From an uncultured Eubacteriales bacterium (lineage in GTDB: Bacteria; Bacillota; Clostridia; Lachnospirales; Bianqueaceae): a stretch of 63,656 bases of DNA. Made by a program: the position numbers and the translations under genes. Below, piece by piece: positions 1 to 63,656 of the stretch. The stretch spans positions 1-63,656 of the forward strand of contig CACZRP010000043.1 in NCBI GenBank assembly GCA_902783575.1, written 5' to 3'. The notes under the pieces were generated by a model that was not told the DNA's origin, ran no database searches, and saw only the letters and a program-made list of their open reading frames with translations. Position 1 is the first letter of the stretch. The number at the start of each line of letters is the position of its first letter.

Positions 1-789
1 AGTGAAGCCCTCACGGCCCTCCGTATGCTCCGGACGCTCAAACACCGGCAGCAGGGACTGGAATTCCATACCCACCAGGGCCGCGGAAACCATCTTTCCC
101 TTGGCAGAGCCGGGATGGATGCTGATGCCGTTGATCTCCACCAGGCCAGAAGCAGCATTGAAGTTTTCATATTCCAGCTCGCCCAGCTCACCGCCGTCCA
201 TGGTGTAGGCGTAATCGGCGCCGAAGCGCTTGACATCGAAGAAATCCACGCCCCGGCCGATCTCCTCGTCGGGGGTAAAGCCCACCTGAATGGGACCATG
301 GGGAATTTCGGGATGGCTGATCAGATACTCTGCCGCGGTCATTATTTCGGCCACACCGGCCTTGTCGTCGCCGCCCAGCAGCGTGGTGCCGTCGGTGACC
401 ACCAGCTTCTTACCGATGTTGCCCTTCAAAGACTCAAAATCAGCGGGGCGCAGCACCAGGCCATTTCCCAGCTCGATATCGGAGCCGTCATAGCAGTCGA
501 TGACCCGGGGATGAACATTCTTGCCGGGGGCGTCGGAAGCGGTGTCCATATGGGCGATGAAGCCCACCACCGGTCCCTGATAATTCTCGATGGTAGAGGG
601 GATGGTGCCGTAAACATAGCCGTTCTCATCGCGGGTTACGTTCTGTACGCCGATGGATGTAAGCTCCCCGGCCAGCATGTCGGCAAAGGGAATCTCCGTT
701 TCGGGAACACTGGGAAAGGTCTCTGATTCGGGATTCGAGGTGGTATCCACCACCACGTATTTTAAGAAACGTTCCAAAACTGAACTCAT
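1..789 (-). CDS. pepT: Peptidase T (tripeptide aminopeptidase), 3' end cut by window
   Basis: Zinc-dependent M20 exopeptidase that removes the N-terminal residue from tripeptides in the cytoplasm. The visible 263 codons are the N-terminal two thirds of a protein that is usually about 410 residues. Visible signatures are [10 protein letters not shown] (metal ligand His80 with Asp82), [13 protein letters not shown] (bridging Asp), [10 protein letters not shown] (general base and ligand Glu) and [14 protein letters not shown], which is typical of PepT. The ATG at 789-787 follows AGGAGGTACAT at a good distance, so the start is secure. The reading frame runs off base 1 without a stop. Confidence 0.93.
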
Positions 790-870
790 ATGTACCTCCT
801 TTTTTGACGGAAGGGGAAGACCCTTCAGCCATAACAAAACGATTATATCACGGCTGCCAGACAGGGTCAA

Positions 871-912
871 ACTCAAATCCCGGCGGAGAAAAAACTCAAA
901 TCCCGGAGGAGA
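871..912 (+). repeat. Two 19-bp direct repeats, 23-bp period
   Basis: ACTCAAATCCCGG(C/A)GGAGA occurs at 871-889 and again at 894-912 with one mismatch. It lies between the divergent pepT and esterase starts, just upstream of the esterase promoter. It could be a regulator site pair about two helical turns apart. No known motif is recognised. Confidence 0.6.
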
Positions 913-936
913 TAAGATTGGCAGGAGAACCGTAAA

Positions 937-972
937 AATTATATTGTATAAAATATAATTTTGGAGTATAAT
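937..972 (+). promoter_or_regulatory. Sigma-A promoter with overlapping AT dyad for esterase gene
   Basis: The -35 TTGTAT (944-949) and -10 TATAAT (967-972) are separated by exactly 17 bp. A perfect dyad with arms AATTATATT (937-945) and AATATAATT (952-960) covers the -35 box, so it may be a repressor site. Transcription would start near 979, leaving a leader of about 75 nt before the ATG at 1054. Confidence 0.6.
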
Positions 973-1053
973 GGTTTCTGCTGAAACTTTCCGAAGTGTG
1001 CGCGGACGATCAATTTTTGCGCAGATTTCGGACGATGCTGAAAGGATATTGTC

Positions 1054-2767
1054 ATGGTAAAACAGATTCTGAAATGGATTCCCTTTCTGCTGCTAATACT
1101 GATTTATCTTTCCGCCCTGGAGCTGAATAAGAACAGTCTCTGGGGATGGATTCTGGCCATTCTTCTTTGTGCCGGGTATATTTTCCTTCAGACAAAGGTG
1201 CTGGGAGAGAAGCCCTTTGGGTGGAAGTTCCTTGGCTTTGCCGGGCTGCTGGCCCTGCTGGCAGGAGTCTTCTTCCTTTCCTGGCCGCCGACGCGGGCCA
1301 TACCGGCCGTTACCTACCGTAATCCTGTCTGCACCGAAATCCTTCAGGTGGAGGGCGGACAGATTCAGGGTGTGCTCAGCGAAGATGGCCAGGTGGCCAT
1401 CTATACCGGCGTTCCCTATGCGGCGCCGCCGGTGGGAGAGCTGAGATGGAAAGAGCCCCAGGATGTGATACCCTGGGAGGGAGTGCTTACCTGTGACCAT
1501 TTCGCCCCCATGGGGATGCAGCCTGTACCTGAACATCTGGCAGCCGGCGGGAGCCACCCGGGAGGATCATCTGCCGGTGCTGGTCTATATCCACGGCGGA
1601 TCCCTGCAGACCGGTCAGCCCTGGTACAGTGACTATCAGGGAGAAACCCTGGCCCGGGAAGGAATGATCGTTGTCAACATGGGATACCGGCTGGGCGTCT
1701 TCGGTTTTCTGGCCAGTGAAGAACTGGCGGCGGAATCCGGAAACGGCACCACCGGCAACTATGGTCTGCTGGATCAGATCAAGGCCCTTGAATGGGTACA
1801 GGAAAACATTGCTGCCTTCGGCGGTGATCCCGATAACGTGACTCTGTCGGGCGAATCCGCGGGCTCGGCCTGTGTCAGTGCCCTGCTTTGCTCGCCTCTG
1901 ACGGAAGGCTTGTTCGAAAGAGCGGTGATGGAATCATCCACGGTTTCGGCCAGGGAGCCTGCCCATTCCTTCCGTCTCTTTGATGCGGCCCTGGAAAGTG
2001 GAAAGGAGCTTCTGGAGCGCTATGGCTGTGCCAGCATCCAGCAGCTGAGGGATATTCCCGCTGAGCAGCTGGTGAAGGAAGCCTCCACCCAGCATCACAT
2101 CACCATTGACGGCTATGTGCTGTCCGAAACGCCCTATGAGGCCTATCAGGATGGCAGCGCCATGAAGGTGCCGCTGATGCACGGCTTTAATGCCCATGAG
2201 GGCGCCGCCTTTATTATTTTCAGCAACGCGAATCTCAAGAATTACGAAGAGAAAATTCAGCGCTCCTTCGGCGATCATGCGGACGAGGTGCTGGCTCTGT
2301 ACCCGGCCTCCACGGATCAGGAAGCGAAGGAGAACTGGGAGCAGATCTACTCGGCCGTGCTCTTTACCTATGGCCATTACTGTCTGACCAGGCAGGGCCT
2401 CCGGGACGGCGTTCCCGTCTATGAGTATTATTTCACCCAGGAGAACGGACGGCTGGGCTCCTGGCACAGCGGCGAGGAGGTCTACCTCTACGGCAACATT
2501 CCCGCGGATTCAAAGCTCTATACCGAAGAGGACCGGCTGCTGTCCCGCAGGTGGGTGCAGTATCTGGTAAACTTTGCCTCCACCGGCGATCCCAACGGAG
2601 CAGCGGACTCGCAGCAGTACGGCAAAACCTCCGCCGGAGATGATCTGCCGGTCTGGGAGCCACAAACAGGGGCTGGGGATATCTACCGGCTGAATGCTTC
2701 GCCGGAAAAAATCGAGGAACCCTATCTCAAATTATATGAGATTCTTGATGCCATTCATGGATATTAA
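1054..2767 (+). pseudogene. Type-B carboxylesterase, disrupted by internal deletion and frameshift
   Basis: Alpha/beta-hydrolase of the carboxylesterase type B (para-nitrobenzyl esterase) family, preceded by about 75 hydrophobic residues with two or three membrane segments. The first frame (from 1054) carries YTGVPYAAPPVGELRW and runs to GVLTCDHFAPMGMQ. The second frame (around 1515 to 2767) resumes at SLYLNIWQPA and keeps the oxyanion HGG, the nucleophile elbow LSGESAGSA, the acidic-residue region GFNAHEGAAF and the His motif WHSGEEVYLYG. The segment normally found between FAPMGMQ and SEDCLYLNIW is missing and the frame changes there, near 1518. This points to an out-of-frame deletion rather than a single-base error. 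Each piece is otherwise well conserved, so the lesion is recent, or the assembly is wrong at this point. Confidence 0.75.
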
Positions 2768-3006
2768 ACGATAGAAGGAGACAAATCATTGCCCACGGCG
2801 GCTGCGTCCTGTTCACCCAGAGAGCCAAGGTGCAGCAGCTGCTGCAGTAAAGGCGGGAGCGTCATCAAGAAGACGACCGGCAGATGGATTCTGCCGGTTT
2901 TTTAATGCAGTAGAATTCTATCAGGGATTTTATCTTTCGCATTGCTCTTTCCCCAGAATCTGTGGTACAATACAGGAACTATACATTTTTGAAGGACAGA
3001 CGATTG
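2768..3006. other. Intergenic region with short orphan reading frame and terminator
   Basis: After the esterase stop, a GGAG ribosome-site-like motif precedes a 20-codon open stretch (2788-2850) that begins ATT-GCC-CAC and has no recognisable match. It could be the last scrap of a deleted gene. A terminator follows at 2876-2903. No other gene is visible. Confidence 0.4.
2876..2903 (+). terminator. Rho-independent terminator
   Basis: Perfect stem ACCGGCAGA / TCTGCCGGT with a five-base loop (TGGAT), followed by a run of six T. It ends the esterase transcript. Confidence 0.85.
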
Positions 3007-3819
3007 ATGGAACGGAAAATATTTCTAAGCGACCTGGACGGAACTCTGCTGGATGAAAACAAACTGATTTCCCCTGCCACCAGAAAAGCTCTGGAAAAGT
3101 GGACTTCCCAGGGAAATATCTTTGCCATCGGCACCGGCCGCGCCCTCACCAACGTGCTGGCCATGCGCCAGGCCCTGGGTCTTGCCGGGATCTGCCGCTA
3201 TGTGGTGGCCTACAATGGAGCCCAAATCTATGATGCGGAAAAGGGCGAAATGATTTTTGAAGCCAGCATCAGGCCACAGGTCGTGGAAAAGATTCTGGAC
3301 CTGGCGGAAAGCCTGGACGTCCACTGCCATACCTATCTGGGGCCCTATATTGTGACCCGGCGGGAAACAGAGGCGCTGAACGCTTACCGTTTTCATATTC
3401 ATATGCCCCTGATCGTCACCGACAGTGTCAGCCGGGAGCTGACCATGGATCCCTGTCTGCTGCTGGCCATTGAAATGGAAGAGCATTCCAAGCTGGAAAA
3501 GCTGCAGCAGGCCCTGGCTGACCGTTTTTCAGATCAGGTGATGGGACTTTTCTCCTCACCCCAGTATCTGGATATTCTTCCTGCGGGCACCAACAAGGGA
3601 AATGCGCTGAGAATTCTGGCCGAAGCCCTGGACGTTCCCATGGAGAACACCCTGGCCGCCGGGGACGAGGAAAACGACATCAGTATGATTGAAGAAGCCG
3701 GCGTAGGCATTGCCATGATCAATGGCACGGACCGGATTAAGGAACTGGCGGACATCGTCACCGAGGAAGACAACACCAGAGATGGTCTGGCGGAAGTGCT
3801 GAACCGCCTGATGGAATAA
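3007..3819 (+). CDS. Cof-type HAD-IIB family phosphatase
   Basis: Cytoplasmic haloacid-dehalogenase-type phosphatase, 270 residues, the usual length for the Cof/YidA subfamily that dephosphorylates sugar phosphates and related small molecules. Motif I is FLSDLDGTLLDENK near the N-terminus, the conserved Lys sits in NKGNALRIL, and motif IV is AAGDEENDISMIEEAGVGIAM. A frame-extended start at 2962 is possible, but the family begins with MxRKxxxxDLDGTLL, so the ATG at 3007 is chosen. The ribosome binding site there is weak. The substrate cannot be read from sequence. The gene lies 50 bp ahead of the deaminase-SLOG gene and may be cotranscribed with it. Confidence 0.88.
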   Translation: MERKIFLSDLDGTLLDENKLISPATRKALEKWTSQGNIFAIGTGRALTNVLAMRQALGLAGICRYVVAYNGAQIYDAEKGEMIFEASIRPQVVEKILDLAESLDVHCHTYLGPYIVTRRETEALNAYRFHIHMPLIVTDSVSRELTMDPCLLLAIEMEEHSKLEKLQQALADRFSDQVMGLFSSPQYLDILPAGTNKGNALRILAEALDVPMENTLAAGDEENDISMIEEAGVGIAMINGTDRIKELADIVTEEDNTRDGLAEVLNRLME

Positions 3820-3869
3820 CCTGCCCGTCAACAGACATCGGACCGTCACTTTAACTGCTTGGAGGCATC

Positions 3870-6317
3870 ATGTTTTTCGGACGCTTTTATCTGGACAAAG
3901 AAAAAGATATGATCGTGGACCTTTACCGGGAGGGGGAGAGGCTTTCCTATGTGCTGCGGACGCCCAACCATCATACCGGCAATCTGATCTCCAACCTGGC
4001 AAAGCTCTGCGCATTGCCCCTGTCGGAGGATGAATCCGGGCTGAAGGTCATCCGCGGCGAGGTGCCCTGTTATATCACGGCCGACGGATCCTACCTTTAT
4101 ATATTCCGTTTGGGAGGCACCAAGGTGGCGAATATCTTCCCCGACGGCCGGGTGGAGATGAAAGCATCCATTCCCGCCATCTCCAAGACCCTCATGAGCC
4201 AGACCAAAAACTACAGCCTGCCCATCGAAAAAACCATCATCAAGACGTACATCCTGCGGGAACAGAAATTCCGCACGGATCTGCATACCCATATGAATGC
4301 CAATCTGCCGGCCGATGTGCTGATGGCCCTGGGGATCTGGCATCAGATTCTTTACCCTCTGTACTATATCAAAAAGCTGGGTCTTCGGATTACGTCCGGG
4401 CAGCAGGCGCTGCTGGAGCGGGAAAGAAAAATCCAGGAAGAGAAGTTTAAGAATTCAGATCTTAGCGGCAAGTATCTGCCCCGGAAGATTGATGACAATA
4501 CCTTTATCAATTTCGCGGACCTGATCCTGTCCAGTCCTGAAAATGCAGAATACAACATTCCCAGAATCCGGGCCTCCCTGGCGGTGATGAAGGATGGCCA
4601 GGCAGTCTTCACCAATCTGGAAAAAGTCTATCTCTACCGATATGTTTTCACCAAGGGCCGGCCGTCGGAAAAACGTCAGTCCCTGAGAACCGCTTCCCGG
4701 ATTCCCGATGAGGACATCCGCCGGAGTGTGGAGAGAATCGAACAGGACCATCAGAGCGGACCCTACCAGAGAAATACCCTGTTCCAGGATCTGCTGCTCT
4801 GGATTGCCAGAAACTATCAGACCCAGGGAATTGAATATGTGGAAATAACGGATACAACCCTGGTCAAGAAGGATCAGGCCCCCGGCATGCTCCAGCAGGT
4901 TCATGAAGTGATGCCCGCCGTCACCAGGGAAACCGGCGTGATTCTCCGTTTCCTGGCCGGTATCCGCCGCATTCCCCTGACCATTGTCAAGGACCAGATC
5001 GCGCCGGATACGGAGCTGAAGGAAAACCTTCAGGTGCTGCGGGCGGTGGCAGAGGATCCCTATGTGGCCGGTTCCGATATCATCGGCGAAGAGATCAACG
5101 ATATCCGCCAGATAAGGCCGGTGATCCGGGAAATCGTTTCCATAGCGAAAAATGATCCCTCCTTTGTGGTCCGGATCCACGCCGGAGAAAATGACAGCCT
5201 CCGGGACAATGTGGCCAACTCCATCGCCTGTGTGGCCTCCAGCCTGGAGAAGGGGCAGCAGATGCCCTACATGCGGGTGGGACACGGACTGTATACCTCC
5301 AATCTTTCTTCTCCCCAGGGCCGCCAGCTGCTGCAGGAGATCCGCAGCCGGAGAGTGGTGCTGGAGTTCCAGATTACCTCCAATGTGCGGCTCAACAACC
5401 TTTCTGAAGTATCCAGGCATCCCCTGAAGCGGTATCTTCAGGCGGGATGCGACTGCGTCCAGGGTACCGACGGCGCTGCCCTTTACGGCACCACGCCCAT
5501 CGATGAACAGTTGTCCCTGGAAAAGCTGCTGGAGCTGTCCGCCGAGGATATGGCGCAGATGCGTCATACGGAAGAGGTGATCATTTCCGCCTCCGTCAAG
5601 GCCTTCCGCCGGAAAATGAAGGCGCTGGAAAAACGGATTCCTGAAGGAGAAGGCATCCGCAGCTTCTTTACCGAGCGGATCCATCAGACGGAGAAAACCT
5701 CGGCGATGCTGATTATCACCAAGGATCAGAAGGACGCGGTCGAAGTGTTCCGGGATCAGATCGAAGAGATGCCGGAGAACAAGACGCCGCTGATTCTGGT
5801 GGGCGGCAGCTTCAACAATGACCAGCATCGCACTAAGGTGAAAAGTGATGGCAAGGAGCTGATTGACCGGCTGCTGGAGCAGGCGGATCCCAACAAGGTC
5901 TGCTTTGTGGTGGGACACCGGCTGGTGGGCTATGAACGCTATCTGGTGGAGAAGAACCAGGGGAAATTCGAGATCTTTGCCTTTGTTCCCGCCCGGGTGG
6001 ACAAGGAAGAGCAGCGGAAAATCAAAAACGCCCCGGTGAAGGTCAGGGTGGCCATCGAACCCTCCTCCATGGGCCTTTATAAAAGTATTGCCTATGAAGT
6101 TTTCAAGAGAAGACCTTCCATCCTGCTGGCCCTGGACGGCAACGCAGCCGGTGCCAACCTGATTCAGGAGGCGAAAAACGCCAAGAAAAAATGCCGGACC
6201 TTTGTGGATCCGGCGTCGAAGTCGCTGCGGGTGAAGGCAGACACTCTGGAAGGCTACATTACCTGGCTGAACAGGGAACCCGGGATGGCCGGGACGATCC
6301 TGAGCTATGTTATCTGA
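3870..6317 (+). CDS. Adenosine/AMP-deaminase-like protein with C-terminal SLOG-like Rossmann domain
   Basis: An 815-residue multidomain protein. Residues about 130-560 resemble the metal-dependent adenosine/AMP deaminase TIM barrel: DLHTHMNANL (ligands His139, His141), RIHAGEN (His437, Glu440), EFQITSNVRLN (499-509) and QGTDGAALYGT (Asp534). The second Asp of the usual TDDP pair is Gly535. Residues about 610-815 look like a Rossmann nucleotide-binding unit of the SLOG/LOG class (LILVGGSFNND, FVVGHRLVGYERYL, LLALDGNAAGAN). The first 130 residues are not recognised. From established knowledge, SLOG domains sense or process nucleotide-derived ligands and occur fused to deaminase-like and other effector domains in predicted conflict systems. 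The real substrate is unknown. Start: GGAGG lies four bases before the ATG. The stop overlaps the convergent araC-type gene by 8 bp. Confidence 0.6.
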   Translation: MFFGRFYLDKEKDMIVDLYREGERLSYVLRTPNHHTGNLISNLAKLCALPLSEDESGLKVIRGEVPCYITADGSYLYIFRLGGTKVANIFPDGRVEMKASIPAISKTLMSQTKNYSLPIEKTIIKTYILREQKFRTDLHTHMNANLPADVLMALGIWHQILYPLYYIKKLGLRITSGQQALLERERKIQEEKFKNSDLSGKYLPRKIDDNTFINFADLILSSPENAEYNIPRIRASLAVMKDGQAVFTNLEKVYLYRYVFTKGRPSEKRQSLRTASRIPDEDIRRSVERIEQDHQSGPYQRNTLFQDLLLWIARNYQTQGIEYVEITDTTLVKKDQAPGMLQQVHEVMPAVTRETGVILRFLAGIRRIPLTIVKDQIAPDTELKENLQVLRAVAEDPYVAGSDIIGEEINDIRQIRPVIREIVSIAKNDPSFVVRIHAGENDSLRDNVANSIACVASSLEKGQQMPYMRVGHGLYTSNLSSPQGRQLLQEIRSRRVVLEFQITSNVRLNNLSEVSRHPLKRYLQAGCDCVQGTDGAALYGTTPIDEQLSLEKLLELSAEDMAQMRHTEEVIISASVKAFRRKMKALEKRIPEGEGIRSFFTERIHQTEKTSAMLIITKDQKDAVEVFRDQIEEMPENKTPLILVGGSFNNDQHRTKVKSDGKELIDRLLEQADPNKVCFVVGHRLVGYERYLVEKNQGKFEIFAFVPARVDKEEQRKIKNAPVKVRVAIEPSSMGLYKSIAYEVFKRRPSILLALDGNAAGANLIQEAKNAKKKCRTFVDPASKSLRVKADTLEGYITWLNREPGMAGTILSYVI

Positions 6318-7122
6318 TGTAATCTGTCTTTGTTTCTCTGTGAATTTCTGTCGGAGAATGATGAAAGATGCTGCGGTAATCGCGGTAAAAAGATGAATAA
6401 TGATTAAATCCAAGCCTGCTGGCTACTTCTGTGGGCGACTGACCCGACTGGATCAGTGTCCTGGCCAGCAGGCATTTCTGTGTCCGTACGTAGGTCATCA
6501 GGCGGGTGTTGAGCTGCTCGCCGAAAATGCGGTAGATGGTGGACCGGGACATATGAAGGGCATGGGCCAGATCCTCCACGCTGTGGATCTCCGTCAGATG
6601 GGCATCGATATAGTCCACGATTGTTTTGCATTCGGTGTTGACAAAATCCGCCTCCCGGGTCAGATTCTGGGAGCTGACCAGATAGGAAAGAATCAGGTTC
6701 ATGGAGCCGATGCAGGCATTGAGGCGGAGATTTTCCTGCACCTGGTCCAGATGGGCATCCATCCTGGAAAACTCGGCGGCAATGGGGGTATTTGAAATAT
6801 CGTATACCGACTGGGTCTGTTCCATCAGCCTGGTGAGGTCTCCCAGCAGCGACAGGGGACTGAAGCGGATGACATAGCGCTCATAGGGCATGGGAGAGTT
6901 GAAGATGATCTGATGATATTCGCCGGGCTTCGTGACCAGCAGAGAGCCGGGCTGAACTTTGTACCGGTTATTCTGGATCACAAAGGTGGCGTCCCCCTGA
7001 ACAAAGTAGAGCAGTTCGTACAGGGTATGGTAATGCTCCTGAAACCGCGGCTGACTGAGATCGGGAACGGGAGAATAGCTGTGCTTGAAGGTGTAGGACA
7101 GGTAACGAATATCAAATTCCAT
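6310..7122 (-). CDS. AraC-family regulator, cupin plus HTH
   Basis: Transcription factor of 270 residues. The N-terminal half is a cupin-type sensing domain (HYHTLYELLYFVQGDATF, GSLLVTKPGEYHQI). The C-terminal half has two helix-turn-helices of the AraC/XylS type (SVEDLAHALHMSRSTIYRIFGEQ and SPTEVASRLGFNHYSSFYRDYR). It diverges from the glucuronide transport and hydrolysis operon and is most likely its sugar-responsive activator. Two in-frame ATG codons are possible. AGAGG is only 2 bases from the one at 7128 but 8 bases from the one at 7122, so 7122 is preferred. Confidence 0.88.
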   Translation of the reverse strand: MEFDIRYLSYTFKHSYSPVPDLSQPRFQEHYHTLYELLYFVQGDATFVIQNNRYKVQPGSLLVTKPGEYHQIIFNSPMPYERYVIRFSPLSLLGDLTRLMEQTQSVYDISNTPIAAEFSRMDAHLDQVQENLRLNACIGSMNLILSYLVSSQNLTREADFVNTECKTIVDYIDAHLTEIHSVEDLAHALHMSRSTIYRIFGEQLNTRLMTYVRTQKCLLARTLIQSGQSPTEVASRLGFNHYSSFYRDYRSIFHHSPTEIHRETKTDYIR

Positions 7123-7191
7123 GGGCATATCCTCTAAAAGCTCTGCTGAGAAAAAACTCTATTTGTTGATTTTATCAGAAAATGAGACGAA

Positions 7192-7248
7192 TTGCAATGA
7201 ATAAGTGTAGTATTTGCAATTTACAAGGCTTTTTGATTTTGCTATGAT
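7192..7248 (+). promoter_or_regulatory. Glucuronide operon promoter with AraC-type half-site pair
   Basis: The -35 TTTACA (7220-7225), a 17-bp spacer and the -10 TATGAT (7243-7248) form a promoter 40 bp before the symporter gene. Directly upstream, TTGCAAT occurs twice as direct repeats (7192-7198 and 7214-7220), 22 bp apart, with the second touching the -35 box. This is the arrangement typical of AraC-family class II activation. The link to the adjacent AraC-type protein is inferred. Confidence 0.6.
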
Positions 7249-7287
7249 TGTGTTACTACTAAAATTTTCTCAGAAGGGAGAAAACAA

Positions 7288-8919
7288 ATGTCCAAATTAC
7301 CTTTGGAAGACCCGAAGACCGGTATGCACCGCGCGAGGTTATGGGAAATTGGCTTTTATGCCCTGAACAATACCTCCACGAACGCGTATCTGATTCTGGT
7401 CAGCTCTATTTCCTACTTCCTGGTAGGTATCGTTGGCGTCGGCGCCGTCTTGGCCGGCTCCATTGTTACCATCATGAGAATCTGGGATGGTGTCACGGAT
7501 CCGTTCATCGGAATGGTGGTTGATAATACCAATACCAAGTTTGGTAAGAATCGTCCTTTCATTCTGATCGGTAACGCGATCCTGTTCCTCATGACATTTG
7601 TCATGTTCCGCGTCATCCCGCTGATTCCCAACGGCGGAAGATTTATTGCTTTCATCATCATCTATGCGGTTTACATCATTGGCTACACTTTCCAGTGTGT
7701 TGTTACCAAATCCGCACAGACCTGTCTGACCAACGATCCCAAGCAGCGTCCCATCTTCACCATGTTCGACGCTACCTACAACGTTGTTCTGATGAGCATT
7801 TTCTGGCCGGTATACCTGACCGGTACTCTGCTGCCCAAGTACACTCTGACCTCCGCCAATGCCGCTGATCAGATTGCCAAGCTTGTGGCTCAGAACTCTA
7901 CCCTGGAAAAGGTTATCACCACCGCAGAAGATGGTGTTCAGACTCTTTCCGGTTTCTACAATCCCGCCATGTGGCAGCACGCTCAGCTGGTGATCGGTCT
8001 GATCTCCGCTATCTTCGCCTGCTGCGCCATCGCCGCTCTGTGGCGTAAGGACCGTCCCAAGTACTATGGTCTTGGTAAGGTCGAAAGAATCAAATTCAAA
8101 GACTACGCCGATGTTCTGGCTCACAACCGTGGTATCCAGATGCTGGTGCTGGCCGCTTCTTCTGATAAACTGGCCATGAGCGCCACCGGCAACTCTTCCG
8201 TGGTTATGGCTCTGTACGGCATCATCTTCGGAAGCTTCGCGCTGAATGCTTCTGTTTCCGCCATCACCGGTGTGCCGGTTGCCATCTTCGGTATTCTCGG
8301 TATCGGTTATGTCGCCCGTAAGATGGGTCAGAAGCAGTGTCTGCTGGTAGGTACCTGGGGCTCCATGATTACCGCCGGCCTGCTGACTCTGCTGATCTGC
8401 TTCGGCCATAACACCGGCATGAAGCTGCCTTCCTTCCAGCTGACCAACCTGGCCTCCTGGGGCAACCTGTTCAATGGCGCCAGCTGGAGCTTGATCGGTG
8501 TGCTCTTCATCGTCCTGTTTATTGCCATGAAGGGCTTCTCTCAGCTTTCCGGCAACATCGTTATCCCCATGACTGCCGACTGCGCCGACTATGAGGTTTA
8601 CCGTACCGGCCGTTATGTCCCCGGTCTGATGGGTACCCTGTTCAGCTTTGTTGACAAGCTGATCTCCTCTCTGGCATCCACCTTTGTTGCTCTGGTATAT
8701 GCTGCCATCGGCTTCAAGGATCATCTGCCCACCGAGGAAACGCCTTATTCTACGCCTATTCTGATCGCCACTCTGATCTGCTTCATCGGTATGCCCATGA
8801 TCGGCTGGATTCTGAACGTCATCGCCATGAAGTTCTATCCGCTGAACAAAGAGAAGATGGAAGAGATTCAGGATGAGATTGCCAGAATCAAGGCCGAGAG
8901 CCAGGCTCAGAAGGCATAA
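7288..8919 (+). CDS. GPH-family (MelB-like) sugar:cation symporter, probable glucuronide transporter
   Basis: Integral membrane protein of 543 residues with about twelve hydrophobic segments. The glycoside-pentoside-hexuronide signature is seen in MRIWDGVTDPFIGMVVDNTNTKFGKNRPF, which holds the MelB-like cation-site Asp residues. A second conserved Asp cluster occurs at MTADCADYEVYRTGRY. It is longer than the usual 450-470 residues because of a loop of about 50 residues around 180-230 (YTLTSANAADQIAKLV and following). Its place at the head of the beta-glucuronidase operon argues that it imports glucuronides. Start ATG follows AGAAGGGAG. Confidence 0.9.
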   Translation: MSKLPLEDPKTGMHRARLWEIGFYALNNTSTNAYLILVSSISYFLVGIVGVGAVLAGSIVTIMRIWDGVTDPFIGMVVDNTNTKFGKNRPFILIGNAILFLMTFVMFRVIPLIPNGGRFIAFIIIYAVYIIGYTFQCVVTKSAQTCLTNDPKQRPIFTMFDATYNVVLMSIFWPVYLTGTLLPKYTLTSANAADQIAKLVAQNSTLEKVITTAEDGVQTLSGFYNPAMWQHAQLVIGLISAIFACCAIAALWRKDRPKYYGLGKVERIKFKDYADVLAHNRGIQMLVLAASSDKLAMSATGNSSVVMALYGIIFGSFALNASVSAITGVPVAIFGILGIGYVARKMGQKQCLLVGTWGSMITAGLLTLLICFGHNTGMKLPSFQLTNLASWGNLFNGASWSLIGVLFIVLFIAMKGFSQLSGNIVIPMTADCADYEVYRTGRYVPGLMGTLFSFVDKLISSLASTFVALVYAAIGFKDHLPTEETPYSTPILIATLICFIGMPMIGWILNVIAMKFYPLNKEKMEEIQDEIARIKAESQAQKA

Positions 8920-8972
8920 GTTCTTCCCGGATTCGGAAGAATAATAACTGCATAAACAATAACAGTTAAACA

Positions 8973-8999
8973 TGACGGGGTCCGTTTCGGGCCCCGTCA
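8973..8999 (+). promoter_or_regulatory. Intercistronic hairpin between symporter and TM2 gene
   Basis: TGACGGGG (8973-8980) pairs with CCCCGTCA (8992-8999). It is followed by ATTTAAAAAA, not a T run, so it is more likely an mRNA-stabilising or partial attenuation hairpin than a full terminator. Confidence 0.5.
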
Positions 9000-9020
9000 A
9001 TTTAAAAAAGGAGTATATGG

Positions 9021-9416
9021 ATGGCCGATAAGAAAAACACAGCCCCTGTGATGGAAGATCCTCATGGAGATGCTCTCGAAGCGAAGAAACTGATGGAGCT
9101 TGATTATGAAAAGCAGGCTGCCGAGAGAGCTGCAGGCAAAGAAGAGCAGACCTATGGCGTCTGGGGTCCCCTGTGGCGTTTTTTGAAATGGAAGGAGTCT
9201 TTGAAAGGACAACACCGTTTCAAGAAAAAAGTTTATCTCTGGCTGATGCTCTTCCTGGGTTGGGCTGGCGGCCATCGGTATTATCAGGGGAGAAAGGGCC
9301 TGGGATTGCTTTATACCCTGTTCTGCTGGACAGGGATCCCCCTGGTGCTTTGTGTCACTGATTTTATGGAAGTTGTTCCCATCAAAGCTGACGAGGAAGG
9401 GTATGTTGTTCTGTAA
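9021..9416 (+). CDS. TM2-domain membrane protein
   Basis: Small protein of 131 residues. The first 75 residues are charged and likely cytoplasmic. Residues about 77-120 hold two hydrophobic segments in the TM2 pattern: YLWLMLFLGWAGGHRYYQGR, then KGLGLLYTLFCWTGIP and a terminal VTDF. The GG-HRYYQG-K-G signature is typical of the family. The TM2 function is not known. The position between the symporter and the beta-glucuronidase gene suggests an accessory role in the operon. Start ATG follows AAAAAAGGAG at about 8 bases. Confidence 0.82.
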   Translation: MADKKNTAPVMEDPHGDALEAKKLMELDYEKQAAERAAGKEEQTYGVWGPLWRFLKWKESLKGQHRFKKKVYLWLMLFLGWAGGHRYYQGRKGLGLLYTLFCWTGIPLVLCVTDFMEVVPIKADEEGYVVL

Positions 9417-9464
9417 AGAGCATACAGCCCCGATGTATTATTGATTTGAGAAAGGAAAAGAAAC

Positions 9465-11306
9465 ATGCTTTATCCTATTTCAACGGATTCCCGCCTGGCG
9501 GAGGATCTTTCCGGAATTTGGAATTTCCGACTGGATGACGGACATGGCTTTGAAAACGGCTGGACCGGCGAACTGCTGCCCGATCCGCTGACCATGCCGG
9601 TTCCGGCTTCTTATAACGACCTGAAGGAAGGCGTAGACTTCCGTGATCACTATGGCTGGGCCTTTTACCAGCGTTATATCTCCGTGCCCGCTTTCCTCAG
9701 AAAGACCCAGCGGGTGGTGCTTCGCTGCGATGCGGTCACCCATCATGCCCGGGTTTACCTGAATGGTGAGATGATCTGCGAGCACCGGGGCGGCTTCCTG
9801 CCCTTTGAGGTGGAAATCGGGGACAGGCTTCAGGACGGAGACAACCTGCTGACCATCGCCGTGGATAACATCATCGACTACACCACGCTTCCCGTGGGCG
9901 GCGAGAGCAGCATGCTGGGCGGCACTTCCGTGGCCAGCAAGGGCTATAAGAACAAAAAGAAGCAGAACAATCCCAACTTCGACTTCTTCAACTACTGCGG
10001 CATCACCCGTCCGGTGAGAATCATCATCACCCCCAAAACCTACATCGAAGACATCACCGTGACCGCCGATGTGGCGGATCCGCTGGCTGAGAAAGTGGAT
10101 GCGGAGCTTTCCTACCAGGTTAAGATGGCCGGTCCCGAGGCCGGAAATGTTCCCTGCAAGGTGGAGATCATCGACGAAGCCGGCAAAACCGTGGGTGAGG
10201 GCGAAGGTCTGGAGGGAAAAATCCGTCTCACTGATGTCACTCTGTGGCAGCCCATGAAGGCTTATCTTTACACGGTGAAGGTGACCGCCGGGGAGGATGT
10301 GTATGAGCTTCCCTACGGCATCCGCACCATTAAGATCGATGGAATTAAGTTCCTGATCAACGGCCGTCCCTTCTACTTCAAGGGCTATGGCAAGCATGAG
10401 GATACCTTCCCCGCCGGAAGAGGCATGAATGTTCCCATGTATGTGAAGGATCTGTCCATCATGCGCTGGCAGGGAGCCAACAGCTTCCGCACCAGCCACT
10501 ATCCCTACAGCGAAGAGATGATGCGTCTCTGCGACCGGGAGGGCTTTGTGGTCATCGACGAGACCCCCGCCGTGGGCATCAACTTCGACTTCGGCGGCGG
10601 CGCCAACTTCAACGGTCAGCGGGTAAAGACCTTCGATCCGGAGCACGGTATCAAGACCTTTGAGCATCATAAGGACGTGATCCGCGACCTGATCTGCCGC
10701 GACAAGAACCATGCCTGCGTGGTGATGTGGTCCATCGCCAACGAGCCCGATTCCTACAGCGAGGGCGCTTACGAATACTTCGCGCCGCTGTATGAACTGG
10801 CCCGGTCCCTGGATCCCCAGAAGAGACCCTGCACCCTCATCAGCGTGCAGATGGCCGGCGGCCCCGACACGGACTGCTCCGCGAAGCTTTCCGATGTCAT
10901 CTGCCTGAACCGTTACTACGGCTGGTATTACGGCGGTCCCGATCTGGAAGGCCCCGCGGAGGCCCTTCGCGCCGAGCTGAAGGCCTGGGAGAAACTGGGC
11001 AAGCCCCTGATGTTCACCGAGTACGGTGCCGACACCGTCATGGGCATTCACGACACCACTCCCATGATGTACACCGAAGAGTATCAGGTGGACTATTACA
11101 AGATGAACAATGGCGTTTTCGATGAATTCGACTTTGTGGTGGGCGAGCAGGCCTGGAACTTTGCCGACTTCATGACCAGTCAGTCCATGCTCCGGGTTCA
11201 GGGCAACAAGAAGGGCCTTTTCACCCGGGACCGCAAACCGAAGCTGGCGGCTCACTATTTCAAAGAGCGCTGGAACAGCATTCCCAACTTCGACTATAAG
11301 AAATAA
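9465..11306 (+). CDS. uidA: Beta-glucuronidase, GH2
   Basis: Hydrolyses beta-D-glucuronides in the cytoplasm. At 613 residues it fits GH2 beta-glucuronidases. The N-terminal jelly-roll (VVLRCDAVTHHARVYLNG) and immunoglobulin-like domains precede the TIM barrel. The catalytic acid/base is Glu427 in SIANEPDS and the nucleophile is Glu519 in MFTEYGAD. The N-x-K motif that recognises the glucuronate carboxylate is present (Asn581 and Lys583 in RVQGNKKGLFTRDRKPK), which separates it from beta-galactosidases and supports the specificity call. There is no signal peptide. It is the central enzyme of an operon with a GPH symporter and a GH3 enzyme. Confidence 0.95.
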   Translation: MLYPISTDSRLAEDLSGIWNFRLDDGHGFENGWTGELLPDPLTMPVPASYNDLKEGVDFRDHYGWAFYQRYISVPAFLRKTQRVVLRCDAVTHHARVYLNGEMICEHRGGFLPFEVEIGDRLQDGDNLLTIAVDNIIDYTTLPVGGESSMLGGTSVASKGYKNKKKQNNPNFDFFNYCGITRPVRIIITPKTYIEDITVTADVADPLAEKVDAELSYQVKMAGPEAGNVPCKVEIIDEAGKTVGEGEGLEGKIRLTDVTLWQPMKAYLYTVKVTAGEDVYELPYGIRTIKIDGIKFLINGRPFYFKGYGKHEDTFPAGRGMNVPMYVKDLSIMRWQGANSFRTSHYPYSEEMMRLCDREGFVVIDETPAVGINFDFGGGANFNGQRVKTFDPEHGIKTFEHHKDVIRDLICRDKNHACVVMWSIANEPDSYSEGAYEYFAPLYELARSLDPQKRPCTLISVQMAGGPDTDCSAKLSDVICLNRYYGWYYGGPDLEGPAEALRAELKAWEKLGKPLMFTEYGADTVMGIHDTTPMMYTEEYQVDYYKMNNGVFDEFDFVVGEQAWNFADFMTSQSMLRVQGNKKGLFTRDRKPKLAAHYFKERWNSIPNFDYKK

Positions 11307-11320
11307 AAGAGGTACAGAAC

Positions 11321-13045
11321 ATGGTAGATTTAACCAAACGCCCGTTTTATCTGAATGAAGAGCAGATCAAGTGGGTGGAAGATACCTATAACTCCATGAG
11401 CTATGACGAGAAAATCGGTCAGCTCTTTATCAACCTGACCCTGCACCGGGAGCCCGCCTATATTGAAGAGCTCTGCACCAAGTATCATATCGGCGGCGTG
11501 CGCTGGCAGGGAGGAAAGCTGGAAGAGGTCTATGAGCAGAACCGGCTTTTCCAGGAGAAGAGCCGCATTCCGGTGCTGATCGCCGCCAACTGCGAAGCCG
11601 GCGGCAACGGCGCGGTGGGTGAAGGCACCATGGTCGCCACCGGCGCAGCCTGCGCCGCTTCCACCAAGGTGGACACCATGCGGGATATGGCCCGTGTGGG
11701 CGCGGAAGAAGCCCAGGCCATCGGCTGCAACTGGACCTTCGCTCCCGTTTGCGACGTGGTCTCCAACTGGAGAAACACCATCGTCAACACCCGTGCCTAT
11801 GGCAACAACCCCGATCAGATTATTGAGCTTTCCAAAGCCTACATGGAAGAAATGAAAAAGCTCGGCATCGCCTGCGCCGCCAAGCATTTCCCCGGCGACG
11901 GTTCCGAGGAGAGAGATCAGCACCTGATCATGGGCTGCAACGATCTCTCCGTGGAAGAGTGGGATGCCTCTTATGGCAAGGTTTACAAAGCCCTCATCGA
12001 GGCGGATCTTCCCTCCGTCATGGTGGGCCACATCTGCCAGCCGGCCTACACTCGCTACTTCAATCCCACCATCGAGGATAAGGATATCAAACCCGGTACC
12101 CTTCAGAAGGAGCTGCTGCAGGATCTTCTGCGCGGCAAGCTGGGCTTCAACGGCCTGATTGTTACCGATGCCTCCCATATGGCAGGCCTCACCGCCGGCG
12201 CCTCCAGAAAGGATGCCGTTCCCGGTGTCATCGCCGCGGGCTGCGACATGGTGCTGTTCTTCAACGATCCGGAAGAGGACATCGCCTACATGAAGGCCGG
12301 TGTGGAAAGCGGCCTCATCAGCCAGGAGCGTCTCTCTGATGCCCTGCATCGTATTCTTGGTCTGAAGGCCATGCTGGGACTGAATCATCTTCAGTTCCCG
12401 TCCAAAGAAGGCCTGGCCACTGTGGGCAGCGCCGAGCATCACGAAGCCGCCTACAAGGCTGCCGATGAGAGCATCACTCTCGTGAAAGATACCCAGCACA
12501 TCCTGCCCGTCAATCCGGCAGAGAAAAAGCGGGTGCTGCTGTACTACGTCCAGAGCGCGCCGGAATCTCTGGCTCAGGGTTCGGACAAGGGCAAGCAGAT
12601 GCTCATCGACGAGCTGACCGCTGCCGGCTTTGAGGTGACGGCTCCGAAGGATTACTACGAGCTGGAGATGGAGCATCAGAGCCCCTTCAACAAGTTCCGC
12701 ATGATGGAACATCACAGCATGGAGGAGTACAAGGAGAAGTTCGATCTGGTGCTGGAGGTCTTCTCCATGAAGGGCTACGCCCAGACCAACAATGTGCGTC
12801 TGACCTATTCTGTGGGCCATTCCTCCGAGATTCCGTGGTCCGTCCATGAGATCCCCACCATTGGCGTATCTCTTTGCTATACCAATCATCTGTACGACGC
12901 GCCCATGCTGAAGACCTTCATCAACGCCTATGCTCCCACTAAGGAGTACATCCACGCGCTGGTGGAGAAGCTCACGGGCAAAACCGAATTCAAGGGCCAG
13001 TACAATGATCTGGTCTGGTGCGGACGCTGGGAGACCAGACTATGA
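11321..13045 (+). CDS. GH3 glycosidase, NagZ-like
   Basis: Cytoplasmic glycoside hydrolase family 3 protein of 574 residues. The barrel shows GGVRWQGG, the AAKHFPGDGSEERDQH motif and GLIVTDASHMAGL with the nucleophile Asp. The Asp-Gln-His triplet after the GDG motif corresponds to the Asp-His dyad of NagZ-type beta-N-acetylhexosaminidases, which use His as acid/base. A C-terminal alpha/beta region of about 180 residues follows (KRVLLYYVQSAPESLA and onward). NagZ proper lacks this extension in many species. Fourteen bases separate it from uidA. It may remove a second sugar from glucuronide-containing glycans. The substrate is inferred only. Confidence 0.85.
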   Translation: MVDLTKRPFYLNEEQIKWVEDTYNSMSYDEKIGQLFINLTLHREPAYIEELCTKYHIGGVRWQGGKLEEVYEQNRLFQEKSRIPVLIAANCEAGGNGAVGEGTMVATGAACAASTKVDTMRDMARVGAEEAQAIGCNWTFAPVCDVVSNWRNTIVNTRAYGNNPDQIIELSKAYMEEMKKLGIACAAKHFPGDGSEERDQHLIMGCNDLSVEEWDASYGKVYKALIEADLPSVMVGHICQPAYTRYFNPTIEDKDIKPGTLQKELLQDLLRGKLGFNGLIVTDASHMAGLTAGASRKDAVPGVIAAGCDMVLFFNDPEEDIAYMKAGVESGLISQERLSDALHRILGLKAMLGLNHLQFPSKEGLATVGSAEHHEAAYKAADESITLVKDTQHILPVNPAEKKRVLLYYVQSAPESLAQGSDKGKQMLIDELTAAGFEVTAPKDYYELEMEHQSPFNKFRMMEHHSMEEYKEKFDLVLEVFSMKGYAQTNNVRLTYSVGHSSEIPWSVHEIPTIGVSLCYTNHLYDAPMLKTFINAYAPTKEYIHALVEKLTGKTEFKGQYNDLVWCGRWETRL

Positions 13046-13881
13046 GCAGCGCACCTCAGGACTTTATCAAGAAGCACGACTATCTGATCTGTGTCGATTC
13101 AGACGGATGTGCTGTGGATACCATGGATATCAAACATTTCCGCTGCTTCGGCCCCTGCATGGTGGAGGAGTGGAATCTGCAGGAATGGAAGGATGCCATC
13201 CTGGAGCGCTGGAATGAGATCAATCTCTATTCCCTGACCCGGGGCATCAACCGGTTCCTGGGACTGTCCATGGCACTGTCTGAAATCAATGAAACCTATA
13301 CCGCCATCGACGGCATTGAGAAGCTGAAGGCCTGGGCCGAGAATGCCAAAGAGCTTTCCAACGGCGCGCTGGAACAGGAAATCGAGTGCACCGGGGAGCC
13401 CATTCTGAAAAAAGCTCTCAGCTGGTCGAAGGCAGTCAATGCCTCCATCGCCCAGCTTCCCTGGGAGGTGAAAAAAGCCTTCCCCGGCGTGAAGGAAGGC
13501 TTTGAAGCGGTCAAGGACTTTGCGGATATCGCCATCGTTTCCGCTGCCAATCGTGACGCCGTGGAAGAGGAGTGGCAGCGCTTCGGCCTGCTGCCCCTGG
13601 TGGATGTGATGATGTGCCAGGATGTGGGCAATAAAGCTCACTGCATCGGCGTTATGCTGGAGAAGGGCTATGAGCCCGATCATGTGCTGATGTGCGGCGA
13701 CGCCCCCGGAGACCGGGCCGCCGCCGAGAAAAACGGCGTATTCTTCTATCCCATTCTGGTCCGTCACGAGAAAGAAAGCTGGGAGGAATTCCCCCACGCT
13801 GCCGAGCTGCTGAAACAGGGCGCCTACGCTCCCTACGGCCAGCAGAAAGCGGAAGAATTCGTCCGCAATCTGACGAAATAA
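13042..13881 (+). CDS. HAD-superfamily hydrolase of the glucuronide operon
   Basis: A 279-residue HAD-fold protein. The N-terminal nucleophile motif is LICVDSDGCAVDTMDIKH, the Ser/Thr motif is IAIVSAANRDAVEEEW, and the C-terminal acidic motif is VLMCGDAPGDRAAAEKNGVFFYP. The middle carries an unusually long helical cap of about 150 residues. The ATG overlaps the GH3 stop (ATGA at 13042-13045), which shows translational coupling. Its likely role is dephosphorylating a sugar phosphate made in the pathway, but nothing in the sequence fixes the substrate. Confidence 0.82.
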   Translation: MSSAPQDFIKKHDYLICVDSDGCAVDTMDIKHFRCFGPCMVEEWNLQEWKDAILERWNEINLYSLTRGINRFLGLSMALSEINETYTAIDGIEKLKAWAENAKELSNGALEQEIECTGEPILKKALSWSKAVNASIAQLPWEVKKAFPGVKEGFEAVKDFADIAIVSAANRDAVEEEWQRFGLLPLVDVMMCQDVGNKAHCIGVMLEKGYEPDHVLMCGDAPGDRAAAEKNGVFFYPILVRHEKESWEEFPHAAELLKQGAYAPYGQQKAEEFVRNLTK

Positions 13882-13899
13882 TTCAATAACACAAGCATC

Positions 13900-13956
13900 A
13901 AGGGGACGGCCTGCCTGCTCCATCTTATCTCGGATGGTTCAGACAGCCGTCCCCTT
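13900..13956. terminator. Long GGGGACGG-arm hairpin ending glucuronide operon
   Basis: Arms AAGGGGACGGC (13900-13910) and GCCGTCCCCTT (13946-13956) pair perfectly around a 35-base loop. There is no strong T run. It may act as a terminator or be a copy of a small palindromic repeat. A related GGGGACGGTT palindrome is at 48265-48319. Confidence 0.55.
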
Positions 13957-13963
13957 CATTATG

Positions 13964-14127
13964 CTTTGGTGCTATCTATCGCTGCTTGTTGCTTCGAACA
14001 CCAAAGATTGGTGCTATATCGTTGAATTGTGGTGCAATGCACCAGAAAAGCCATAGATAGCACCAATTATTGGTGCTGCGCATGATATTAGTGCTTTGGT
14101 TGCACCAATTATTGGTGCTGCGCATGG
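13964..14127. repeat. Nested GCACCAATTATTGGTGC palindrome array
   Basis: About 165 bp of intergenic DNA rich in GGTGC/GCACC. A 25-bp unit beginning GCACCAATTATTGGTGCTGC, itself a 17-bp palindrome, is repeated identically at 14060-14084 and 14102-14126 (42-bp period). A larger inverted repeat pairs GGTGCTATCTAT (13968-13979) with ATAGATAGCACC (14053-14064). It can fold into several competing hairpins. There is no coding potential. It is a candidate REP/MITE-like element or structured RNA at the 3' end of the leftward YwaF-like gene. Confidence 0.7.
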
Positions 14128-14129
14128 CA

Positions 14130-14924
14130 TTATTGTGCCTCTGGCACCAATGAATTTTTTCTCAGTTTATCGAAGCAGCTGATGATCAGCATCATCAGGG
14201 CCATATAACAGGCCAGTATCGGTATGCAGGGCAGAAGATACAGGAAAGGAACGGGAATCCAGCTGTGGAAAATCTCCAGCAGAGGATTCTGCTCGGTTTC
14301 GAAGGTGAAGAAATAGTTGGCGTGGGGATGAAGACCAGTCACCCGCAGCAGGGCAGTGATGCCGAAGATGACCAGCGCCGTCAGGAGGAATGCGCCGACA
14401 GCCTTAGGCAGATCCTTAAACTTGGGCCTGTAGAGGCCGAAGGTGCCGATGGCCAGAGATTCAATAATGATCATGTAATGGGTACCGAAATATCCCAGCA
14501 TCCGGGGAAGAAACAGGGATACATCCGAAAAACTCACGCCCGGCATGAAAACCGCCATGGCCGCCCCCAGGGGACCGATGAAGAAGGTAAAGCAGAGCAG
14601 CGACCGTCGCTCGGAATAGATGGCGATGGGAATCAGGATCATATTGATGTTGCACAGCTGCAGAGGCAGCTCGCCCCACCAGTTGAAGCCGCCCCGGTAA
14701 GCCGTGAGCTCGTTGAATTCCTTATCGAGGGAAAGAGCATATTTGTAAGCGAAAAATCCGGCGATGGTAATCAGACAGGCACAAAGCAGAACCCTCTTTT
14801 TGACCTGCTTGCTTTTCTTACGGAGACAAAGGGTTCCCAGAATCAGCAAGGCGGCAAAAAACAGGGTAGTCAGCCAGAAGGCCGGATTCAGAGGACGAAA
14901 GATCCAAAAATCGGAAGAGAACAT
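14130..14924 (-). CDS. YwaF/TMEM164-like integral membrane protein
   Basis: A 264-residue protein with about seven hydrophobic segments. The family pattern is visible: ELPLQLCNINMILIP, THYMIIIESLAIG and HANYFF near the C-terminal half. Proteins of this family are called YwaF in Bacillus and belong to the TIGR02206 group. Their function is not established. The start at 14924 is preceded by CAGGAG at about 7 bases. It lies 29 bp downstream of the MerR-type gene in the same direction, so the two are probably cotranscribed. Confidence 0.82.
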   Translation of the reverse strand: MFSSDFWIFRPLNPAFWLTTLFFAALLILGTLCLRKKSKQVKKRVLLCACLITIAGFFAYKYALSLDKEFNELTAYRGGFNWWGELPLQLCNINMILIPIAIYSERRSLLCFTFFIGPLGAAMAVFMPGVSFSDVSLFLPRMLGYFGTHYMIIIESLAIGTFGLYRPKFKDLPKAVGAFLLTALVIFGITALLRVTGLHPHANYFFTFETEQNPLLEIFHSWIPVPFLYLLPCIPILACYMALMMLIISCFDKLRKNSLVPEAQ

Positions 14925-14953
14925 GATGAACTCCTGAGAGACGGAGGGTCTCT

Positions 14954-15454
14954 TTATTCATTAGAATTCGGGTGAGATACTGCGGCGCTGCCGGATCGGA
15001 AATCCCTTACCCTTTCATAGAATTCCTTTAGCTGCGCCGGCTGCTTCTCGGGCGGAAGCTTTTTATAGAACTCAGGATCGCCTACCCGCTGGGCTTCTTT
15101 GAAATACCAGCATTTATAATCAATGACATCCAGCATTTCCTTCAGTTCTTCCATCTGGGCCAGAACCTTTTCCCTCTGGGCTTCGAACATGTCCTGCCGG
15201 GCCTTCAGGGTTTCCGGCCCCCTGGCATAAAGAGCCATAAAGGACTGGATCTGCTTGATGGACATGCCCGATTTTTTCAGGCAGGTAATGGTATAGAGGG
15301 ATTCAAAATCCTCCTCGGAAAACAGCCGGGTGCCGCTCTGGCTTTTCTTGACAAAGGGCAGCAGTCCTTCCTTATCGTAAAAACGCAGGGTATGCTGGCT
15401 GATGCCCGTCCGCTCTGCCACATCTTTTATGGTGTACAAAGTCTTTTCACTCAT
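14954..15454 (-). CDS. MerR-family transcriptional regulator
   Basis: A 166-residue regulator. The winged helix DNA-binding domain is at residues 4-70 (LYTIKDVAERTGISQHTLRF, then YDKEGLLPFVKKSQSGTRLF). It is followed by a coiled-coil dimerisation helix (about 75-110) and a short effector region. It has no metal-binding Cys pattern of the MerR/CueR type, so it is more like the organic-signal SoxR/BltR or Clostridial MerR group. GAGG lies six bases before the ATG at 15454, which is preferred over an in-frame ATG at 15466. The divergent promoter at 15510-15540 has the exact MerR layout, so this protein likely controls the esterase-CMD-AKR-MBL operon. Confidence 0.9.
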   Translation of the reverse strand: MSEKTLYTIKDVAERTGISQHTLRFYDKEGLLPFVKKSQSGTRLFSEEDFESLYTITCLKKSGMSIKQIQSFMALYARGPETLKARQDMFEAQREKVLAQMEELKEMLDVIDYKCWYFKEAQRVGDPEFYKKLPPEKQPAQLKEFYERVRDFRSGSAAVSHPNSNE

Positions 15455-15509
15455 GGAAAACCTCATAAGCAGATTTAAAATAATCTTTGTCTAAAACGGA
15501 AATAATAGC

Positions 15510-15540
15510 TTGACTTAGAGTATACTCTAAGGTCTATGAT
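15510..15540 (+). promoter_or_regulatory. MerR-type promoter with 19-bp spacer and internal palindrome
   Basis: The -35 TTGACT (15510-15515) and -10 TATGAT (15535-15540) are separated by 19 bp instead of 17. The spacer contains the palindrome CTTAGAGTATACTCTAAG. Overlong spacers with a centred dyad are the hallmark of promoters that MerR proteins activate by DNA untwisting. It points toward the esterase gene at 15600. Confidence 0.8.
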
Positions 15541-15599
15541 ATAGCTATCATGATACTTCATCTGTACCGATTCGTCAAGCATGGCAGAAAGGGAAATTT

Positions 15600-16397
15600 A
15601 TGGCTTACCTGGAATTTGAATTTGATTCAAAAACATTGAAAAGACAGGTCTCCTTTAAAGCGATCATTCCCTATGAAAACTTTAAGGGACCCTATCCCAC
15701 CCTGTATCTGCTTCACGGCCTGGGCGGTTCCAGCTCCCGCTGGCTCCATGCCACCAACATACGCTCCCTGGCGGAAAGAATGGGCGTTGCCGTGATTCTG
15801 CCCTCCGGCGAGAACTCCTTCTATGTGGATATTCCCGTTCAGAATGGCTGCTACGGTGACTTCGGCGCTTATATCGGCGAGGAGCTGGTGCAGGTGACCC
15901 GCTAGATGTTCCCCCTTTCCACCAGACGGGAGGATACCTGGATTTCCGGCATGTCCATGGGCGGCTTCGGCGCCTACCGCAACGGCCTCAAATACTGCGA
16001 TACCTTTGGAAAGGTAGCCATTTTTGCCGGTGCGGTGCATTTCTATGAATATGACCGCGAATGGGTCCGGTCCCTGGGCAATACCAGAGGCGAAGTCATG
16101 AACTTTGAACCCCTGGATGAGACCGAAAACACCGACCGCAATCCCCGCTGGCTGATTGGACAGATCGAAAAACAGAATCAGCAGGACGGCACCAATCATT
16201 TTCCTGCCTTTTATATCACCTGCGGCGTGGATGATGCTTTGCTGGGGGCCAACGAATCGCTGGCCAGGGCCCTGAAGGAAGCGGGCGCCGATGTAATTTA
16301 CCAGCCTCGTCCCGGCGGACACACGGCCATCTTCTGCAATGAAAACCTGCCGGATGTTTTCGCTTTTCTGAATCCTCAGACCAAAGCAAGAGACTGA
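15600..16397 (+). pseudogene. Tributyrin-esterase (EstA/esterase D-like) with in-frame amber codon
   Basis: Alpha/beta-hydrolase of the S-formylglutathione hydrolase/tributyrin esterase type. Codons 1-101 read to EELVQVTR, then TAG at 15903-15905, and the same frame continues with MFPLSTRREDTWISG and the nucleophile elbow GMSMGGFGAYR, ending at 16397. Family members read through this point as TR(R/K)MFPLS, so the TAG replaces a Lys or Arg codon (a single AAG to TAG change would do it). The C-terminal part keeps the Asp (CGVDDALL) and His (GGHTAIFC) of the triad. TAG is used as a normal stop elsewhere here (for example 17229-17231 and 38317-38319), so codon reassignment is unlikely. Confidence 0.8.
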
Positions 16398-16427
16398 GGA
16401 AAGGAAAAGCCAAAAGGAGGAATAGCT

Positions 16428-17231
16428 ATGAAAACAGATACATCTTCAGGGCGGATCGAGCGCTGCGGGGAAACCTTCCCCCGATTGTTTGACCATCCGC
16501 CGGTAACCAATCAGGGCAAGGATCCGGAATTTATGCGGATCATGCAGCGTTACATTTTTGGTGAGGTATGGCATGTGGGCTCCCTTTCAGACCGGATGAG
16601 GGCCCTGTGCGAGGTGGCTGCTATGACAGCCATGCATACTCTGCCTGCCCTTAAAAACCATATCCGGTCCGCTTTCAATGCCGGATGCACAGCCCTGGAT
16701 ATCCGGGAAGCCGTCTATCAGTGTTCCCCCTTCACCGGCTTTCCCCATGTGATGGAAGCTCAGGTGGTAATGAATGAGGTGTTTGCCGAGAAGGGAATCG
16801 AGGTTCCTCTTCCCAGCGCAGAAACCAAAAAAGAAGATGAATCCCGGCTGGAAACCGGGAAGGCTCTTCTCGCGGAATTATTCCCGGAAGAAACAAGAAA
16901 GCAGCTGTTCTCGGATTACCGCTTCCTTCCGGAGCCCTACGATGAGTGGCTGCCCTATGCCCTGACGGCCTACGGCATGGCCGACTTTGGCAGCCGCGGC
17001 GTTCTTTCGGTAAAAGAAAGAGAACTGCTGAGCGTGGTGATTCTCGCCGCGGTGGGCGACACCGGATCTTTGCTGAAGCTGCACACCAAAGCCGCCCTGG
17101 CCCTGGGCAATACGCCGGAGGAAATGGTCTGTGCCCTGGTCCAGGCTTCGCCTTATATGGGCCTGCCCCGGCTGCTGGGCGCCGTCTCGCTGATGAGAGA
17201 CCAGCTGCAGGAAGCGGCAGACAACAGATAG
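16428..17231 (+). CDS. Tandem carboxymuconolactone decarboxylase (CMD)-family protein
   Basis: A 267-residue protein with two CMD/AhpD-like helical domains. Residues about 50-118 include LCEVAAMTAMHTLPALKNHI and SPFTGFPHVMEA; residues about 190-262 include LLSVVILAAVGDTGSLLKLH and SPYMGLPRLLGA. The paired HxxxA and P-GFP/GLP patterns are typical. The CxxC of peroxidase-type AhpD is absent, so a disulfide reductase role is not supported. AGGAGG lies 7 bases before the ATG. It is the second gene of the MerR-controlled operon, often associated with redox or aromatic metabolism. Confidence 0.85.
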   Translation: MKTDTSSGRIERCGETFPRLFDHPPVTNQGKDPEFMRIMQRYIFGEVWHVGSLSDRMRALCEVAAMTAMHTLPALKNHIRSAFNAGCTALDIREAVYQCSPFTGFPHVMEAQVVMNEVFAEKGIEVPLPSAETKKEDESRLETGKALLAELFPEETRKQLFSDYRFLPEPYDEWLPYALTAYGMADFGSRGVLSVKERELLSVVILAAVGDTGSLLKLHTKAALALGNTPEEMVCALVQASPYMGLPRLLGAVSLMRDQLQEAADNR

Positions 17232-17314
17232 CAGACAATAGACAACAACCAGGGACTGACGATTCAAAAACAAACTGATCGGATATAATATATAGTCACA
17301 GAAAGGAAACCGCT

Positions 17315-18325
17315 ATGAAGTACACAAAACTTGGAAAATCAGATGTCACCGTATCCAGAATCTGCATTGGCTGCATGGGCTTCGGCGTGCCGGTACCCGG
17401 CGGACATCAGTGGACCCTGGATTATGAGAGCACGAAGGCCATCATCAGCTACGCGCTGGAAAAGGGCATCAACTTCTTTGATACCGCCATGGCCTACTCC
17501 GGCGGCACCAGTGAAGAGTTCATCGGCCGGGCTTTCAGAGAGCTGACCACCCGGGACAAGGTGGTCATCGCCACCAAGTATTCCCCCCGGCGGGAAGCCG
17601 ACCCCAACGGCCCCAGCGGCGCCGAATGGATCCGTCAGTGCCTGGATAACTCCCTGAAGCGCTTGGGCACGGACTATGTGGATCTCTATATCATGCACAG
17701 CTGGGATTACGTCACCCCCATTGAGGAGAGCATGGAGGCACTGAATGAAGCTGTGAAGGCCGGCAAGGTCCGGGCCATCGGCGTTTCCAACTGCTATGCC
17801 TGGCAGCTGGCCCAGGCCAATGCCCTGGCAGAAAAGAACGGCTGGGCTCCCTTTGTTTCCATCCAGGGCCATTACAACCTCATTGCCCGGGAAGAGGAGC
17901 GGGAGATGGCTTCCTTCTGTTATGCCAACGGCATCGCCATGACTCCCTACAGCGCCCTGGCCGCCGGCCGTCTTTCCAGAAAGCCCGGCGAGACCACCAA
18001 GCGCCTGGAGATGGATGCCTACGCCAAGTTCAAATATGACAAGACCGCGGAGCAGGATGGTCTGATCATCGCCCGGGTGGCGGAGCTGGCGGAAAAGAAG
18101 GGCGTCACCATGACCGAGATCGCCCTGGCCTGGCTGCTGACCAAGGTCACTTCCCCCGTGGTGGGCGCCACCAAGCCCCATCATATTGACGGCGCCGTGG
18201 GCGGCGTGGAGCTGGAACTCTCGGCCGAGGATATCGCCTATCTGGAAGAGCTCTACGTGCCCCATGAGCTGGCCGGCGTGATGGCAGGCAGCATCGGCAA
18301 ATATCCCATCAAAAACATCTTCTGA
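17315..18325 (+). CDS. Aldo/keto reductase
   Basis: NAD(P)H-dependent oxidoreductase of 336 residues with a TIM barrel. The catalytic tetrad is visible: Asp56 and Tyr61 in FFDTAMAYSGG, Lys88 in VVIATKYSP, and His in DLYIMHSWDY. The nucleotide-binding end is TSPVVGATKPHHIDGAV. It resembles the YeaE/general-stress AKR group of Clostridia. The substrate is not evident. The ribosome binding site is GAAAGGA about 7 bases before the ATG. The genes around it share direction and short spacing. Confidence 0.92.
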   Translation: MKYTKLGKSDVTVSRICIGCMGFGVPVPGGHQWTLDYESTKAIISYALEKGINFFDTAMAYSGGTSEEFIGRAFRELTTRDKVVIATKYSPRREADPNGPSGAEWIRQCLDNSLKRLGTDYVDLYIMHSWDYVTPIEESMEALNEAVKAGKVRAIGVSNCYAWQLAQANALAEKNGWAPFVSIQGHYNLIAREEEREMASFCYANGIAMTPYSALAAGRLSRKPGETTKRLEMDAYAKFKYDKTAEQDGLIIARVAELAEKKGVTMTEIALAWLLTKVTSPVVGATKPHHIDGAVGGVELELSAEDIAYLEELYVPHELAGVMAGSIGKYPIKNIF

Positions 18326-18336
18326 AAGGAAACAGC

Positions 18337-19146
18337 ATGAATATCAGATTTAGCGCGAAAGGGCAGGCCATGCCCGGTCCCGTGATTCCCATCACCAAAG
18401 AAGCCTTTGAGGCCAAGGATCATACAGAAATCCGCTGGCTGGGCGGCGCGGGCATTTTTGTCAACAGTCGCGGCACCAATATCATGATCGATCCGGTAAT
18501 GGAAGGCTTTGATATGGCAACGCTGTTTGACAGCCCCATTCTCCCGGAAGATGTGCCATCCCTGGATGCCCTGCTGGTCACCCACATCGATAACGATCAT
18601 TTCAGTCGGCCCACCTGCAAAGATCTGAAGAAGGTCTGCAGATCCTATCACGCCCCCCAGTATGTGGCTCAGGTGATGAGGGAGGAAGAAGACATTCCCG
18701 GCACCGGCCATGACATCCACGAAACCTTTGAGGTGGGTCCGGTCAAGGTAACCCTGACCCCCGCCGACCATGACTGGCAGAACTTTGTGCCGGAATTCCA
18801 GTACAGGCACTGGGAGAAGGAAGACTACTGCGGCTTCTGGCTGGAAACCCCCGACGGCATCATCTGGACGCCCGGCGATTCCCGCCTGCTGGAGGAGCAG
18901 CTCCACATGCCCGATCCCGACGTGATTCTCTTTGACTTTGCCGACAATTCCGTTCATATTACCTTCGAAGGCGCAGTGAAGCTGGCCAATACCTATCCCA
19001 AGGCTCAGCTGGTGTGCATTCACTGGGGTACTGTCGATGCCCCTGATTTTAACACTTTCAACGGCAATCCGGAGGATCTTCTCCCCCGGGTCATTAATCC
19101 GGAACGGATTCACGCGCTGGCACCGGGAGAAGCACTTGTGTTATAA
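18337..19146 (+). CDS. MBL-fold metallohydrolase, UlaG-like
   Basis: A 269-residue metallo-beta-lactamase-fold protein. The metal motif HxDxDH is THIDNDHF (His83, Asp85, Asp87, His88), further ligands lie in TPADHDW and TPGDSRL, and a last His is in CIHWG. The N-terminal strand pattern LGGAGIFVNSRGTNIMIDP is typical of the UlaG (L-ascorbate-6-phosphate lactonase) branch, but the true substrate is unknown. It begins 12 bases after the aldo/keto reductase stop with an AAGGAAA ribosome site, and closes the MerR-controlled operon. Confidence 0.85.
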   Translation: MNIRFSAKGQAMPGPVIPITKEAFEAKDHTEIRWLGGAGIFVNSRGTNIMIDPVMEGFDMATLFDSPILPEDVPSLDALLVTHIDNDHFSRPTCKDLKKVCRSYHAPQYVAQVMREEEDIPGTGHDIHETFEVGPVKVTLTPADHDWQNFVPEFQYRHWEKEDYCGFWLETPDGIIWTPGDSRLLEEQLHMPDPDVILFDFADNSVHITFEGAVKLANTYPKAQLVCIHWGTVDAPDFNTFNGNPEDLLPRVINPERIHALAPGEALVL

Positions 19147-19148
19147 TA

Positions 19149-19209
19149 ATTATTCATATCATGATATGGATAATAACTATTTGTTATTATAGTGCAGATT
19201 TGATATAAT
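19149..19209 (+). promoter_or_regulatory. Promoter with two overlapping palindromic operators
   Basis: A 26-bp palindrome with one mismatch (arms ATTATTCATATCA and TGATATGGATAAT) spans 19149-19174. A second dyad, ATAATAAC / GTTATTAT, spans 19170-19190 and overlaps the -35 box. The promoter is TTGTTA (19181-19186), 17 bp, TATAAT (19204-19209). It reads into the MFS gene at 19253. The binding protein is not identified. Confidence 0.65.
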
Positions 19210-19252
19210 CAGAGTGCCATCAGTGAATGAGTGACGAAAATAGCCGGAGGAA

Positions 19253-20428
19253 ATGGATTTGTCTGAAAAACAGAGTCTTTGGAGCAGGAACTTTATCATT
19301 ATCAATCTTTGCGTAATGTTTGCTTCCTTTACGAACTTTGCTTTTATTTACATCCTGCCAGTCCATATGCTGCGCATCGGAGGCACCAACTCCCAGGTGG
19401 GACTCATGGGTGCCGGACTGACCATCGTGGGACTTGTAACCAGGCTGACCATCGCCCCGAAGATTGATACCTGGGGGCGCAAACCCATGCTGGTGCTGGG
19501 CGGCATTCTCTTTGCCGTCAATGCCCTGGGTTATTTCCTGCTGAGGGATTCCATTCCCGGAATTATCGTCATGCGCTGCTTCAGCGGCTTTTCCCAGGGA
19601 ATTCTGTTCCCTGTGCCGCCTACCATCGTCTCTGACATATCTCCCAAGGATAAACTGGTGGATGGCCTCGGATATTTCGGCATTGCCAGCTCCCTGCCGG
19701 CCATCTTCTCTCCTGTGCTGGGGCTGTATCTCTACGAGAATATCGGATCTTTCGCCTTTTTCACCGTCACACTGATTACTTCGGTGATTTCCATTGTCTT
19801 TGGTCTGCTGTATAAGGACGTTTATGTGCCTCAGAAGAAGGCCAAGGCCGTCAGGACCAGGTTCGGCCTGAACTCGGTGCTGGAGGTTTCCATCCTGATT
19901 CCGTGCCTGGTGTCCTTCCTGGCCATCTTCGGCTTCAGCCCCGTCAACAATTTCGTCATTCTCTGCGGAGAGAGCCGCGGCATCGCCGCCATGAGCCTGT
20001 TCTTCACGGTTCATAACATCGCCATCATCACCACGAGGCTTTTCGCCGGAAAACTTCGCCGCTTCATGAACTCCAAGGCCATTATCGTCCTGGGACTGAT
20101 GATTATCGGCGGCGGCACAGTGCTGGTGGCCTTCGCTCAGAACACCGTCATGATGATGATCGCCTCGGCCATCATGGCCATCGGCGGAACCCTTTATTCC
20201 CAGTATCTGCAGGCGGATATCCTGCTCTCCGTGCCCAATGAGCGCAGAGGCGTGGCCAACTCCACCCTGATGCTGGCTCAGGATCTGGGAACCGGCGCCG
20301 GCGCCTCCACCTTCGGAGTTGTCTCCGAGAACCTGGGATATACGGTTACCTTTATCGCGGCAGGTCTCATGACCTGGCTGGCGATTCCATTTAACTTCAT
20401 CCGGTCCAGGATGAAAAACGCAGCATAA
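19253..20428 (+). CDS. Major facilitator superfamily transporter
   Basis: A 391-residue inner-membrane protein with about twelve hydrophobic segments and the MFS loop 2-3 motif in RLTIAPKIDTWGRKPML. It looks like a drug/metabolite exporter (YfcJ/YhhS-like). The substrate is unknown. GGAGG is only 2 bases from the ATG at 19253 but 8 bases from a TTG at 19259, so the real start could be TTG. It is followed after 14 bases by a ferredoxin-type aldo/keto reductase, and the two likely form an operon under the palindromic promoter. Confidence 0.88.
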   Translation: MDLSEKQSLWSRNFIIINLCVMFASFTNFAFIYILPVHMLRIGGTNSQVGLMGAGLTIVGLVTRLTIAPKIDTWGRKPMLVLGGILFAVNALGYFLLRDSIPGIIVMRCFSGFSQGILFPVPPTIVSDISPKDKLVDGLGYFGIASSLPAIFSPVLGLYLYENIGSFAFFTVTLITSVISIVFGLLYKDVYVPQKKAKAVRTRFGLNSVLEVSILIPCLVSFLAIFGFSPVNNFVILCGESRGIAAMSLFFTVHNIAIITTRLFAGKLRRFMNSKAIIVLGLMIIGGGTVLVAFAQNTVMMMIASAIMAIGGTLYSQYLQADILLSVPNERRGVANSTLMLAQDLGTGAGASTFGVVSENLGYTVTFIAAGLMTWLAIPFNFIRSRMKNAA

Positions 20429-20442
20429 CAGGAGGAAAACGA

Positions 20443-21570
20443 ATGATTTACAAACAGTTTCAGGACCTGAAGCTTTCCGCTCTCGGCATGGGCGCCATGC
20501 GCCTTCCGGTCATCGGCGGAGATGACGGAAAAATCGATGTGGAAGCTTCCAAAGCAATGGTAGCCTATGCCTACGAGCATGGCGTCAACTACTATGACAC
20601 CGCCTGGGGCTATCACAACGGCAATTCCGAGCTGGTGATGGGGGAGGCGCTGAAGGCCTATCCCAGAGAGAGCTTCTATCTGGCAACCAAATTCCCGGGC
20701 TATGATCTGTCCAACATGCCCAAGGTGAAGGAGATCTTCGAGAAACAGCTGGAAAAATGCCAGGTGGAATACTTCGACTTCTACCTGTTCCACAATGTCT
20801 GCGAGATGAACATCGACTCCTACCTGGATGATGAGAAATTCGGCATCTACTCCTATCTGATGGAGCAGAAGAAAAACGGCCGGATCAAGCATCTGGGCTT
20901 TTCCTGCCACGGTGCCATGCCGGTGCTGAAGCGGTTCCTGGAGGCCTACGGCAAGGATATGGAATTCTGCCAGCTTCAGCTGAACTATGTGGACTGGACC
21001 CTGCAGGACTGCAAGGCCAAGGTGGAGCTGCTGAAGGAGTGGAACATTCCCGTGTGGGTCATGGAGCCCGTCCGGGGCGGCAAGCTGGCCAAGCTGGATC
21101 CCGCCTCCGAGGAGAAGCTGCATGCCCTGCGTCCCGAGGAGAAGACCGTGGCCTGGGCGTTCCGTTTCCTCCAGAGCATTCCTGAGGTTACCGTGACCCT
21201 GTCCGGTATGAGCAATGCTGAGCAGATGAAGGAAAATATTGCCACCTATGAGACCGAAAAACCCTTGAACGAGGAAGAGTTCAAGACACTGCTTTCCATC
21301 GCCGACGGTATGATGGCCGGCAAGCTGCCCTGCACCGCCTGCCATTACTGCACCAGCCATTGCCCCATGGAGCTGGATATTCCTCATCTCATCGAGCTGT
21401 ACAACGAGCACAGCTTCACCGGCGGCGGATTTATCGCTCCCATGGCGCTGTCCGCGCTGCCTGAGGACAAGAAGCCCTCGGCCTGCATCGGCTGCCGCAG
21501 CTGTGAAGCCGTCTGCCCCCAGCAGATCAAGATCAGCGAGATGATGGCAGATTTCGCTGCCAGACTGTAA
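20443..21570 (+). CDS. Aldo/keto reductase with C-terminal 4Fe-4S ferredoxin domain
   Basis: A 375-residue protein. Residues 1-285 form an AKR barrel (YYDTAWGYHNGNSE, ESFYLATKFPGYD, DFYLFHNVCE). Residues about 300-375 hold two Cys clusters: CTACHYCTSHCPMELDIP and CIGCRSCEAVCPQQIKI, which would bind one or two [4Fe-4S] clusters. This fused form is common in anaerobes and is thought to pass electrons from a ferredoxin-like cluster. The substrate is unknown. Ribosome site ACAGGAGG sits 8 bases from the ATG. Confidence 0.92.
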   Translation: MIYKQFQDLKLSALGMGAMRLPVIGGDDGKIDVEASKAMVAYAYEHGVNYYDTAWGYHNGNSELVMGEALKAYPRESFYLATKFPGYDLSNMPKVKEIFEKQLEKCQVEYFDFYLFHNVCEMNIDSYLDDEKFGIYSYLMEQKKNGRIKHLGFSCHGAMPVLKRFLEAYGKDMEFCQLQLNYVDWTLQDCKAKVELLKEWNIPVWVMEPVRGGKLAKLDPASEEKLHALRPEEKTVAWAFRFLQSIPEVTVTLSGMSNAEQMKENIATYETEKPLNEEEFKTLLSIADGMMAGKLPCTACHYCTSHCPMELDIPHLIELYNEHSFTGGGFIAPMALSALPEDKKPSACIGCRSCEAVCPQQIKISEMMADFAARL

Positions 21571-21642
21571 AATCAAGAGAGCACAGGGGAGCACAGGGGA
21601 CGTTTCTGTGCGCTGCTGCTGACTGAAAACGATAGAACTAAA

Positions 21643-21688
21643 AAAGGACCTTCGGATAACAATAACAGATTATCCGGAGGTCCTTTAT
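21643..21688. terminator. Bidirectional-type terminator
   Basis: Stem AAAGGACCTTCGGATAA (21643-21659) pairs with TTATCCGGAGGTCCTTT (21670-21686) with one wobble, around a ten-base loop. It ends the MFS-AKR operon. Confidence 0.8.
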
Positions 21689-21774
21689 AATAATATTCAG
21701 ACAAAACGACAAAATTGCCTTCTGAGCAAAAACAGGTAGGATAGGATCAGTTCTCACCTTTTTTTAGAAGAAAG

Positions 21775-21804
21775 TTGACAGGCCTACGGCAGAGAGGCTA
21801 TGAT
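21775..21804 (+). promoter_or_regulatory. Sigma-A promoter for GH3 gene
   Basis: Consensus -35 TTGACA (21775-21780), an 18-bp spacer and -10 TATGAT (21799-21804), ending 32 bp before the GH3 start. Confidence 0.8.
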
Positions 21805-21836
21805 AGCCATAAGAAATAAAGACGGAGGCAAGGAAG

Positions 21837-23996
21837 ATGTTTCAGAAGAATTGTAATCTGACGGAAGCTCAGATTCAGGAAAAAGCGCAGCAGCTGCTTG
21901 GAAAAATGAAGCTGAAAGATAAGGTGATGTTCTTAAGCGGCAACTGGCAGATGATCCGCGACGCGGTTCTTTACAAACGCACCTACAATCCGGTGCCCAT
22001 CGAGTCCCACGGATGCAAAAGACTGGGTATCAAGCCCGTGGCTTTTACCGATGGTCCCCGGGGCGTTGTCATGGGACACTCCACCTGCTTCCCGGTCTCC
22101 ATGGCCCGGGCGGCCAGCTTTGACCGGGACCTGGAATATCAGATCGGCGAGGTCATCGGCAAGGAAGCCCGCGCCCAGAAATCCAATTATTTTGCAGGGG
22201 TCTGCATTAATCTGCTGATGCATCCGGCCGGCGGGCGCGCCCAGGAGTCTTATGGTGAGGATCCATACCTGGTGGGCGAGATGGGTGCCCAGCTTGTGAA
22301 GGGCGTACAGAAGCACAATGTCATGGCCTGCGTGAAGCATTATGCCGTCAACAATATGGAAAACCGCCGTTTCTATGTGGACGTAAACTGCTCTGAAAGA
22401 ACCCTCAGGGAGGTTTACCTGCCGCACTTTAAAAAATGCGTGGATGCCGGCGCGGCTTCCCTCATGGGTTCCTACAACCGCTTCCGCGGCGATCAGGCTT
22501 CTGAATCAAAGCATCTGCTGACCGAGATCCTTCGGGATGACTGGGGATTCGAGGGCTTTACCATCACAGACTTTATCTTTGCCCTTCGCGACGGCACCAA
22601 AGCCATAGAGGCCGGCATGGATATGGAAATGCCGATTCCCGTTCACTTTGGCCTGGAGCTGAAGAAGGCGGTGGAGGATGGCAAACTGTCTGAGAAGATC
22701 ATCGATCAGGCGGTTCTTCGGGTGCTGAAAACCCAGCTGACCTTTGAAAATACGCAGGATCCCATCCGTTACGATAAGGGACTGGTGGCCTGCACCGAAC
22801 ATGTGGCCCTGGCCCGCAAAGCGGCGGAAGAGTCCGTCGTATTGATTAAAAACCAGGATCAGGTACTGCCCTTCAGCAAGGATCTGAAGCGGGTGCTGGT
22901 CATTGGTCATCTGGCTGCCCAGGCCAATACCGGCGATCATGGCAGCTCCAATGTCTATCCGCCCAGCGTGGTGACGGCCCTGGATGGCATCCGGGAGAAG
23001 CTCGGGGATGGGGTGACGGTGACCCATGTGGAAGAAACGGAACTGGAGCGGATCCGCAACCTGGCGCCCATGGCGGAGGCAGTCATCGTGGTGGCCGGCA
23101 ACGACTACAACGACGAAGGCGAATATGTAATGCCCGACAGCGATATCGATGCGGTGGGGCTGATGGCTCAGGGCTTCCTGAATAACGGCAATAAACTGAT
23201 GAGCACCATCTTGTCCAAGAATAAACCAGGTGACGCCGCTTCCTATACCTCCGATGACGGAAAGGCCGTCGGCGGCGACAGGAAGAGCCTTTCCCTGAGA
23301 CAGGCTGAAATAGACGCGATCCGCCTGACAGGTGAATTGAACAAAAAAACAGCCGTGGTGCTGGTCTGCGGTTCCATGATTCTCACCCGGGAGTGGGAGA
23401 CGGCTGTCCCGGCGATCCTTTATGGCTGGTATTCCGGCATGCAGGGCGGCCGCGCGCTGGCTTCGGTCCTCTTCGGCGATGTGAATCCTTCCGGCAAGCT
23501 GCCCTTTGCCATTCCTGAAGACGAGAGTCAGCTGCCTCAGGTGGATTTCTTTAAAGCTAACGAAATCACCTACGATTATTATCACGGCTACCGCAAGCTT
23601 GATCATGATGGCAATAAGCCGGCCTATCCTTTCGGTTTCGGCCTGAGCTATACCTCCTTTGAATACGGGGATGCTTCTGCCGAGGCGAGCGGGGAAGAGG
23701 TTCTGATCAAGGCCAATGTGAAAAATACAGGAGAGCTGGCCGGCGATGAGATCGTGCAGGTGTACGTCTCCGTTCCGGAATCGAAGGTGGAGCGCCATGT
23801 GAAAGAGCTCAAAGGCTTCGCCCGGGTTCATCTCGCTCCCGGCGAAGAAAAAACCGTCGAAATAAGCATCCCGCTGGAGGAACTGAAATACTTCGACGAA
23901 GCCACCAATGGCTGGGTGCTGGAAAACACCGCCTACAACTTCATGGTCGGTCCCAACGCCGCTGATCTGGGAACCGTTCTCAAAGTGACAATTTAA
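21837..23996 (+). CDS. GH3 beta-glucosidase/beta-xylosidase-type enzyme
   Basis: A 719-residue cytoplasmic glycoside hydrolase. The GH3 N-terminal barrel carries FTDGPRGV, RAQESYGEDPYLVGEMG, CVKHYAVNN and GFTITDFIFALRDG with nucleophile Asp245. The GH3 C-terminal alpha/beta sandwich covers about 320-590 (ESVVLIKNQDQVLPF, GWYSGMQGGRALASVLFGDVNPSGKLP). A fibronectin type III-like domain closes the protein (VKNTGELAGDEIVQVYV to the end). There is no signal peptide. Specificity among beta-glucoside, xyloside or steroid/plant glycosides cannot be read. It is a single gene with its own promoter and terminator. Confidence 0.92.
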   Translation: MFQKNCNLTEAQIQEKAQQLLGKMKLKDKVMFLSGNWQMIRDAVLYKRTYNPVPIESHGCKRLGIKPVAFTDGPRGVVMGHSTCFPVSMARAASFDRDLEYQIGEVIGKEARAQKSNYFAGVCINLLMHPAGGRAQESYGEDPYLVGEMGAQLVKGVQKHNVMACVKHYAVNNMENRRFYVDVNCSERTLREVYLPHFKKCVDAGAASLMGSYNRFRGDQASESKHLLTEILRDDWGFEGFTITDFIFALRDGTKAIEAGMDMEMPIPVHFGLELKKAVEDGKLSEKIIDQAVLRVLKTQLTFENTQDPIRYDKGLVACTEHVALARKAAEESVVLIKNQDQVLPFSKDLKRVLVIGHLAAQANTGDHGSSNVYPPSVVTALDGIREKLGDGVTVTHVEETELERIRNLAPMAEAVIVVAGNDYNDEGEYVMPDSDIDAVGLMAQGFLNNGNKLMSTILSKNKPGDAASYTSDDGKAVGGDRKSLSLRQAEIDAIRLTGELNKKTAVVLVCGSMILTREWETAVPAILYGWYSGMQGGRALASVLFGDVNPSGKLPFAIPEDESQLPQVDFFKANEITYDYYHGYRKLDHDGNKPAYPFGFGLSYTSFEYGDASAEASGEEVLIKANVKNTGELAGDEIVQVYVSVPESKVERHVKELKGFARVHLAPGEEKTVEISIPLEELKYFDEATNGWVLENTAYNFMVGPNAADLGTVLKVTI

Positions 23997-24040
23997 TGTT
24001 TCAACCGGTTCCAGATGGTTCCGACTGGTTTCAAACCGGG

Positions 24041-24075
24041 AGCAGGAGAATGCATGAGTATTCTCCTGCTTTTTT
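24041..24075 (+). terminator. Rho-independent terminator of GH3 gene
   Basis: AGCAGGAGAAT (24041-24051) pairs with ATTCTCCTGCT (24060-24070), with an eight-base loop and a run of seven T. Confidence 0.9.
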
Positions 24076-24153
24076 GCCATATTTACCACACAAAAACAAG
24101 ACGAAATGGTAAAGTTGTTACCGTTACGTTACCGTTGCAATAAAAGGTGAAAT

Positions 24154-24200
24154 AAAAAAAGAGACAGAGAATCTGCAGCAAAGCTGGTTCCCCTGTCTCC
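24154..24200 (-). terminator. purF terminator, first copy of a 40-bp repeat
   Basis: Read leftward after the purF stop, GGAGACAGGGGAA pairs with TTCTCTGTCTC around an inner AGC-TTT-GCT helix and ends in seven T. The 40 bp at 24161-24200 match those at 25661-25700 with one mismatch, so nearly identical elements flank purF. Confidence 0.8.
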
Positions 24201-24212
24201 CTGTCCCCATGA

Positions 24213-25634
24213 TTACTCAACTTTTTTCCGTTCCGAGAGCCTTTCCTCGAAGCGGTTTTTTCTTGTGTCGGATGGAATTCTTGTGGGATAGCACCCGTCA
24301 AAGCAAGCGCTGCAGTAGTGCGTGCTCCCTGCCAGCTCCCCGAGACTTTCCACGGGTAGAAAGCCGAGGGAGTCCGCACCGATCAGCTCCGCGATCTCCG
24401 GAACCGAATGGTGACAAGCGATCAGATGATCCCTGGAATCGATATCGGTCCCGTAAAAGCACGGATGGAGAAAAGGCGGCGCAGAGACACGCATGTGAAT
24501 TTCCTTTGCTCCGGCATCACGTAAAAGAGAAACGATATGTCCGCTGGTAGTACCCCGGACGATCGAATCATCAATCAGAACGATGCGTTTTCCTTTTACG
24601 GCGTCTTCCACCGGGGTGAGCTTGATATTTACCTGACCGGCTCGGTTATCCGGCGCGATAAAAGTCCTTCCGATATATTTGTTCTTGATCAGACCGATCT
24701 CATAAGGAATTCCGGAAGCACGACTGTAACCCAGCGCAGCATCCAGACCGGAGTCGGGTACTCCAACCACAAGATCCGCCGAAACAGGATGCGTCCGGGC
24801 CAGGATCTCTCCCGCCTTCAGGCGCGAAGCATGAACTGACCGGCTGTCGATTACCGAATCCGGACGAGCGAAGTAGATATATTCAAAAACGCAGAGCTTT
24901 TTCTCTTCTTTTCCGCAATGTTCGCGGCGGGAAACGATCCCGTCCTGGCTGAAGATCAGAATCTCTCCGGGTTCTACATCCCGCACAAATTCCGCTCCGA
25001 CGGCATGGAGCGCCGCACTTTCTGAAGCGACTACTGTGACAGAATCCGCTGTTTTGCCAAAGCACAGGGGGCGAAAACCATGGGGGTCCCGGGCACAGAT
25101 CAACTTCTGCGGACTCATCAGGATCAGGGAATATGCACCCTCCAGCTTATTCATGGCCCGGCTGAGGGCTTCCTCAATAGAAGCTGAGGACAGCCGTTCC
25201 CTTGTGACAATGTAGGCGATGGTCTCGGTGTCACTTGATGTGTGAAAGATCGCTCCGCTTAGTTCCAACGCCGAGCGAAGCTCTGCGGCATTGGACAAAT
25301 TGCCGTTGTGGGCAATAGCCATCCGGCCTTTCTGATGATTAACCTCGATCGGCTGGCAATTGGCCCGGTTTGTCTTTCCCGTCGTGCCATAGCGGGTATG
25401 GGCTACTGCCATGGTTCCAAGAGGGAGAGAGGAAAGTACGTCTGTAGAAAAAACCTCGCTTACCAGTCCCAGATCCTTGTGCGAATAGAAAAGACCGTCA
25501 TCACCTACCACAATGCCGCAGCTCTCCTGTCCTCGGTGCTGCAAGGCAAAAAGTCCGTAATAGCAAAGCCCTGCCACGTTGATCGGATGGTCGGCCAGAA
25601 CGCCGAAAACGCCGCATTCCTCGTGAATACTCAT
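24213..25634 (-). CDS. purF: Amidophosphoribosyltransferase
   Basis: First committed step of purine synthesis: it transfers glutamine amide nitrogen onto PRPP to give phosphoribosylamine. At 473 residues it has the usual length. The N-terminal class II glutaminase has nucleophile Cys7, exposed after removal of the MSIHEE propeptide, followed by GLFALQHRGQESCG. The C-terminal phosphoribosyltransferase carries the PRPP loop RIVLIDDSIVRGTTSGHIV. The Cys motif THYCSACFDGCYP near the end suggests the Fe-S cluster form known in Bacillus. It is the last gene of a glutamine-metabolism operon instead of a pur cluster, which fits control by nitrogen status. Confidence 0.95.
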   Translation of the reverse strand: MSIHEECGVFGVLADHPINVAGLCYYGLFALQHRGQESCGIVVGDDGLFYSHKDLGLVSEVFSTDVLSSLPLGTMAVAHTRYGTTGKTNRANCQPIEVNHQKGRMAIAHNGNLSNAAELRSALELSGAIFHTSSDTETIAYIVTRERLSSASIEEALSRAMNKLEGAYSLILMSPQKLICARDPHGFRPLCFGKTADSVTVVASESAALHAVGAEFVRDVEPGEILIFSQDGIVSRREHCGKEEKKLCVFEYIYFARPDSVIDSRSVHASRLKAGEILARTHPVSADLVVGVPDSGLDAALGYSRASGIPYEIGLIKNKYIGRTFIAPDNRAGQVNIKLTPVEDAVKGKRIVLIDDSIVRGTTSGHIVSLLRDAGAKEIHMRVSAPPFLHPCFYGTDIDSRDHLIACHHSVPEIAELIGADSLGFLPVESLGELAGSTHYCSACFDGCYPTRIPSDTRKNRFEERLSERKKVE

Positions 25635-25660
25635 ATAGTATGCTCCTTTACAAAACAGAG

Positions 25661-25700
25661 GAGACAGAGAATCTGCAGCAAAGCTGCTTCCCCTGTCTCC
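25661..25700 (-). repeat. Second copy of 40-bp hairpin repeat, between ANTAR gene and purF
   Basis: Differs from 24161-24200 by one base. Read leftward it folds as a stable hairpin but lacks a good T run (CTCCTCTGTTTTG), so it may be a leaky intercistronic attenuator ahead of purF. It could also mark a duplication point at which purF was inserted. Confidence 0.75.
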
Positions 25701-25711
25701 TCCCTCCTGCT

Positions 25712-26296
25712 TTACGTATAAGTTGTAATGATATCTTCCGCCACCTTCCGGCGGGAGATACTATGGTCCATGGCACGCTTTTCGATGACCCGGTGGGCTT
25801 CCGCTTCCGACAGACCTGCTTGGGAAATCAACAGCCATTTAGCCCGGTTAACGAGCCGGATTTCTTCCATCTTGTCTTCAACAGAAAGGGTTTTCTTCTC
25901 CTGCGTCCGTAAAAGCTCCCGGGCGCTTTTCATCCAGGAAAGGCCGCGGATCAGGCTTTGCTGGTGCACCGGTCTTGGCAAGGTAAAAACCCCAAAAGGA
26001 ACGACCTTCTCGGTAATCTCTTCATAAAGCTCCATGCTGGTAATCAGCAGGACGGCACACCGTCCGCTTCCCGCCGCGTCTATGGCGAAGCGGATACCGG
26101 TGTCATCAGGCAGCGGAGAATTAATCAGAATCAGATCAAAGCTCCGGTCCCTGAGAAGCCGTTTGGCCAGACTGATATGGTCGGCCTCGGTAACCGGCTG
26201 GCATCCCAGACGGACCAACAACTTCTTCACAGGAGAAGTCATCTTTTCCGCCGATGAAACGAGGAGAGTCCGGTAGGTTCTCTCTTTCAGATCCAT
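25712..26296 (-). CDS. ANTAR-domain antitermination regulator with degenerate receiver
   Basis: A 194-residue RNA-binding regulator. Residues about 8-125 form a receiver-like fold (TLLVSSAEKM, FDLILINSPLPDDTG), but the phospho-acceptor Asp is replaced by Asn59, so phosphorylation by a histidine kinase is unlikely. A helical linker leads to the C-terminal ANTAR domain (KMEEIRLVNRAKWLLISQ through KVAEDIITTY). ANTAR proteins bind hairpins with hexaloops that have A1 and G4 and prevent terminator formation. Two such hairpins lie in the leaders at 32612-32631 and 32765-32782. It sits between glnA and purF, so the protein would autoregulate its own operon. GAGG lies 7 bases before the ATG. How it senses nitrogen is unknown. 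Confidence 0.92.
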   Translation of the reverse strand: MDLKERTYRTLLVSSAEKMTSPVKKLLVRLGCQPVTEADHISLAKRLLRDRSFDLILINSPLPDDTGIRFAIDAAGSGRCAVLLITSMELYEEITEKVVPFGVFTLPRPVHQQSLIRGLSWMKSARELLRTQEKKTLSVEDKMEEIRLVNRAKWLLISQAGLSEAEAHRVIEKRAMDHSISRRKVAEDIITTYT

Positions 26297-26314
26297 CCCA
26301 TTACCTCGCTTCGA

Positions 26315-27523
26315 TTAATGCTTCAGATAAGCTTCTAAAAGCTCGGCAGGAATATGTTCTCTGATAAAAGCACTCTCAGCTGCCAGATGACGGGCTTTCT
26401 CGAGGCTGTCAGGAAGTTTCTTTAACGAAGAGACGGCGTCCAGATCCGTCAGGTACAGATTCCGGTCTTCGCCAGCCTTCGGCGAAAGATGGTTCTGGAT
26501 TCCCTCCAGCGCCGCATCAATCATCAGGGCAAACGCAAGGTAAGGATTGGCCAAGGGATCAGCGCTTCGAAGCTCCATCCGACGGTACTGTCCCTTCGCG
26601 GCAGGAATCCGGATCAGCTGGGAGCGGTTTCCATGAGACCAGGAAATATACTGAGGCGCTTTATGATCACCCAGACGCAGATAGGATTCTTTTACCGGGT
26701 TCAGAAAAGCCGTCATATCCAGAATATGCTCCAGTATGCCGCCGATCATCCCGGAAAAGGCCTCTTCGGAGTGGGGCTGAACAGACAGGTTGATATGAAA
26801 TCCGCTGCCGGGCTGTCCGGGAAGCGGTTTTGGAGAAAAATCAGCTTCCAGTCCGTTTCGAAAAGCAATGGTCTTAACGACCCGCTGGAACGTTATGGCC
26901 TGGTCGGCAGCGGTCAAAGGATCGCTGTATCTGAAATCGATCTCATTCTGGCCTGGTCCCTCTTCGTGATGAGAACGCTCCGGATGAAGCCCCATCTTCT
27001 CCAGGGTCAGACAGATTTCCCGCCGGACATTCTCACCATGATCCTCCGGGGCAATGTCCATATAACCGGCCTCATCGCAGGGAATCCGGGTAGGCTTGCT
27101 GTTCTCATCCAGCAGAAACAGATAGAATTCCTGCTCAGCACCGAAGGAAAAATCGTATCCTGCCTCGTGGGCCCTGCGAGCAGATTCCTTCAGCAGATAC
27201 CGGGTATCCTTCAGAAACGGCCTGCCATTTGGATCCGTAATCGAAGAAAACATCTGGACAACCTGACCGTGCTCAGGCCGCCAGGGAAGCGGCATGAGGC
27301 TCTCAGGCTCCGGATGAAGAAAGAGATCGCTGCAGGCCTCATCGGTAAAGCCGGCGATGGCGGAACCATCGAAGGAAATCCCATCCTCGAAAGCCCGCTC
27401 CAGTTCTCCCGGCATGATGGAAATATTTTTAGGCTTTCCGAATACATCACAAAATGCCAGACGGATAAATTTGACGTCCTCTTCCCGGACGAACTGCAGA
27501 ACCTCTTCCTTAGAATAATTCAT
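26315..27523 (-). CDS. glnA: Glutamine synthetase, type I
   Basis: Makes glutamine from glutamate, ammonia and ATP. It has 402 residues, somewhat shorter than the usual 440-470. Features seen are the beta-Grasp start (VKFIRLAFCDVFGKPKNI, DGSAIAGF), GAEQEFYLF with metal-binding Glu, HEEGPGQNEIDFRY, SGFHINLSVQ, and the ATP/Arg segment SWSHGNRSQLIRIPAAKGQYRRMELRSADPLANPYLAFA. The adenylylation Tyr region of the beta type is absent, so control is not by adenylylation. The ATG at 27523 has AAGGAG five bases upstream; a GTG at 27529 is a less likely start. It is cotranscribed with the split glutamate synthase. Confidence 0.92.
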   Translation of the reverse strand: MNYSKEEVLQFVREEDVKFIRLAFCDVFGKPKNISIMPGELERAFEDGISFDGSAIAGFTDEACSDLFLHPEPESLMPLPWRPEHGQVVQMFSSITDPNGRPFLKDTRYLLKESARRAHEAGYDFSFGAEQEFYLFLLDENSKPTRIPCDEAGYMDIAPEDHGENVRREICLTLEKMGLHPERSHHEEGPGQNEIDFRYSDPLTAADQAITFQRVVKTIAFRNGLEADFSPKPLPGQPGSGFHINLSVQPHSEEAFSGMIGGILEHILDMTAFLNPVKESYLRLGDHKAPQYISWSHGNRSQLIRIPAAKGQYRRMELRSADPLANPYLAFALMIDAALEGIQNHLSPKAGEDRNLYLTDLDAVSSLKKLPDSLEKARHLAAESAFIREHIPAELLEAYLKH

Positions 27524-27557
27524 AATCACTCCTTGTAAACTTGAACCCTTGGGGAAG

Positions 27558-28283
27558 CTAAACCCCGGCTGTGTAGAGTTGTTTGTATGGGTTTTTGGAG
27601 TCCGGCGTCACCACTGTAAACGGCCCCTCCAGCACCTGAGCGAAGGAATAGCCGAACAGCATGCAAAACTCCCGCACATAAGGTTCGATCTCTTCAAGAT
27701 CGGCGGGGGAGGCCGGTCTGGCGCTCACCTGCTCCGGAAAAACCACGTCATGACAATCGGAGCGAAGAAACACTTTTCCGCCATGCATCCCGGTACAGGG
27801 AAAATAGCCAACACATTTTTCAGATGGCTTTTCAAGATTCAGCACCGCGATCAGCCCGCCGGCCTGATATTCGCCCAGAAAGCTGCCGGCCCGCCCGCCG
27901 ATTACCATGACCGGCTTCTTATCCTGATAGGCCTTCATATGGATGCCCGCCCGATAACCGGCATTGCCCTTTACATAGATTTTTCCGCCCCGCATGGCAT
28001 AGCCGGCTGCGTCACCGATACTGCCATAGACAATGATGCTGCCATTGTTCATGGTATCGCCCACAGCATCCTGGGCATTGCCTTTCACGCTCAGATGGCT
28101 TCCATTCAGATAAGCCCCCAGTGCGTTCCCCGGAATCCCGTGAATTTCAATCGTTTTGTCACAGGTGCCGGCACCGATAAAGCGCTGCCCGAGGCAGTTT
28201 TCAATAAGCGTATCCTCCGGGGCTTCCCGGATTTTCTGGTTTAATGCCTGATGATCCAAACCGGCTGCATCAATAAACACCAT
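27558..28283 (-). CDS. Glutamate synthase GXGXG (alpha-3) domain subunit
   Basis: A 241-residue protein of the GXGXG right-handed beta-helix family (C-terminal domain of GltB, also FwdC/FmdC). Repeating signatures are seen: EIHGIPGNALGAYLNGSHLSV, GDTMNNGSIIVYGSIGDAAG, YAMRGGKIYVKGNAGYRAGI and MVIGGRAGSFLGEYQAGGLI. In Bacteria this domain is normally fused to GltB. A separate gene is the archaeal-type arrangement. Upstream in the same operon are the GATase and FMN subunits. The ATG at 28283 with GGAGG is preferred over a TTG at 28301. It starts one base after the previous gene stops. Confidence 0.88.
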   Translation of the reverse strand: MVFIDAAGLDHQALNQKIREAPEDTLIENCLGQRFIGAGTCDKTIEIHGIPGNALGAYLNGSHLSVKGNAQDAVGDTMNNGSIIVYGSIGDAAGYAMRGGKIYVKGNAGYRAGIHMKAYQDKKPVMVIGGRAGSFLGEYQAGGLIAVLNLEKPSEKCVGYFPCTGMHGGKVFLRSDCHDVVFPEQVSARPASPADLEEIEPYVREFCMLFGYSFAQVLEGPFTVVTPDSKNPYKQLYTAGV

Positions 28284-28284
28284 A

Positions 28285-29514
28285 TTATACCGCACCTCCA
28301 AACTTTTTTCTACGGATTTCTGCAGAATACGCCGCTGTTGTGGGCATCTTTTTCATCAATTCTTCATTCAGGGAAGAGAGCGGTACCTGATCACGGATCA
28401 AAGAAGTATAGATTCCCGCACGTTCCTGAACGCCGATCAGCATAAAGCCCTTCAGCAGATCATCCTGGATATACAGACGTTTAATGGAATGGTCGGTTTT
28501 CTCCTCATAAAGCGTCCCCTCATAGCTCCCGGCCGTCAGGGCATGTAAACCGAAAAAGCCGATGGCATTCATCGGGATCAGGTTCGTCAGGGCCTGGGAA
28601 GCACCGGTCATATTGACGCCGGCTGTAAAACCCTGCATCGAAGCGTTGGGAAGGATCGCCATGATCCGTTTCTTACCGCAGGACAGATCAAATCCCTGCG
28701 TGCAGTCTCCGGCGGCATAGATGTGCTCAATCGAGGTCGCCATCCGCTCATCCACCAGAATACCCCGGTCTGTTTTCCCTTCCAGCTCCTTGAACAAGGT
28801 CAGATTCGGCCGCACCCCCACACAAAGAACCAGCACATCGAAAGAGACTTCTTTTCCGCTGGCCATATAGGCCAGATTCTTCTCAAACCGCTTCACACTG
28901 TCGCCCAGCAGAAACTGCATGCCGTACCGCTCAAGATGCTGCTGCATCAGTGCGGCGCAGGGTTCATCCAGAATACTGGAAAGAATCCGGTCCGCCAGAT
29001 CGCAGACAGTGACTGACTGCACTCGCCTGAGCAGTCCCTCCGCGCATTTAAGGCCGATCAGGCCGGCCCCGATAATCAGCACCCTGGACGAGGCCCCCAC
29101 CATTTTCTCCAGACGGAGCATATCCTCCAGACTCATAAAAGCAGTCTTATTCTCCACCGTCTCAAGTCCCTCAAAAGCAGGAACAAAAGGAGAGGATCCT
29201 GTCGCCAGACAGAGCTCATCATATGGCAGTACCTCCCCGTCTGAAAGCAGCACCTCCTGCTGATCCTTCCGGATAGAGACAGCCCTCGTGCCATAGCGGA
29301 TATCCGCATTGATCTTCTGATAAAAATCCCCGTCCCGGTACTTCATATGATCCAGGGAAGTTTTTCCTTCCAGATAATAAGAGATGAGAGGTCGGTAGTA
29401 CAGCTCCTTTTCTTCGCTGATCACCGTTACAATCCCTCGCTGGTCCCGGGAGCGGATTCCTTCGGCGCAGCTGGCCGCGGCGATGCCGCCTCCGATGATC
29501 ACATAGCGTTTCAT
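28285..29514 (-). CDS. FAD-dependent NAD(P) oxidoreductase, nitrite-reductase/rubredoxin-reductase type
   Basis: A 409-residue pyridine nucleotide-disulfide-type reductase. FAD dinucleotide fold: YVIIGGGIAAASCAEGIR. NAD(P) fold: RVLIIGAGLIGLKCAEGL. Second FAD contact: HIYAAGDCTQG. A C-terminal domain of about 90 residues follows. It likely supplies electrons to the Fe-S subunits of the split glutamate synthase, taking the place of GltD. It shares a TGATG overlap with the upstream Fe-S protein, so translation is coupled. Confidence 0.88.
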   Translation of the reverse strand: MKRYVIIGGGIAAASCAEGIRSRDQRGIVTVISEEKELYYRPLISYYLEGKTSLDHMKYRDGDFYQKINADIRYGTRAVSIRKDQQEVLLSDGEVLPYDELCLATGSSPFVPAFEGLETVENKTAFMSLEDMLRLEKMVGASSRVLIIGAGLIGLKCAEGLLRRVQSVTVCDLADRILSSILDEPCAALMQQHLERYGMQFLLGDSVKRFEKNLAYMASGKEVSFDVLVLCVGVRPNLTLFKELEGKTDRGILVDERMATSIEHIYAAGDCTQGFDLSCGKKRIMAILPNASMQGFTAGVNMTGASQALTNLIPMNAIGFFGLHALTAGSYEGTLYEEKTDHSIKRLYIQDDLLKGFMLIGVQERAGIYTSLIRDQVPLSSLNEELMKKMPTTAAYSAEIRRKKFGGAV

Positions 29515-29954
29515 CAGATCACCTCCCGCTCTTCATATACAATGGCCCGGTTGGGACACCCGGCGACACAGGCAGGTTCCCCAAGACCGTTAGTAAGACA
29601 AAGCTCACATTTGCTCATCAGGCCGTCTGCACCCGGTGCCAGGGCTCCGTAGGGACAGACCAGCAGGCAGGTGTAACAGCCAACGCAGCGGCTGTGATCG
29701 ATCTGAACAACGCCAGCATCGCTTTTGGAAAGCGCCCCCGCGATGCAGCTTCTGACACAGATCGGATCCTCACAGTGCCGGCAGGAGACCGCATAGGTAA
29801 TCTTGTCGTCTCCTTCCACATGAATATTCGGAAAAATCGACTTTCCCTTCAAGGCCACTGCCATGTTCGGTTTACCGGAATTAGCGAAGGCACAGTTGTA
29901 TTCACACAGATGGCAGCCAAGGCACCACTCTTCATTCACATAAACCCTTTTCAT
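29514..29954 (-). CDS. Four-cluster ferredoxin-type electron transfer protein
   Basis: A 146-residue Fe-S protein of the HycB/CooF-like dicluster family. Cys motifs in order: CLGCHLCEYNC, CRHCEDPICVRSC, CVGCYTCLLVCPYG, then CELC with CVAGCPN. These would bind up to four [4Fe-4S] clusters. It probably connects the FAD reductase with the FMN subunit of glutamate synthase. It is directly flanked by both genes, with 2-base spacing upstream and a one-base overlap downstream. Confidence 0.9.
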   Translation of the reverse strand: MKRVYVNEEWCLGCHLCEYNCAFANSGKPNMAVALKGKSIFPNIHVEGDDKITYAVSCRHCEDPICVRSCIAGALSKSDAGVVQIDHSRCVGCYTCLLVCPYGALAPGADGLMSKCELCLTNGLGEPACVAGCPNRAIVYEEREVI

Positions 29955-29956
29955 CT

Positions 29957-31462
29957 CTACTCTCCTGCATGGGAGATTCCCAAAATCTCCAGCTCTTTCC
30001 CGCTTAGTCCGACACCGCGCAGCATCAGCCGGTTCCCCTTTAAAGCTTCGATGGAATTAATTCCCATACCGCCCATCAGCTCCATAATCTCGTGCCGCCA
30101 GGCATTCATCAGATTGACGAGCCGCTCGCTGCCGATATCCGGATTGAGCCTTTTGACCAGGTCCGGCCGCTGGGTCGCGATCCCCCAGTTGCATTTGCCG
30201 CTGTGACAGGTCCGGCAAAGATGACATCCCAGAGCCAAAAGAGCCGCCGTGGCGATGTAGCAGGCATCCGCCCCCAGCGCGATGGCCTTGACCACATCGG
30301 AGGCGCAGCGGATAGAACCGCCGACCACCAGGGAAACATTTCCCCGGATGCCTTCATCCCGCAGCCGTCTGTCCACGCTGGCGAGTGCCAGCTCGATCGG
30401 AATGCCCACATTGTCCCGGATCCGGGTGGGGGCCGCCCCGGTACCGCCCCGAAATCCGTCGATGGCGATGATATCCGCTCCGGACCGGGCGATGCCGCTG
30501 GCGATGGCCGCAATGTTGTGTACCGCCGCCACTTTGACAATAACCGGTTTTTCATAGTTAGTCGCTTCCTTTAAGGAATAGACCAGCTGCCTCAGATCCT
30601 CAATGGAATAAATATCATGGTGCGGGGCCGGGGAAATCGCATCGGTTCCCTCCGGGATCATCCGGGTCCGGGAAACATCGCCGACGATTTTGGCACCGGG
30701 CAGATGACCGCCGATGCCGGGCTTGGCGCCCTGGCCCATCTTGATCTCGATGGCGGCTCCGGCCTCAAGATAACCCTCATGAACACCGAACCGGCCGCTG
30801 GCCACCTGGACGATGGTGTTTGGCCCGTATCTGTAAAAATCTTCATGAAGACCGCCCTCACCGGTGTTGTACAGGATCCCCAGCTTGGTGGAAGCCCTGG
30901 CCAGGGATGCGTGGGCGTTGTAGCTGATGGAGCCATAGCTCATGGCAGAAAACATGACCGGCATGGACAAAGTGATCTGTGGCGGCAGCTTCGTGATAAG
31001 GTTCCCTTCCGGATCCCGGCTGATCTTTTCCGGCCTTTTTCCCAGAAACACCTTTGTTTCCATGGGCTCGCGCAGCGGATCAATGGACGGATTGGTGACC
31101 TGGGAAGCATTAATGAGGATTCTGTCCCAGTAAACCGGGTAAGGCTTCGGTGTGCCCATGGAAGAGAGCAGTACACCGCCGGTGGAGGCCTGACGGTAAA
31201 CCTCTTTAATCAGATCCGGCTGCCAGTTGGCGTTCTCCCGGAAGCTGCAAGGATTTTTGACAATTTTCAAAGCTCTGGTGGGGCAGAGACTGACACAGCG
31301 CTGACAGTTCACACACCTGGTCTCATCGCTGAGCATCATACCGGCTTCCTCTGAGTAGCTGTGTACCTCATTCGCGCATTGACGCTCGCAGACCCGGCAG
31401 TGGATGCACCGTTGTTCATTGCGGACGACTTCAAATTCCGGAACTATATAGTCTATACCCAT
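29957..31462 (-). CDS. Glutamate synthase FMN/Fe-S core subunit (GltB2-like)
   Basis: A 501-residue protein equal to the synthase domain of GltB with an N-terminal ferredoxin unit (CIHCRVCERQC and CVNCQRCVSLCPTRAL). The FMN barrel shows MSYGSISYNAHASLARAS, YNTGEGGLHE, GQGAKPGIGGHLPG, the IDGFRGGTGAAP glycine-rich loop and the cluster motif CHLCRTCHSGKCNWGIATQ. It makes glutamate from 2-oxoglutarate and ammonia delivered by the separate GATase subunit. The arrangement matches archaeal and Clostridial ferredoxin-linked glutamate synthases. It overlaps the GATase gene end by 10 bp, so translation is coupled. Confidence 0.93.
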   Translation of the reverse strand: MGIDYIVPEFEVVRNEQRCIHCRVCERQCANEVHSYSEEAGMMLSDETRCVNCQRCVSLCPTRALKIVKNPCSFRENANWQPDLIKEVYRQASTGGVLLSSMGTPKPYPVYWDRILINASQVTNPSIDPLREPMETKVFLGKRPEKISRDPEGNLITKLPPQITLSMPVMFSAMSYGSISYNAHASLARASTKLGILYNTGEGGLHEDFYRYGPNTIVQVASGRFGVHEGYLEAGAAIEIKMGQGAKPGIGGHLPGAKIVGDVSRTRMIPEGTDAISPAPHHDIYSIEDLRQLVYSLKEATNYEKPVIVKVAAVHNIAAIASGIARSGADIIAIDGFRGGTGAAPTRIRDNVGIPIELALASVDRRLRDEGIRGNVSLVVGGSIRCASDVVKAIALGADACYIATAALLALGCHLCRTCHSGKCNWGIATQRPDLVKRLNPDIGSERLVNLMNAWRHEIMELMGGMGINSIEALKGNRLMLRGVGLSGKELEILGISHAGE

Positions 31463-32553
31463 TTCATTGCCTCTTCCTTCACTTTTACCACCACGGCCTC
31501 GCCGCCGGAGGGGGCCCAGATATTCTCTGTATCCGGCTCCAGGGCCCGGATGGCTGCCTCTTCACTGGCAATAAAGACCTTATCCTCTTTTTCTCCCACT
31601 ACCATGGAACGAAGCTTCAGCCGGTCGTTCAGTGCCATCAGTCCGCCGGTAAATCCGAAGACAATGGAAAAAGGACCGGTAATGAGCAAAGAAGGGAACA
31701 TCATCCGAAGATAGGCGTGCCGTTCCTTCTCTTCGTTTTTCTCAGCTTCAATGGTGCTCCAGAAAGGCGCCGCGATAACACTGGCTGCCTCTTTTAGGGT
31801 AAGTCCCTGCCGGCGGATCAGATAGTCCATAATATAGGTTATGACTTCCGTATCGGTCTGCAGCGTGCACTGATAACCGAACATTTCTATAAAACGCCGG
31901 TTGGCGTCATAGGAAGAAATCTCCCCATTGTGAACCACGGAATAATCCAGCAGGGTAAAGGGATGAGCCCCGCCCCACCAGCCGGGTGTATTGGTAGGAT
32001 AACGGCCGTGGGCGGTCCAGGAATAACCTTCATATTCCTCCAGCCGGTAAAAAAGACCTACATCCTCCGGGAAGCCCACGGCCTTGAAGGTCCCCATATT
32101 TTTCCCGCTGGAGAAAACATAGGCGCCTGACATCTCGCGGTTGATTTTCATCACACACCGGGCCACCAGTTCCTTCTCGTCCAGCTGAAGCCTTATGAGC
32201 AGAGAGGGAAGAGGCGAAACAAAATAACGCCAGATCATGGGCTCATCGGTAATCAAAGGAATCGTGCGGGTCGGGATCCGCTCCGATTGAACGATCTCAA
32301 AATATTCTTTCAGAAAAGATTCACAGTTCTTCCTTGTCGTCCTGTCATCAAAAAACAGATGCAGCGCATAAAAATCTTTATACTCCGGATAGATACCATA
32401 ACCGGCAAAACCGCCGCCAAGACCGTTGGACCGCTCGTGCATTGGGATCATGGAACGGGCGATGCCTTCGCCGCTCATCAGTTTTCCTTCGGTTGAAATG
32501 ACGGCCGCGATGGCGCAGCCGGAAGGAATCCGGATCTGACCTTCTTTCTCCAT
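31453..32553 (-). CDS. Glutamate synthase class II glutaminase subunit (GltB1-like)
   Basis: A 366-residue protein with an Ntn-type glutamine amidotransferase fold. The nucleophile is Cys13 in PSGCAIAAVI, freed after removal of a 12-residue propeptide. Further motifs are NGLGGGFAGYGIYP, AHGRYPTNTPGWWGGAHPF and SVVHNGEISSYDANRRF. It hydrolyses glutamine and passes ammonia to the FMN subunit next to it. It is the first gene of the left nitrogen operon. Its leader carries the ANTAR hairpin and attenuator. The ribosome binding site AAGGAA lies about 10 bases before the ATG. Confidence 0.9.
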   Translation of the reverse strand: MEKEGQIRIPSGCAIAAVISTEGKLMSGEGIARSMIPMHERSNGLGGGFAGYGIYPEYKDFYALHLFFDDRTTRKNCESFLKEYFEIVQSERIPTRTIPLITDEPMIWRYFVSPLPSLLIRLQLDEKELVARCVMKINREMSGAYVFSSGKNMGTFKAVGFPEDVGLFYRLEEYEGYSWTAHGRYPTNTPGWWGGAHPFTLLDYSVVHNGEISSYDANRRFIEMFGYQCTLQTDTEVITYIMDYLIRRQGLTLKEAASVIAAPFWSTIEAEKNEEKERHAYLRMMFPSLLITGPFSIVFGFTGGLMALNDRLKLRSMVVGEKEDKVFIASEEAAIRALEPDTENIWAPSGGEAVVVKVKEEAMKWV

Positions 32554-32579
32554 GGATATCGGTTCCTTTCAAGGAAAAT

Positions 32580-32631
32580 AAAAAAAGCGCCCATCCCACA
32601 CAAAAAAGAGGGATGAACGCCTTTGCTCATC
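32580..32631 (-). promoter_or_regulatory. ANTAR-type antiterminator hairpin and attenuator, left arm
   Basis: Read leftward, GATGAGC and GTTCATC (32631-32625 and 32618-32612) form a 7-bp stem around hexaloop AAAGGC, with A at 1 and G at 4 as ANTAR domains require. The 3' strand of this hairpin is also the 5' strand of a terminator (GGCGTTCATCCC at 32621-32610 with GGGATGGGCGC at 32597-32587, then seven T). The two folds exclude each other. The hairpin lies at or within a base or two of the predicted transcription start. Confidence 0.8.
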
Positions 32632-32638
32632 TGCAGGA

Positions 32639-32667
32639 AGTATATACCGGATCTTTCATCTTGTCAA
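32639..32667 (-). promoter_or_regulatory. Promoter of left nitrogen operon
   Basis: On the minus strand -35 TTGACA (32667-32662), 17-bp spacer, -10 TATACT (32644-32639). Start of transcription is expected near 32632. Confidence 0.85.
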
Positions 32668-32694
32668 GAAATATTTGAAATAATATCGGCAATC

Positions 32695-32719
32695 TGCAGG
32701 ATTTGAAAAAAATCCTGCA
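32695..32719. promoter_or_regulatory. Central dyad between divergent promoters
   Basis: Perfect inverted repeat TGCAGGATTT / AAATCCTGCA with a five-base spacer, placed about 28 bp from the left -35 box and 8 bp from the right -35 box. It may be a shared operator for an unidentified protein. Confidence 0.6.
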
Positions 32720-32726
32720 AAAGGTG

Positions 32727-32755
32727 TTGACAAATCAGGATCAGGGGAGTAGAAT
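32727..32755 (+). promoter_or_regulatory. Promoter of right nitrogen operon
   Basis: Consensus -35 TTGACA (32727-32732), 17-bp spacer, -10 TAGAAT (32750-32755). Start of transcription is expected near 32762. Confidence 0.85.
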
Positions 32756-32764
32756 AGCGCTCGT

Positions 32765-32819
32765 AAAGGCAAAGGCGTCTTTCGTATATCCGCGAAAGGC
32801 GCCTTTGTCTTATTTTTTT
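32765..32819 (+). promoter_or_regulatory. ANTAR-type antiterminator hairpin and attenuator, right arm
   Basis: AAAGGC (32765-32770) pairs with GTCTTT (32777-32782) around hexaloop AAAGGC (A1, G4), identical to the loop in the left arm. The overlapping terminator has a 17-bp stem (32768-32784 with 32793-32809) followed by TTATTTTTTT. The hairpin and terminator cannot form together. The transcript begins only a few bases before the hairpin. Confidence 0.82.
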
Positions 32820-32846
32820 GAGCTCAAAGGAAAAGGAGAATAAAAC

Positions 32847-34943
32847 ATGAAAAGCGTACCGGAATATTTTGGAAGCCAGGTTTTTGATGACCGTGTGATG
32901 AGATCCAGACTCTCAGCCGATGTCTATGCCTCTCTCAGAAAAACCATCGATGAAGGACATCAGCTGGATTTGTCCGTCGCCAATTCGGTGGCCGAGGCCA
33001 TGAAAACCTGGGCTGTAGAGAAGGGCGCCACCCATTTTACCCACTGGTTCCAGCCCCTGACCGGTATCACGGCTGAAAAGCATGACAGCTTCATCTCCCC
33101 CTCGCCGGACGGCAGTGTCATCATGGAGTTTTCGGGCAAGGAGCTGATCAAGGGCGAGCCGGATGCCTCCTCCTTCCCCAGCGGCGGCCTGAGAGCTACC
33201 TTCGAAGCCAGAGGCTATACCGCCTGGGATCCCACCTCTTACGCATTTATTAAAGGAAAAACTCTGTGTATTCCGACGGCCTTCTGTTCCTATGGCGGGC
33301 ACGCCCTGGACAAGAAAACCCCGCTGCTAAGGTCCATGGAAGCGCTGAACACTCAGGCTTTGCGGATTCTGCGGCTCTTTGGAAACACCACGGCCAAACG
33401 GGTTGTTTCCTCTGTGGGACCGGAGCAGGAATACTTCCTGATTACCCGGGAGATGTACGAAAAGCGCCCGGATCTGAAATATACCGGCAGAACGCTTTTC
33501 GGCGCCAAACCGCCCAAAGGCCAGGAGCTGGATGATCATTATTTCGGAGCCATCAAGCCCGGCGTGGCTGCCTTTATGGAGGATTTGAATGACGAACTCT
33601 GGAAGCTGGGCATCATGGCAAAAACCGAACATAACGAAGTTGCCCCCGCCCAGCATGAGCTGGCCCCGATTTACACCACCACGAATATCGCCACAGATCA
33701 TAACCAGCTGACCATGGAGATCATGCAGAAAGTGGCTGCCCGGCACGGCCTCGTCTGCCTGCTGCATGAAAAACCCTTCGCCGGCGTCAACGGCTCCGGT
33801 AAACATAACAACTGGTCCATTGCCACCGACAGCGGTCAGAACCTGCTGTCTCCGGGAGAAACTCCCTACGAAAATGCCCAGTTCCTGCTCTTTTTGTGCG
33901 CAGTGATTAAAGCCGTTGATGACTATCAGGATCTGTTGAGGCTTTCCGTGGCCACTGCCGGCAACGATCACCGACTGGGCGCCAACGAAGCGCCGCCGGC
34001 TGTCATCTCCATGTTCCTGGGAGACGAGCTGGAAGCGGTGATGGAGGCCATCGAGAAGGATATCCCCTATGCCGGCAGCGAAAAAACCAAGATGAAGCTG
34101 GGGGTGGATGTTCTCCCGCAGTTCAACCGGGACAACACGGACCGTAACCGGACCTCGCCCTTTGCCTTTACCGGCAACAAGTTCGAATTCCGGATGCTGG
34201 GTTCCTCCAACAGTATCGCCTGCGCGAATATTATGCTGAACAGCGCAGTGGCTGAGAGCCTTCGGATTTACGCGGATCGGCTGGAAAACGTGGAGGACTT
34301 TGAAACCACGCTGCACGAAATGATCCGTAAAACCATTAAGGACCACCGCCGGATTATTTTCAACGGCAACGGATACGATGAGTCCTGGATCAAGGAAGCC
34401 ACCGAGAAAAGAGGCCTTCTGAACTACCGGACCACGGCGGACTGCATGCCCCATCTGCTGGACGAAAAGAACGTGGCCATGCTCACCGGTCTGAAAGTCT
34501 TTACCGAGGCCGAGCTTTATTCCAGACGCGATATTATGCTGGAAAACTACTGCAAGAGCGTCATGATCGAGGCCGGAACCATGGTGGAAATGGCCAGAAG
34601 GATGATCGCGCCGGCCACCTTGCGCTATGCGGCCGATGTGGCCAGGGCGGCGGTCGCCAAAAAGACGATTTCTGAAGCACTTCCCTGCAGCTGCGAGGTC
34701 AGGCTTGTTGAAAAACTGTCCGAGTTGGCGGACCAGATAGCTGAAAGGACAGATGAGCTGGCCAGCAGGTTGGAAGAAGTCCAGGGCATAGACGATATTG
34801 TAGAGCAGTCAGCGGCGGTACGGGACAGACTGCTGCCTCAGATGAGCGAGCTCAGAGATCCCTGCGATCAGGCCGAGCAGCTGACAGAGAGAAGCTACTG
34901 GCCCATGCCGACTTATGGAGAAATCCTGTTCAGTGTGAAATAA
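32847..34943 (+). CDS. glnN: Glutamine synthetase, type III
   Basis: A 698-residue glutamine synthetase of the large GSIII class. Motifs seen are [21 protein letters not shown], the [12 protein letters not shown] glutamate, [54 protein letters not shown] and a C-terminal helical extension ([20 protein letters not shown]). GSIII enzymes act as dodecamers and are often induced under nitrogen limitation. This is the first gene of the right arm, behind the ANTAR attenuator. AAAGGAG lies 7 bases before the ATG. Confidence 0.96.
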
Positions 34944-34995
34944 AGAAAGAACGTAAGAAAGTAAGTAAGAAAACAGGAAAGGAACAGCTTGTTTT

Positions 34996-36723
34996 ATGTC
35001 AGTTGAGTTTTGGTTTTTGATAGGAGCCGCATTGGTTTTCTGGATGCAGGCAGGCTTTGCCATGGTGGAGACAGGCTTTACCAGAGCCAAGAACGCCGGC
35101 AATATTATAATGAAGAATCTGATGGATTTCTGTATCGGTACCGTGGTCTTCTCCCTGCTGGGTTACACCCTGATGATGGGAGAGGACACCTTCTTCGGCC
35201 TGATTGGAAAACCAAATTTGAATCTGTTTACGCATTTTAAAGAGTTCATCGAATCCCCTTCCGAGGGCTTTACCGACGCCAGCTATTTCGTTTTCAATCT
35301 GGTGTTCTGCGCCACTACGGCGACCATCGTTTCCGGAGCCATGGCGGAGCGGACGAAATTTTCCGCCTACTGTGTCTACTCGGGCGTGATCTCTCTGCTG
35401 ATCTATCCGATCGAAGCGCACTGGATCTGGGGCGGCGGCTGGCTCAGTCAGATGGGCTTCCATGACTATGCCGGCTCCTGTGCCATCCATATGGTGGGCG
35501 GCATCGCCGCTTTGATTGGCGCGATGTTCCTGGGGCCCCGCATCGGAAAATATGTCCGGGACAAAGAGGGAAAGATCGTCAAGGTCAACGCGATTCCCGG
35601 TCATTCCATCCCGCTCGGCGCGCTGGGTGTGTTTATCCTGTGGCTTGGCTGGTATGGCTTTAACGGTGCTGCGGCTGCGACCCCCAGCGAGCTCTCTTCG
35701 ATTTTCCTGACCACCACCATCGCCCCTGCGGTGGCCACCTGCACCACCATGGTCTACACCTGGGTTAAAAACGGAAAACCGGATGTTTCCATGTGTCTGA
35801 ACGCGTCTCTGGCCGGTCTGGTGGGCATTACCGCCGGATGTGACGCGCTGGATGCCATCGGCGCTTCCCTTGTCGGCATCGTTTCCGGCATTCTGGTAGT
35901 GGTTGTCGTGGAAAAGCTGGATCTGAAATATCATATCGACGATCCGGTGGGTGCGGTTGGCGTTCATTGCGCGAACGGCATCTGGGGTACCATCGCGGTG
36001 GGTCTGCTGGCCAATCCGGACGCACCGGCCGGCCTGAAGGGACTGCTTTATACCGGCAGTTTCACACAGCTGGGAATTCAGCTGCTGGGTTTTGCCGCGG
36101 TGGCAGCCTGGGCGGCGCTTACCATGACGGTATTTTTCTGGATTCTGAAAAAGGCTGACTTTCTCCGGGCTGACCGGGCCGATGAGCTGTCCGGACTTGA
36201 CGCCAGCGAGCACGGACTGCCCAGCGCCTACGCTGATTTTATGCCCGCTGTGGATAAGTACGCCGCCTTCGGAACCGATGGCGTGACGGCTGTGACCGGC
36301 ACCACGCCTCCGGCAGAAGCGATCCAGGTCAAGCGGGAGCCTGCCTTCGCAGCAGCGGCGAACGGGCACAAATTTACCAAGGTGGAGATTGTCTGTAAGG
36401 AAGAGCGGTTCTATGCGCTGAAGGAAGCCATGAGCCTGCTTGGTATTACCGGCATGACCGTATCCCATGTCATGGGTTATGGAATGCAGAAGGGTCATAC
36501 GGAATACTACCGCGGTGTCGCCGTGGAAACGGATCTGAGACCGAAGGTGCAGGTGGATATTGTTGTATCCGCCATCCCTGTAAGGGATGTGATTGAAACC
36601 GCTAAAAAGGTCCTGTATACCGGTCATATCGGCGATGGAAAGATCTTTGTCTACGATGTGGAGAATGTGGTGAAGGTCCGTACCGGAGAAGAGGGGTATG
36701 ACGCCCTTCAGGATGTGGAGTAA
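34996..36723 (+). CDS. Ammonium transporter fused to a PII signal protein
   Basis: A 575-residue fusion. Residues 1-405 are an AmtB-type ammonium channel with eleven membrane segments (MVETGFTRAKNAGNIIMKNLMDF, GGWLSQMGFHDYAGSCAIHMVGG, DDPVGAVGVHCANGIWGT). After a linker of about 50 residues, residues 459-571 are a GlnK/PII domain (KFTKVEIVCKEERFYALKEA, YTGHIGDGKIFVYDVENVVKVRTGE). PII normally blocks Amt via its T-loop. In the T-loop, GHTEYYRGVAVETDLRPKV matches GlnK in length, but the uridylylated Tyr51 position is Val, so control by GlnD-type uridylylation is not possible. ATP/2-oxoglutarate sensing in cis is the likely mode. Confidence 0.93.
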   Translation: MSVEFWFLIGAALVFWMQAGFAMVETGFTRAKNAGNIIMKNLMDFCIGTVVFSLLGYTLMMGEDTFFGLIGKPNLNLFTHFKEFIESPSEGFTDASYFVFNLVFCATTATIVSGAMAERTKFSAYCVYSGVISLLIYPIEAHWIWGGGWLSQMGFHDYAGSCAIHMVGGIAALIGAMFLGPRIGKYVRDKEGKIVKVNAIPGHSIPLGALGVFILWLGWYGFNGAAAATPSELSSIFLTTTIAPAVATCTTMVYTWVKNGKPDVSMCLNASLAGLVGITAGCDALDAIGASLVGIVSGILVVVVVEKLDLKYHIDDPVGAVGVHCANGIWGTIAVGLLANPDAPAGLKGLLYTGSFTQLGIQLLGFAAVAAWAALTMTVFFWILKKADFLRADRADELSGLDASEHGLPSAYADFMPAVDKYAAFGTDGVTAVTGTTPPAEAIQVKREPAFAAAANGHKFTKVEIVCKEERFYALKEAMSLLGITGMTVSHVMGYGMQKGHTEYYRGVAVETDLRPKVQVDIVVSAIPVRDVIETAKKVLYTGHIGDGKIFVYDVENVVKVRTGEEGYDALQDVE

Positions 36724-36735
36724 CAGGGGGATAAA

Positions 36736-39916
<3,181 letters not shown>

Positions 39917-39930
39917 ACTCTTTTTGTCTA

Positions 39931-39959
39931 TTGTCCTTGCTTCCGACATGGATTATAAT
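39931..39959 (+). promoter_or_regulatory. Promoter ahead of fbp remnant and ALDH gene
   Basis: -35 TTGTCC (39931-39936), 17-bp spacer, -10 TATAAT (39954-39959). Confidence 0.6.
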
Positions 39960-40015
39960 GAATTCATCTGATGAATGATCGAAGAAGAATCCGTGCCGGA
40001 AGAAAGGACTTTGCC

Positions 40016-40195
40016 ATGTCATCGTCAAGTGAGCCCATCGGCAGTGACCGATATAAATATTTTCAGCTCCTGAAGGAGCAGTATCCCACCGAGGAGGCGC
40101 TGTGCTCCGAGATCGGCCGCATCAGCGCCCGGAGCAGGCTAATGACGAGTACCGGCGGTCAGAAAAAACATGCATATAGGGAGGATGAAAAATGA
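40016..40195 (+). pseudogene. Apparent N-terminal remnant of class III fructose-1,6-bisphosphatase
   Basis: A 59-codon open frame. Its first part, SDRYKYFQLLKEQYPTEEAL and then CSEI, closely resembles the N-terminus of the Firmicutes class III fructose-1,6-bisphosphatase (about 640-670 residues). The similarity stops after about 35 residues, and the tail ISARSRLMTSTGG and following residues are not family-like. All catalytic parts are missing. A good ribosome site (GAAAGGA) and promoter remain, and the stop overlaps the ALDH start (ATGA). It seems a deletion removed most of fbp and placed its control region in front of the ALDH gene. The frame may now only serve translational coupling. Confidence 0.5.
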
Positions 40196-41610
40196 AATCC
40201 TGGAATAAAGAAACCATTCACAGCCGGGTTGAGTCCCAGAGAAAGCTGTTTTTAACCGGGAAAACCCTGGATGTCAATTTCCGTATCCGGCAGCTGAAAA
40301 AGCTGAGAAATACCGTGGCCCATTATGAAAAGGAGCTGGAGGCGGCTCTGATGGAGGACCTGGGACGCAGCGAAGCCGAGGCCTATTTCTGCGATATCGG
40401 CACGGTGATTCTGGAGATCAATGAGATCATCAAAGGGCTGAAAAAGTGGGCCCGGCCGGAAAATCATTTTTCCGGTTTTCACTGCTTTCCCAGTCTGCTG
40501 ACAAAGGTGTATAAGATGCCCTACGGCGTCACGCTGATTATCAGTCCCTTTAACTTTCCCATTCTGCTGAGCTTCGGCGTGCTGGCCGCCAGCATTGCCG
40601 GCGGCAATACCGCCATCATTAAAACCAGCTCCAAGTCCAAAGCCTGCACCTCCCTGATGCAGCGGATGATGGCGGATACCTTCCCGCCGGAATATGTGAC
40701 TGTCATTGACGGCGGCCACGATGTGGCGGATCTTTGTCTGGAGGAGCGCTTTGACAAGATTTTCTATACCGGATCCCCCAAGGTGGCCAGGCATGTGATG
40801 GCCAAGGCCGCCGAGCATCTCACCCCCGTGGCACTGGAGCTGGGAGGAGAGACGGGCAACTGGTGCATTGTGCGGGCGGACGCGGATCTGAAGGACGCGG
40901 CTCGGAAAATTGCCTTCTTCAAGATCCTGAACAGCGGTCAGATCTGCATAAACATCAACCAGGTGGCCGTGGCGGAAGAGGTGGCGGAGCCCTTCCTGGA
41001 GGAGCTGAAGAAGGCCTTCGAAAAACAGATCGGCGACGCTTTGACAAACCCCGAATATCCGAAGCTGATCAGCGCCTCGGCTTACGAAAAATGCGCTGCC
41101 GATGCAGCGCGTTATCAGGACCGGATTGTCTATGGCGGGCGGGGAGATGCCTCCCTGCGGAAATTTGAGCCCACGGTGCTTTATCCGGTATCAAGGGAAG
41201 AGGAGATCGTGCAGCGGGAGCTCTTCAGCCCCCTGCTTCCGGTGGTTCCCTTTAAGGATCATCAGGTGGATGAGCTCCTCTCGCTGATTGCCTCCCGGGA
41301 ACACGGCCTGGCCCTGTACCTCTTCACCAAAGATATCCGCTGGGCGAAAAAGGTCATGAGCTCCCAGCAGTATGGCGGGGGATGCGTCAATGAGGTATGC
41401 CTCCAGCTGATGGTGAAGGGCGCGCCCTTCGGCGGCACCGGCCATTCCGGCATGGGCGCCTATCACGGCGAGTGGGGCTTCAGGGAGTTCACCCATCCCT
41501 CCACGGTGCTGTTCGGTTCCAACCATTTTAACCTGCCCCTGCGGGAGCACCCCTACAGCGGCAAAGCCGCCGCCTGGAAAATGCCCCTGCTGAAACTTTT
41601 CGAGCGATAA
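40192..41610 (+). CDS. NAD(P)-dependent aldehyde dehydrogenase
   Basis: 472-residue aldehyde dehydrogenase of the YwdH/fatty-aldehyde class 3-like group. Motifs: GVTLIISPFNFPILLSFG (cofactor strand), FYTGSPKVARHVM, VALELGGETGNW with catalytic Glu, and FKILNSGQICININQ with catalytic Cys, then FGGTGHSGMGAYHGEWGF near the C-terminus. The usual GNNP-like and KPSE segments are altered to GGNTAIIKTSSKSKACT, so cofactor preference may differ. It is translationally coupled to the short frame upstream. Confidence 0.92.
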   Translation: MKSWNKETIHSRVESQRKLFLTGKTLDVNFRIRQLKKLRNTVAHYEKELEAALMEDLGRSEAEAYFCDIGTVILEINEIIKGLKKWARPENHFSGFHCFPSLLTKVYKMPYGVTLIISPFNFPILLSFGVLAASIAGGNTAIIKTSSKSKACTSLMQRMMADTFPPEYVTVIDGGHDVADLCLEERFDKIFYTGSPKVARHVMAKAAEHLTPVALELGGETGNWCIVRADADLKDAARKIAFFKILNSGQICININQVAVAEEVAEPFLEELKKAFEKQIGDALTNPEYPKLISASAYEKCAADAARYQDRIVYGGRGDASLRKFEPTVLYPVSREEEIVQRELFSPLLPVVPFKDHQVDELLSLIASREHGLALYLFTKDIRWAKKVMSSQQYGGGCVNEVCLQLMVKGAPFGGTGHSGMGAYHGEWGFREFTHPSTVLFGSNHFNLPLREHPYSGKAAAWKMPLLKLFER

Positions 41611-41656
41611 ACAGGAAAGGAGCTGCAGCTCACATTTGCTGCAGCTCCTGTCTTTC
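41611..41656. terminator. Shared terminator between ALDH and M32 genes
   Basis: GGAGCTGCAGC pairs with GCTGCAGCTCC around TCACATTT, and outer ACAGG pairs with CTGT. The plus strand continues TCTTTCTAT. It lies between convergent genes. Confidence 0.75.
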
Positions 41657-43128
41657 TATCTCTTTTCAAGATGAGCTAAATAATATTCCGGATTAAAGGG
41701 TTCTCCGGTGGCCTTTTGCAGAACCTCTTCGGCAAGATACAGTCCTCCGTAGCGGTGAACATGATCCTTGAGCCAGGCCATGATCTGCGGGAACTGATGG
41801 GCCTTCAACAGTGAAGGCACATCCAGATCCCGGCTGAGGACGGCATAGAACTGGGCTGCCATGGCGCTGCCCAGAGCATAGGTGGGGAAGTAACCGAAGT
41901 AAGCGTAAGGCCAGTGAAGATCCTGCAGAATGCCGTGGGTGGGCAGGTCCGGAGTAAGTCCCAGCACCGCTTTGTACTGTTCATTCCAGACTTCTTCCAG
42001 ATCCTTCGCCTTCAGATCGCCGCTCAGGAACTGCTTTTCCATGTCATAACGGATCATGATGTGCAGCGGATAGGTGACCTCGTCTGCCTCGGTGCGCACC
42101 AGGGAAGGATGCACCGCGCCTGCAGCCCGGGCAAACTGTTCAGCAGTGATGCCTTCCAGCTGATCCGGGAAGACTTCCTTCAGCCACGGCAGCACGATCT
42201 CCCAGAAAGCCAGGGATCGCCCGATGTGATTCTCCACCAGACGGGACTGGGATTCATGGAGGCCGGCGCTGATGGAGTGGGCAATGATTGACCCATCATA
42301 GGCCGGATCCACCTGGTGGCCAAACCAGGCATGGCCGGACTCGTGGGTAGTGGACAAAATGGCCTGGGAAATATCGTTTTCCCGGTATTTAGTGGAAAAA
42401 CGCACATCCCCCTGGCAGACACAGGTGGTCAGGGGATGGGCCGATTCGGAAAGCTGGCCCCAGTCGGAGGTGTAGCCCAGCAGCTCGCAGACCTTTGGCA
42501 TCACCAGGCGCTGTTTTTCCGCCGGATAGAATTCATGAAGAAAACTCTCGTCGGGAGCCGGCGATTTCTGAATCTTCTGCAGCAGCGGAATCAGCCGGTC
42601 CCGCACCGCGTCAAAGAATGCATCATACTGACGGCTGGTCCAGCCGGGCTGATGCTGATCCAGCATCCGGTCGTAGAGGGGCAGAGGTGAATCCCAGTGG
42701 GAAACCACCTCCCGCCAGGCATCAATCAGGTTTTGCAGGGCCGGCACCAGAATCTGATAATTCTCCTGGGCCCTGGCCTCATGCCAGATGCGGGAAGAGG
42801 CCCCCTTGGCCTTTTCAAAAGCTACATAGGCTTCAATGGGCACCGAGCGCTCCCGGCGAAGGCGCTTCAGATACAGCCTCACTTCGGCATCCATGGTCTC
42901 GTCGTCGGTGCCGGTTCCTTCCAGCTCCTGCAGGATATCGAACATTTTCTCATCCTGGAGGAGTTTTCTGTATTCAGCAGTCAAAATCGCCCGCTTTTCT
43001 GTACGGTAGGCCGCGCCGGCCTTCGGCGCCGTATCCTGATCCAGCCCAATCATAGTGAGACCCAGCTGAAAGGCGCTGAGCCGGTCCGTCCATTCTCTGA
43101 AGGCCAGGATGTTATTCTCTGTTCCCAT
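41656..43128 (-). CDS. M32-family metallocarboxypeptidase
   Basis: A 490-residue zinc (or cobalt) carboxypeptidase, cytoplasmic, close to the 500 residues usual for Bacillus/Thermus M32 enzymes. The HExxH motif is TTHESGHAWFGHQ (His262, Glu263, His266), followed by SAGLHESQSRLVENHIGRS, which supplies the third ligand Glu, and by TYPLHIMIRYDMEKQFLSG and HWPYAYFGYFPTYALGSAMAAQ. GAGG lies 9 bases before the ATG. A promoter is at 43160-43189. Confidence 0.95.
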   Translation of the reverse strand: MGTENNILAFREWTDRLSAFQLGLTMIGLDQDTAPKAGAAYRTEKRAILTAEYRKLLQDEKMFDILQELEGTGTDDETMDAEVRLYLKRLRRERSVPIEAYVAFEKAKGASSRIWHEARAQENYQILVPALQNLIDAWREVVSHWDSPLPLYDRMLDQHQPGWTSRQYDAFFDAVRDRLIPLLQKIQKSPAPDESFLHEFYPAEKQRLVMPKVCELLGYTSDWGQLSESAHPLTTCVCQGDVRFSTKYRENDISQAILSTTHESGHAWFGHQVDPAYDGSIIAHSISAGLHESQSRLVENHIGRSLAFWEIVLPWLKEVFPDQLEGITAEQFARAAGAVHPSLVRTEADEVTYPLHIMIRYDMEKQFLSGDLKAKDLEEVWNEQYKAVLGLTPDLPTHGILQDLHWPYAYFGYFPTYALGSAMAAQFYAVLSRDLDVPSLLKAHQFPQIMAWLKDHVHRYGGLYLAEEVLQKATGEPFNPEYYLAHLEKR

Positions 43129-43159
43129 TGATCAATACCTCGTTTTCAGACTTTCGTCT

Positions 43160-43189
43160 ATCATATCATAGCCTTCGGATGGCCGTCAA
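43160..43189 (-). promoter_or_regulatory. Promoter for M32 carboxypeptidase
   Basis: Minus strand -35 TTGACG (43189-43184), 18-bp spacer, -10 TATGAT (43165-43160). Confidence 0.6.
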
Positions 43190-43259
43190 CGAGACAAAGC
43201 AGGAGCGTCTCCTGTTTAGCGACTCCACCAACAGGCGAGAGGACGAGCATCCTGCGTTA

Positions 43260-43288
43260 TTGTACTTTCAGAATCGATGCGGTATCAT
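43260..43288 (+). promoter_or_regulatory. Promoter for XRE-TPR regulator
   Basis: -35 TTGTAC (43260-43265), 17-bp spacer, -10 TATCAT (43283-43288). Confidence 0.5.
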
Positions 43289-43330
43289 GAAGTCACAAAA
43301 AGAAAAACAACACTCTTAGAGGAGGAAATA

Positions 43331-44374
43331 ATGATGGAACTGGGAAAGAAAATCAAACAGCTTCGCTTTAAAGCCGGACTGACGCAGGAGCAGCTGGCGG
43401 AAAAACTCGGAATCGGGGCACAATCCGTGTCCAAATGGGAAAACGCGGTTGCCATGCCGGACATTACAGCGCTTCCTCTTTTGGCCGAGATTTTTGGCGT
43501 ATCCATTGACGATCTCTTTGACCTGACGACGGAGCAGCGGCTGAACCGCATTGAAAACCGGATGGATGCGGAGGAGGAACTGCCGGAAGATATTTTCCGG
43601 GAATACGAAGACTTCCTGAAGGCTGAACTGAATGATGAGAAGAATCAGAAGCGGGCAACAGAGCTGATTGCTTATCTCTACTGGCACCGCATGAACGCGG
43701 CTGCTCAGAAAGCAACCCGTTACGCAAAGGAAGCCATCCGACTTGCACCGAACGAGAAGGGCAGCCAATGGATCCTGAACAAAACTGACAACCATGCCAT
43801 CTGGGATTGGAATCTGGCAAATCACGCCAGGGCAGTCGATTTCTACCGGGAGCTGGCGGAGGCTCATCCCGAAGACGCATTGCCTTACATGTATCTGCTG
43901 GACAACCTGATTGCGGACCACAGAGTCGATGAAGCAGAGCATTGGCTGGACCGCTTCTGTGCGTTGGAAAAAGCGAACCCTGTCATGAAGCAGGTCTATC
44001 GTGCCCACATTGCCCTTGCCCGTTTTGACGAGCGTGCCGCCGATCAGATCATGGAGAAACTGATGGCAGAGCAGCCGGACAATGAAGCTGTTCTCTTTGA
44101 AACCGCACAATACTATGCAGCCAAGGCTGACTATCAAAAAGCCATTCATATTTATGAAAAAGCCTTTGCTGAGGACACCAGCCGTCCCCGATTCACGGAT
44201 GCCCTGATGGCTATCGCGGAAATCTATGAGATTATGGGAGACTATGCCAACGCGGCGAAGACCAATGACAGGATCATCGACCTGCTGGAGAACGAGTGGG
44301 GGCTGACTGAAGAAACAGACTCAGCCGTCACTGCAGCAAAGAAGGAAAAGGAAAGACTCCTTGCCATGGCTTAA
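43331..44374 (+). CDS. XRE-type HTH protein with C-terminal TPR-like repeats
   Basis: A 347-residue regulator. The HTH is at residues 3-60 (GKKIKQLRFKAGLTQEQLAEKLGIGAQSVSKWE, MPDITALPLLAEIF). Residues about 95-345 are helical repeats in the TPR manner (AVDFYRELAEAHPEDALPYM, AVLFETAQYYAAKADYQKAI). This build is like Rgg/PlcR-type peptide sensors, but no peptide gene was identified. AGGAGG precedes tandem ATG codons at 43331 and 43334, both plausible starts. No obvious target operon adjoins it, though the TGTACA array lies directly downstream. Confidence 0.88.
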   Translation: MMELGKKIKQLRFKAGLTQEQLAEKLGIGAQSVSKWENAVAMPDITALPLLAEIFGVSIDDLFDLTTEQRLNRIENRMDAEEELPEDIFREYEDFLKAELNDEKNQKRATELIAYLYWHRMNAAAQKATRYAKEAIRLAPNEKGSQWILNKTDNHAIWDWNLANHARAVDFYRELAEAHPEDALPYMYLLDNLIADHRVDEAEHWLDRFCALEKANPVMKQVYRAHIALARFDERAADQIMEKLMAEQPDNEAVLFETAQYYAAKADYQKAIHIYEKAFAEDTSRPRFTDALMAIAEIYEIMGDYANAAKTNDRIIDLLENEWGLTEETDSAVTAAKKEKERLLAMA

Positions 44375-44453
44375 TGAGGCGAGGATCCTTTGTCTGGCCT
44401 GATCTATTCAAGCCAAACTCTGGCTTTGCTGATATCAGCCCCTAAAAGAAAAA

Positions 44454-44694
44454 TGTACACAAATTTCCGAATTTCAAAAGCAAATGTGTACACGACATTC
44501 TTTCGGGGCTTCTTTTTGTACACAAAGTCATGCTTCCGGGAACATAGTTGTGTCTACTTTTCATCATCAGGACGCTCGTCAGCTTGATATTTGTACACAA
44601 ACTACATCTGACAGCCATCAATTGTGTACAATCGGAGGAAGAGAATCTATGCCGTGTACACAAACCAGCCAGATAATCAGCCTTTTGTGTACAC
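44454..44694. repeat. Array of in-frame TGTACA palindromes
   Basis: TGTACA occurs at 44454, 44487, 44517, 44592, 44625, 44655 and 44688, with a decayed copy TCTACT at 44553. All successive spacings (33, 30, 36, 39, 33, 30, 33) are multiples of three. Most copies extend to TTTGTACACAAA or GTGTACAC. Because TGTACA is its own reverse complement, both strands carry an open frame with Cys-Thr every 10-13 residues (plus strand 44484-44711, minus strand 44663-44442). No ribosome site clearly precedes the plus frame ATG at 44484, and neither product is recognised. It may be a protein-binding array (spacing near three helical turns) or a peculiar peptide gene. Confidence 0.7.
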
Positions 44695-44764
44695 TGGGGT
44701 GCAAACGCTGATTTGGGGGCCTGGCTTCTATTTCCGAAGGTCTGGCCACATTGATCAAATCAGA

Positions 44765-44793
44765 TTGCGCAGATGGATTTCTTGTGATAAGAT
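44765..44793 (+). promoter_or_regulatory. Promoter for GNAT gene
   Basis: -35 TTGCGC (44765-44770), 17-bp spacer, -10 TAAGAT (44788-44793), ending 35 bp before the start codon. Confidence 0.5.
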
Positions 44794-44828
44794 ACAGAGC
44801 ACATAGAACCTTTGTAGCGAGGACATAT

Positions 44829-45383
44829 ATGCAGCTGACAATCAGATCCATAGACCGAAGCAGCCCTGTTCTGCCTGAGCTGCTGCGGCTGTACCGGGCA
44901 GCCTTTCCTCTGATTGAACGGGTCGATTTTAATATCTACCTGAACGATGAGACCGGTACGCTGGATATTCTTGGATTCTTTCACGAGGAAGCATTCTGCG
45001 GCTTTGCCGCGCTGATGACCTACGGCGACCTTTCTCAGATCCTGTACTTTGCCATTGAAGAAAAGCTGCGGGGGCAGGGCTATGGATCCGCTGCCCTGGG
45101 GGCCATGCGGGAATACTATGGAACAGGCCGCATCATGGCAGATCTGGAGGATCCGCTGACCCGGGATCCGGGAGGCCCGGTAAGAGCTGAAAGGGAGCGA
45201 AGAATCCGATTTTATCAGAGGAACGGCTATCAACTTACCGATGTCCGTTTTGAATGGGAAAATGAGAACTATGTTATGATGGTCAGCGGCGGAACATTAA
45301 CCATGAAAGAATATGAGGCTTTCTGGAAACAGGCCGAGGCTGACCGCGGCGAGGGATATGAAAAGATGGAAAGCGAGAAATAA
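44829..45383 (+). CDS. GNAT-family N-acetyltransferase
   Basis: A 184-residue acetyltransferase. The acetyl-CoA-binding motif A is ILYFAIEEKLRGQGYGSAALG. The fold continues with motif B-like RRIRFYQRNGYQLTDVRFEWENENYVMM. The substrate is not known. GAGG is six bases upstream of the ATG at 44829. It is separated by 3 bases from the epimerase-like gene, so the two form an operon. Confidence 0.88.
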   Translation: MQLTIRSIDRSSPVLPELLRLYRAAFPLIERVDFNIYLNDETGTLDILGFFHEEAFCGFAALMTYGDLSQILYFAIEEKLRGQGYGSAALGAMREYYGTGRIMADLEDPLTRDPGGPVRAERERRIRFYQRNGYQLTDVRFEWENENYVMMVSGGTLTMKEYEAFWKQAEADRGEGYEKMESEK

Positions 45384-45386
45384 GAA

Positions 45387-46130
45387 ATGAAATTCGGAAT
45401 CTGCACCAGTATTGACAATCTTGAAACCGCCGCCAAACTGGGCTTTGACTATGCTGAGCTGGCCGTGACAGCTGTTCACGGCATGACTGAAGAACAGATG
45501 ATAGTTCTGGAAAACAGCCCGATTCCCCTGGAGAGTTTCAATGTCCTGTTCCCGGGTGATTTTCAGCTGATTACCGGAGAGGATGAGCCCATTCAGCAAT
45601 ATCTCGACGAAGCTTTCTCCAGAATCCGCCGCATCGGCGGAAGGCTGGTGGTGTTCGGAAGCGGCGGCGCCCGCCGGATCCCGGAGGGTGTCACCTACAG
45701 GGAAGCTTTCCGGCGTCTGATGCATGTTGCCAGAATGATTGGAGATGCGGCGAAGGCCTATGGTCTGGAAGTGGCCATCGAGCCCCTGCGGTACGGCGAG
45801 ACCAACGTCATCAATACCATGTCCGAGGGTGCTGCTCTCGCTGCCGCGGCGGATCACGAGAATGTGGGCCTGCTGGCGGACTCGTACCATGTCTGGTCCA
45901 ACAAGGAGCCGGTTACCCGGATCGAGGTTATTAAAGACTTTAAGCATATTCACATATGTTCCTCGGACCGTAAGACGCTCCGGGAGGAGGAACTGCCTCT
46001 GTACCGCGAATTCATCGGTGAACTAAAAAAAGCCGGTTATTCCGGCCGGATCAGCGTTGAATGCGGCTTCAATGATTTTGAAAAGGAAGCCGCTCAGGCG
46101 CTCGGGATTCTCCATCAACTGGACGAGTAA
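45387..46130 (+). CDS. Sugar phosphate isomerase/epimerase-like TIM-barrel protein
   Basis: A 247-residue xylose-isomerase-like (AP endonuclease 2 superfamily) protein. It begins KFGICTSIDNLETAAKLGFDY and has the barrel strands LESFNVLFPGDF, RLVVFGSGGARRIPEG, LEVAIEPLRYGETNVINT with metal-binding Glu, GLLADSYHVW, HIHICSSDR and GRISVECGFN. The exact isomerase or epimerase activity is not known. It starts 3 bases after the acetyltransferase. Confidence 0.87.
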   Translation: MKFGICTSIDNLETAAKLGFDYAELAVTAVHGMTEEQMIVLENSPIPLESFNVLFPGDFQLITGEDEPIQQYLDEAFSRIRRIGGRLVVFGSGGARRIPEGVTYREAFRRLMHVARMIGDAAKAYGLEVAIEPLRYGETNVINTMSEGAALAAAADHENVGLLADSYHVWSNKEPVTRIEVIKDFKHIHICSSDRKTLREEELPLYREFIGELKKAGYSGRISVECGFNDFEKEAAQALGILHQLDE

Positions 46131-46135
46131 ACAAG

Positions 46136-46166
46136 AAAGACCGGGACTCAGATTCCCGGTCTTTTC
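46136..46166 (+). terminator. Terminator of GNAT-epimerase operon
   Basis: AAAGACCGGGA (46136-46146) pairs with TCCCGGTCTTT (46154-46164), followed by TCTTT. It overlaps the 3' end of the convergent SPFH gene. Confidence 0.8.
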
Positions 46167-47275
46167 TTTCCGCATTGAGTGCAGAAGCGGCCCTGATTGG
46201 CCGTGCCGCAAGAGGAACAGATCCATTTGCCTTTGACTGTGCCGTATTCCGGTTTGGTGTCTTCTCCCCGGAGAAAGGAAACCATATCGCTGTTAGCCTG
46301 GGGCAGCAGAGGATTTGGTCCACTGCCAGCCTGAGGCATCAGAGGATTGGGTCCATTGCCTGCCTTTGGCATCAGCGGGTTGGGACGGCTCGCGGCTGTC
46401 AGCAGACTGTCGCTGAATGCGCCCGTCAGGTGGGCAGAAGCCATGGCCGGATCCTTCAGTACGGCATACTGCTGGGCCTGACGGACCTGAGCAGCATCCA
46501 GAAGATTCAGCTCCGTGATTTCCAGAGAACTGATGGCCATGCCGTGCTGGCCAAGCCAGCCCTGATCGGCGGCCTGCCGGATGGCCCACGCCATATGCGG
46601 CCCCTCATCCGGCAGATCAGAAGGACGGGAAATCCGGGTCAGGGTCTGTCCCACGGCTGCCTGCAGGTGGGAAAGCAGCTCGGTGCTGATCTGCAGATTC
46701 AGTTTGGAACGGGTGTAAGCCCCGGAAATATTTCCCACCAGCAGCTTGTAAAAAAGCACCGGATCCACAATTTTGTAAGAATATACGCCGCTCAGCATGA
46801 GCCCCGCATCCATGTCCAGCCCCAGCTTTTCATCTCCTCCCCGGATGGGAACCGGCGCGCTGGTATGGAACAGATTCCCTGTGGATTCCATCATATTGAC
46901 ATAGTAGAGCCGGTGAGACAGGGGCTGAACGTCCCCTCCGCCATAGGCGACCCGGGACAGGGCATCCTTAAAGATGCCCGATATACCGCCCTTATGATTC
47001 GGATCAAAGAACTGATGGGCTCCGGGCTCGGTGCAGACATCGATGATTTTCCCGTTGGCGGTGGCGATGGCAGCCTGACCCTCATTCACGATCACCAGAG
47101 AACCGTTGGTGATCACCTGGTCATCCATTCGGGTGTTGGTACTGCGGGATCCGACACGCTTCTGTGCCCTGACCAGCAGGGTTTCCGGCCCCATGGCATC
47201 ACAGGAAAAAAATTCCTTCCACTGCTCATCCGAAATATAGGAAAGGGAACTGGTAAAGGCTCTAAGTATGCCCAT
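46148..47275 (-). CDS. SPFH-domain / virion-core-like protein with C-terminal zinc ribbon
   Basis: A 375-residue protein of the YdjI-type SPFH family. Residues about 40-290 carry the SPFH-like core (SLVIVNEGQAAIATANGKI, GVYSYKIVDPVLFYKLLVGN, GMAISSLEITELNLLDA). A low-complexity linker then has three copies of an 11-residue repeat (NPLMPxAGxGP). The C-terminus is a zinc ribbon, WICSSCGTANQGRFCTQCGKKRPG. There are no membrane segments. Related Bacillus proteins work with PspA-like envelope stress factors. No such partner gene is next to it. GGAGG lies seven bases before the ATG at 47275. Confidence 0.88.
   Translation of the reverse strand: MGILRAFTSSLSYISDEQWKEFFSCDAMGPETLLVRAQKRVGSRSTNTRMDDQVITNGSLVIVNEGQAAIATANGKIIDVCTEPGAHQFFDPNHKGGISGIFKDALSRVAYGGGDVQPLSHRLYYVNMMESTGNLFHTSAPVPIRGGDEKLGLDMDAGLMLSGVYSYKIVDPVLFYKLLVGNISGAYTRSKLNLQISTELLSHLQAAVGQTLTRISRPSDLPDEGPHMAWAIRQAADQGWLGQHGMAISSLEITELNLLDAAQVRQAQQYAVLKDPAMASAHLTGAFSDSLLTAASRPNPLMPKAGNGPNPLMPQAGSGPNPLLPQANSDMVSFLRGEDTKPEYGTVKGKWICSSCGTANQGRFCTQCGKKRPGI
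46302..46392 (-). repeat. 33-bp in-frame tandem repeats
   Basis: Two full and one partial unit of 33 bp (46302-46334, 46335-46367, 46368-46392) encode NPLMPxAGxGP in the linker of the SPFH gene. Copy number probably varies by slippage. Confidence 0.75.
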
Positions 47276-47356
47276 GCGACTGCCTCCTTCTTCTATTTGA
47301 TGCATCTAATCATAACAATATTCATAGAAAAGTCAATCATCCAAAGGAGCCATTGG

Positions 47357-48151
47357 TTATTGATAGATTTTCATGATCGTCCCGTCGTTCCAACTTTCCT
47401 CCATGAGCCCTGCCATATGGGCGTAATCCGGATAGCTCTTAAAGAAAGTGAACATCTCATGGGCCTTGCGATCAATCTGGACGCGCTTTTCCTCGTCTGC
47501 CTCTTCGCGCCGCATCCACAGGGCGCAGATCAGCTTGTCAATGCATAGATTCTCAAGCTTTTCCACATTCGCGATCCGTTCCTTGCCCCGCCTGATAGCC
47601 GCGGCGATTTCGTAATAGAGGAAGTTCAGGCCGGGAATTTTTGCCAGGTAGTATTCAGCCATGGCCTGTTCACCCATGCTGTGGTATGTCTCCGCCAGGA
47701 TGCGCAGCACATCGATTTTCATCTCATCATCCTTCGAGCAGGTCAGAATGCGTTCGCCGATCTCGATAATCTCTGCGCTGCGGGATTTGTCGGCGTTCTG
47801 CTCCTGCAAATCTTCCAAAATGCAGGTCAGTAGAAGCTCGTTGTTGGGGTATTTCTCCAGCGCCTTTCGCAAAAAGGCTTCGGAGGCCGCCGGGTCGCTT
47901 CCGCCTCTGCCGCTTTGCGCGACCAGCGCTTCCACAGCCGCATCGATCTGGCTTTGACTAAAATCCAACAGATTGTCCAGAGAAGTGCCGAAAAAGATCG
48001 CCAGTTTGGGAAGAGATTCGATATCGGGGGAGGATGCGCCCGTCTCCCATTTGCTGATGGCCTGAGAGGAAATGTGCAGATAGTCTGCCAGTTCCTCCTG
48101 CGTCACATGCTTATCTTTTCGCAGCAATCTGATTTTTTCTCCGATATTCAT
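47357..48151 (-). CDS. XRE-family transcriptional regulator
   Basis: A 264-residue protein. HTH at residues 4-60: GEKIRLLRKDKHVTQEELAD, YLHISSQAISKWETG, SPDIESLPKLAIFFG. The rest is helical with a TPR-like look (SEAFLRKALEKYPNNELLLT, RILAETYHSMGEQAMAEYYL). It resembles the XRE-TPR gene at 43331 in layout but is not a close copy. Upstream, CAAGGAG is 7 bases from the ATG. It lies 81 bp upstream of the SPFH gene and may control it. Confidence 0.88.
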   Translation of the reverse strand: MNIGEKIRLLRKDKHVTQEELADYLHISSQAISKWETGASSPDIESLPKLAIFFGTSLDNLLDFSQSQIDAAVEALVAQSGRGGSDPAASEAFLRKALEKYPNNELLLTCILEDLQEQNADKSRSAEIIEIGERILTCSKDDEMKIDVLRILAETYHSMGEQAMAEYYLAKIPGLNFLYYEIAAAIRRGKERIANVEKLENLCIDKLICALWMRREEADEEKRVQIDRKAHEMFTFFKSYPDYAHMAGLMEESWNDGTIMKIYQ

Positions 48152-48264
48152 ATGTTTTCTCCTTGCTTTTTCTTTTCAAAACCGGTTTGACTATATCATA
48201 CAGGTCCGGAAGAAAGAAATCCATATGAAATCAGATGGAGAAAAATCAACCGCTGGTTGAAATC

Positions 48265-48319
48265 ATTATGGGGACGGTTTTAATAGTGTGATGTACACGT
48301 TTAGAACCGTCCCCATAAT
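48265..48319. repeat. GGGGACGGTT palindromic element
   Basis: 19-bp arms (ATTATGGGGACGGTTTTAA at 48265-48283 and TTAGAACCGTCCCCATAAT at 48301-48319) with one mismatch and a 17-base loop. GGGGACGG-armed hairpins of this kind recur in Clostridial intergenic DNA, and a related one is at 13900-13956. Confidence 0.7.
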
Positions 48320-48389
48320 AAACTTTGTCTCCTTCGTCTTTTCAGTGAGGCTGTTATGCCAGAGCCGCGTCCAGGGCCTTTTTCCATTG

Positions 48390-48418
48390 TTGCACATGGG
48401 ACGGAAACTTGCTATAAT
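48390..48418 (+). promoter_or_regulatory. Promoter for epimerase-like gene
   Basis: -35 TTGCAC (48390-48395), 17-bp spacer, -10 TATAAT (48413-48418). Confidence 0.8.
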
Positions 48419-48462
48419 AGAAACAGCTTTTTTTCAATCAACCACCTAGAGGAGGAACACAG

Positions 48463-49350
48463 ATGAAAGTTAATATCGGTACCTATTCTTTTGGCGGCAT
48501 CGAGTCTTATCTGGGACTTGGCCCCACTCTGAAAGAAAAATTCCAGCTGATCAAATCCCTCGGCTTTGACGGCGTTGAGCTGCTTCCCGTCGATCTGGAC
48601 AATCCCGTAGAGGATATCAAGGCCTGGGCAGATGAAGCTGGTCTGGAAATCGTTTCCGTTCATGCCAAACCCTCTGAAGAAATCGTCAAGAAGATGGCTG
48701 CCCTGGGAGGCAAAGCGGTCATCTGGGCCAGCACGCCTTTCAACAGCACCGAGGAAGCCATCGAAGTGGCCCACGAGCTGGATGAAATGGCCGAAATGGC
48801 CGAGCCCTACGGCATCAAGGTCGGTTATCACAACCACAGCCAGGAATTCTTTGTGGACAAGGGCAAACTCCTCCTGCAGACCGTCATCGACAACAGCTCC
48901 AAGTGCTACTTCCAGCTGGATTGCGGCTGGGCTCAGAACGGCGGATGCTATCCCCCGAGCTTCATTCGTCAGAATCTGAACCGCTTCATTGCCATCCATG
49001 TGAAAGAGAACAGCAAGGTTCAGGGCCCCGGACCCCGTCCCGCCAGCCGTCACGACGAGAAACAGCAAGGCAATCCCTTCGGCAATGTGAAAGAGCTGCC
49101 GCTGGAGAAACGTCAGGAGATCCTGGCCGGCTTCAAGGCCCGCATGAACGATCCCGAGCAGGCCAAGCGCTTCTCCGTACAGTGCAAGATGGGTGCTCCC
49201 GAGAGCAACATGAACTGGCAGGAAATCAAGAATGCTCTGGACGAGCAGGATTTCGAAGCCTTCTGGGTAATCGAGCGTGAGGGCTTCTATGACGAGCATG
49301 ACAAATGCATCGCCGAGGATGCCGCTTATGTTCATGAGCATGTCAAATAA
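48463..49350 (+). CDS. Sugar phosphate isomerase/epimerase, xylose-isomerase-like TIM barrel
   Basis: A 295-residue barrel enzyme. Signatures: NIGTYSFGGIESYLGLGPTL, FDGVELLPVD, LEIVSVHAKPSEE, IKVGYHNHSQEFFVDKGKLL (typical of this COG1082 group), YFQLDCGWAQNGG and FIAIHVKENSKVQGPG, ending FWVIEREGFYDEHDKCIAED. Acidic and His residues on the barrel rim fit a divalent metal site. The substrate is unknown. AGGAGG lies 6-7 bases before the ATG. It is monocistronic, with a terminator at 49368. Confidence 0.9.
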   Translation: MKVNIGTYSFGGIESYLGLGPTLKEKFQLIKSLGFDGVELLPVDLDNPVEDIKAWADEAGLEIVSVHAKPSEEIVKKMAALGGKAVIWASTPFNSTEEAIEVAHELDEMAEMAEPYGIKVGYHNHSQEFFVDKGKLLLQTVIDNSSKCYFQLDCGWAQNGGCYPPSFIRQNLNRFIAIHVKENSKVQGPGPRPASRHDEKQQGNPFGNVKELPLEKRQEILAGFKARMNDPEQAKRFSVQCKMGAPESNMNWQEIKNALDEQDFEAFWVIEREGFYDEHDKCIAEDAAYVHEHVK

Positions 49351-49367
49351 TTAAAACATCATCTGCG

Positions 49368-49402
49368 GAAGGCGCGCTCCCTCAAAGGAGCCGCCTTCTT
49401 TT
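49368..49402 (+). terminator. Terminator of epimerase-like gene
   Basis: GAAGGCG and GCTCC pair with GGAGC and CGCCTTC around CTCAAA, with one bulged base, followed by TTTT. The next ribosome binding site follows soon after. Confidence 0.75.
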
Positions 49403-49423
49403 GTGTGGGAAAGGAGGCAGGCT

Positions 49424-50344
49424 GTGGAAGAAAGAAAATCCCTGCCGGCCTACGTGGCCGTGATCGGCGGCGTGAATATCGACATCGGAGGCAAGTCACT
49501 GAAGCCGCTGGTCCCGGAGGATTCCAACCCCGGAATCGTCAGCACCTCTCTGGGAGGGGTGGGGCGCAATATTGCCCACAACCTGACCCTTCTGGGCAGC
49601 CGGGTGGTTTTTCTCACCACCTTTGGAGACGATGATTATGCCAGGCGCATTGAAGCCAGCTGCGGCATGCTGGGCATCGATATTTCCCATGCCCTGAGTC
49701 TCCCCGGAGAGCGTACCTCCACTTATCTGTACATCAGCGATCCCAACGGGGACATGCATCTGGCCGTTTCGGACATGGCCATCTGTAACCGCATCAGTCC
49801 TGAGTACATTAAAAATCATCAGGACGTGCTGGATGGCGCGGCGGCGGTTGTCATGGACGCTAACCTGCCCCGGGAAACCATTGAATATATTGCCGGAAAC
49901 TGCCGGGCTCCCATCTTTGCGGATCCTGTTTCCGCCGCCAAGGCGGAACGGCTGAAGAATGTGCTGGGAGGGCTCTATGCACTGAAGCCCAACCGCATGG
50001 AAGCGGAGATTTTATCCGGCATTTCCATCCGGGATGAGGATAGCCTGAAGGCCTGCGCTGCAAAGCTTCTGGAGACCGGACTGAAAAACGTTTTCATATC
50101 CCTGGGGGAAGAGGGGGTTCTGGCGGCGGACCACAGCCGGATGCTGCGGATCCCCAGCCACCATACCGTAGTCAAAAATGCCACCGGGGCCGGAGATGCC
50201 TTTATGGCGGCCATGGTGGCGGGGTATGTGAGAGGAATGGATCTTCAGGAGAGCGCCGAGCTGGGCGTGCAGGCGGCAGCCATTGCCATTCAGGGAGAAG
50301 AGACCATCAATCCCGCCATCGCACAGCTTGTCCAAGGCCTGTAA
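49424..50344 (+). CDS. psuK: Pseudouridine kinase, PfkB family
   Basis: Phosphorylates pseudouridine to its 5'-phosphate, the first step of pseudouridine breakdown. 306 residues. N-terminal substrate motif YVAVIGGVNIDIGGKSL, loop LGGVGRNIAHNLTLLG, and C-terminal PfkB signature VKNATGAGDAFMAAMVAGYV with catalytic Asp. A GTG start at 49424 is chosen because GGAGG lies six bases upstream. The specific call rests on the psuG gene two genes downstream as well as on the sequence. Confidence 0.88.
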   Translation: MEERKSLPAYVAVIGGVNIDIGGKSLKPLVPEDSNPGIVSTSLGGVGRNIAHNLTLLGSRVVFLTTFGDDDYARRIEASCGMLGIDISHALSLPGERTSTYLYISDPNGDMHLAVSDMAICNRISPEYIKNHQDVLDGAAAVVMDANLPRETIEYIAGNCRAPIFADPVSAAKAERLKNVLGGLYALKPNRMEAEILSGISIRDEDSLKACAAKLLETGLKNVFISLGEEGVLAADHSRMLRIPSHHTVVKNATGAGDAFMAAMVAGYVRGMDLQESAELGVQAAAIAIQGEETINPAIAQLVQGL

Positions 50345-50400
50345 TACAGAACTGATACAAGGCCTGTGATTCCGGAACTGACCGGAGGAGAAATCTTACC

Positions 50401-52350
50401 ATGAGCTTAATCAGCGATTCCGTCAACCTTCTGGGCCGGTTTCTCGGCATGCGGGATATCCCGGCGCTGACGAAGGAAAATCTTGAAGAAGCCTTTCATA
50501 TTCCCCAGGCGGATGTGATGGTTCTGTTTGGCGGCTCCATTCTCTGTGGAGCCGAGGTGCTGGCCAAGGCGATGAAGGACCGGGTGGCCAGGACCTTTAT
50601 CCTTGTGGGCGGCCATGGTCATACCACCGATACTCTGCGCCAGCAGATCGGAAGGGCCTTGCCCGAGGTCCCCGCATCGTCGCTTAAGGATCTGTCAGAG
50701 GCGGAGCTCTTCCAGGCTTATCTGGAGCACCATTTCGGTGTCCGGGCGGATTATCTGGAAACCAGATCCACCAACTGCGGCAACAACATCACAAACCTGC
50801 TGGACCTTCTGGAGGAGCACCAGATCCCCTGTGAAAGCATTATTCTCTGTCAGGATGCCACCATGCAGCGCCGCATGGACGCCGGCCTCAGGAAGCACCG
50901 GCCCGGGATGCGGATCATCAACTATGCCGCCTATCAGGCTGGCGTTACGGAGCAGCAGGGCAGGCTGGAATTCGAAGATGTCATTCCCGGAATGTGGGAG
51001 ATGGACCGGTATGTCGAGCTGCTCATGGGAGAAATCCCGAGACTGCAGGACGATGCCAATGGCTATGGTCCCGCAGGAAAGGGCTTTATTGCCCATGTGG
51101 ACATACCCCCAGAGGTGCTGCAGGTCTTTGAAAGCCTGAAAACCAGATATCATGTCCGCAGCGCCAATCCTGCCTTCGCTACGGAAAAACAGATTGAATT
51201 TGAGCAGGAAATCTCCCGGGATGGGATCGGGAACATGAAAGGGGAGATGGCGGCCCAGCTTCTGAAAAGCGGCATAGCTGATCCCATCATGCTTTCCGGA
51301 GCGGAAATGGACTTTCCCACAGCTCCCTGCATCCGCCAGAGGCTGGCGGAATTTGCTTCCCGGGGACTTTACGGATTTACCCTTCCGGATGAGAAATATC
51401 TGTCCGCCATCCGCTGGTGGATGAAGCAGGTCAGAAATACGGAGATAGAAAAAGACTGGATTCTTCCTGTCTTGGGGACCACCTTCGGCCTGTCCGGCGT
51501 CGTCCGGGCTTTGACCCGGCCGGGGGACGATGTGCTGATCCAGAGCCCCTCCTATTACCGTTTTGACCGGGCGGTACTGCGCAACGACCGGAAGATTCTC
51601 CATAATCCGTTAAAGGAAACGGAAGGCGGCTTTCGAATTGACTGGGAGGATCTCACGGAGAAGCTGAGCCGGCCATCCTGCCGTCTGATGATTCTCGTGA
51701 ATCCCCACAACCCCACCGGAAAGGTTTTTTCTAAGGAAGATCTTGAAAAAATCAGCCAGCTGGCAGATAATAACCGGGTGACTGTTTTTTCGGATGAAAT
51801 TTTTGCCGAGACAGCCCAGCCGGGGTTTGAAACGAAATGCTATACCGCCATCGATCCTAAGGGAATCAGCTGCACATCTCTGGGAAAGGCCTTCAATTTC
51901 ACCGGTGTCAATCAGGCGAACCTGATCATCCCCGACCCCGAACTCAGAGAAAAGATTCAGGTCCAGCGGGATCGGGATCATTTCGGCAGCATCGATCCCT
52001 TTTTCTACCAGGCCCTCTGCGCTGCCTACACGCCGGAAGGCGCTCAGTGGATCCGGGATCTGAATCAGCACACGAAGGATATCGTCCGGCTGATGGAAGA
52101 GGCCCTCAGGCCCTTCAGTTCTAAGATCCGGCTCTGCCCGGTGGAGGGAACCTTCATCGGATGGCTGGACTGCCGCGGCCTTGGTCTCAGCGATGCTGAG
52201 CTTCAGGCCTTCTTTGAAAAAGCCGGAATCTTCGGCGATCCCGGCATTGAATACGGACCCGAGGGCAGCGGCTTTTACCGCTGGAACCTGGGGACCACGA
52301 AAGAGAAAATACAGCTTGCTCTGGACAGACTCTGTCTGTCCTTACAATAA
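50401..52350 (+). CDS. Fusion of YdcF-like (DUF218) domain to MalY/PatB-type aminotransferase
   Basis: A 649-residue two-domain protein. Residues about 1-225 match the DUF218/YdcF Rossmann-like domain (DVMVLFGGSILCGAEVLAKA, TFILVGGHGHTTDTL, TRSTNCGNNITNLLDLLEE, IILCQDATMQRRM). Residues about 262-649 form a complete PLP enzyme of the MalY/PatB cystathionine beta-lyase group (GAEMDFPTAPCIRQRL, YGFTLPD, VLGTTFGLSGVVRAL, VNPHNPTGKVF, SDEIFAE, and PLP Lys496 in TSLGKAFNFTG). MalY-like enzymes cleave C-S bonds; DUF218 function is poorly known. It sits between psuK and psuG, 56 bp after psuK and 24 bp before psuG. A role in handling modified (thio-) nucleosides is possible but inferred. Confidence 0.85.
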   Translation: MSLISDSVNLLGRFLGMRDIPALTKENLEEAFHIPQADVMVLFGGSILCGAEVLAKAMKDRVARTFILVGGHGHTTDTLRQQIGRALPEVPASSLKDLSEAELFQAYLEHHFGVRADYLETRSTNCGNNITNLLDLLEEHQIPCESIILCQDATMQRRMDAGLRKHRPGMRIINYAAYQAGVTEQQGRLEFEDVIPGMWEMDRYVELLMGEIPRLQDDANGYGPAGKGFIAHVDIPPEVLQVFESLKTRYHVRSANPAFATEKQIEFEQEISRDGIGNMKGEMAAQLLKSGIADPIMLSGAEMDFPTAPCIRQRLAEFASRGLYGFTLPDEKYLSAIRWWMKQVRNTEIEKDWILPVLGTTFGLSGVVRALTRPGDDVLIQSPSYYRFDRAVLRNDRKILHNPLKETEGGFRIDWEDLTEKLSRPSCRLMILVNPHNPTGKVFSKEDLEKISQLADNNRVTVFSDEIFAETAQPGFETKCYTAIDPKGISCTSLGKAFNFTGVNQANLIIPDPELREKIQVQRDRDHFGSIDPFFYQALCAAYTPEGAQWIRDLNQHTKDIVRLMEEALRPFSSKIRLCPVEGTFIGWLDCRGLGLSDAELQAFFEKAGIFGDPGIEYGPEGSGFYRWNLGTTKEKIQLALDRLCLSLQ

Positions 52351-52374
52351 ATTTTTACAGAAAAGAGAAGAAAC

Positions 52375-53292
52375 ATGTTAAACCAATATCTGGATATCAA
52401 ACCTGAAGTCGCCGAAGCGCTGGCGGCAGGCAAACCGGTGGTGGCCCTGGAGTCCACCATCATTTCCCACGGCATGCCCTATCCCCAGAATGTGGAAACC
52501 GCCCTTCGGGTGGAGCAGACGGTGAGGGAGAACGGCGCCGTTCCGGCCACCATTGCCATCATTGGCGGAAGGCTGAAGGCAGGACTGACCCCGGAAGAGA
52601 TCGAGTATTTCGGCAAGAAGGGCACCGAGATTACCAAGGCATCCCGCCGGGACCTGGCGGTGCTGGTATCCAAGGGTGAGGATGGAGCCACCACGGTGAC
52701 CACCACCATGATGATCGCCTATATGGCAGGCATCCGGATTTTTGCCACCGGAGGCATTGGCGGCGTGCACCGGGGAGCGGAAACCACCATGGATATTTCC
52801 GCGGATCTTCAGGAGCTGGCCAACACCCCTGTGATGGTGGTCTGCGCCGGAGCCAAGGCCATTCTGGACCTGAAGCTGACTTTGGAATATCTGGAGACCC
52901 AGGGCGTACCCGTCATCGGATACGGCACTAAGGAGCTGCCGGCCTTCTACAGCCGTCATTCGGGACTTTCCGTGGATTACCGTCTGGACACGCCGGAAGA
53001 GGTAGCCAAAGCCTTCCGGGTGCAGAACGAGCTGGGATTGAAGGGCGGCATGCTGGTGACCAACCCCATTCCCGAGGAATATGCCATGGATGATACCGTT
53101 ATCAATCAGGCCATCGAGGAAGCCCTGAAGGAGATGAACCAGCTGGGCATCCACGGCAAGGAAGCCACTCCCTTCCTGCTGGCCAAGGTCAAAGATCTGA
53201 CGGGCGGAGATTCTCTGGACAGCAACATTCGCCTGGTACTGAACAACGCGAAGGTGGCCTCTCAGATTGCGGCCAGCTACTGCGCCGGCTGA
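52375..53292 (+). CDS. psuG: Pseudouridine-5'-phosphate glycosidase
   Basis: Splits pseudouridine 5'-phosphate to uracil and ribose 5-phosphate, breaking the C-C glycosidic bond with a catalytic Lys. 305 residues, normal for the family. Signatures: VVALESTIISHGMPYPQN, ATIAIIGGRLKAGL, EITKASRRDLAVLVSKGEDGATTVTTT, FATGGIGGVHRGAETTMDIS, VCAGAKAILDL with conserved Lys, PVIGYGTKELPAFYSRHSG, TNPIPEEYAMD and LDSNIRLVLNNAKVASQIA. It is the last gene of the psu operon. Confidence 0.96.
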   Translation: MLNQYLDIKPEVAEALAAGKPVVALESTIISHGMPYPQNVETALRVEQTVRENGAVPATIAIIGGRLKAGLTPEEIEYFGKKGTEITKASRRDLAVLVSKGEDGATTVTTTMMIAYMAGIRIFATGGIGGVHRGAETTMDISADLQELANTPVMVVCAGAKAILDLKLTLEYLETQGVPVIGYGTKELPAFYSRHSGLSVDYRLDTPEEVAKAFRVQNELGLKGGMLVTNPIPEEYAMDDTVINQAIEEALKEMNQLGIHGKEATPFLLAKVKDLTGGDSLDSNIRLVLNNAKVASQIAASYCAG

Positions 53293-53427
53293 GAAGAAGG
53301 TACTGAAACCGCGTCAATCCGCTAAGACATGCAGTTAAAAAATGACATAGAGCGAATAATTATGCTATATTTCTGCCGAAATCTTAGCTATAATGATATC
53401 AACAAAGTCACTTAAGGAGGTACAGAC

Positions 53428-54480
53428 ATGAACGAGAAGAAAATTGTCCGAGCCGTGGTAGTGGGAGGAGGCGCCATTGCCCAGAGAAGACATCTGCCCG
53501 AGTATGCGGCAAACCCCAACGCCGAAGTGGCAGGTATTGTTGATTTCAATCAGGAACGCGCCAAAGAACTGGCAGAGCGTTTCGGAGGTAAAGCCTATGC
53601 TTCCCTTGAGGAGGCCCTCGCGGATCCGAACGTGGATGCCATCAGCGTCTGTACACCCAATGTCACCCATGCGGAAACCACCATCAAGGCCCTGAAGGCC
53701 GGCAAGCATGTGCTTTGCGAAAAGCCCATGGCCCAGACTCTGGAGGAGACACGCCAGATGCTGGAAGCCGAGAAGGAATCCGGCAAAATCCTGATGCTGG
53801 GTCATAACCAGCGGCTGATCAAGGCCCATATGAAGGCCAAAGAGCTGCTGACCCAGGGAGCCATCGGCAAGCTTCTGTTCTTCCAGTGCAACTTCAAGCA
53901 TGCGGGCCCCGAAACCTGGTCCGTGGACGCCGGTGCCGGCACCTGGTTCTTCAGCAAGGCTAAGACCAACTTCGGTGTCATGGGCGATCTGGGTGCTCAC
54001 AAAATCGACCTGATCCGCTACCTTACCGGCAGCGAGGTAAAGAACGTCTTCGCCAAAATGATGACCCTGGACAAGCGCTATGCCGACGGCAGCCTGATCG
54101 ACCTGGAGGATAACGCGGTGTGCCTGTTCAACATGGAAAACGGTCTTCCCGGCATCATGCACTTCTCCTGGACCAACTACGGTCAGGAGGACAACAGTTC
54201 CGTCATCTACGGCACCAAGGGCGTCATGAAGATCTTTGGTGACTACGCCGATGATATTGTGCTGGAAATGCGGGACGGCGTTCAGGTGAAGTACACCGTC
54301 GGCGGCATTGCCACCAACACCAACCAGATCAAGAGCGGCGTTATCGACGAATTTGTCGCTTCCATAGTAGAAAACCGCGCACCCATCGTCACGGGTATCG
54401 ACGGACACAATACCCTGGCCGTCATTGAAACCGCCATGAAGTCTTCCGAAGAGAAGCGCTGGCTGGATATCCAGTACTAA
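53428..54480 (+). CDS. Gfo/Idh/MocA-family dehydrogenase, copy 1
   Basis: A 350-residue NAD(P)-dependent sugar dehydrogenase-type protein. Rossmann start RAVVVGGGAIAQRRHLPEYA, EKP motif GKHVLCEKPMAQTLEE, and C-terminal substrate domain with GDLGAHKIDLIRYLTGSEVK (conserved Asp and His) and ENGLPGIMHFSWTNYG. Substrate unknown; likely a myo-inositol-like or sugar acid. It has a near paralogue directly downstream. An extended -10 GCTATAATGA (TATAAT at 53389-53394) lies upstream, but the -35 is weak. AAGGAGG lies 7 bases before the ATG. Confidence 0.92.
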   Translation: MNEKKIVRAVVVGGGAIAQRRHLPEYAANPNAEVAGIVDFNQERAKELAERFGGKAYASLEEALADPNVDAISVCTPNVTHAETTIKALKAGKHVLCEKPMAQTLEETRQMLEAEKESGKILMLGHNQRLIKAHMKAKELLTQGAIGKLLFFQCNFKHAGPETWSVDAGAGTWFFSKAKTNFGVMGDLGAHKIDLIRYLTGSEVKNVFAKMMTLDKRYADGSLIDLEDNAVCLFNMENGLPGIMHFSWTNYGQEDNSSVIYGTKGVMKIFGDYADDIVLEMRDGVQVKYTVGGIATNTNQIKSGVIDEFVASIVENRAPIVTGIDGHNTLAVIETAMKSSEEKRWLDIQY

Positions 54481-54520
54481 TCAGAGCAGAAAGACTCAGT
54501 CAAAAAGGAGGAAGATCATC

Positions 54521-55573
54521 ATGGAGACGAAAACCATTGGAGTGGCCGTTCTTGGATGCGGCGCTGTGGCCCAGAGAAGACACCTGCCGGAATACGCGGC
54601 CAATAAGAACGCGAAGATCGAAGGCATTTTTGATCTGAATCAGGAGCGGGCTGCCGAGCTGGCGGAACGCTATGACTGCAAGGTTTATCATAGCCTGGAG
54701 GAAGCCATCGGCGATCCGGCGGTGGACGCGGTGAGTGTCTGCGTTCCCAACGCCTATCACGCGGAATATACCATCAAAGCTCTGAACGCGGGCAAGCATG
54801 TGCTGGTGGAAAAGCCCATGGCCACCTCTCTGGAGGAATCAGCGAAGATTATGGAAGCCTGGAGAAAATCCGGCAAGGTGCTGATGCCGGACCATAACCA
54901 GCGTCTGGTTCCTGCCTACAAGAAAGCCCACGAGCTGCTGCAGGAGGGAATCATCGGAGACCTTCTGTTCTTCCAGTGCAACTTCAAGCATTCCGGTCCC
55001 GAGGGCTGGAGCATTGCCAACAGCAATGACACCTGGTTCTTCAAAGAGGATCAGGCCGGCTTCGGCGTCATGGGCGATCTGGGCGTTCACAAGGTGGACC
55101 TGATCCGCTTCCTGACCAATTCCGAAATCAAGAGTGTCTTCGCGGAGGAGCTGACCCTGGACAAGAAGTTCCCCAACGGCGAGATGATCAACATGGATGA
55201 CAACGCCATCTGCATGTTCACCATGGAAAACGGGCTGCCGGGCATCATGCATTTTTCCTGGACCAACTACGGCGGCAAAGAAGACAATGGTTCCATTATC
55301 TATGGCACCAAGGGCGTCATGAAAATCTATGGCGATTATGAGGACGACATCGTCGTGGAAATGCGGGACGGCGTACAGATCAAATATTCCGTCGGCAAGA
55401 TCAGCACCAATGCCAACCAGTTAAAGAGCGGCGTTATCGATGAGTTTGTTGCTGCCATCACGGAGCAGAGAAAACCCATTGTCACCGGCTTTGACGGACA
55501 TCAGGCCCTGGCGGTGGTTATCGCCGCGGGCGAGTCCTCCAAAAAGGGACAATGGGTAGACATTCAGTATTAA
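54521..55573 (+). CDS. Gfo/Idh/MocA-family dehydrogenase, copy 2
   Basis: Same length (350 residues) as the gene before it and aligns along its whole length without visible gaps: VAVLGCGAVAQRRHLPEYA, GKHVLVEKPMATSLEE, GDLGVHKVDLIRFLTNSEIK, ENGLPGIMHFSWTNYGGKED. It is a clear tandem duplicate that has diverged. Ribosome site AAAGGAGG. Its stop overlaps the stop of the convergent amylase gene by 4 bp, so there is no terminator between them. Confidence 0.92.
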   Translation: METKTIGVAVLGCGAVAQRRHLPEYAANKNAKIEGIFDLNQERAAELAERYDCKVYHSLEEAIGDPAVDAVSVCVPNAYHAEYTIKALNAGKHVLVEKPMATSLEESAKIMEAWRKSGKVLMPDHNQRLVPAYKKAHELLQEGIIGDLLFFQCNFKHSGPEGWSIANSNDTWFFKEDQAGFGVMGDLGVHKVDLIRFLTNSEIKSVFAEELTLDKKFPNGEMINMDDNAICMFTMENGLPGIMHFSWTNYGGKEDNGSIIYGTKGVMKIYGDYEDDIVVEMRDGVQIKYSVGKISTNANQLKSGVIDEFVAAITEQRKPIVTGFDGHQALAVVIAAGESSKKGQWVDIQY

Positions 55574-57252
55574 TTTTCCCCGGCCTCCAGCACCGCCAGA
55601 GCAAAGGGCGGCAGGGTCAGCTGGCTGCCGCTGAGCTTGACAGCTTCGTCAGAAACCGTCAGCACCGCTGACAGGGTCTGGTAGGGCACAGAGGATAAGT
55701 CGATCGTTTGAGATTCTTCTCCGGTATTGAACACAATCAGTACCGGAGAATTATTTTTATCTTCCGATGTCCGGGTAAAGGCGCCGATGGTATCCGACTG
55801 TAGGGCAGGCACCGGCGTGGTCACGCCCCGGGCGATCACGGGAAAAGCGTTTCGGATCAGCACCGCGTTCCTGACATAATTCCAGACGGACCAGGGGTCC
55901 TTCTTCTGACTCTCCAGAGAGCCGAATTTATGTTCCACATTTCCCATATCCGCAGGACCTTGACACAGGATGGACAGCTCTGGAGAACCGGCGTTTTCAG
56001 AAGCATCCGCCCAGTACATGGGCGCCCGCTTGTTCTCATCCTTGCCGGAACCCTTCATACCCAGCTCCTCGCCGTAGTAGACAAAGGCATTGCCGGTCTG
56101 CATGAGGTTCAGGGCCTGAGCCAGCTTGGTGCGGGAGCCGTCGTCATAGGCGTAATAGCCGGCGGAACGGGCCATATCGTGGTTGGTGTAGAAGGGGGCA
56201 TTCACATAGGCGGGATTGTAGGAGGCGTAAAGGGCTTCTTCCGCCGCGCAGGCTTCCGCGTAAGCGGAGGCCTTTTTGCTGCCCTTCACCACGGAAGCGA
56301 TGACGCCTTCATTGCCGGAAAACTCAAAATCAAAGAGAGAATCAATACCGCTCTCATAATATTTGGCATAGGCGCCCTGATCGGTCCAGCATTCGCCCAC
56401 CAGATAGGCATCGGACCTGATTTCCCGGCAGGTATCGCAGAACCAGCGGGTAAAATCGATGCTGGCCGGAGTATTGTCGGTGTAGTAGGAGGTTAGGGCA
56501 TCCAGCCGGAAGCCGTCCACGCCCTTGCTAAGCCAGAAGGAAGCGATCTGACGGATCTCCTCCCGCACGGCATCGGTGGACAGGTTCAGATCCGGCATGC
56601 CGGACCAGAAGCGGGCCTCGTAGTACCAGGGGGAGCCATCCCCCAGCACCTTATTTCCCTCTCCGGGCAGGCCTGCCGCGGCCAGGGGTTCGCATCCGCC
56701 GTAGGGCTCCCGGGTAAAATTATAGTACCAGACATAGGGACAGTCCTCATACACCGGATCCGCTCCCTCCGGCAGGGCGGCGAGATATTCCGCTGCCTGC
56801 TGGAACCAGGGATGGAGCACCGAGGTGTGGTTGACGGCCAGATCCAGGATCAGCCGGACGCCCTTATCGTGGCAGGCAGCCAGAAGAGAATTGAAGTCCT
56901 CCATGGTGCCGTACTGTGAATCAATGGCCAGGTAGTCCATGGCGTCATATTTATGATAGGTAGGAGAGGGGAAAACCGGCATCAGCCAGATTTCGGAAAA
57001 GCCCATCTCATCGGTGATATAGGGCAGCTTTTCCTGAAGCCCCTTCAGATCGCCGATGCCGTCGCCGTTGGAATCGGCGAAGGAATAGACAAATACCTCG
57101 TAGGTGGTGCGGCAGGCATCCGGTAAAGATACGGCCGTAAGAGACGAGTTGACCTTCTCCATGGAAGCGCCGGAAGAAGAGCCCCGGCAGCCCGCGAGCA
57201 GGAGACACAGGATCAGCAGGAAAAGAAATGAAAGACGAAATGAACGCTTCAT
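55570..57252 (-). CDS. GH13 alpha-amylase-family lipoprotein
   Basis: Secreted, membrane-anchored glycosidase of 560 residues. Signal peptide with lipobox LLLAGC, so Cys22 would be lipidated. The GH13 barrel shows the conserved regions LDLAVNHTS, VDGFRLDALTSYYT with nucleophile Asp, LVGECWTDQGAYAKYY with acid/base Glu, and FYTNHDMAR with transition-state Asp, followed by a C-terminal beta domain. It would degrade starch or maltodextrins outside the cell for the MalEFG transporter encoded a few kb to the right. The ribosome site GGGGGAGG is upstream of the ATG. Confidence 0.93.
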   Translation of the reverse strand: MKRSFRLSFLFLLILCLLLAGCRGSSSGASMEKVNSSLTAVSLPDACRTTYEVFVYSFADSNGDGIGDLKGLQEKLPYITDEMGFSEIWLMPVFPSPTYHKYDAMDYLAIDSQYGTMEDFNSLLAACHDKGVRLILDLAVNHTSVLHPWFQQAAEYLAALPEGADPVYEDCPYVWYYNFTREPYGGCEPLAAAGLPGEGNKVLGDGSPWYYEARFWSGMPDLNLSTDAVREEIRQIASFWLSKGVDGFRLDALTSYYTDNTPASIDFTRWFCDTCREIRSDAYLVGECWTDQGAYAKYYESGIDSLFDFEFSGNEGVIASVVKGSKKASAYAEACAAEEALYASYNPAYVNAPFYTNHDMARSAGYYAYDDGSRTKLAQALNLMQTGNAFVYYGEELGMKGSGKDENKRAPMYWADASENAGSPELSILCQGPADMGNVEHKFGSLESQKKDPWSVWNYVRNAVLIRNAFPVIARGVTTPVPALQSDTIGAFTRTSEDKNNSPVLIVFNTGEESQTIDLSSVPYQTLSAVLTVSDEAVKLSGSQLTLPPFALAVLEAGEN

Positions 57253-57368
57253 AAAAGTACACCTCCCCCGGAAATTCTGCCTTCATTGTAGCAGAAAACC
57301 CCGGCAGATTCAACGGATTCCAGGCACAGAGACCGTTGATTTGGCATAAAAACGGCATAGGAATTCCC

Positions 57369-57397
57369 TTTACGGATCTGACGATTTTGGCTATAAT
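57369..57397 (+). promoter_or_regulatory. Promoter for HipA-like kinase gene
   Basis: -35 TTTACG (57369-57374), 17-bp spacer, -10 TATAAT (57392-57397). Confidence 0.7.
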
Positions 57398-57427
57398 GAA
57401 AAGGTCAAAACGAAAAGGAGATAAACC

Positions 57428-59716
57428 ATGCCGAAATTCAACATAATTGATCCTGCCGAGCGCCGGAAGCTGATCCAGGAAATGGAGGAGCTGAGAAAAT
57501 CCTCGGATTTTGGTAAATCAAGTACCAGATTTTACGATGCATATATTGATACCCTGCGGAAGCTGGATAGAAAAATGGCTGCATTGTCCGGCCCGGCTAA
57601 CGGAAGCCTGCCGCCGGTTCTGACAGAGAAGGATGCAGAGGAACTGGCCATGGGTCTTACTATGGCGGCAACGGCCGGAGAGCGGCTTCTTCGGGCGATG
57701 CAGAAAGGCGGCAGAGTTGTCCATGCCAGCCTTCCCGGTGTTGTAAACAAGATTCAGAATATCCTATCCAAGGACTATAATGCGATCAGAAACTACGATC
57801 CCGCGGAGCCGAAAACTCTTCCGGAGATCCAGGCCCAGGCCCGCACCCTCACCATTAACATCAGGGACCGCAAGCTGGGAACCGTGGGCAACTTGACGAA
57901 TACCCGTACACCCCTGACCGTGGTGAACGCGCAGGGCAAAAAACGCACCGGTGTCTTCACCAAGGCTAACACCTTTTCAATTAAGAAAGATTTTCAGGCT
58001 GCCCTTGATGAAGCCAAAGCTCAGTGCTCGCCGGAAGGCGCTGCTGAGCTGGATAAACTGCTGCCCGGAATTAAAGCCTACCTCGTGGAACGGGCAAAGA
58101 ACGACGTGGGTATCAGGATTAAAGAAACTGCCAGTGATGAGGTGACCATCGGCTACCTGAGTCTGCTGCTTCATGCTGAGGCCATGAAAGGCCCCGCAGG
58201 CACCGGATTCACACTGGTGGGACCGAACAAAGGCGTTGCCCAGAGCGTCCTGAAAAGGGCGGGGGTTGATCTGAGCAAGATTTCTTCGAAGGCTCTTTCC
58301 ACCATTACCAAAAACTTTCATGCGCTGGCCAACAATGTCGGAGCGCAGAATATGAGCATCGGACTGGAACTTCAGGATGGTGAAAGGATCGACACCCGCA
58401 ATGCGGCCATGAGTGCTGTGGCCGGCCTGTTCGGCATCTCTTCCCTTGTAGCCAAGTCCAGCCTCATGAAGTTTGTGGATGCGGACGGTAAGACAGTGGA
58501 AGGCACCTTTATGGACTTCGCCGATGGCCTTGACCTGGCGAATGACAGGTCCCAGATGGCTTATGTTTCAGACGATCCGTTGGATGACCCCGAGACCAGA
58601 GGCCCCTTCATGAAACAGCTGGCTGATCTGCAGGTTCTGGACTATCTGTGTCAGAATGTTGACCGGCATATCGGCAACATGTTCTACAAGATCAACGAGC
58701 AGGGAAAGCTGATCGGCATCCAGGCCATTGATAACGATACCGCTTTCGGATCCGTCAAAGTTGACACCACAAGCCTGAAAAGCCTGAAGGTTGTCAGCAA
58801 AAGCATGGCCGATAAACTGGCGCAGCCGTATTATCCCGATATGATGGGCGTTGTTCTTCGGGGACACGGACTCAGCGAAAAAGAGATTGACAGAGCCAAA
58901 GAACGCATGAAGGACCTCCAGAATGAGATCAAAGCCGGAAAGATCAGAGTTGTTCCGGATAAGGATTTCGGAAAATACAACATGGTGGACTTTTATCCGG
59001 ACCAGGAGGATGAGACCAACCTGTTCCGTTCCGTAAACAGAACCCTGGTGCGTTCCATTCCGGATGCCCAAGCCAGGTACGGAAGGAAAGAGTACAAACC
59101 TCAGCCGAAACCGGAGTTCTCCCTGATTGGCACCACGGATCGGAAGTATACGGTGGGCGGTCTCAGAGATATGATTGATGAAGCCGGCCGTCTTGTGGAG
59201 GATAAAGAAAAGGGGACCAGCATGAGAGAGCTGGTGGGTGTCCGCGGCCGCTCCCAGAATTTCAAGGATCTGATGGATTCGGTCCAGCGCACCGCCAACC
59301 TGAAAAACACCGTGATGGATCGTCGAATGGGCAATGGCCGCAGAACAGTGGACGATTTTGTCACCCTAAGCGAAGGTCCGGCCTCTTCCATGCGAAAAGC
59401 GGCGGACGAAGCCTTCGGCGATATGGAGGAAAAAGCCCTCACCTATCTGGAAGGCAAAATGGAGGAACGGGGCGTCCGGAATCTGGAGAACCTGAAAGGA
59501 AAGAACGCCTACGAGCAGAAGCACATTGATTTTGCCAGGAGCGTACTTCAGAGCGTCAGCAACTACAAAGAAATGACCCAGGAACCCACCAGCGAGGCGG
59601 AAAAGCGTCAGCTGATGGAAAACAGAGAAGAAGCCATCCTGAGAGAAGTGCGCGAAGCCAAAGAGGAAGCCATGAAAATCCAAAAAGCCCAGGAAGGGCT
59701 GCAGCTGGGATTGTAA
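57428..59716 (+). CDS. Large orphan protein with HipA-like kinase core
   Basis: A 762-residue protein that I do not recognise as a named family. It has a kinase-like core. A glycine-poor strand KRTGVFTKANTF (Lys179) could be the ATP lysine. After an insertion of about 140 residues comes RNAAMSAVAGLFGISSLVAKSSLMKFV and GTFMDFADG, similar to the end of a HipA/PI3K N-lobe. The catalytic loop is LDYLCQNVDRHIGNMFY (Asp412, Asn417) and the metal loop is QAIDNDTAFGS (Asp435, Asp437). The Asp-5-Asn-18-Asp spacing equals that of E. coli HipA (Asp309, Asn314, Asp332). It has helical N- and C-terminal regions of about 150 and 250 charged residues and no signal or membrane segment. There is no hipB-like antitoxin beside it. 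The gene is monocistronic and cuts the maltodextrin genes in two. Confidence 0.6.
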   Translation: MPKFNIIDPAERRKLIQEMEELRKSSDFGKSSTRFYDAYIDTLRKLDRKMAALSGPANGSLPPVLTEKDAEELAMGLTMAATAGERLLRAMQKGGRVVHASLPGVVNKIQNILSKDYNAIRNYDPAEPKTLPEIQAQARTLTINIRDRKLGTVGNLTNTRTPLTVVNAQGKKRTGVFTKANTFSIKKDFQAALDEAKAQCSPEGAAELDKLLPGIKAYLVERAKNDVGIRIKETASDEVTIGYLSLLLHAEAMKGPAGTGFTLVGPNKGVAQSVLKRAGVDLSKISSKALSTITKNFHALANNVGAQNMSIGLELQDGERIDTRNAAMSAVAGLFGISSLVAKSSLMKFVDADGKTVEGTFMDFADGLDLANDRSQMAYVSDDPLDDPETRGPFMKQLADLQVLDYLCQNVDRHIGNMFYKINEQGKLIGIQAIDNDTAFGSVKVDTTSLKSLKVVSKSMADKLAQPYYPDMMGVVLRGHGLSEKEIDRAKERMKDLQNEIKAGKIRVVPDKDFGKYNMVDFYPDQEDETNLFRSVNRTLVRSIPDAQARYGRKEYKPQPKPEFSLIGTTDRKYTVGGLRDMIDEAGRLVEDKEKGTSMRELVGVRGRSQNFKDLMDSVQRTANLKNTVMDRRMGNGRRTVDDFVTLSEGPASSMRKAADEAFGDMEEKALTYLEGKMEERGVRNLENLKGKNAYEQKHIDFARSVLQSVSNYKEMTQEPTSEAEKRQLMENREEAILREVREAKEEAMKIQKAQEGLQLGL

Positions 59717-59717
59717 C

Positions 59718-59758
59718 AAAAAAAGGACGATTCTGATAACAGAACCGTCCTCTTTTTT
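59718..59758. terminator. Bidirectional terminator between kinase gene and malG
   Basis: AGGACGATTCTG (59724-59735) pairs with CAGAACCGTCCT (59740-59751) with one mismatch. T run after it on the plus strand, and A run (T run on the minus strand) before it. Confidence 0.85.
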
Positions 59759-59771
59759 GAGTGAAACGATG

Positions 59772-60650
59772 TTAACCTTTCACGGAACCGCCGGTGATAC
59801 CTTCGACATAGTATTTCTGGAGGCACATGAAGAGGATGGTAACGGGAATGGCGACCAGGATACCGCCGGCGCAGAACCGGGTGAAGTAGCCCTGATAGTC
59901 ATTGGTCCATACCCAGCGCTGCATGGCCACGGCCACGTTGTAGCTGTCGGAATAACCGAAGGCCACATAGGAGGCGAAGACATAATCACACCAGGGGGCC
60001 ATGAAGGCCGTCAGAGCGGTATAAATAATAATGGGCTTGGACAGGGGAATGGTCATCTGAACCAGAATTCTGGCCCGGCTGGCGCCGTCGATGAGGGCCG
60101 CCTCGTCCAGAGATTTCGGAATGGTATCAAAATATCCCTTGCACACATAGTAGCCCATACCGGCATTGGCCACGGAGATCAGGATCAGGCCGGGAACGGC
60201 TCCTTCCTGAGTCAGCCCCATCTGCTTCAGCAGGAAGTACAGACAGATCATGGTCAGAAAGCCAGGGAACATGCCCAGCACCAGCCAGATATTCATCAGA
60301 AGCTTGCGGCCGGCGAATCGCATGCGGGACAGGGCATAGCTGACACAGATGACGATCAGAGTCTGGAGCACCGATACCACCGAAGCGATGATCAGGGTAT
60401 TGCCGTACCAGCGCAGGAACTTGCATTCACCGGAAAACAGGAACTTGTAGTTATCCAGAGAAAAGTGCTTGGGAAGCAGGTAATTCACCATGCCGCCGTA
60501 TTCGGTCAGGTAGCTGCGGAAGCTCTGAAGCAGCAGAAACACAAAGGGAAGCACCCAGATAATACTGATGATCACAAGAACCACATAGGCAATGCCGTTG
60601 TGGGAATGAATCTTGTGGAGTTTAGGCTCTTTGGCTTGAACGTTTGACAT
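59772..60650 (-). CDS. malG: Maltodextrin ABC transporter permease MalG-like
   Basis: A 292-residue inner-membrane permease with six hydrophobic segments. The EAA motif for the ATPase is ISVANAGMGYYVCKGYFDT, then SLDEAALIDGASRARI with the usual spacing. The C-terminus ends in YVEGITGGSVKG, which is typical of MalG/GanQ. Its start abuts the end of malF (60650), so translation is coupled. No ATPase gene (msmX type) is present in the window, so a shared ATPase encoded elsewhere is expected. Confidence 0.92.
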   Translation of the reverse strand: MSNVQAKEPKLHKIHSHNGIAYVVLVIISIIWVLPFVFLLLQSFRSYLTEYGGMVNYLLPKHFSLDNYKFLFSGECKFLRWYGNTLIIASVVSVLQTLIVICVSYALSRMRFAGRKLLMNIWLVLGMFPGFLTMICLYFLLKQMGLTQEGAVPGLILISVANAGMGYYVCKGYFDTIPKSLDEAALIDGASRARILVQMTIPLSKPIIIYTALTAFMAPWCDYVFASYVAFGYSDSYNVAVAMQRWVWTNDYQGYFTRFCAGGILVAIPVTILFMCLQKYYVEGITGGSVKG

Positions 60651-62044
60651 TACTGGAAGCCCTCCTCATCTTTGATGGAACCCATGTTGTTGTACACGAT
60701 CACGGAAATGATCATGGTGACCAGGAATACCATGATACCGATTACAGCCGCCATCTTGTAGTCCGTATTGTTGATGGTCAGCTTATACAGCCAGGTAATC
60801 AGAAGGTCGGTATAGCCGGCGCCGCCGGTCAGGTTCATGGATTGGGGGTTGCCCTGGTTCAGCAGGAAGATCACGTTGAAGTTGTTCAGATTGCCCGTAA
60901 ACTGCGTCAGCAGGAAGGGACCCGTGACAAAAAGCATGTAGGGCAGGGTGATTTTCCGGAAGGTCTGGAAGGCGTTGGCTCCGTCAATACGGGCGCTCTC
61001 ATAAAGCTCTTCGGGAATGTTCATCAGAAGACCCGTGACGATCAGCATCGTGTAGGGAATACCGATCCACAGGTTAATGACGATAATCAGAATCTTGGCC
61101 AGGGTGGGATTGGTCCAGAAGGGAATCGCCTCCTTGATCCAGCCCCACTTGAGCAGGTAGGTGTTCACCAGACCGTCGGCCGCGAACATTTTACCTACAT
61201 ACAGCAGGGATACAAACTGGGGCACAGCGATGGTGATTACCAGGAAGGTACGCCACATCTTCTTGAATTTGATCCCCTTCTTGTTGATCAGGATGGCCAC
61301 AGCCATACCAAGGAAGTAGGTCAGGAAGGTGGCGAAGAAGGCCCAGATCAGGGTCCAGCCCAGGACGGTGAAGAAGGTGGTGCCGAAGCTGCCGCTGCCC
61401 TGAGTGGAAAACAGGTTCTTGAAGTTTTCAAAGCCAACCCAGGAGAACAGCTTTCCGGGGGGCTGGTGGTTGAAATCATAGTTGGTAAAGGCAACGCCGA
61501 TCATGAACAGAATCGGCAGTACCGTGAAGACAAAAATACCAATCACAGGAAGCGCCAGCAGCGTCTTGTCAAAGTTCCTGTTCAGAAGAGAGCTGAGATC
61601 GCTTCTGTTGCTGGGAAGCTTCTTGCCCTTAGCCAGAAGCTGGTCGGCTTCGTGATTCTGCTTCAGGTTGATGCGCCACAGAAGCAGGTAGAGCAGAATG
61701 ACCACAATGGTCAGAATACCATACAGCAGAATGAAGAAGCTGTTGTCACCATAGGAGACGGTGCCATTGGGGTTGGTGATGCGGGCCCTGGTGCCCAGAG
61801 TGCCAAGCTGAACCAGATACTGGCCTCCGAAGCCGAAGATGAAGGCCAGCAGGGCAATCTGTCCCGCCAGCATGGCGATACCCCGTACGTACTGGCCGCG
61901 GAGCAGCTGTCCGAGGCCCATAATCAGATAAGAGATCCGGGTTTTAAAACCGCCTTCCCTGAAGGTGATGCCGATCTCCTTCAGATCCTTTCCCAGCCAT
62001 TTGAAAAAGGTGGGAATCTTAGCGAATCCTTCTTTAATAGTCAT
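60650..62044 (-). CDS. malF: Maltodextrin ABC transporter permease MalF-like
   Basis: A 464-residue permease with about eight hydrophobic segments. The N-terminal third is longer than in ordinary sugar permeases, as in GanP/MdxF. The EAA motif is MNIPEELYESARIDGANAFQTFRKITLP. Substrate loop: FNVIFLLNQGNPQSMNLTGGAGYTDLLITWLYK. AAGGGGA ribosome site lies 8 bases before the ATG. Confidence 0.93.
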   Translation of the reverse strand: MTIKEGFAKIPTFFKWLGKDLKEIGITFREGGFKTRISYLIMGLGQLLRGQYVRGIAMLAGQIALLAFIFGFGGQYLVQLGTLGTRARITNPNGTVSYGDNSFFILLYGILTIVVILLYLLLWRINLKQNHEADQLLAKGKKLPSNRSDLSSLLNRNFDKTLLALPVIGIFVFTVLPILFMIGVAFTNYDFNHQPPGKLFSWVGFENFKNLFSTQGSGSFGTTFFTVLGWTLIWAFFATFLTYFLGMAVAILINKKGIKFKKMWRTFLVITIAVPQFVSLLYVGKMFAADGLVNTYLLKWGWIKEAIPFWTNPTLAKILIIVINLWIGIPYTMLIVTGLLMNIPEELYESARIDGANAFQTFRKITLPYMLFVTGPFLLTQFTGNLNNFNVIFLLNQGNPQSMNLTGGAGYTDLLITWLYKLTINNTDYKMAAVIGIMVFLVTMIISVIVYNNMGSIKDEEGFQ

Positions 62045-62079
62045 AAAATAAATCCCCTTCTCAAATTGATAGATAGATC

Positions 62080-62123
62080 AAAAGCAGGGCACATGGCGTC
62101 CCTGCACAAAGTGCCCTGCTTTT
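62080..62123 (-). promoter_or_regulatory. malE-malF intercistronic hairpin
   Basis: Perfect 13-bp stem AAAAGCAGGGCAC (62080-62092) / GTGCCCTGCTTTT (62111-62123). On the minus strand no long T run follows beyond TTTTGATC. It likely protects the malE transcript end and lowers malFG expression. Confidence 0.75.
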
Positions 62124-62147
62124 GACAGTTGAAAAGTATGGATTGAT

Positions 62148-63410
62148 TTACTGGGCGTAGCTGCGGCAGGTATCTGCGAAGGTCTTCAGAACCTCATTCA
62201 GCTGATCGTCAGTGGCATTGTCATACTCTTTGGAGATAACGGAATCGCCAAGAGAGGTTGCCAGTGTCCAGTAATTATCCGGATACTGACCCTGAGGAAT
62301 GGTGTAGGCCAGCTGAGCAGCCAGAGCAGACAGGGCGGGATCGTTGGCAATGGCGGGATCCTTCTGGGCGTTCAGGTTGGAGGGACCCCAGCCTACAGCA
62401 TTGAAGCGGGCCAGCTGAACTTCTTCGGAAGTCAGGTAAGCAGCCAGAGCATTGACAACCTGAAGTTTTTTAGCATCAGTCTGGGGTTTGACGCCAATCA
62501 GCTTGAAGCCGCCGAAACCGGAGAACTGATAAGTCTTTCCGTCCACGGAGAAGGTGGGAAGCTTGGCGGTGGCGTAGTTCTCACCAAACAGATCCTGAGC
62601 GGCGCCGGAATCCCAGGTGCCGGAGACCACAGCAGCAGCGTTGGCAGCTTCGGGTACAGAAGAGCCATTGTAGAAGGCAGGAGACTTGTGAAGAGCGATC
62701 ATGGCCTTCAGAGCTGCCAGACCTTCGGGAGAATCATAGGTGATATTGGAACCGCTGAAGTTTCCTTCATTGTCGGTGGTGTACTCCAGCTTGCAGCCGG
62801 TGCCGAAGAAGAAGGCGGTCTGATACCAGCCGCTGTTGATCTGGAAGTACAGACCCTTGCCGGCTTTTTCACAGTCGGCCAGGATGGCTTCCAGGGTGGA
62901 AGGATCGGTAACGACAGATTTGTCGTAGTACAGGAAATAGCCGTTGTCAGAAGTCATGGGGTAAGCGTAAACAACGTCACCCATAGTGGCAGCGCCTACA
63001 GAACCGGCATCGTTGTTGGCTTTGACAGCTTCCAGGTTGGCTCCGGTCACAGGGGCCACAGCGCCGGCGGCCACCAGACGGGCCAGCTGGTCCTGAGCGA
63101 ATCCGAACAGGTCAGCGCCGCCTTCAACGTCAGTGACCATATTGTTGGTAGCATCGCCTTCACCTACAGCTTCGACATTGAAGGTGAATCCGGCGTAGTT
63201 GGGATTGGCGGCTTTAAAAGCCTCAATCTGGGACTTGGTGAAGTCCACAACGGCTTCGGCCACCCAGACGGTAACAGTGCCCTTGTCTTCGGCAGTGACT
63301 TCCACAGCCGCTTCCTGAGCGCCGTCGTCCTGGGCACCAGACTTGGAGCATCCGGTCATCATAGAAACGACCATCAGCGCCGCCAGCATGAGTGCAAGCA
63401 GTTTTTTCAT
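62148..63410 (-). CDS. malE: Maltose/maltodextrin-binding lipoprotein
   Basis: A 420-residue ABC solute-binding protein. Signal peptide with lipobox MMTGC (Cys21). Mature part begins TVTVWVAEAVVDFTKSQIEAF, followed by FGFAQDQLARLVAAGAV, YPMTSDNGYFLYYDKSVV and SGFGGFKLIGVKPQT, a pattern typical of MalE/MdxE-like proteins. AGGAGG lies about 9 bases upstream of the ATG. First gene of the mal operon, preceded by a strong promoter. Abundant protein; codon choice is very regular (GCC/GCT, ACC), as expected for high expression. Confidence 0.95.
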   Translation of the reverse strand: MKKLLALMLAALMVVSMMTGCSKSGAQDDGAQEAAVEVTAEDKGTVTVWVAEAVVDFTKSQIEAFKAANPNYAGFTFNVEAVGEGDATNNMVTDVEGGADLFGFAQDQLARLVAAGAVAPVTGANLEAVKANNDAGSVGAATMGDVVYAYPMTSDNGYFLYYDKSVVTDPSTLEAILADCEKAGKGLYFQINSGWYQTAFFFGTGCKLEYTTDNEGNFSGSNITYDSPEGLAALKAMIALHKSPAFYNGSSVPEAANAAAVVSGTWDSGAAQDLFGENYATAKLPTFSVDGKTYQFSGFGGFKLIGVKPQTDAKKLQVVNALAAYLTSEEVQLARFNAVGWGPSNLNAQKDPAIANDPALSALAAQLAYTIPQGQYPDNYWTLATSLGDSVISKEYDNATDDQLNEVLKTFADTCRSYAQ

Positions 63411-63441
63411 GATAGTTTTCCTCCTATATTTGCCTTTTCCT

Positions 63442-63508
63442 CCGATAATATCGGCGATTCGGCATATTTAACTATGCCTATTATAGTCTTGGTTCGCCGA
63501 TTAGTCAA
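63442..63508 (-). promoter_or_regulatory. mal operon promoter with dyad operators
   Basis: Minus strand -35 TTGACT (63508-63503), 17-bp spacer, -10 TATAAT (63485-63480). Downstream of the -10 are two dyads: GGCATA / TATGCC (63461-63478) and CCGATA / TATCGG (63442-63454). They are well placed for a repressor such as a LacI-type MalR, but no regulator gene is in the window. Confidence 0.75.
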
Positions 63509-63604
63509 TATGCTAAATTTCAAAGAAATAAACAATTTTTCAATGATTGTGTTTTGATTTTCTACATAATCGGTAGTTTGACACCCAGAACATAGAAAAC
63601 AGCT

Positions 63605-63634
63605 CGCTAACCCGCATGGTTAGCGGATTTTTTT
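63605..63634 (+). terminator. Orphan Rho-independent terminator
   Basis: CGCTAACC (63605-63612) pairs with GGTTAGCG (63618-63625) around CGCAT, then GA and seven T. It faces right, yet no gene on the plus strand lies between it and malE. It could end a small RNA, or be a terminator of a leftward gene beyond the window. Confidence 0.75.
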
Positions 63635-63656
63635 GTCAAATTTTAAAATTTTATAT

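Follow-up and report, generated by a model that had tools for sequence, protein, structure and literature searches.

The window (the whole stretch of DNA analysed, 63,656 nucleotides) holds two divergent nitrogen operons, each of which begins with a leader containing one A1/G4 hexaloop hairpin that overlaps an intrinsic terminator. We consider it likely, with a probability of about 0.8, that both operons are under transcription attenuation via ANTAR antitermination at this single hexaloop. RNA binding and antitermination are inferred; no 5'-end, binding or expression data are at hand. Shown by computation are the anatomy of the leaders, their conservation and covariation, the absence of a P1 hairpin, the co-occurrence with ANTAR, the glnA-ANTAR gene pair and the pseudo-receiver of the regulator. 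ANTAR control of glutamine synthetase (GS) and glutamate synthase (GOGAT) genes by NitR in Clostridium was already known (PMC6316151, PMC4676874). New is a widespread ANTAR target which lacks P1 and is coupled to a terminator.

Two divergent operons and their leaders

The two operons are separated by a gap of 293 nt. The left operon (minus strand) encodes a split GOGAT, with the glutaminase (class II GATase) subunit as first gene (31453-32553), a glutamate synthase domain protein (29957-31462; PF01645, 7e-139), a 4Fe-4S ferredoxin-type subunit (29514-29954), a GltD-like FAD/NAD oxidoreductase (28285-29514) and a GXGXG-domain subunit (27558-28301). These are followed by type I glutamine synthetase (GS I, glnA; 26315-27529), the ANTAR regulator (25712-26296) and a PurF-like amidophosphoribosyltransferase (24213-25634). 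The right arm (plus strand) starts with type III glutamine synthetase (GS III; 32847-34943; PF12437, 4.9e-81) and continues with an ammonium transporter carrying a fused C-terminal P-II domain (Amt-PII; 34996-36723; PF00909, 3e-117; PF00543, 3e-23), asparagine synthase B (AsnB; 36736-38319) and CTP synthase (PyrG; 38225-39916, longest ORF). The last 95 nt of asnB also lie within the longest pyrG ORF, in which the CTP synthase domain begins at residue 36; the true start is likely to be found near 38330. All gene identities of the original prediction, made from the letters of the DNA before this analysis, were confirmed (GS I, GOGAT, PurF, GS III, Amt-PII, AsnB, PyrG), and so was the location of the ANTAR gene inside the left arm. 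Regarding its claim that the ANTAR protein controls itself plus both arms, co-transcription of PurF, whose gene follows that of the ANTAR protein after 77 nt, with the left operon is an inference only.

Both promoters are of the sigma70 type and match the consensus at 11 of 12 positions, with TTGACA-17-TATACT for the left operon (32667-32639, minus strand) and TTGACA-17-TAGAAT for the right arm (32727-32755, plus strand). Relatives compared with the minus-strand leader keep the promoter at the same position before the hairpin. The minus hairpin gatgagc[AAAGGC]gttcatc (32631-32612), the proposed ANTAR site and antiterminator, begins 7 nt after the -10 box, and the plus hairpin aaaggc[AAAGGC]gtcttt (32765-32782), again a proposed ANTAR site, 9 nt after it. 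In both leaders a longer terminator uses the loop and 3' arm of the hairpin as its own 5' arm; this terminator is AAAGGCGTTCATCCC...GGGATGGGCGCTTTT plus T-tract on the minus strand (32624-32578) and 32771-32806 followed by a T-tract on the plus strand (whole feature 32771-32819). Hairpin and terminator are therefore mutually exclusive.

The two AAAGGC hairpins sharing bases with terminators had been predicted, and both sequence and folding upheld this. Isolated hairpins folded with -7.4 kcal/mol (shuffle z -6.2) on the minus strand and -4.0 kcal/mol (z -2.6) on the plus strand, while the full leaders folded into the terminators (minus -26.7 kcal/mol, z -5.8; plus -32.7 kcal/mol, z -8.5). By these values the hairpin of the minus strand is robust, that of the plus strand weak when alone. 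We are aware that the observation is least secure for the plus hairpin: an extended terminator can recruit its 5' arm as well, which explains part of the stem conservation in the plus leader.

Measured against the definition of ANTAR-target RNAs (Ramesh 2012; PMC3369931), both leaders possess the A1/G4 hexaloop hairpin as well as its overlap with, and exclusion of, an intrinsic terminator. They lack the third feature, two hairpins (P1 and P2) in tandem, separated by a short linker, and no second A1/G4 hexaloop hairpin adjoins either leader hairpin. Their anatomy fits the single-hexaloop minimal motif (Walshe 2022; PMC8934654), with binding inferred in the absence of binding data. The Rfam search gave no matches for the window at gathering scores, and only chance matches for the leader region.

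Single-hairpin leaders in related genomes

Nine loci with relatives of the ANTAR protein (37-97% identity, from metagenome-assembled genomes of rumen and gut Clostridia) were compared, and eight of them carried the same element, usually directly after a promoter. Of the 295 genomes of the order, 97 had ANTAR relatives when searched with an alignment of ten orthologues. An A1/G4 hexaloop hairpin overlapping a terminator was found near a promoter at 35 of the 70 ANTAR loci scanned; about half of these loci had no such leader nearby. A pattern containing neither gene information nor any pairing beyond the closing C-G (TTGACA-N16-18-TANNNT-N9-19-CAAAGGCG) matched 90 of the 295 genomes, its reversed control 3. 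An ANTAR domain was present in 85 of the 90 positive genomes; expressed by ANTAR status, the pattern occurred in 85/202 genomes with and 5/93 without ANTAR (Fisher 6e-12). Restriction to near-complete genomes of the order gave 70/167 versus 0/46, and extension to the phylum 32/173 versus 6/175 (4e-6). The sequences are related, and counts across genomes are not independent events. For the link between ANTAR and leader RNA only this co-occurrence is shown; RNA binding is inferred. Using a relaxed pattern in the source genome, the two leaders were the only convincing matches (3 others have poor -35 boxes), and the regulon of this genome rests on such pattern searches.

Homologues of the window's nitrogen genes were located within 600 nt downstream of 72 among 115 distinct pattern matches, namely GS III (24), Amt-PII (19), GOGAT (14), GS I (10), AsnB (3), PurF (1) and PyrG (1). 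Amt-PII homologues are the second commonest target among single-hairpin leaders. These 72 leaders, picked regardless of pairing, served as the set for the structure test. Stem positions 2, 3, 4 and 5 were paired in 100, 96, 90 and 67% of them, where base composition alone would predict 86, 76, 48 and 42%. After removal of identical arm pairs (51 left) 171 of 204 pairs formed, whereas 5,000 shuffles averaged 123.5 and never exceeded 148, and 18 different types of fully paired four-base arms were counted. Overlap with a terminator was found for 54/72 leaders versus 6/1440 shuffles. An independent scan for terminator-overlapping hairpins at this position, with any loop of 3-9 nt allowed, yielded 34 hairpins: 30 were hexaloops, all 30 of the A1/G4 type, and the other 4 were alternative folds of three leaders. 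Loop conservation in relatives, proposed originally as a check, thus came out positive, with A1/G4 kept and the stems covarying.

A referee may object that the loop is kept merely because the terminator begins with this A-rich stretch (AAAGGC pairs with GCCTTT), and that the leaders are plain attenuators, constitutive terminators or sites of another RNA-binding factor. The loop indeed pairs with GCCTTT of the terminator in many leaders, and the plus-strand 5' arm is able to join the terminator. However, the 3' arm covaries with 5' arms that are not part of the terminator, neither the length of the hexaloop nor A1/G4 varies, and the element is missing from all 46 near-complete ANTAR-less genomes of the order. 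We regard this explanation as unlikely.

The dual-hairpin reading was addressed by searching the leaders for P1 upstream and P2 downstream; a tandem partner was practically absent. One and the same P1 scan, covering 70 nt upstream and linkers of up to 25 nt, was used for both groups. At GS-linked ANTAR loci a P1 candidate of four pairs was found in 1 of 53 leaders and is probably due to chance. The canonical ANTAR loci of the phylum provide a small comparison set of 10 leaders; P1 was found in 5 of them (linkers 3-22 nt), therefore the scan sees dual leaders where they are present. Given its reach, the absence of P1 is independent of the inferred start site, and transcription from far upstream, which might have brought in a P1, finds none in the sequence whatever the start.

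One may still argue that the leaders are canonical dual-hairpin leaders with a degenerate, bulged or differently looped P1 missed by the scan. Known ANTAR antiterminators need both P1 and P2 (PMC3369931), and half of the canonical leaders were also without detectable P1. Against this, the promoter occupies the place of P1: the distance from -10 box to hairpin is 4-13 nt in the 72 nitrogen gene leaders versus 23-90 nt in those canonical leaders for which a -10 box was found, and the P1 frequencies (1/53 versus 5/10) differ as well. This alternative also appears unlikely, and the core of the original prediction, single-hairpin ANTAR leaders on both arms, is supported at the sequence level, with binding still inferred.

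The ANTAR regulator and a proposed mechanism

The NitR-like regulator (PF03861, 3.6e-15; 55.9 bits versus a curated cutoff of 27.3) is the sole ANTAR protein found in the source genome (86% complete). Sequence homology to Rv1626, EutV and AmiR settles its ANTAR fold. Residue comparison with EutV revealed a pseudo-receiver domain with Asn at the phospho-acceptor site. At this position (EutV D54) Asn is present in 61/70 orthologues, versus Asp in 24/30 and Glu in 6/30 proteins of the canonical set. The regulator thus lacks the phospho-acceptor Asp of phosphorylated receiver-ANTAR proteins (EutV/NasT type). EutV Met172 is required for RNA binding and Tyr164 stacks on G4 (PMC8934654); the Met172 position is invariant (70/70 orthologues), and the Tyr164 position is His in 70/70. 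The diverged ANTARs of another 20 pattern-positive genomes likewise lack the phospho-Asp, and His was found in 16. His alone is no marker of single-hairpin recognition, because the pseudo-receiver protein AmiR has it too. The upstream partner gene is glnA, 18 nt away on the same strand in the window, which meets the NitR-like criterion; the two genes adjoin on the same strand at 63/69 and 19/20 loci of the two groups (82/89).

We propose that RNA polymerase would start about 0-5 nt before the short A1/G4 hexaloop hairpin. By default the longer terminator would capture the hairpin loop and 3' arm, and transcription would end after about 55-60 nt. Itself a product of the left operon, the GS-linked ANTAR protein would grip the single hexaloop and stabilise the hairpin; with the hairpin held the terminator would be blocked and both arms transcribed, no P1 recruitment hairpin being involved. 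The signal is probably not delivered by a kinase, because the ANTAR receiver lacks a phosphorylatable Asp. GS I would be the likeliest sensor, perhaps binding ANTAR when feedback-inhibited by glutamine, and release of ANTAR from GS I under nitrogen limitation would turn the genes on. The sensor role of GS I is hypothetical, derived from the gene pairing, the pseudo-receiver and the analogy to TnrA of B. subtilis, which is controlled by GS (PMC6316151), and we would give it slightly less than even odds. The direction, on under nitrogen limitation, is inferred by analogy with the NitR literature (PMC6316151). Of the glutamine-economy switch claimed originally, ANTAR control of GS/GOGAT in Clostridia was known before (NitR; PMC3369931), and the glutamine signal remains hypothetical.

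A bolder reading would be a large undescribed class in Clostridia, with single-hexaloop ANTAR attenuators lacking the recruitment hairpin and pseudo-receiver ANTARs that have the glutamine synthetase encoded next to them as ligand; this GS, when feedback-inhibited, would hold ANTAR, and release at nitrogen limitation would antiterminate GS, GOGAT, Amt-PII and AsnB. We put this forward tentatively and consider it somewhat less likely than not. Single-hairpin function itself needs demonstration, because deletion of P1 abolishes EutV induction in E. faecalis (PMC3369931).

NitR of Clostridium saccharobutylicum, an ANTAR protein, is found with GS/GOGAT genes (Stutz 2007, cited in PMC6316151). This system and the C. 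thermocellum cluster Clo1313_2030-2036 (PMC4676874) resemble the window in that an ANTAR regulator is linked to GS and GOGAT genes. NitR acts by antitermination under nitrogen limitation, as proposed for the window, and C. thermocellum possesses the Amt-PII fusion elsewhere in its genome. Beyond what is known of these two systems, the present analysis contributes the single-hexaloop leader, its location at the 5' end and the divergent GS III arm; neither PMC6316151 nor PMC4676874 gives an RNA target structure. With the eut system EutV/EutW of Enterococcus faecalis (PMC3369931, PMC8934654) the window shares the A1/G4 hexaloop hairpin overlapping an intrinsic terminator and a receiver-ANTAR protein with conserved Met172. 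However, EutV leaders need P1, P2 and a phosphorylated receiver, whereas the leaders of the window have no P1 and its regulator carries Asn instead of the phospho-Asp and His instead of Tyr164. AmiR/AmiC of Pseudomonas aeruginosa resembles the window by a receiver without phospho-acceptor, a partner sensor which is not a kinase and His at the EutV Tyr164 position; there, the amiE leader was described as dual-hairpin (PMC3369931), and the partner in the window would be a glutamine synthetase. The single hexaloop of EutX/Rli55 and the mycobacterial ANTAR RNAs (PMC8934654) likewise fall outside the dual-hexaloop rule, but these are sequestering sRNA or RBS-overlapping sites, while those of the window are terminator-coupled.

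ANTAR leaders upstream of nitrogen genes were already reported (Ramesh 2012; PMC3369931). That study and an actinobacterial survey (PMC8164766) treated the dual hairpin as defining. Walshe 2022 (PMC8934654) reduced the minimal binding motif to one hexaloop, still assigned antitermination to both hairpins, and recommended further work and searches on single-hexaloop sites; in the EutV-RNA structure only one hairpin is contacted at a time (PMC8934654). No later paper on single-hexaloop ANTAR sites was found in the open-access literature searched, subscription papers not being covered. The leaders provide natural P1-less attenuators in dozens of genomes, which can reveal if P1 is necessary, what takes its place and what role dimerisation plays. 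The leaders also explain why, in many gut and rumen Clostridia, an ANTAR regulon covering central nitrogen assimilation would escape covariance searches based on dual hairpins.

Position of the hairpin units

Most single units are located at the RNA start. The hairpin begins 4-13 nt after the -10 box in 72/72 nitrogen gene leaders, a range limited by the pattern itself. The same peak (6-12 nt) was seen in another set, for which hairpin and terminator were the sole selection criteria; in this set 10/48 were without recognisable promoter and a few lay at 17-60 nt. Single hexaloop-terminator units were also observed between GS III and Amt-PII inside operons (L058:15134, L010:802, L085:10275), with no recognisable promoter nearby, and two single-hairpin attenuators in series within one leader at four loci (L049, L176, L212, L213). 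An obligatory 5'-end position was rejected. As units occur between operon genes and in tandem, the extreme 5' position is typical, not required, and the predicted switch at the very 5' end held only in part.

A further explanation is that a single ANTAR dimer bridges the hexaloops of both nascent divergent transcripts in trans, the hairpin of the neighbour replacing P1. In the crystal the EutV dimer contacts hexaloops of two RNA molecules (PMC8934654), and divergent leader pairs are common in the family of the window. However, leaders that stand alone (Amt, GS I, AsnB) or lie inside operons are numerous, and Walshe et al. (PMC8934654) judged such bridging too slow. We consider it very unlikely and prefer antitermination at one hexaloop per transcript.

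A perfect 10-bp inverted repeat, TGCAGGATTT-gaaaa-AAATCCTGCA (32695-32719), is located midway between the divergent -35 boxes and is possibly the operator of a DNA-binding regulator. A GCAGGAT/ATCCTGC operator common to all leaders was rejected, the half-site being found upstream of only 9/72. Between nitrogen genes at another locus (L048:9109-9160) a palindromic unit was observed in which hexaloop hairpin and terminator can be read on both strands.
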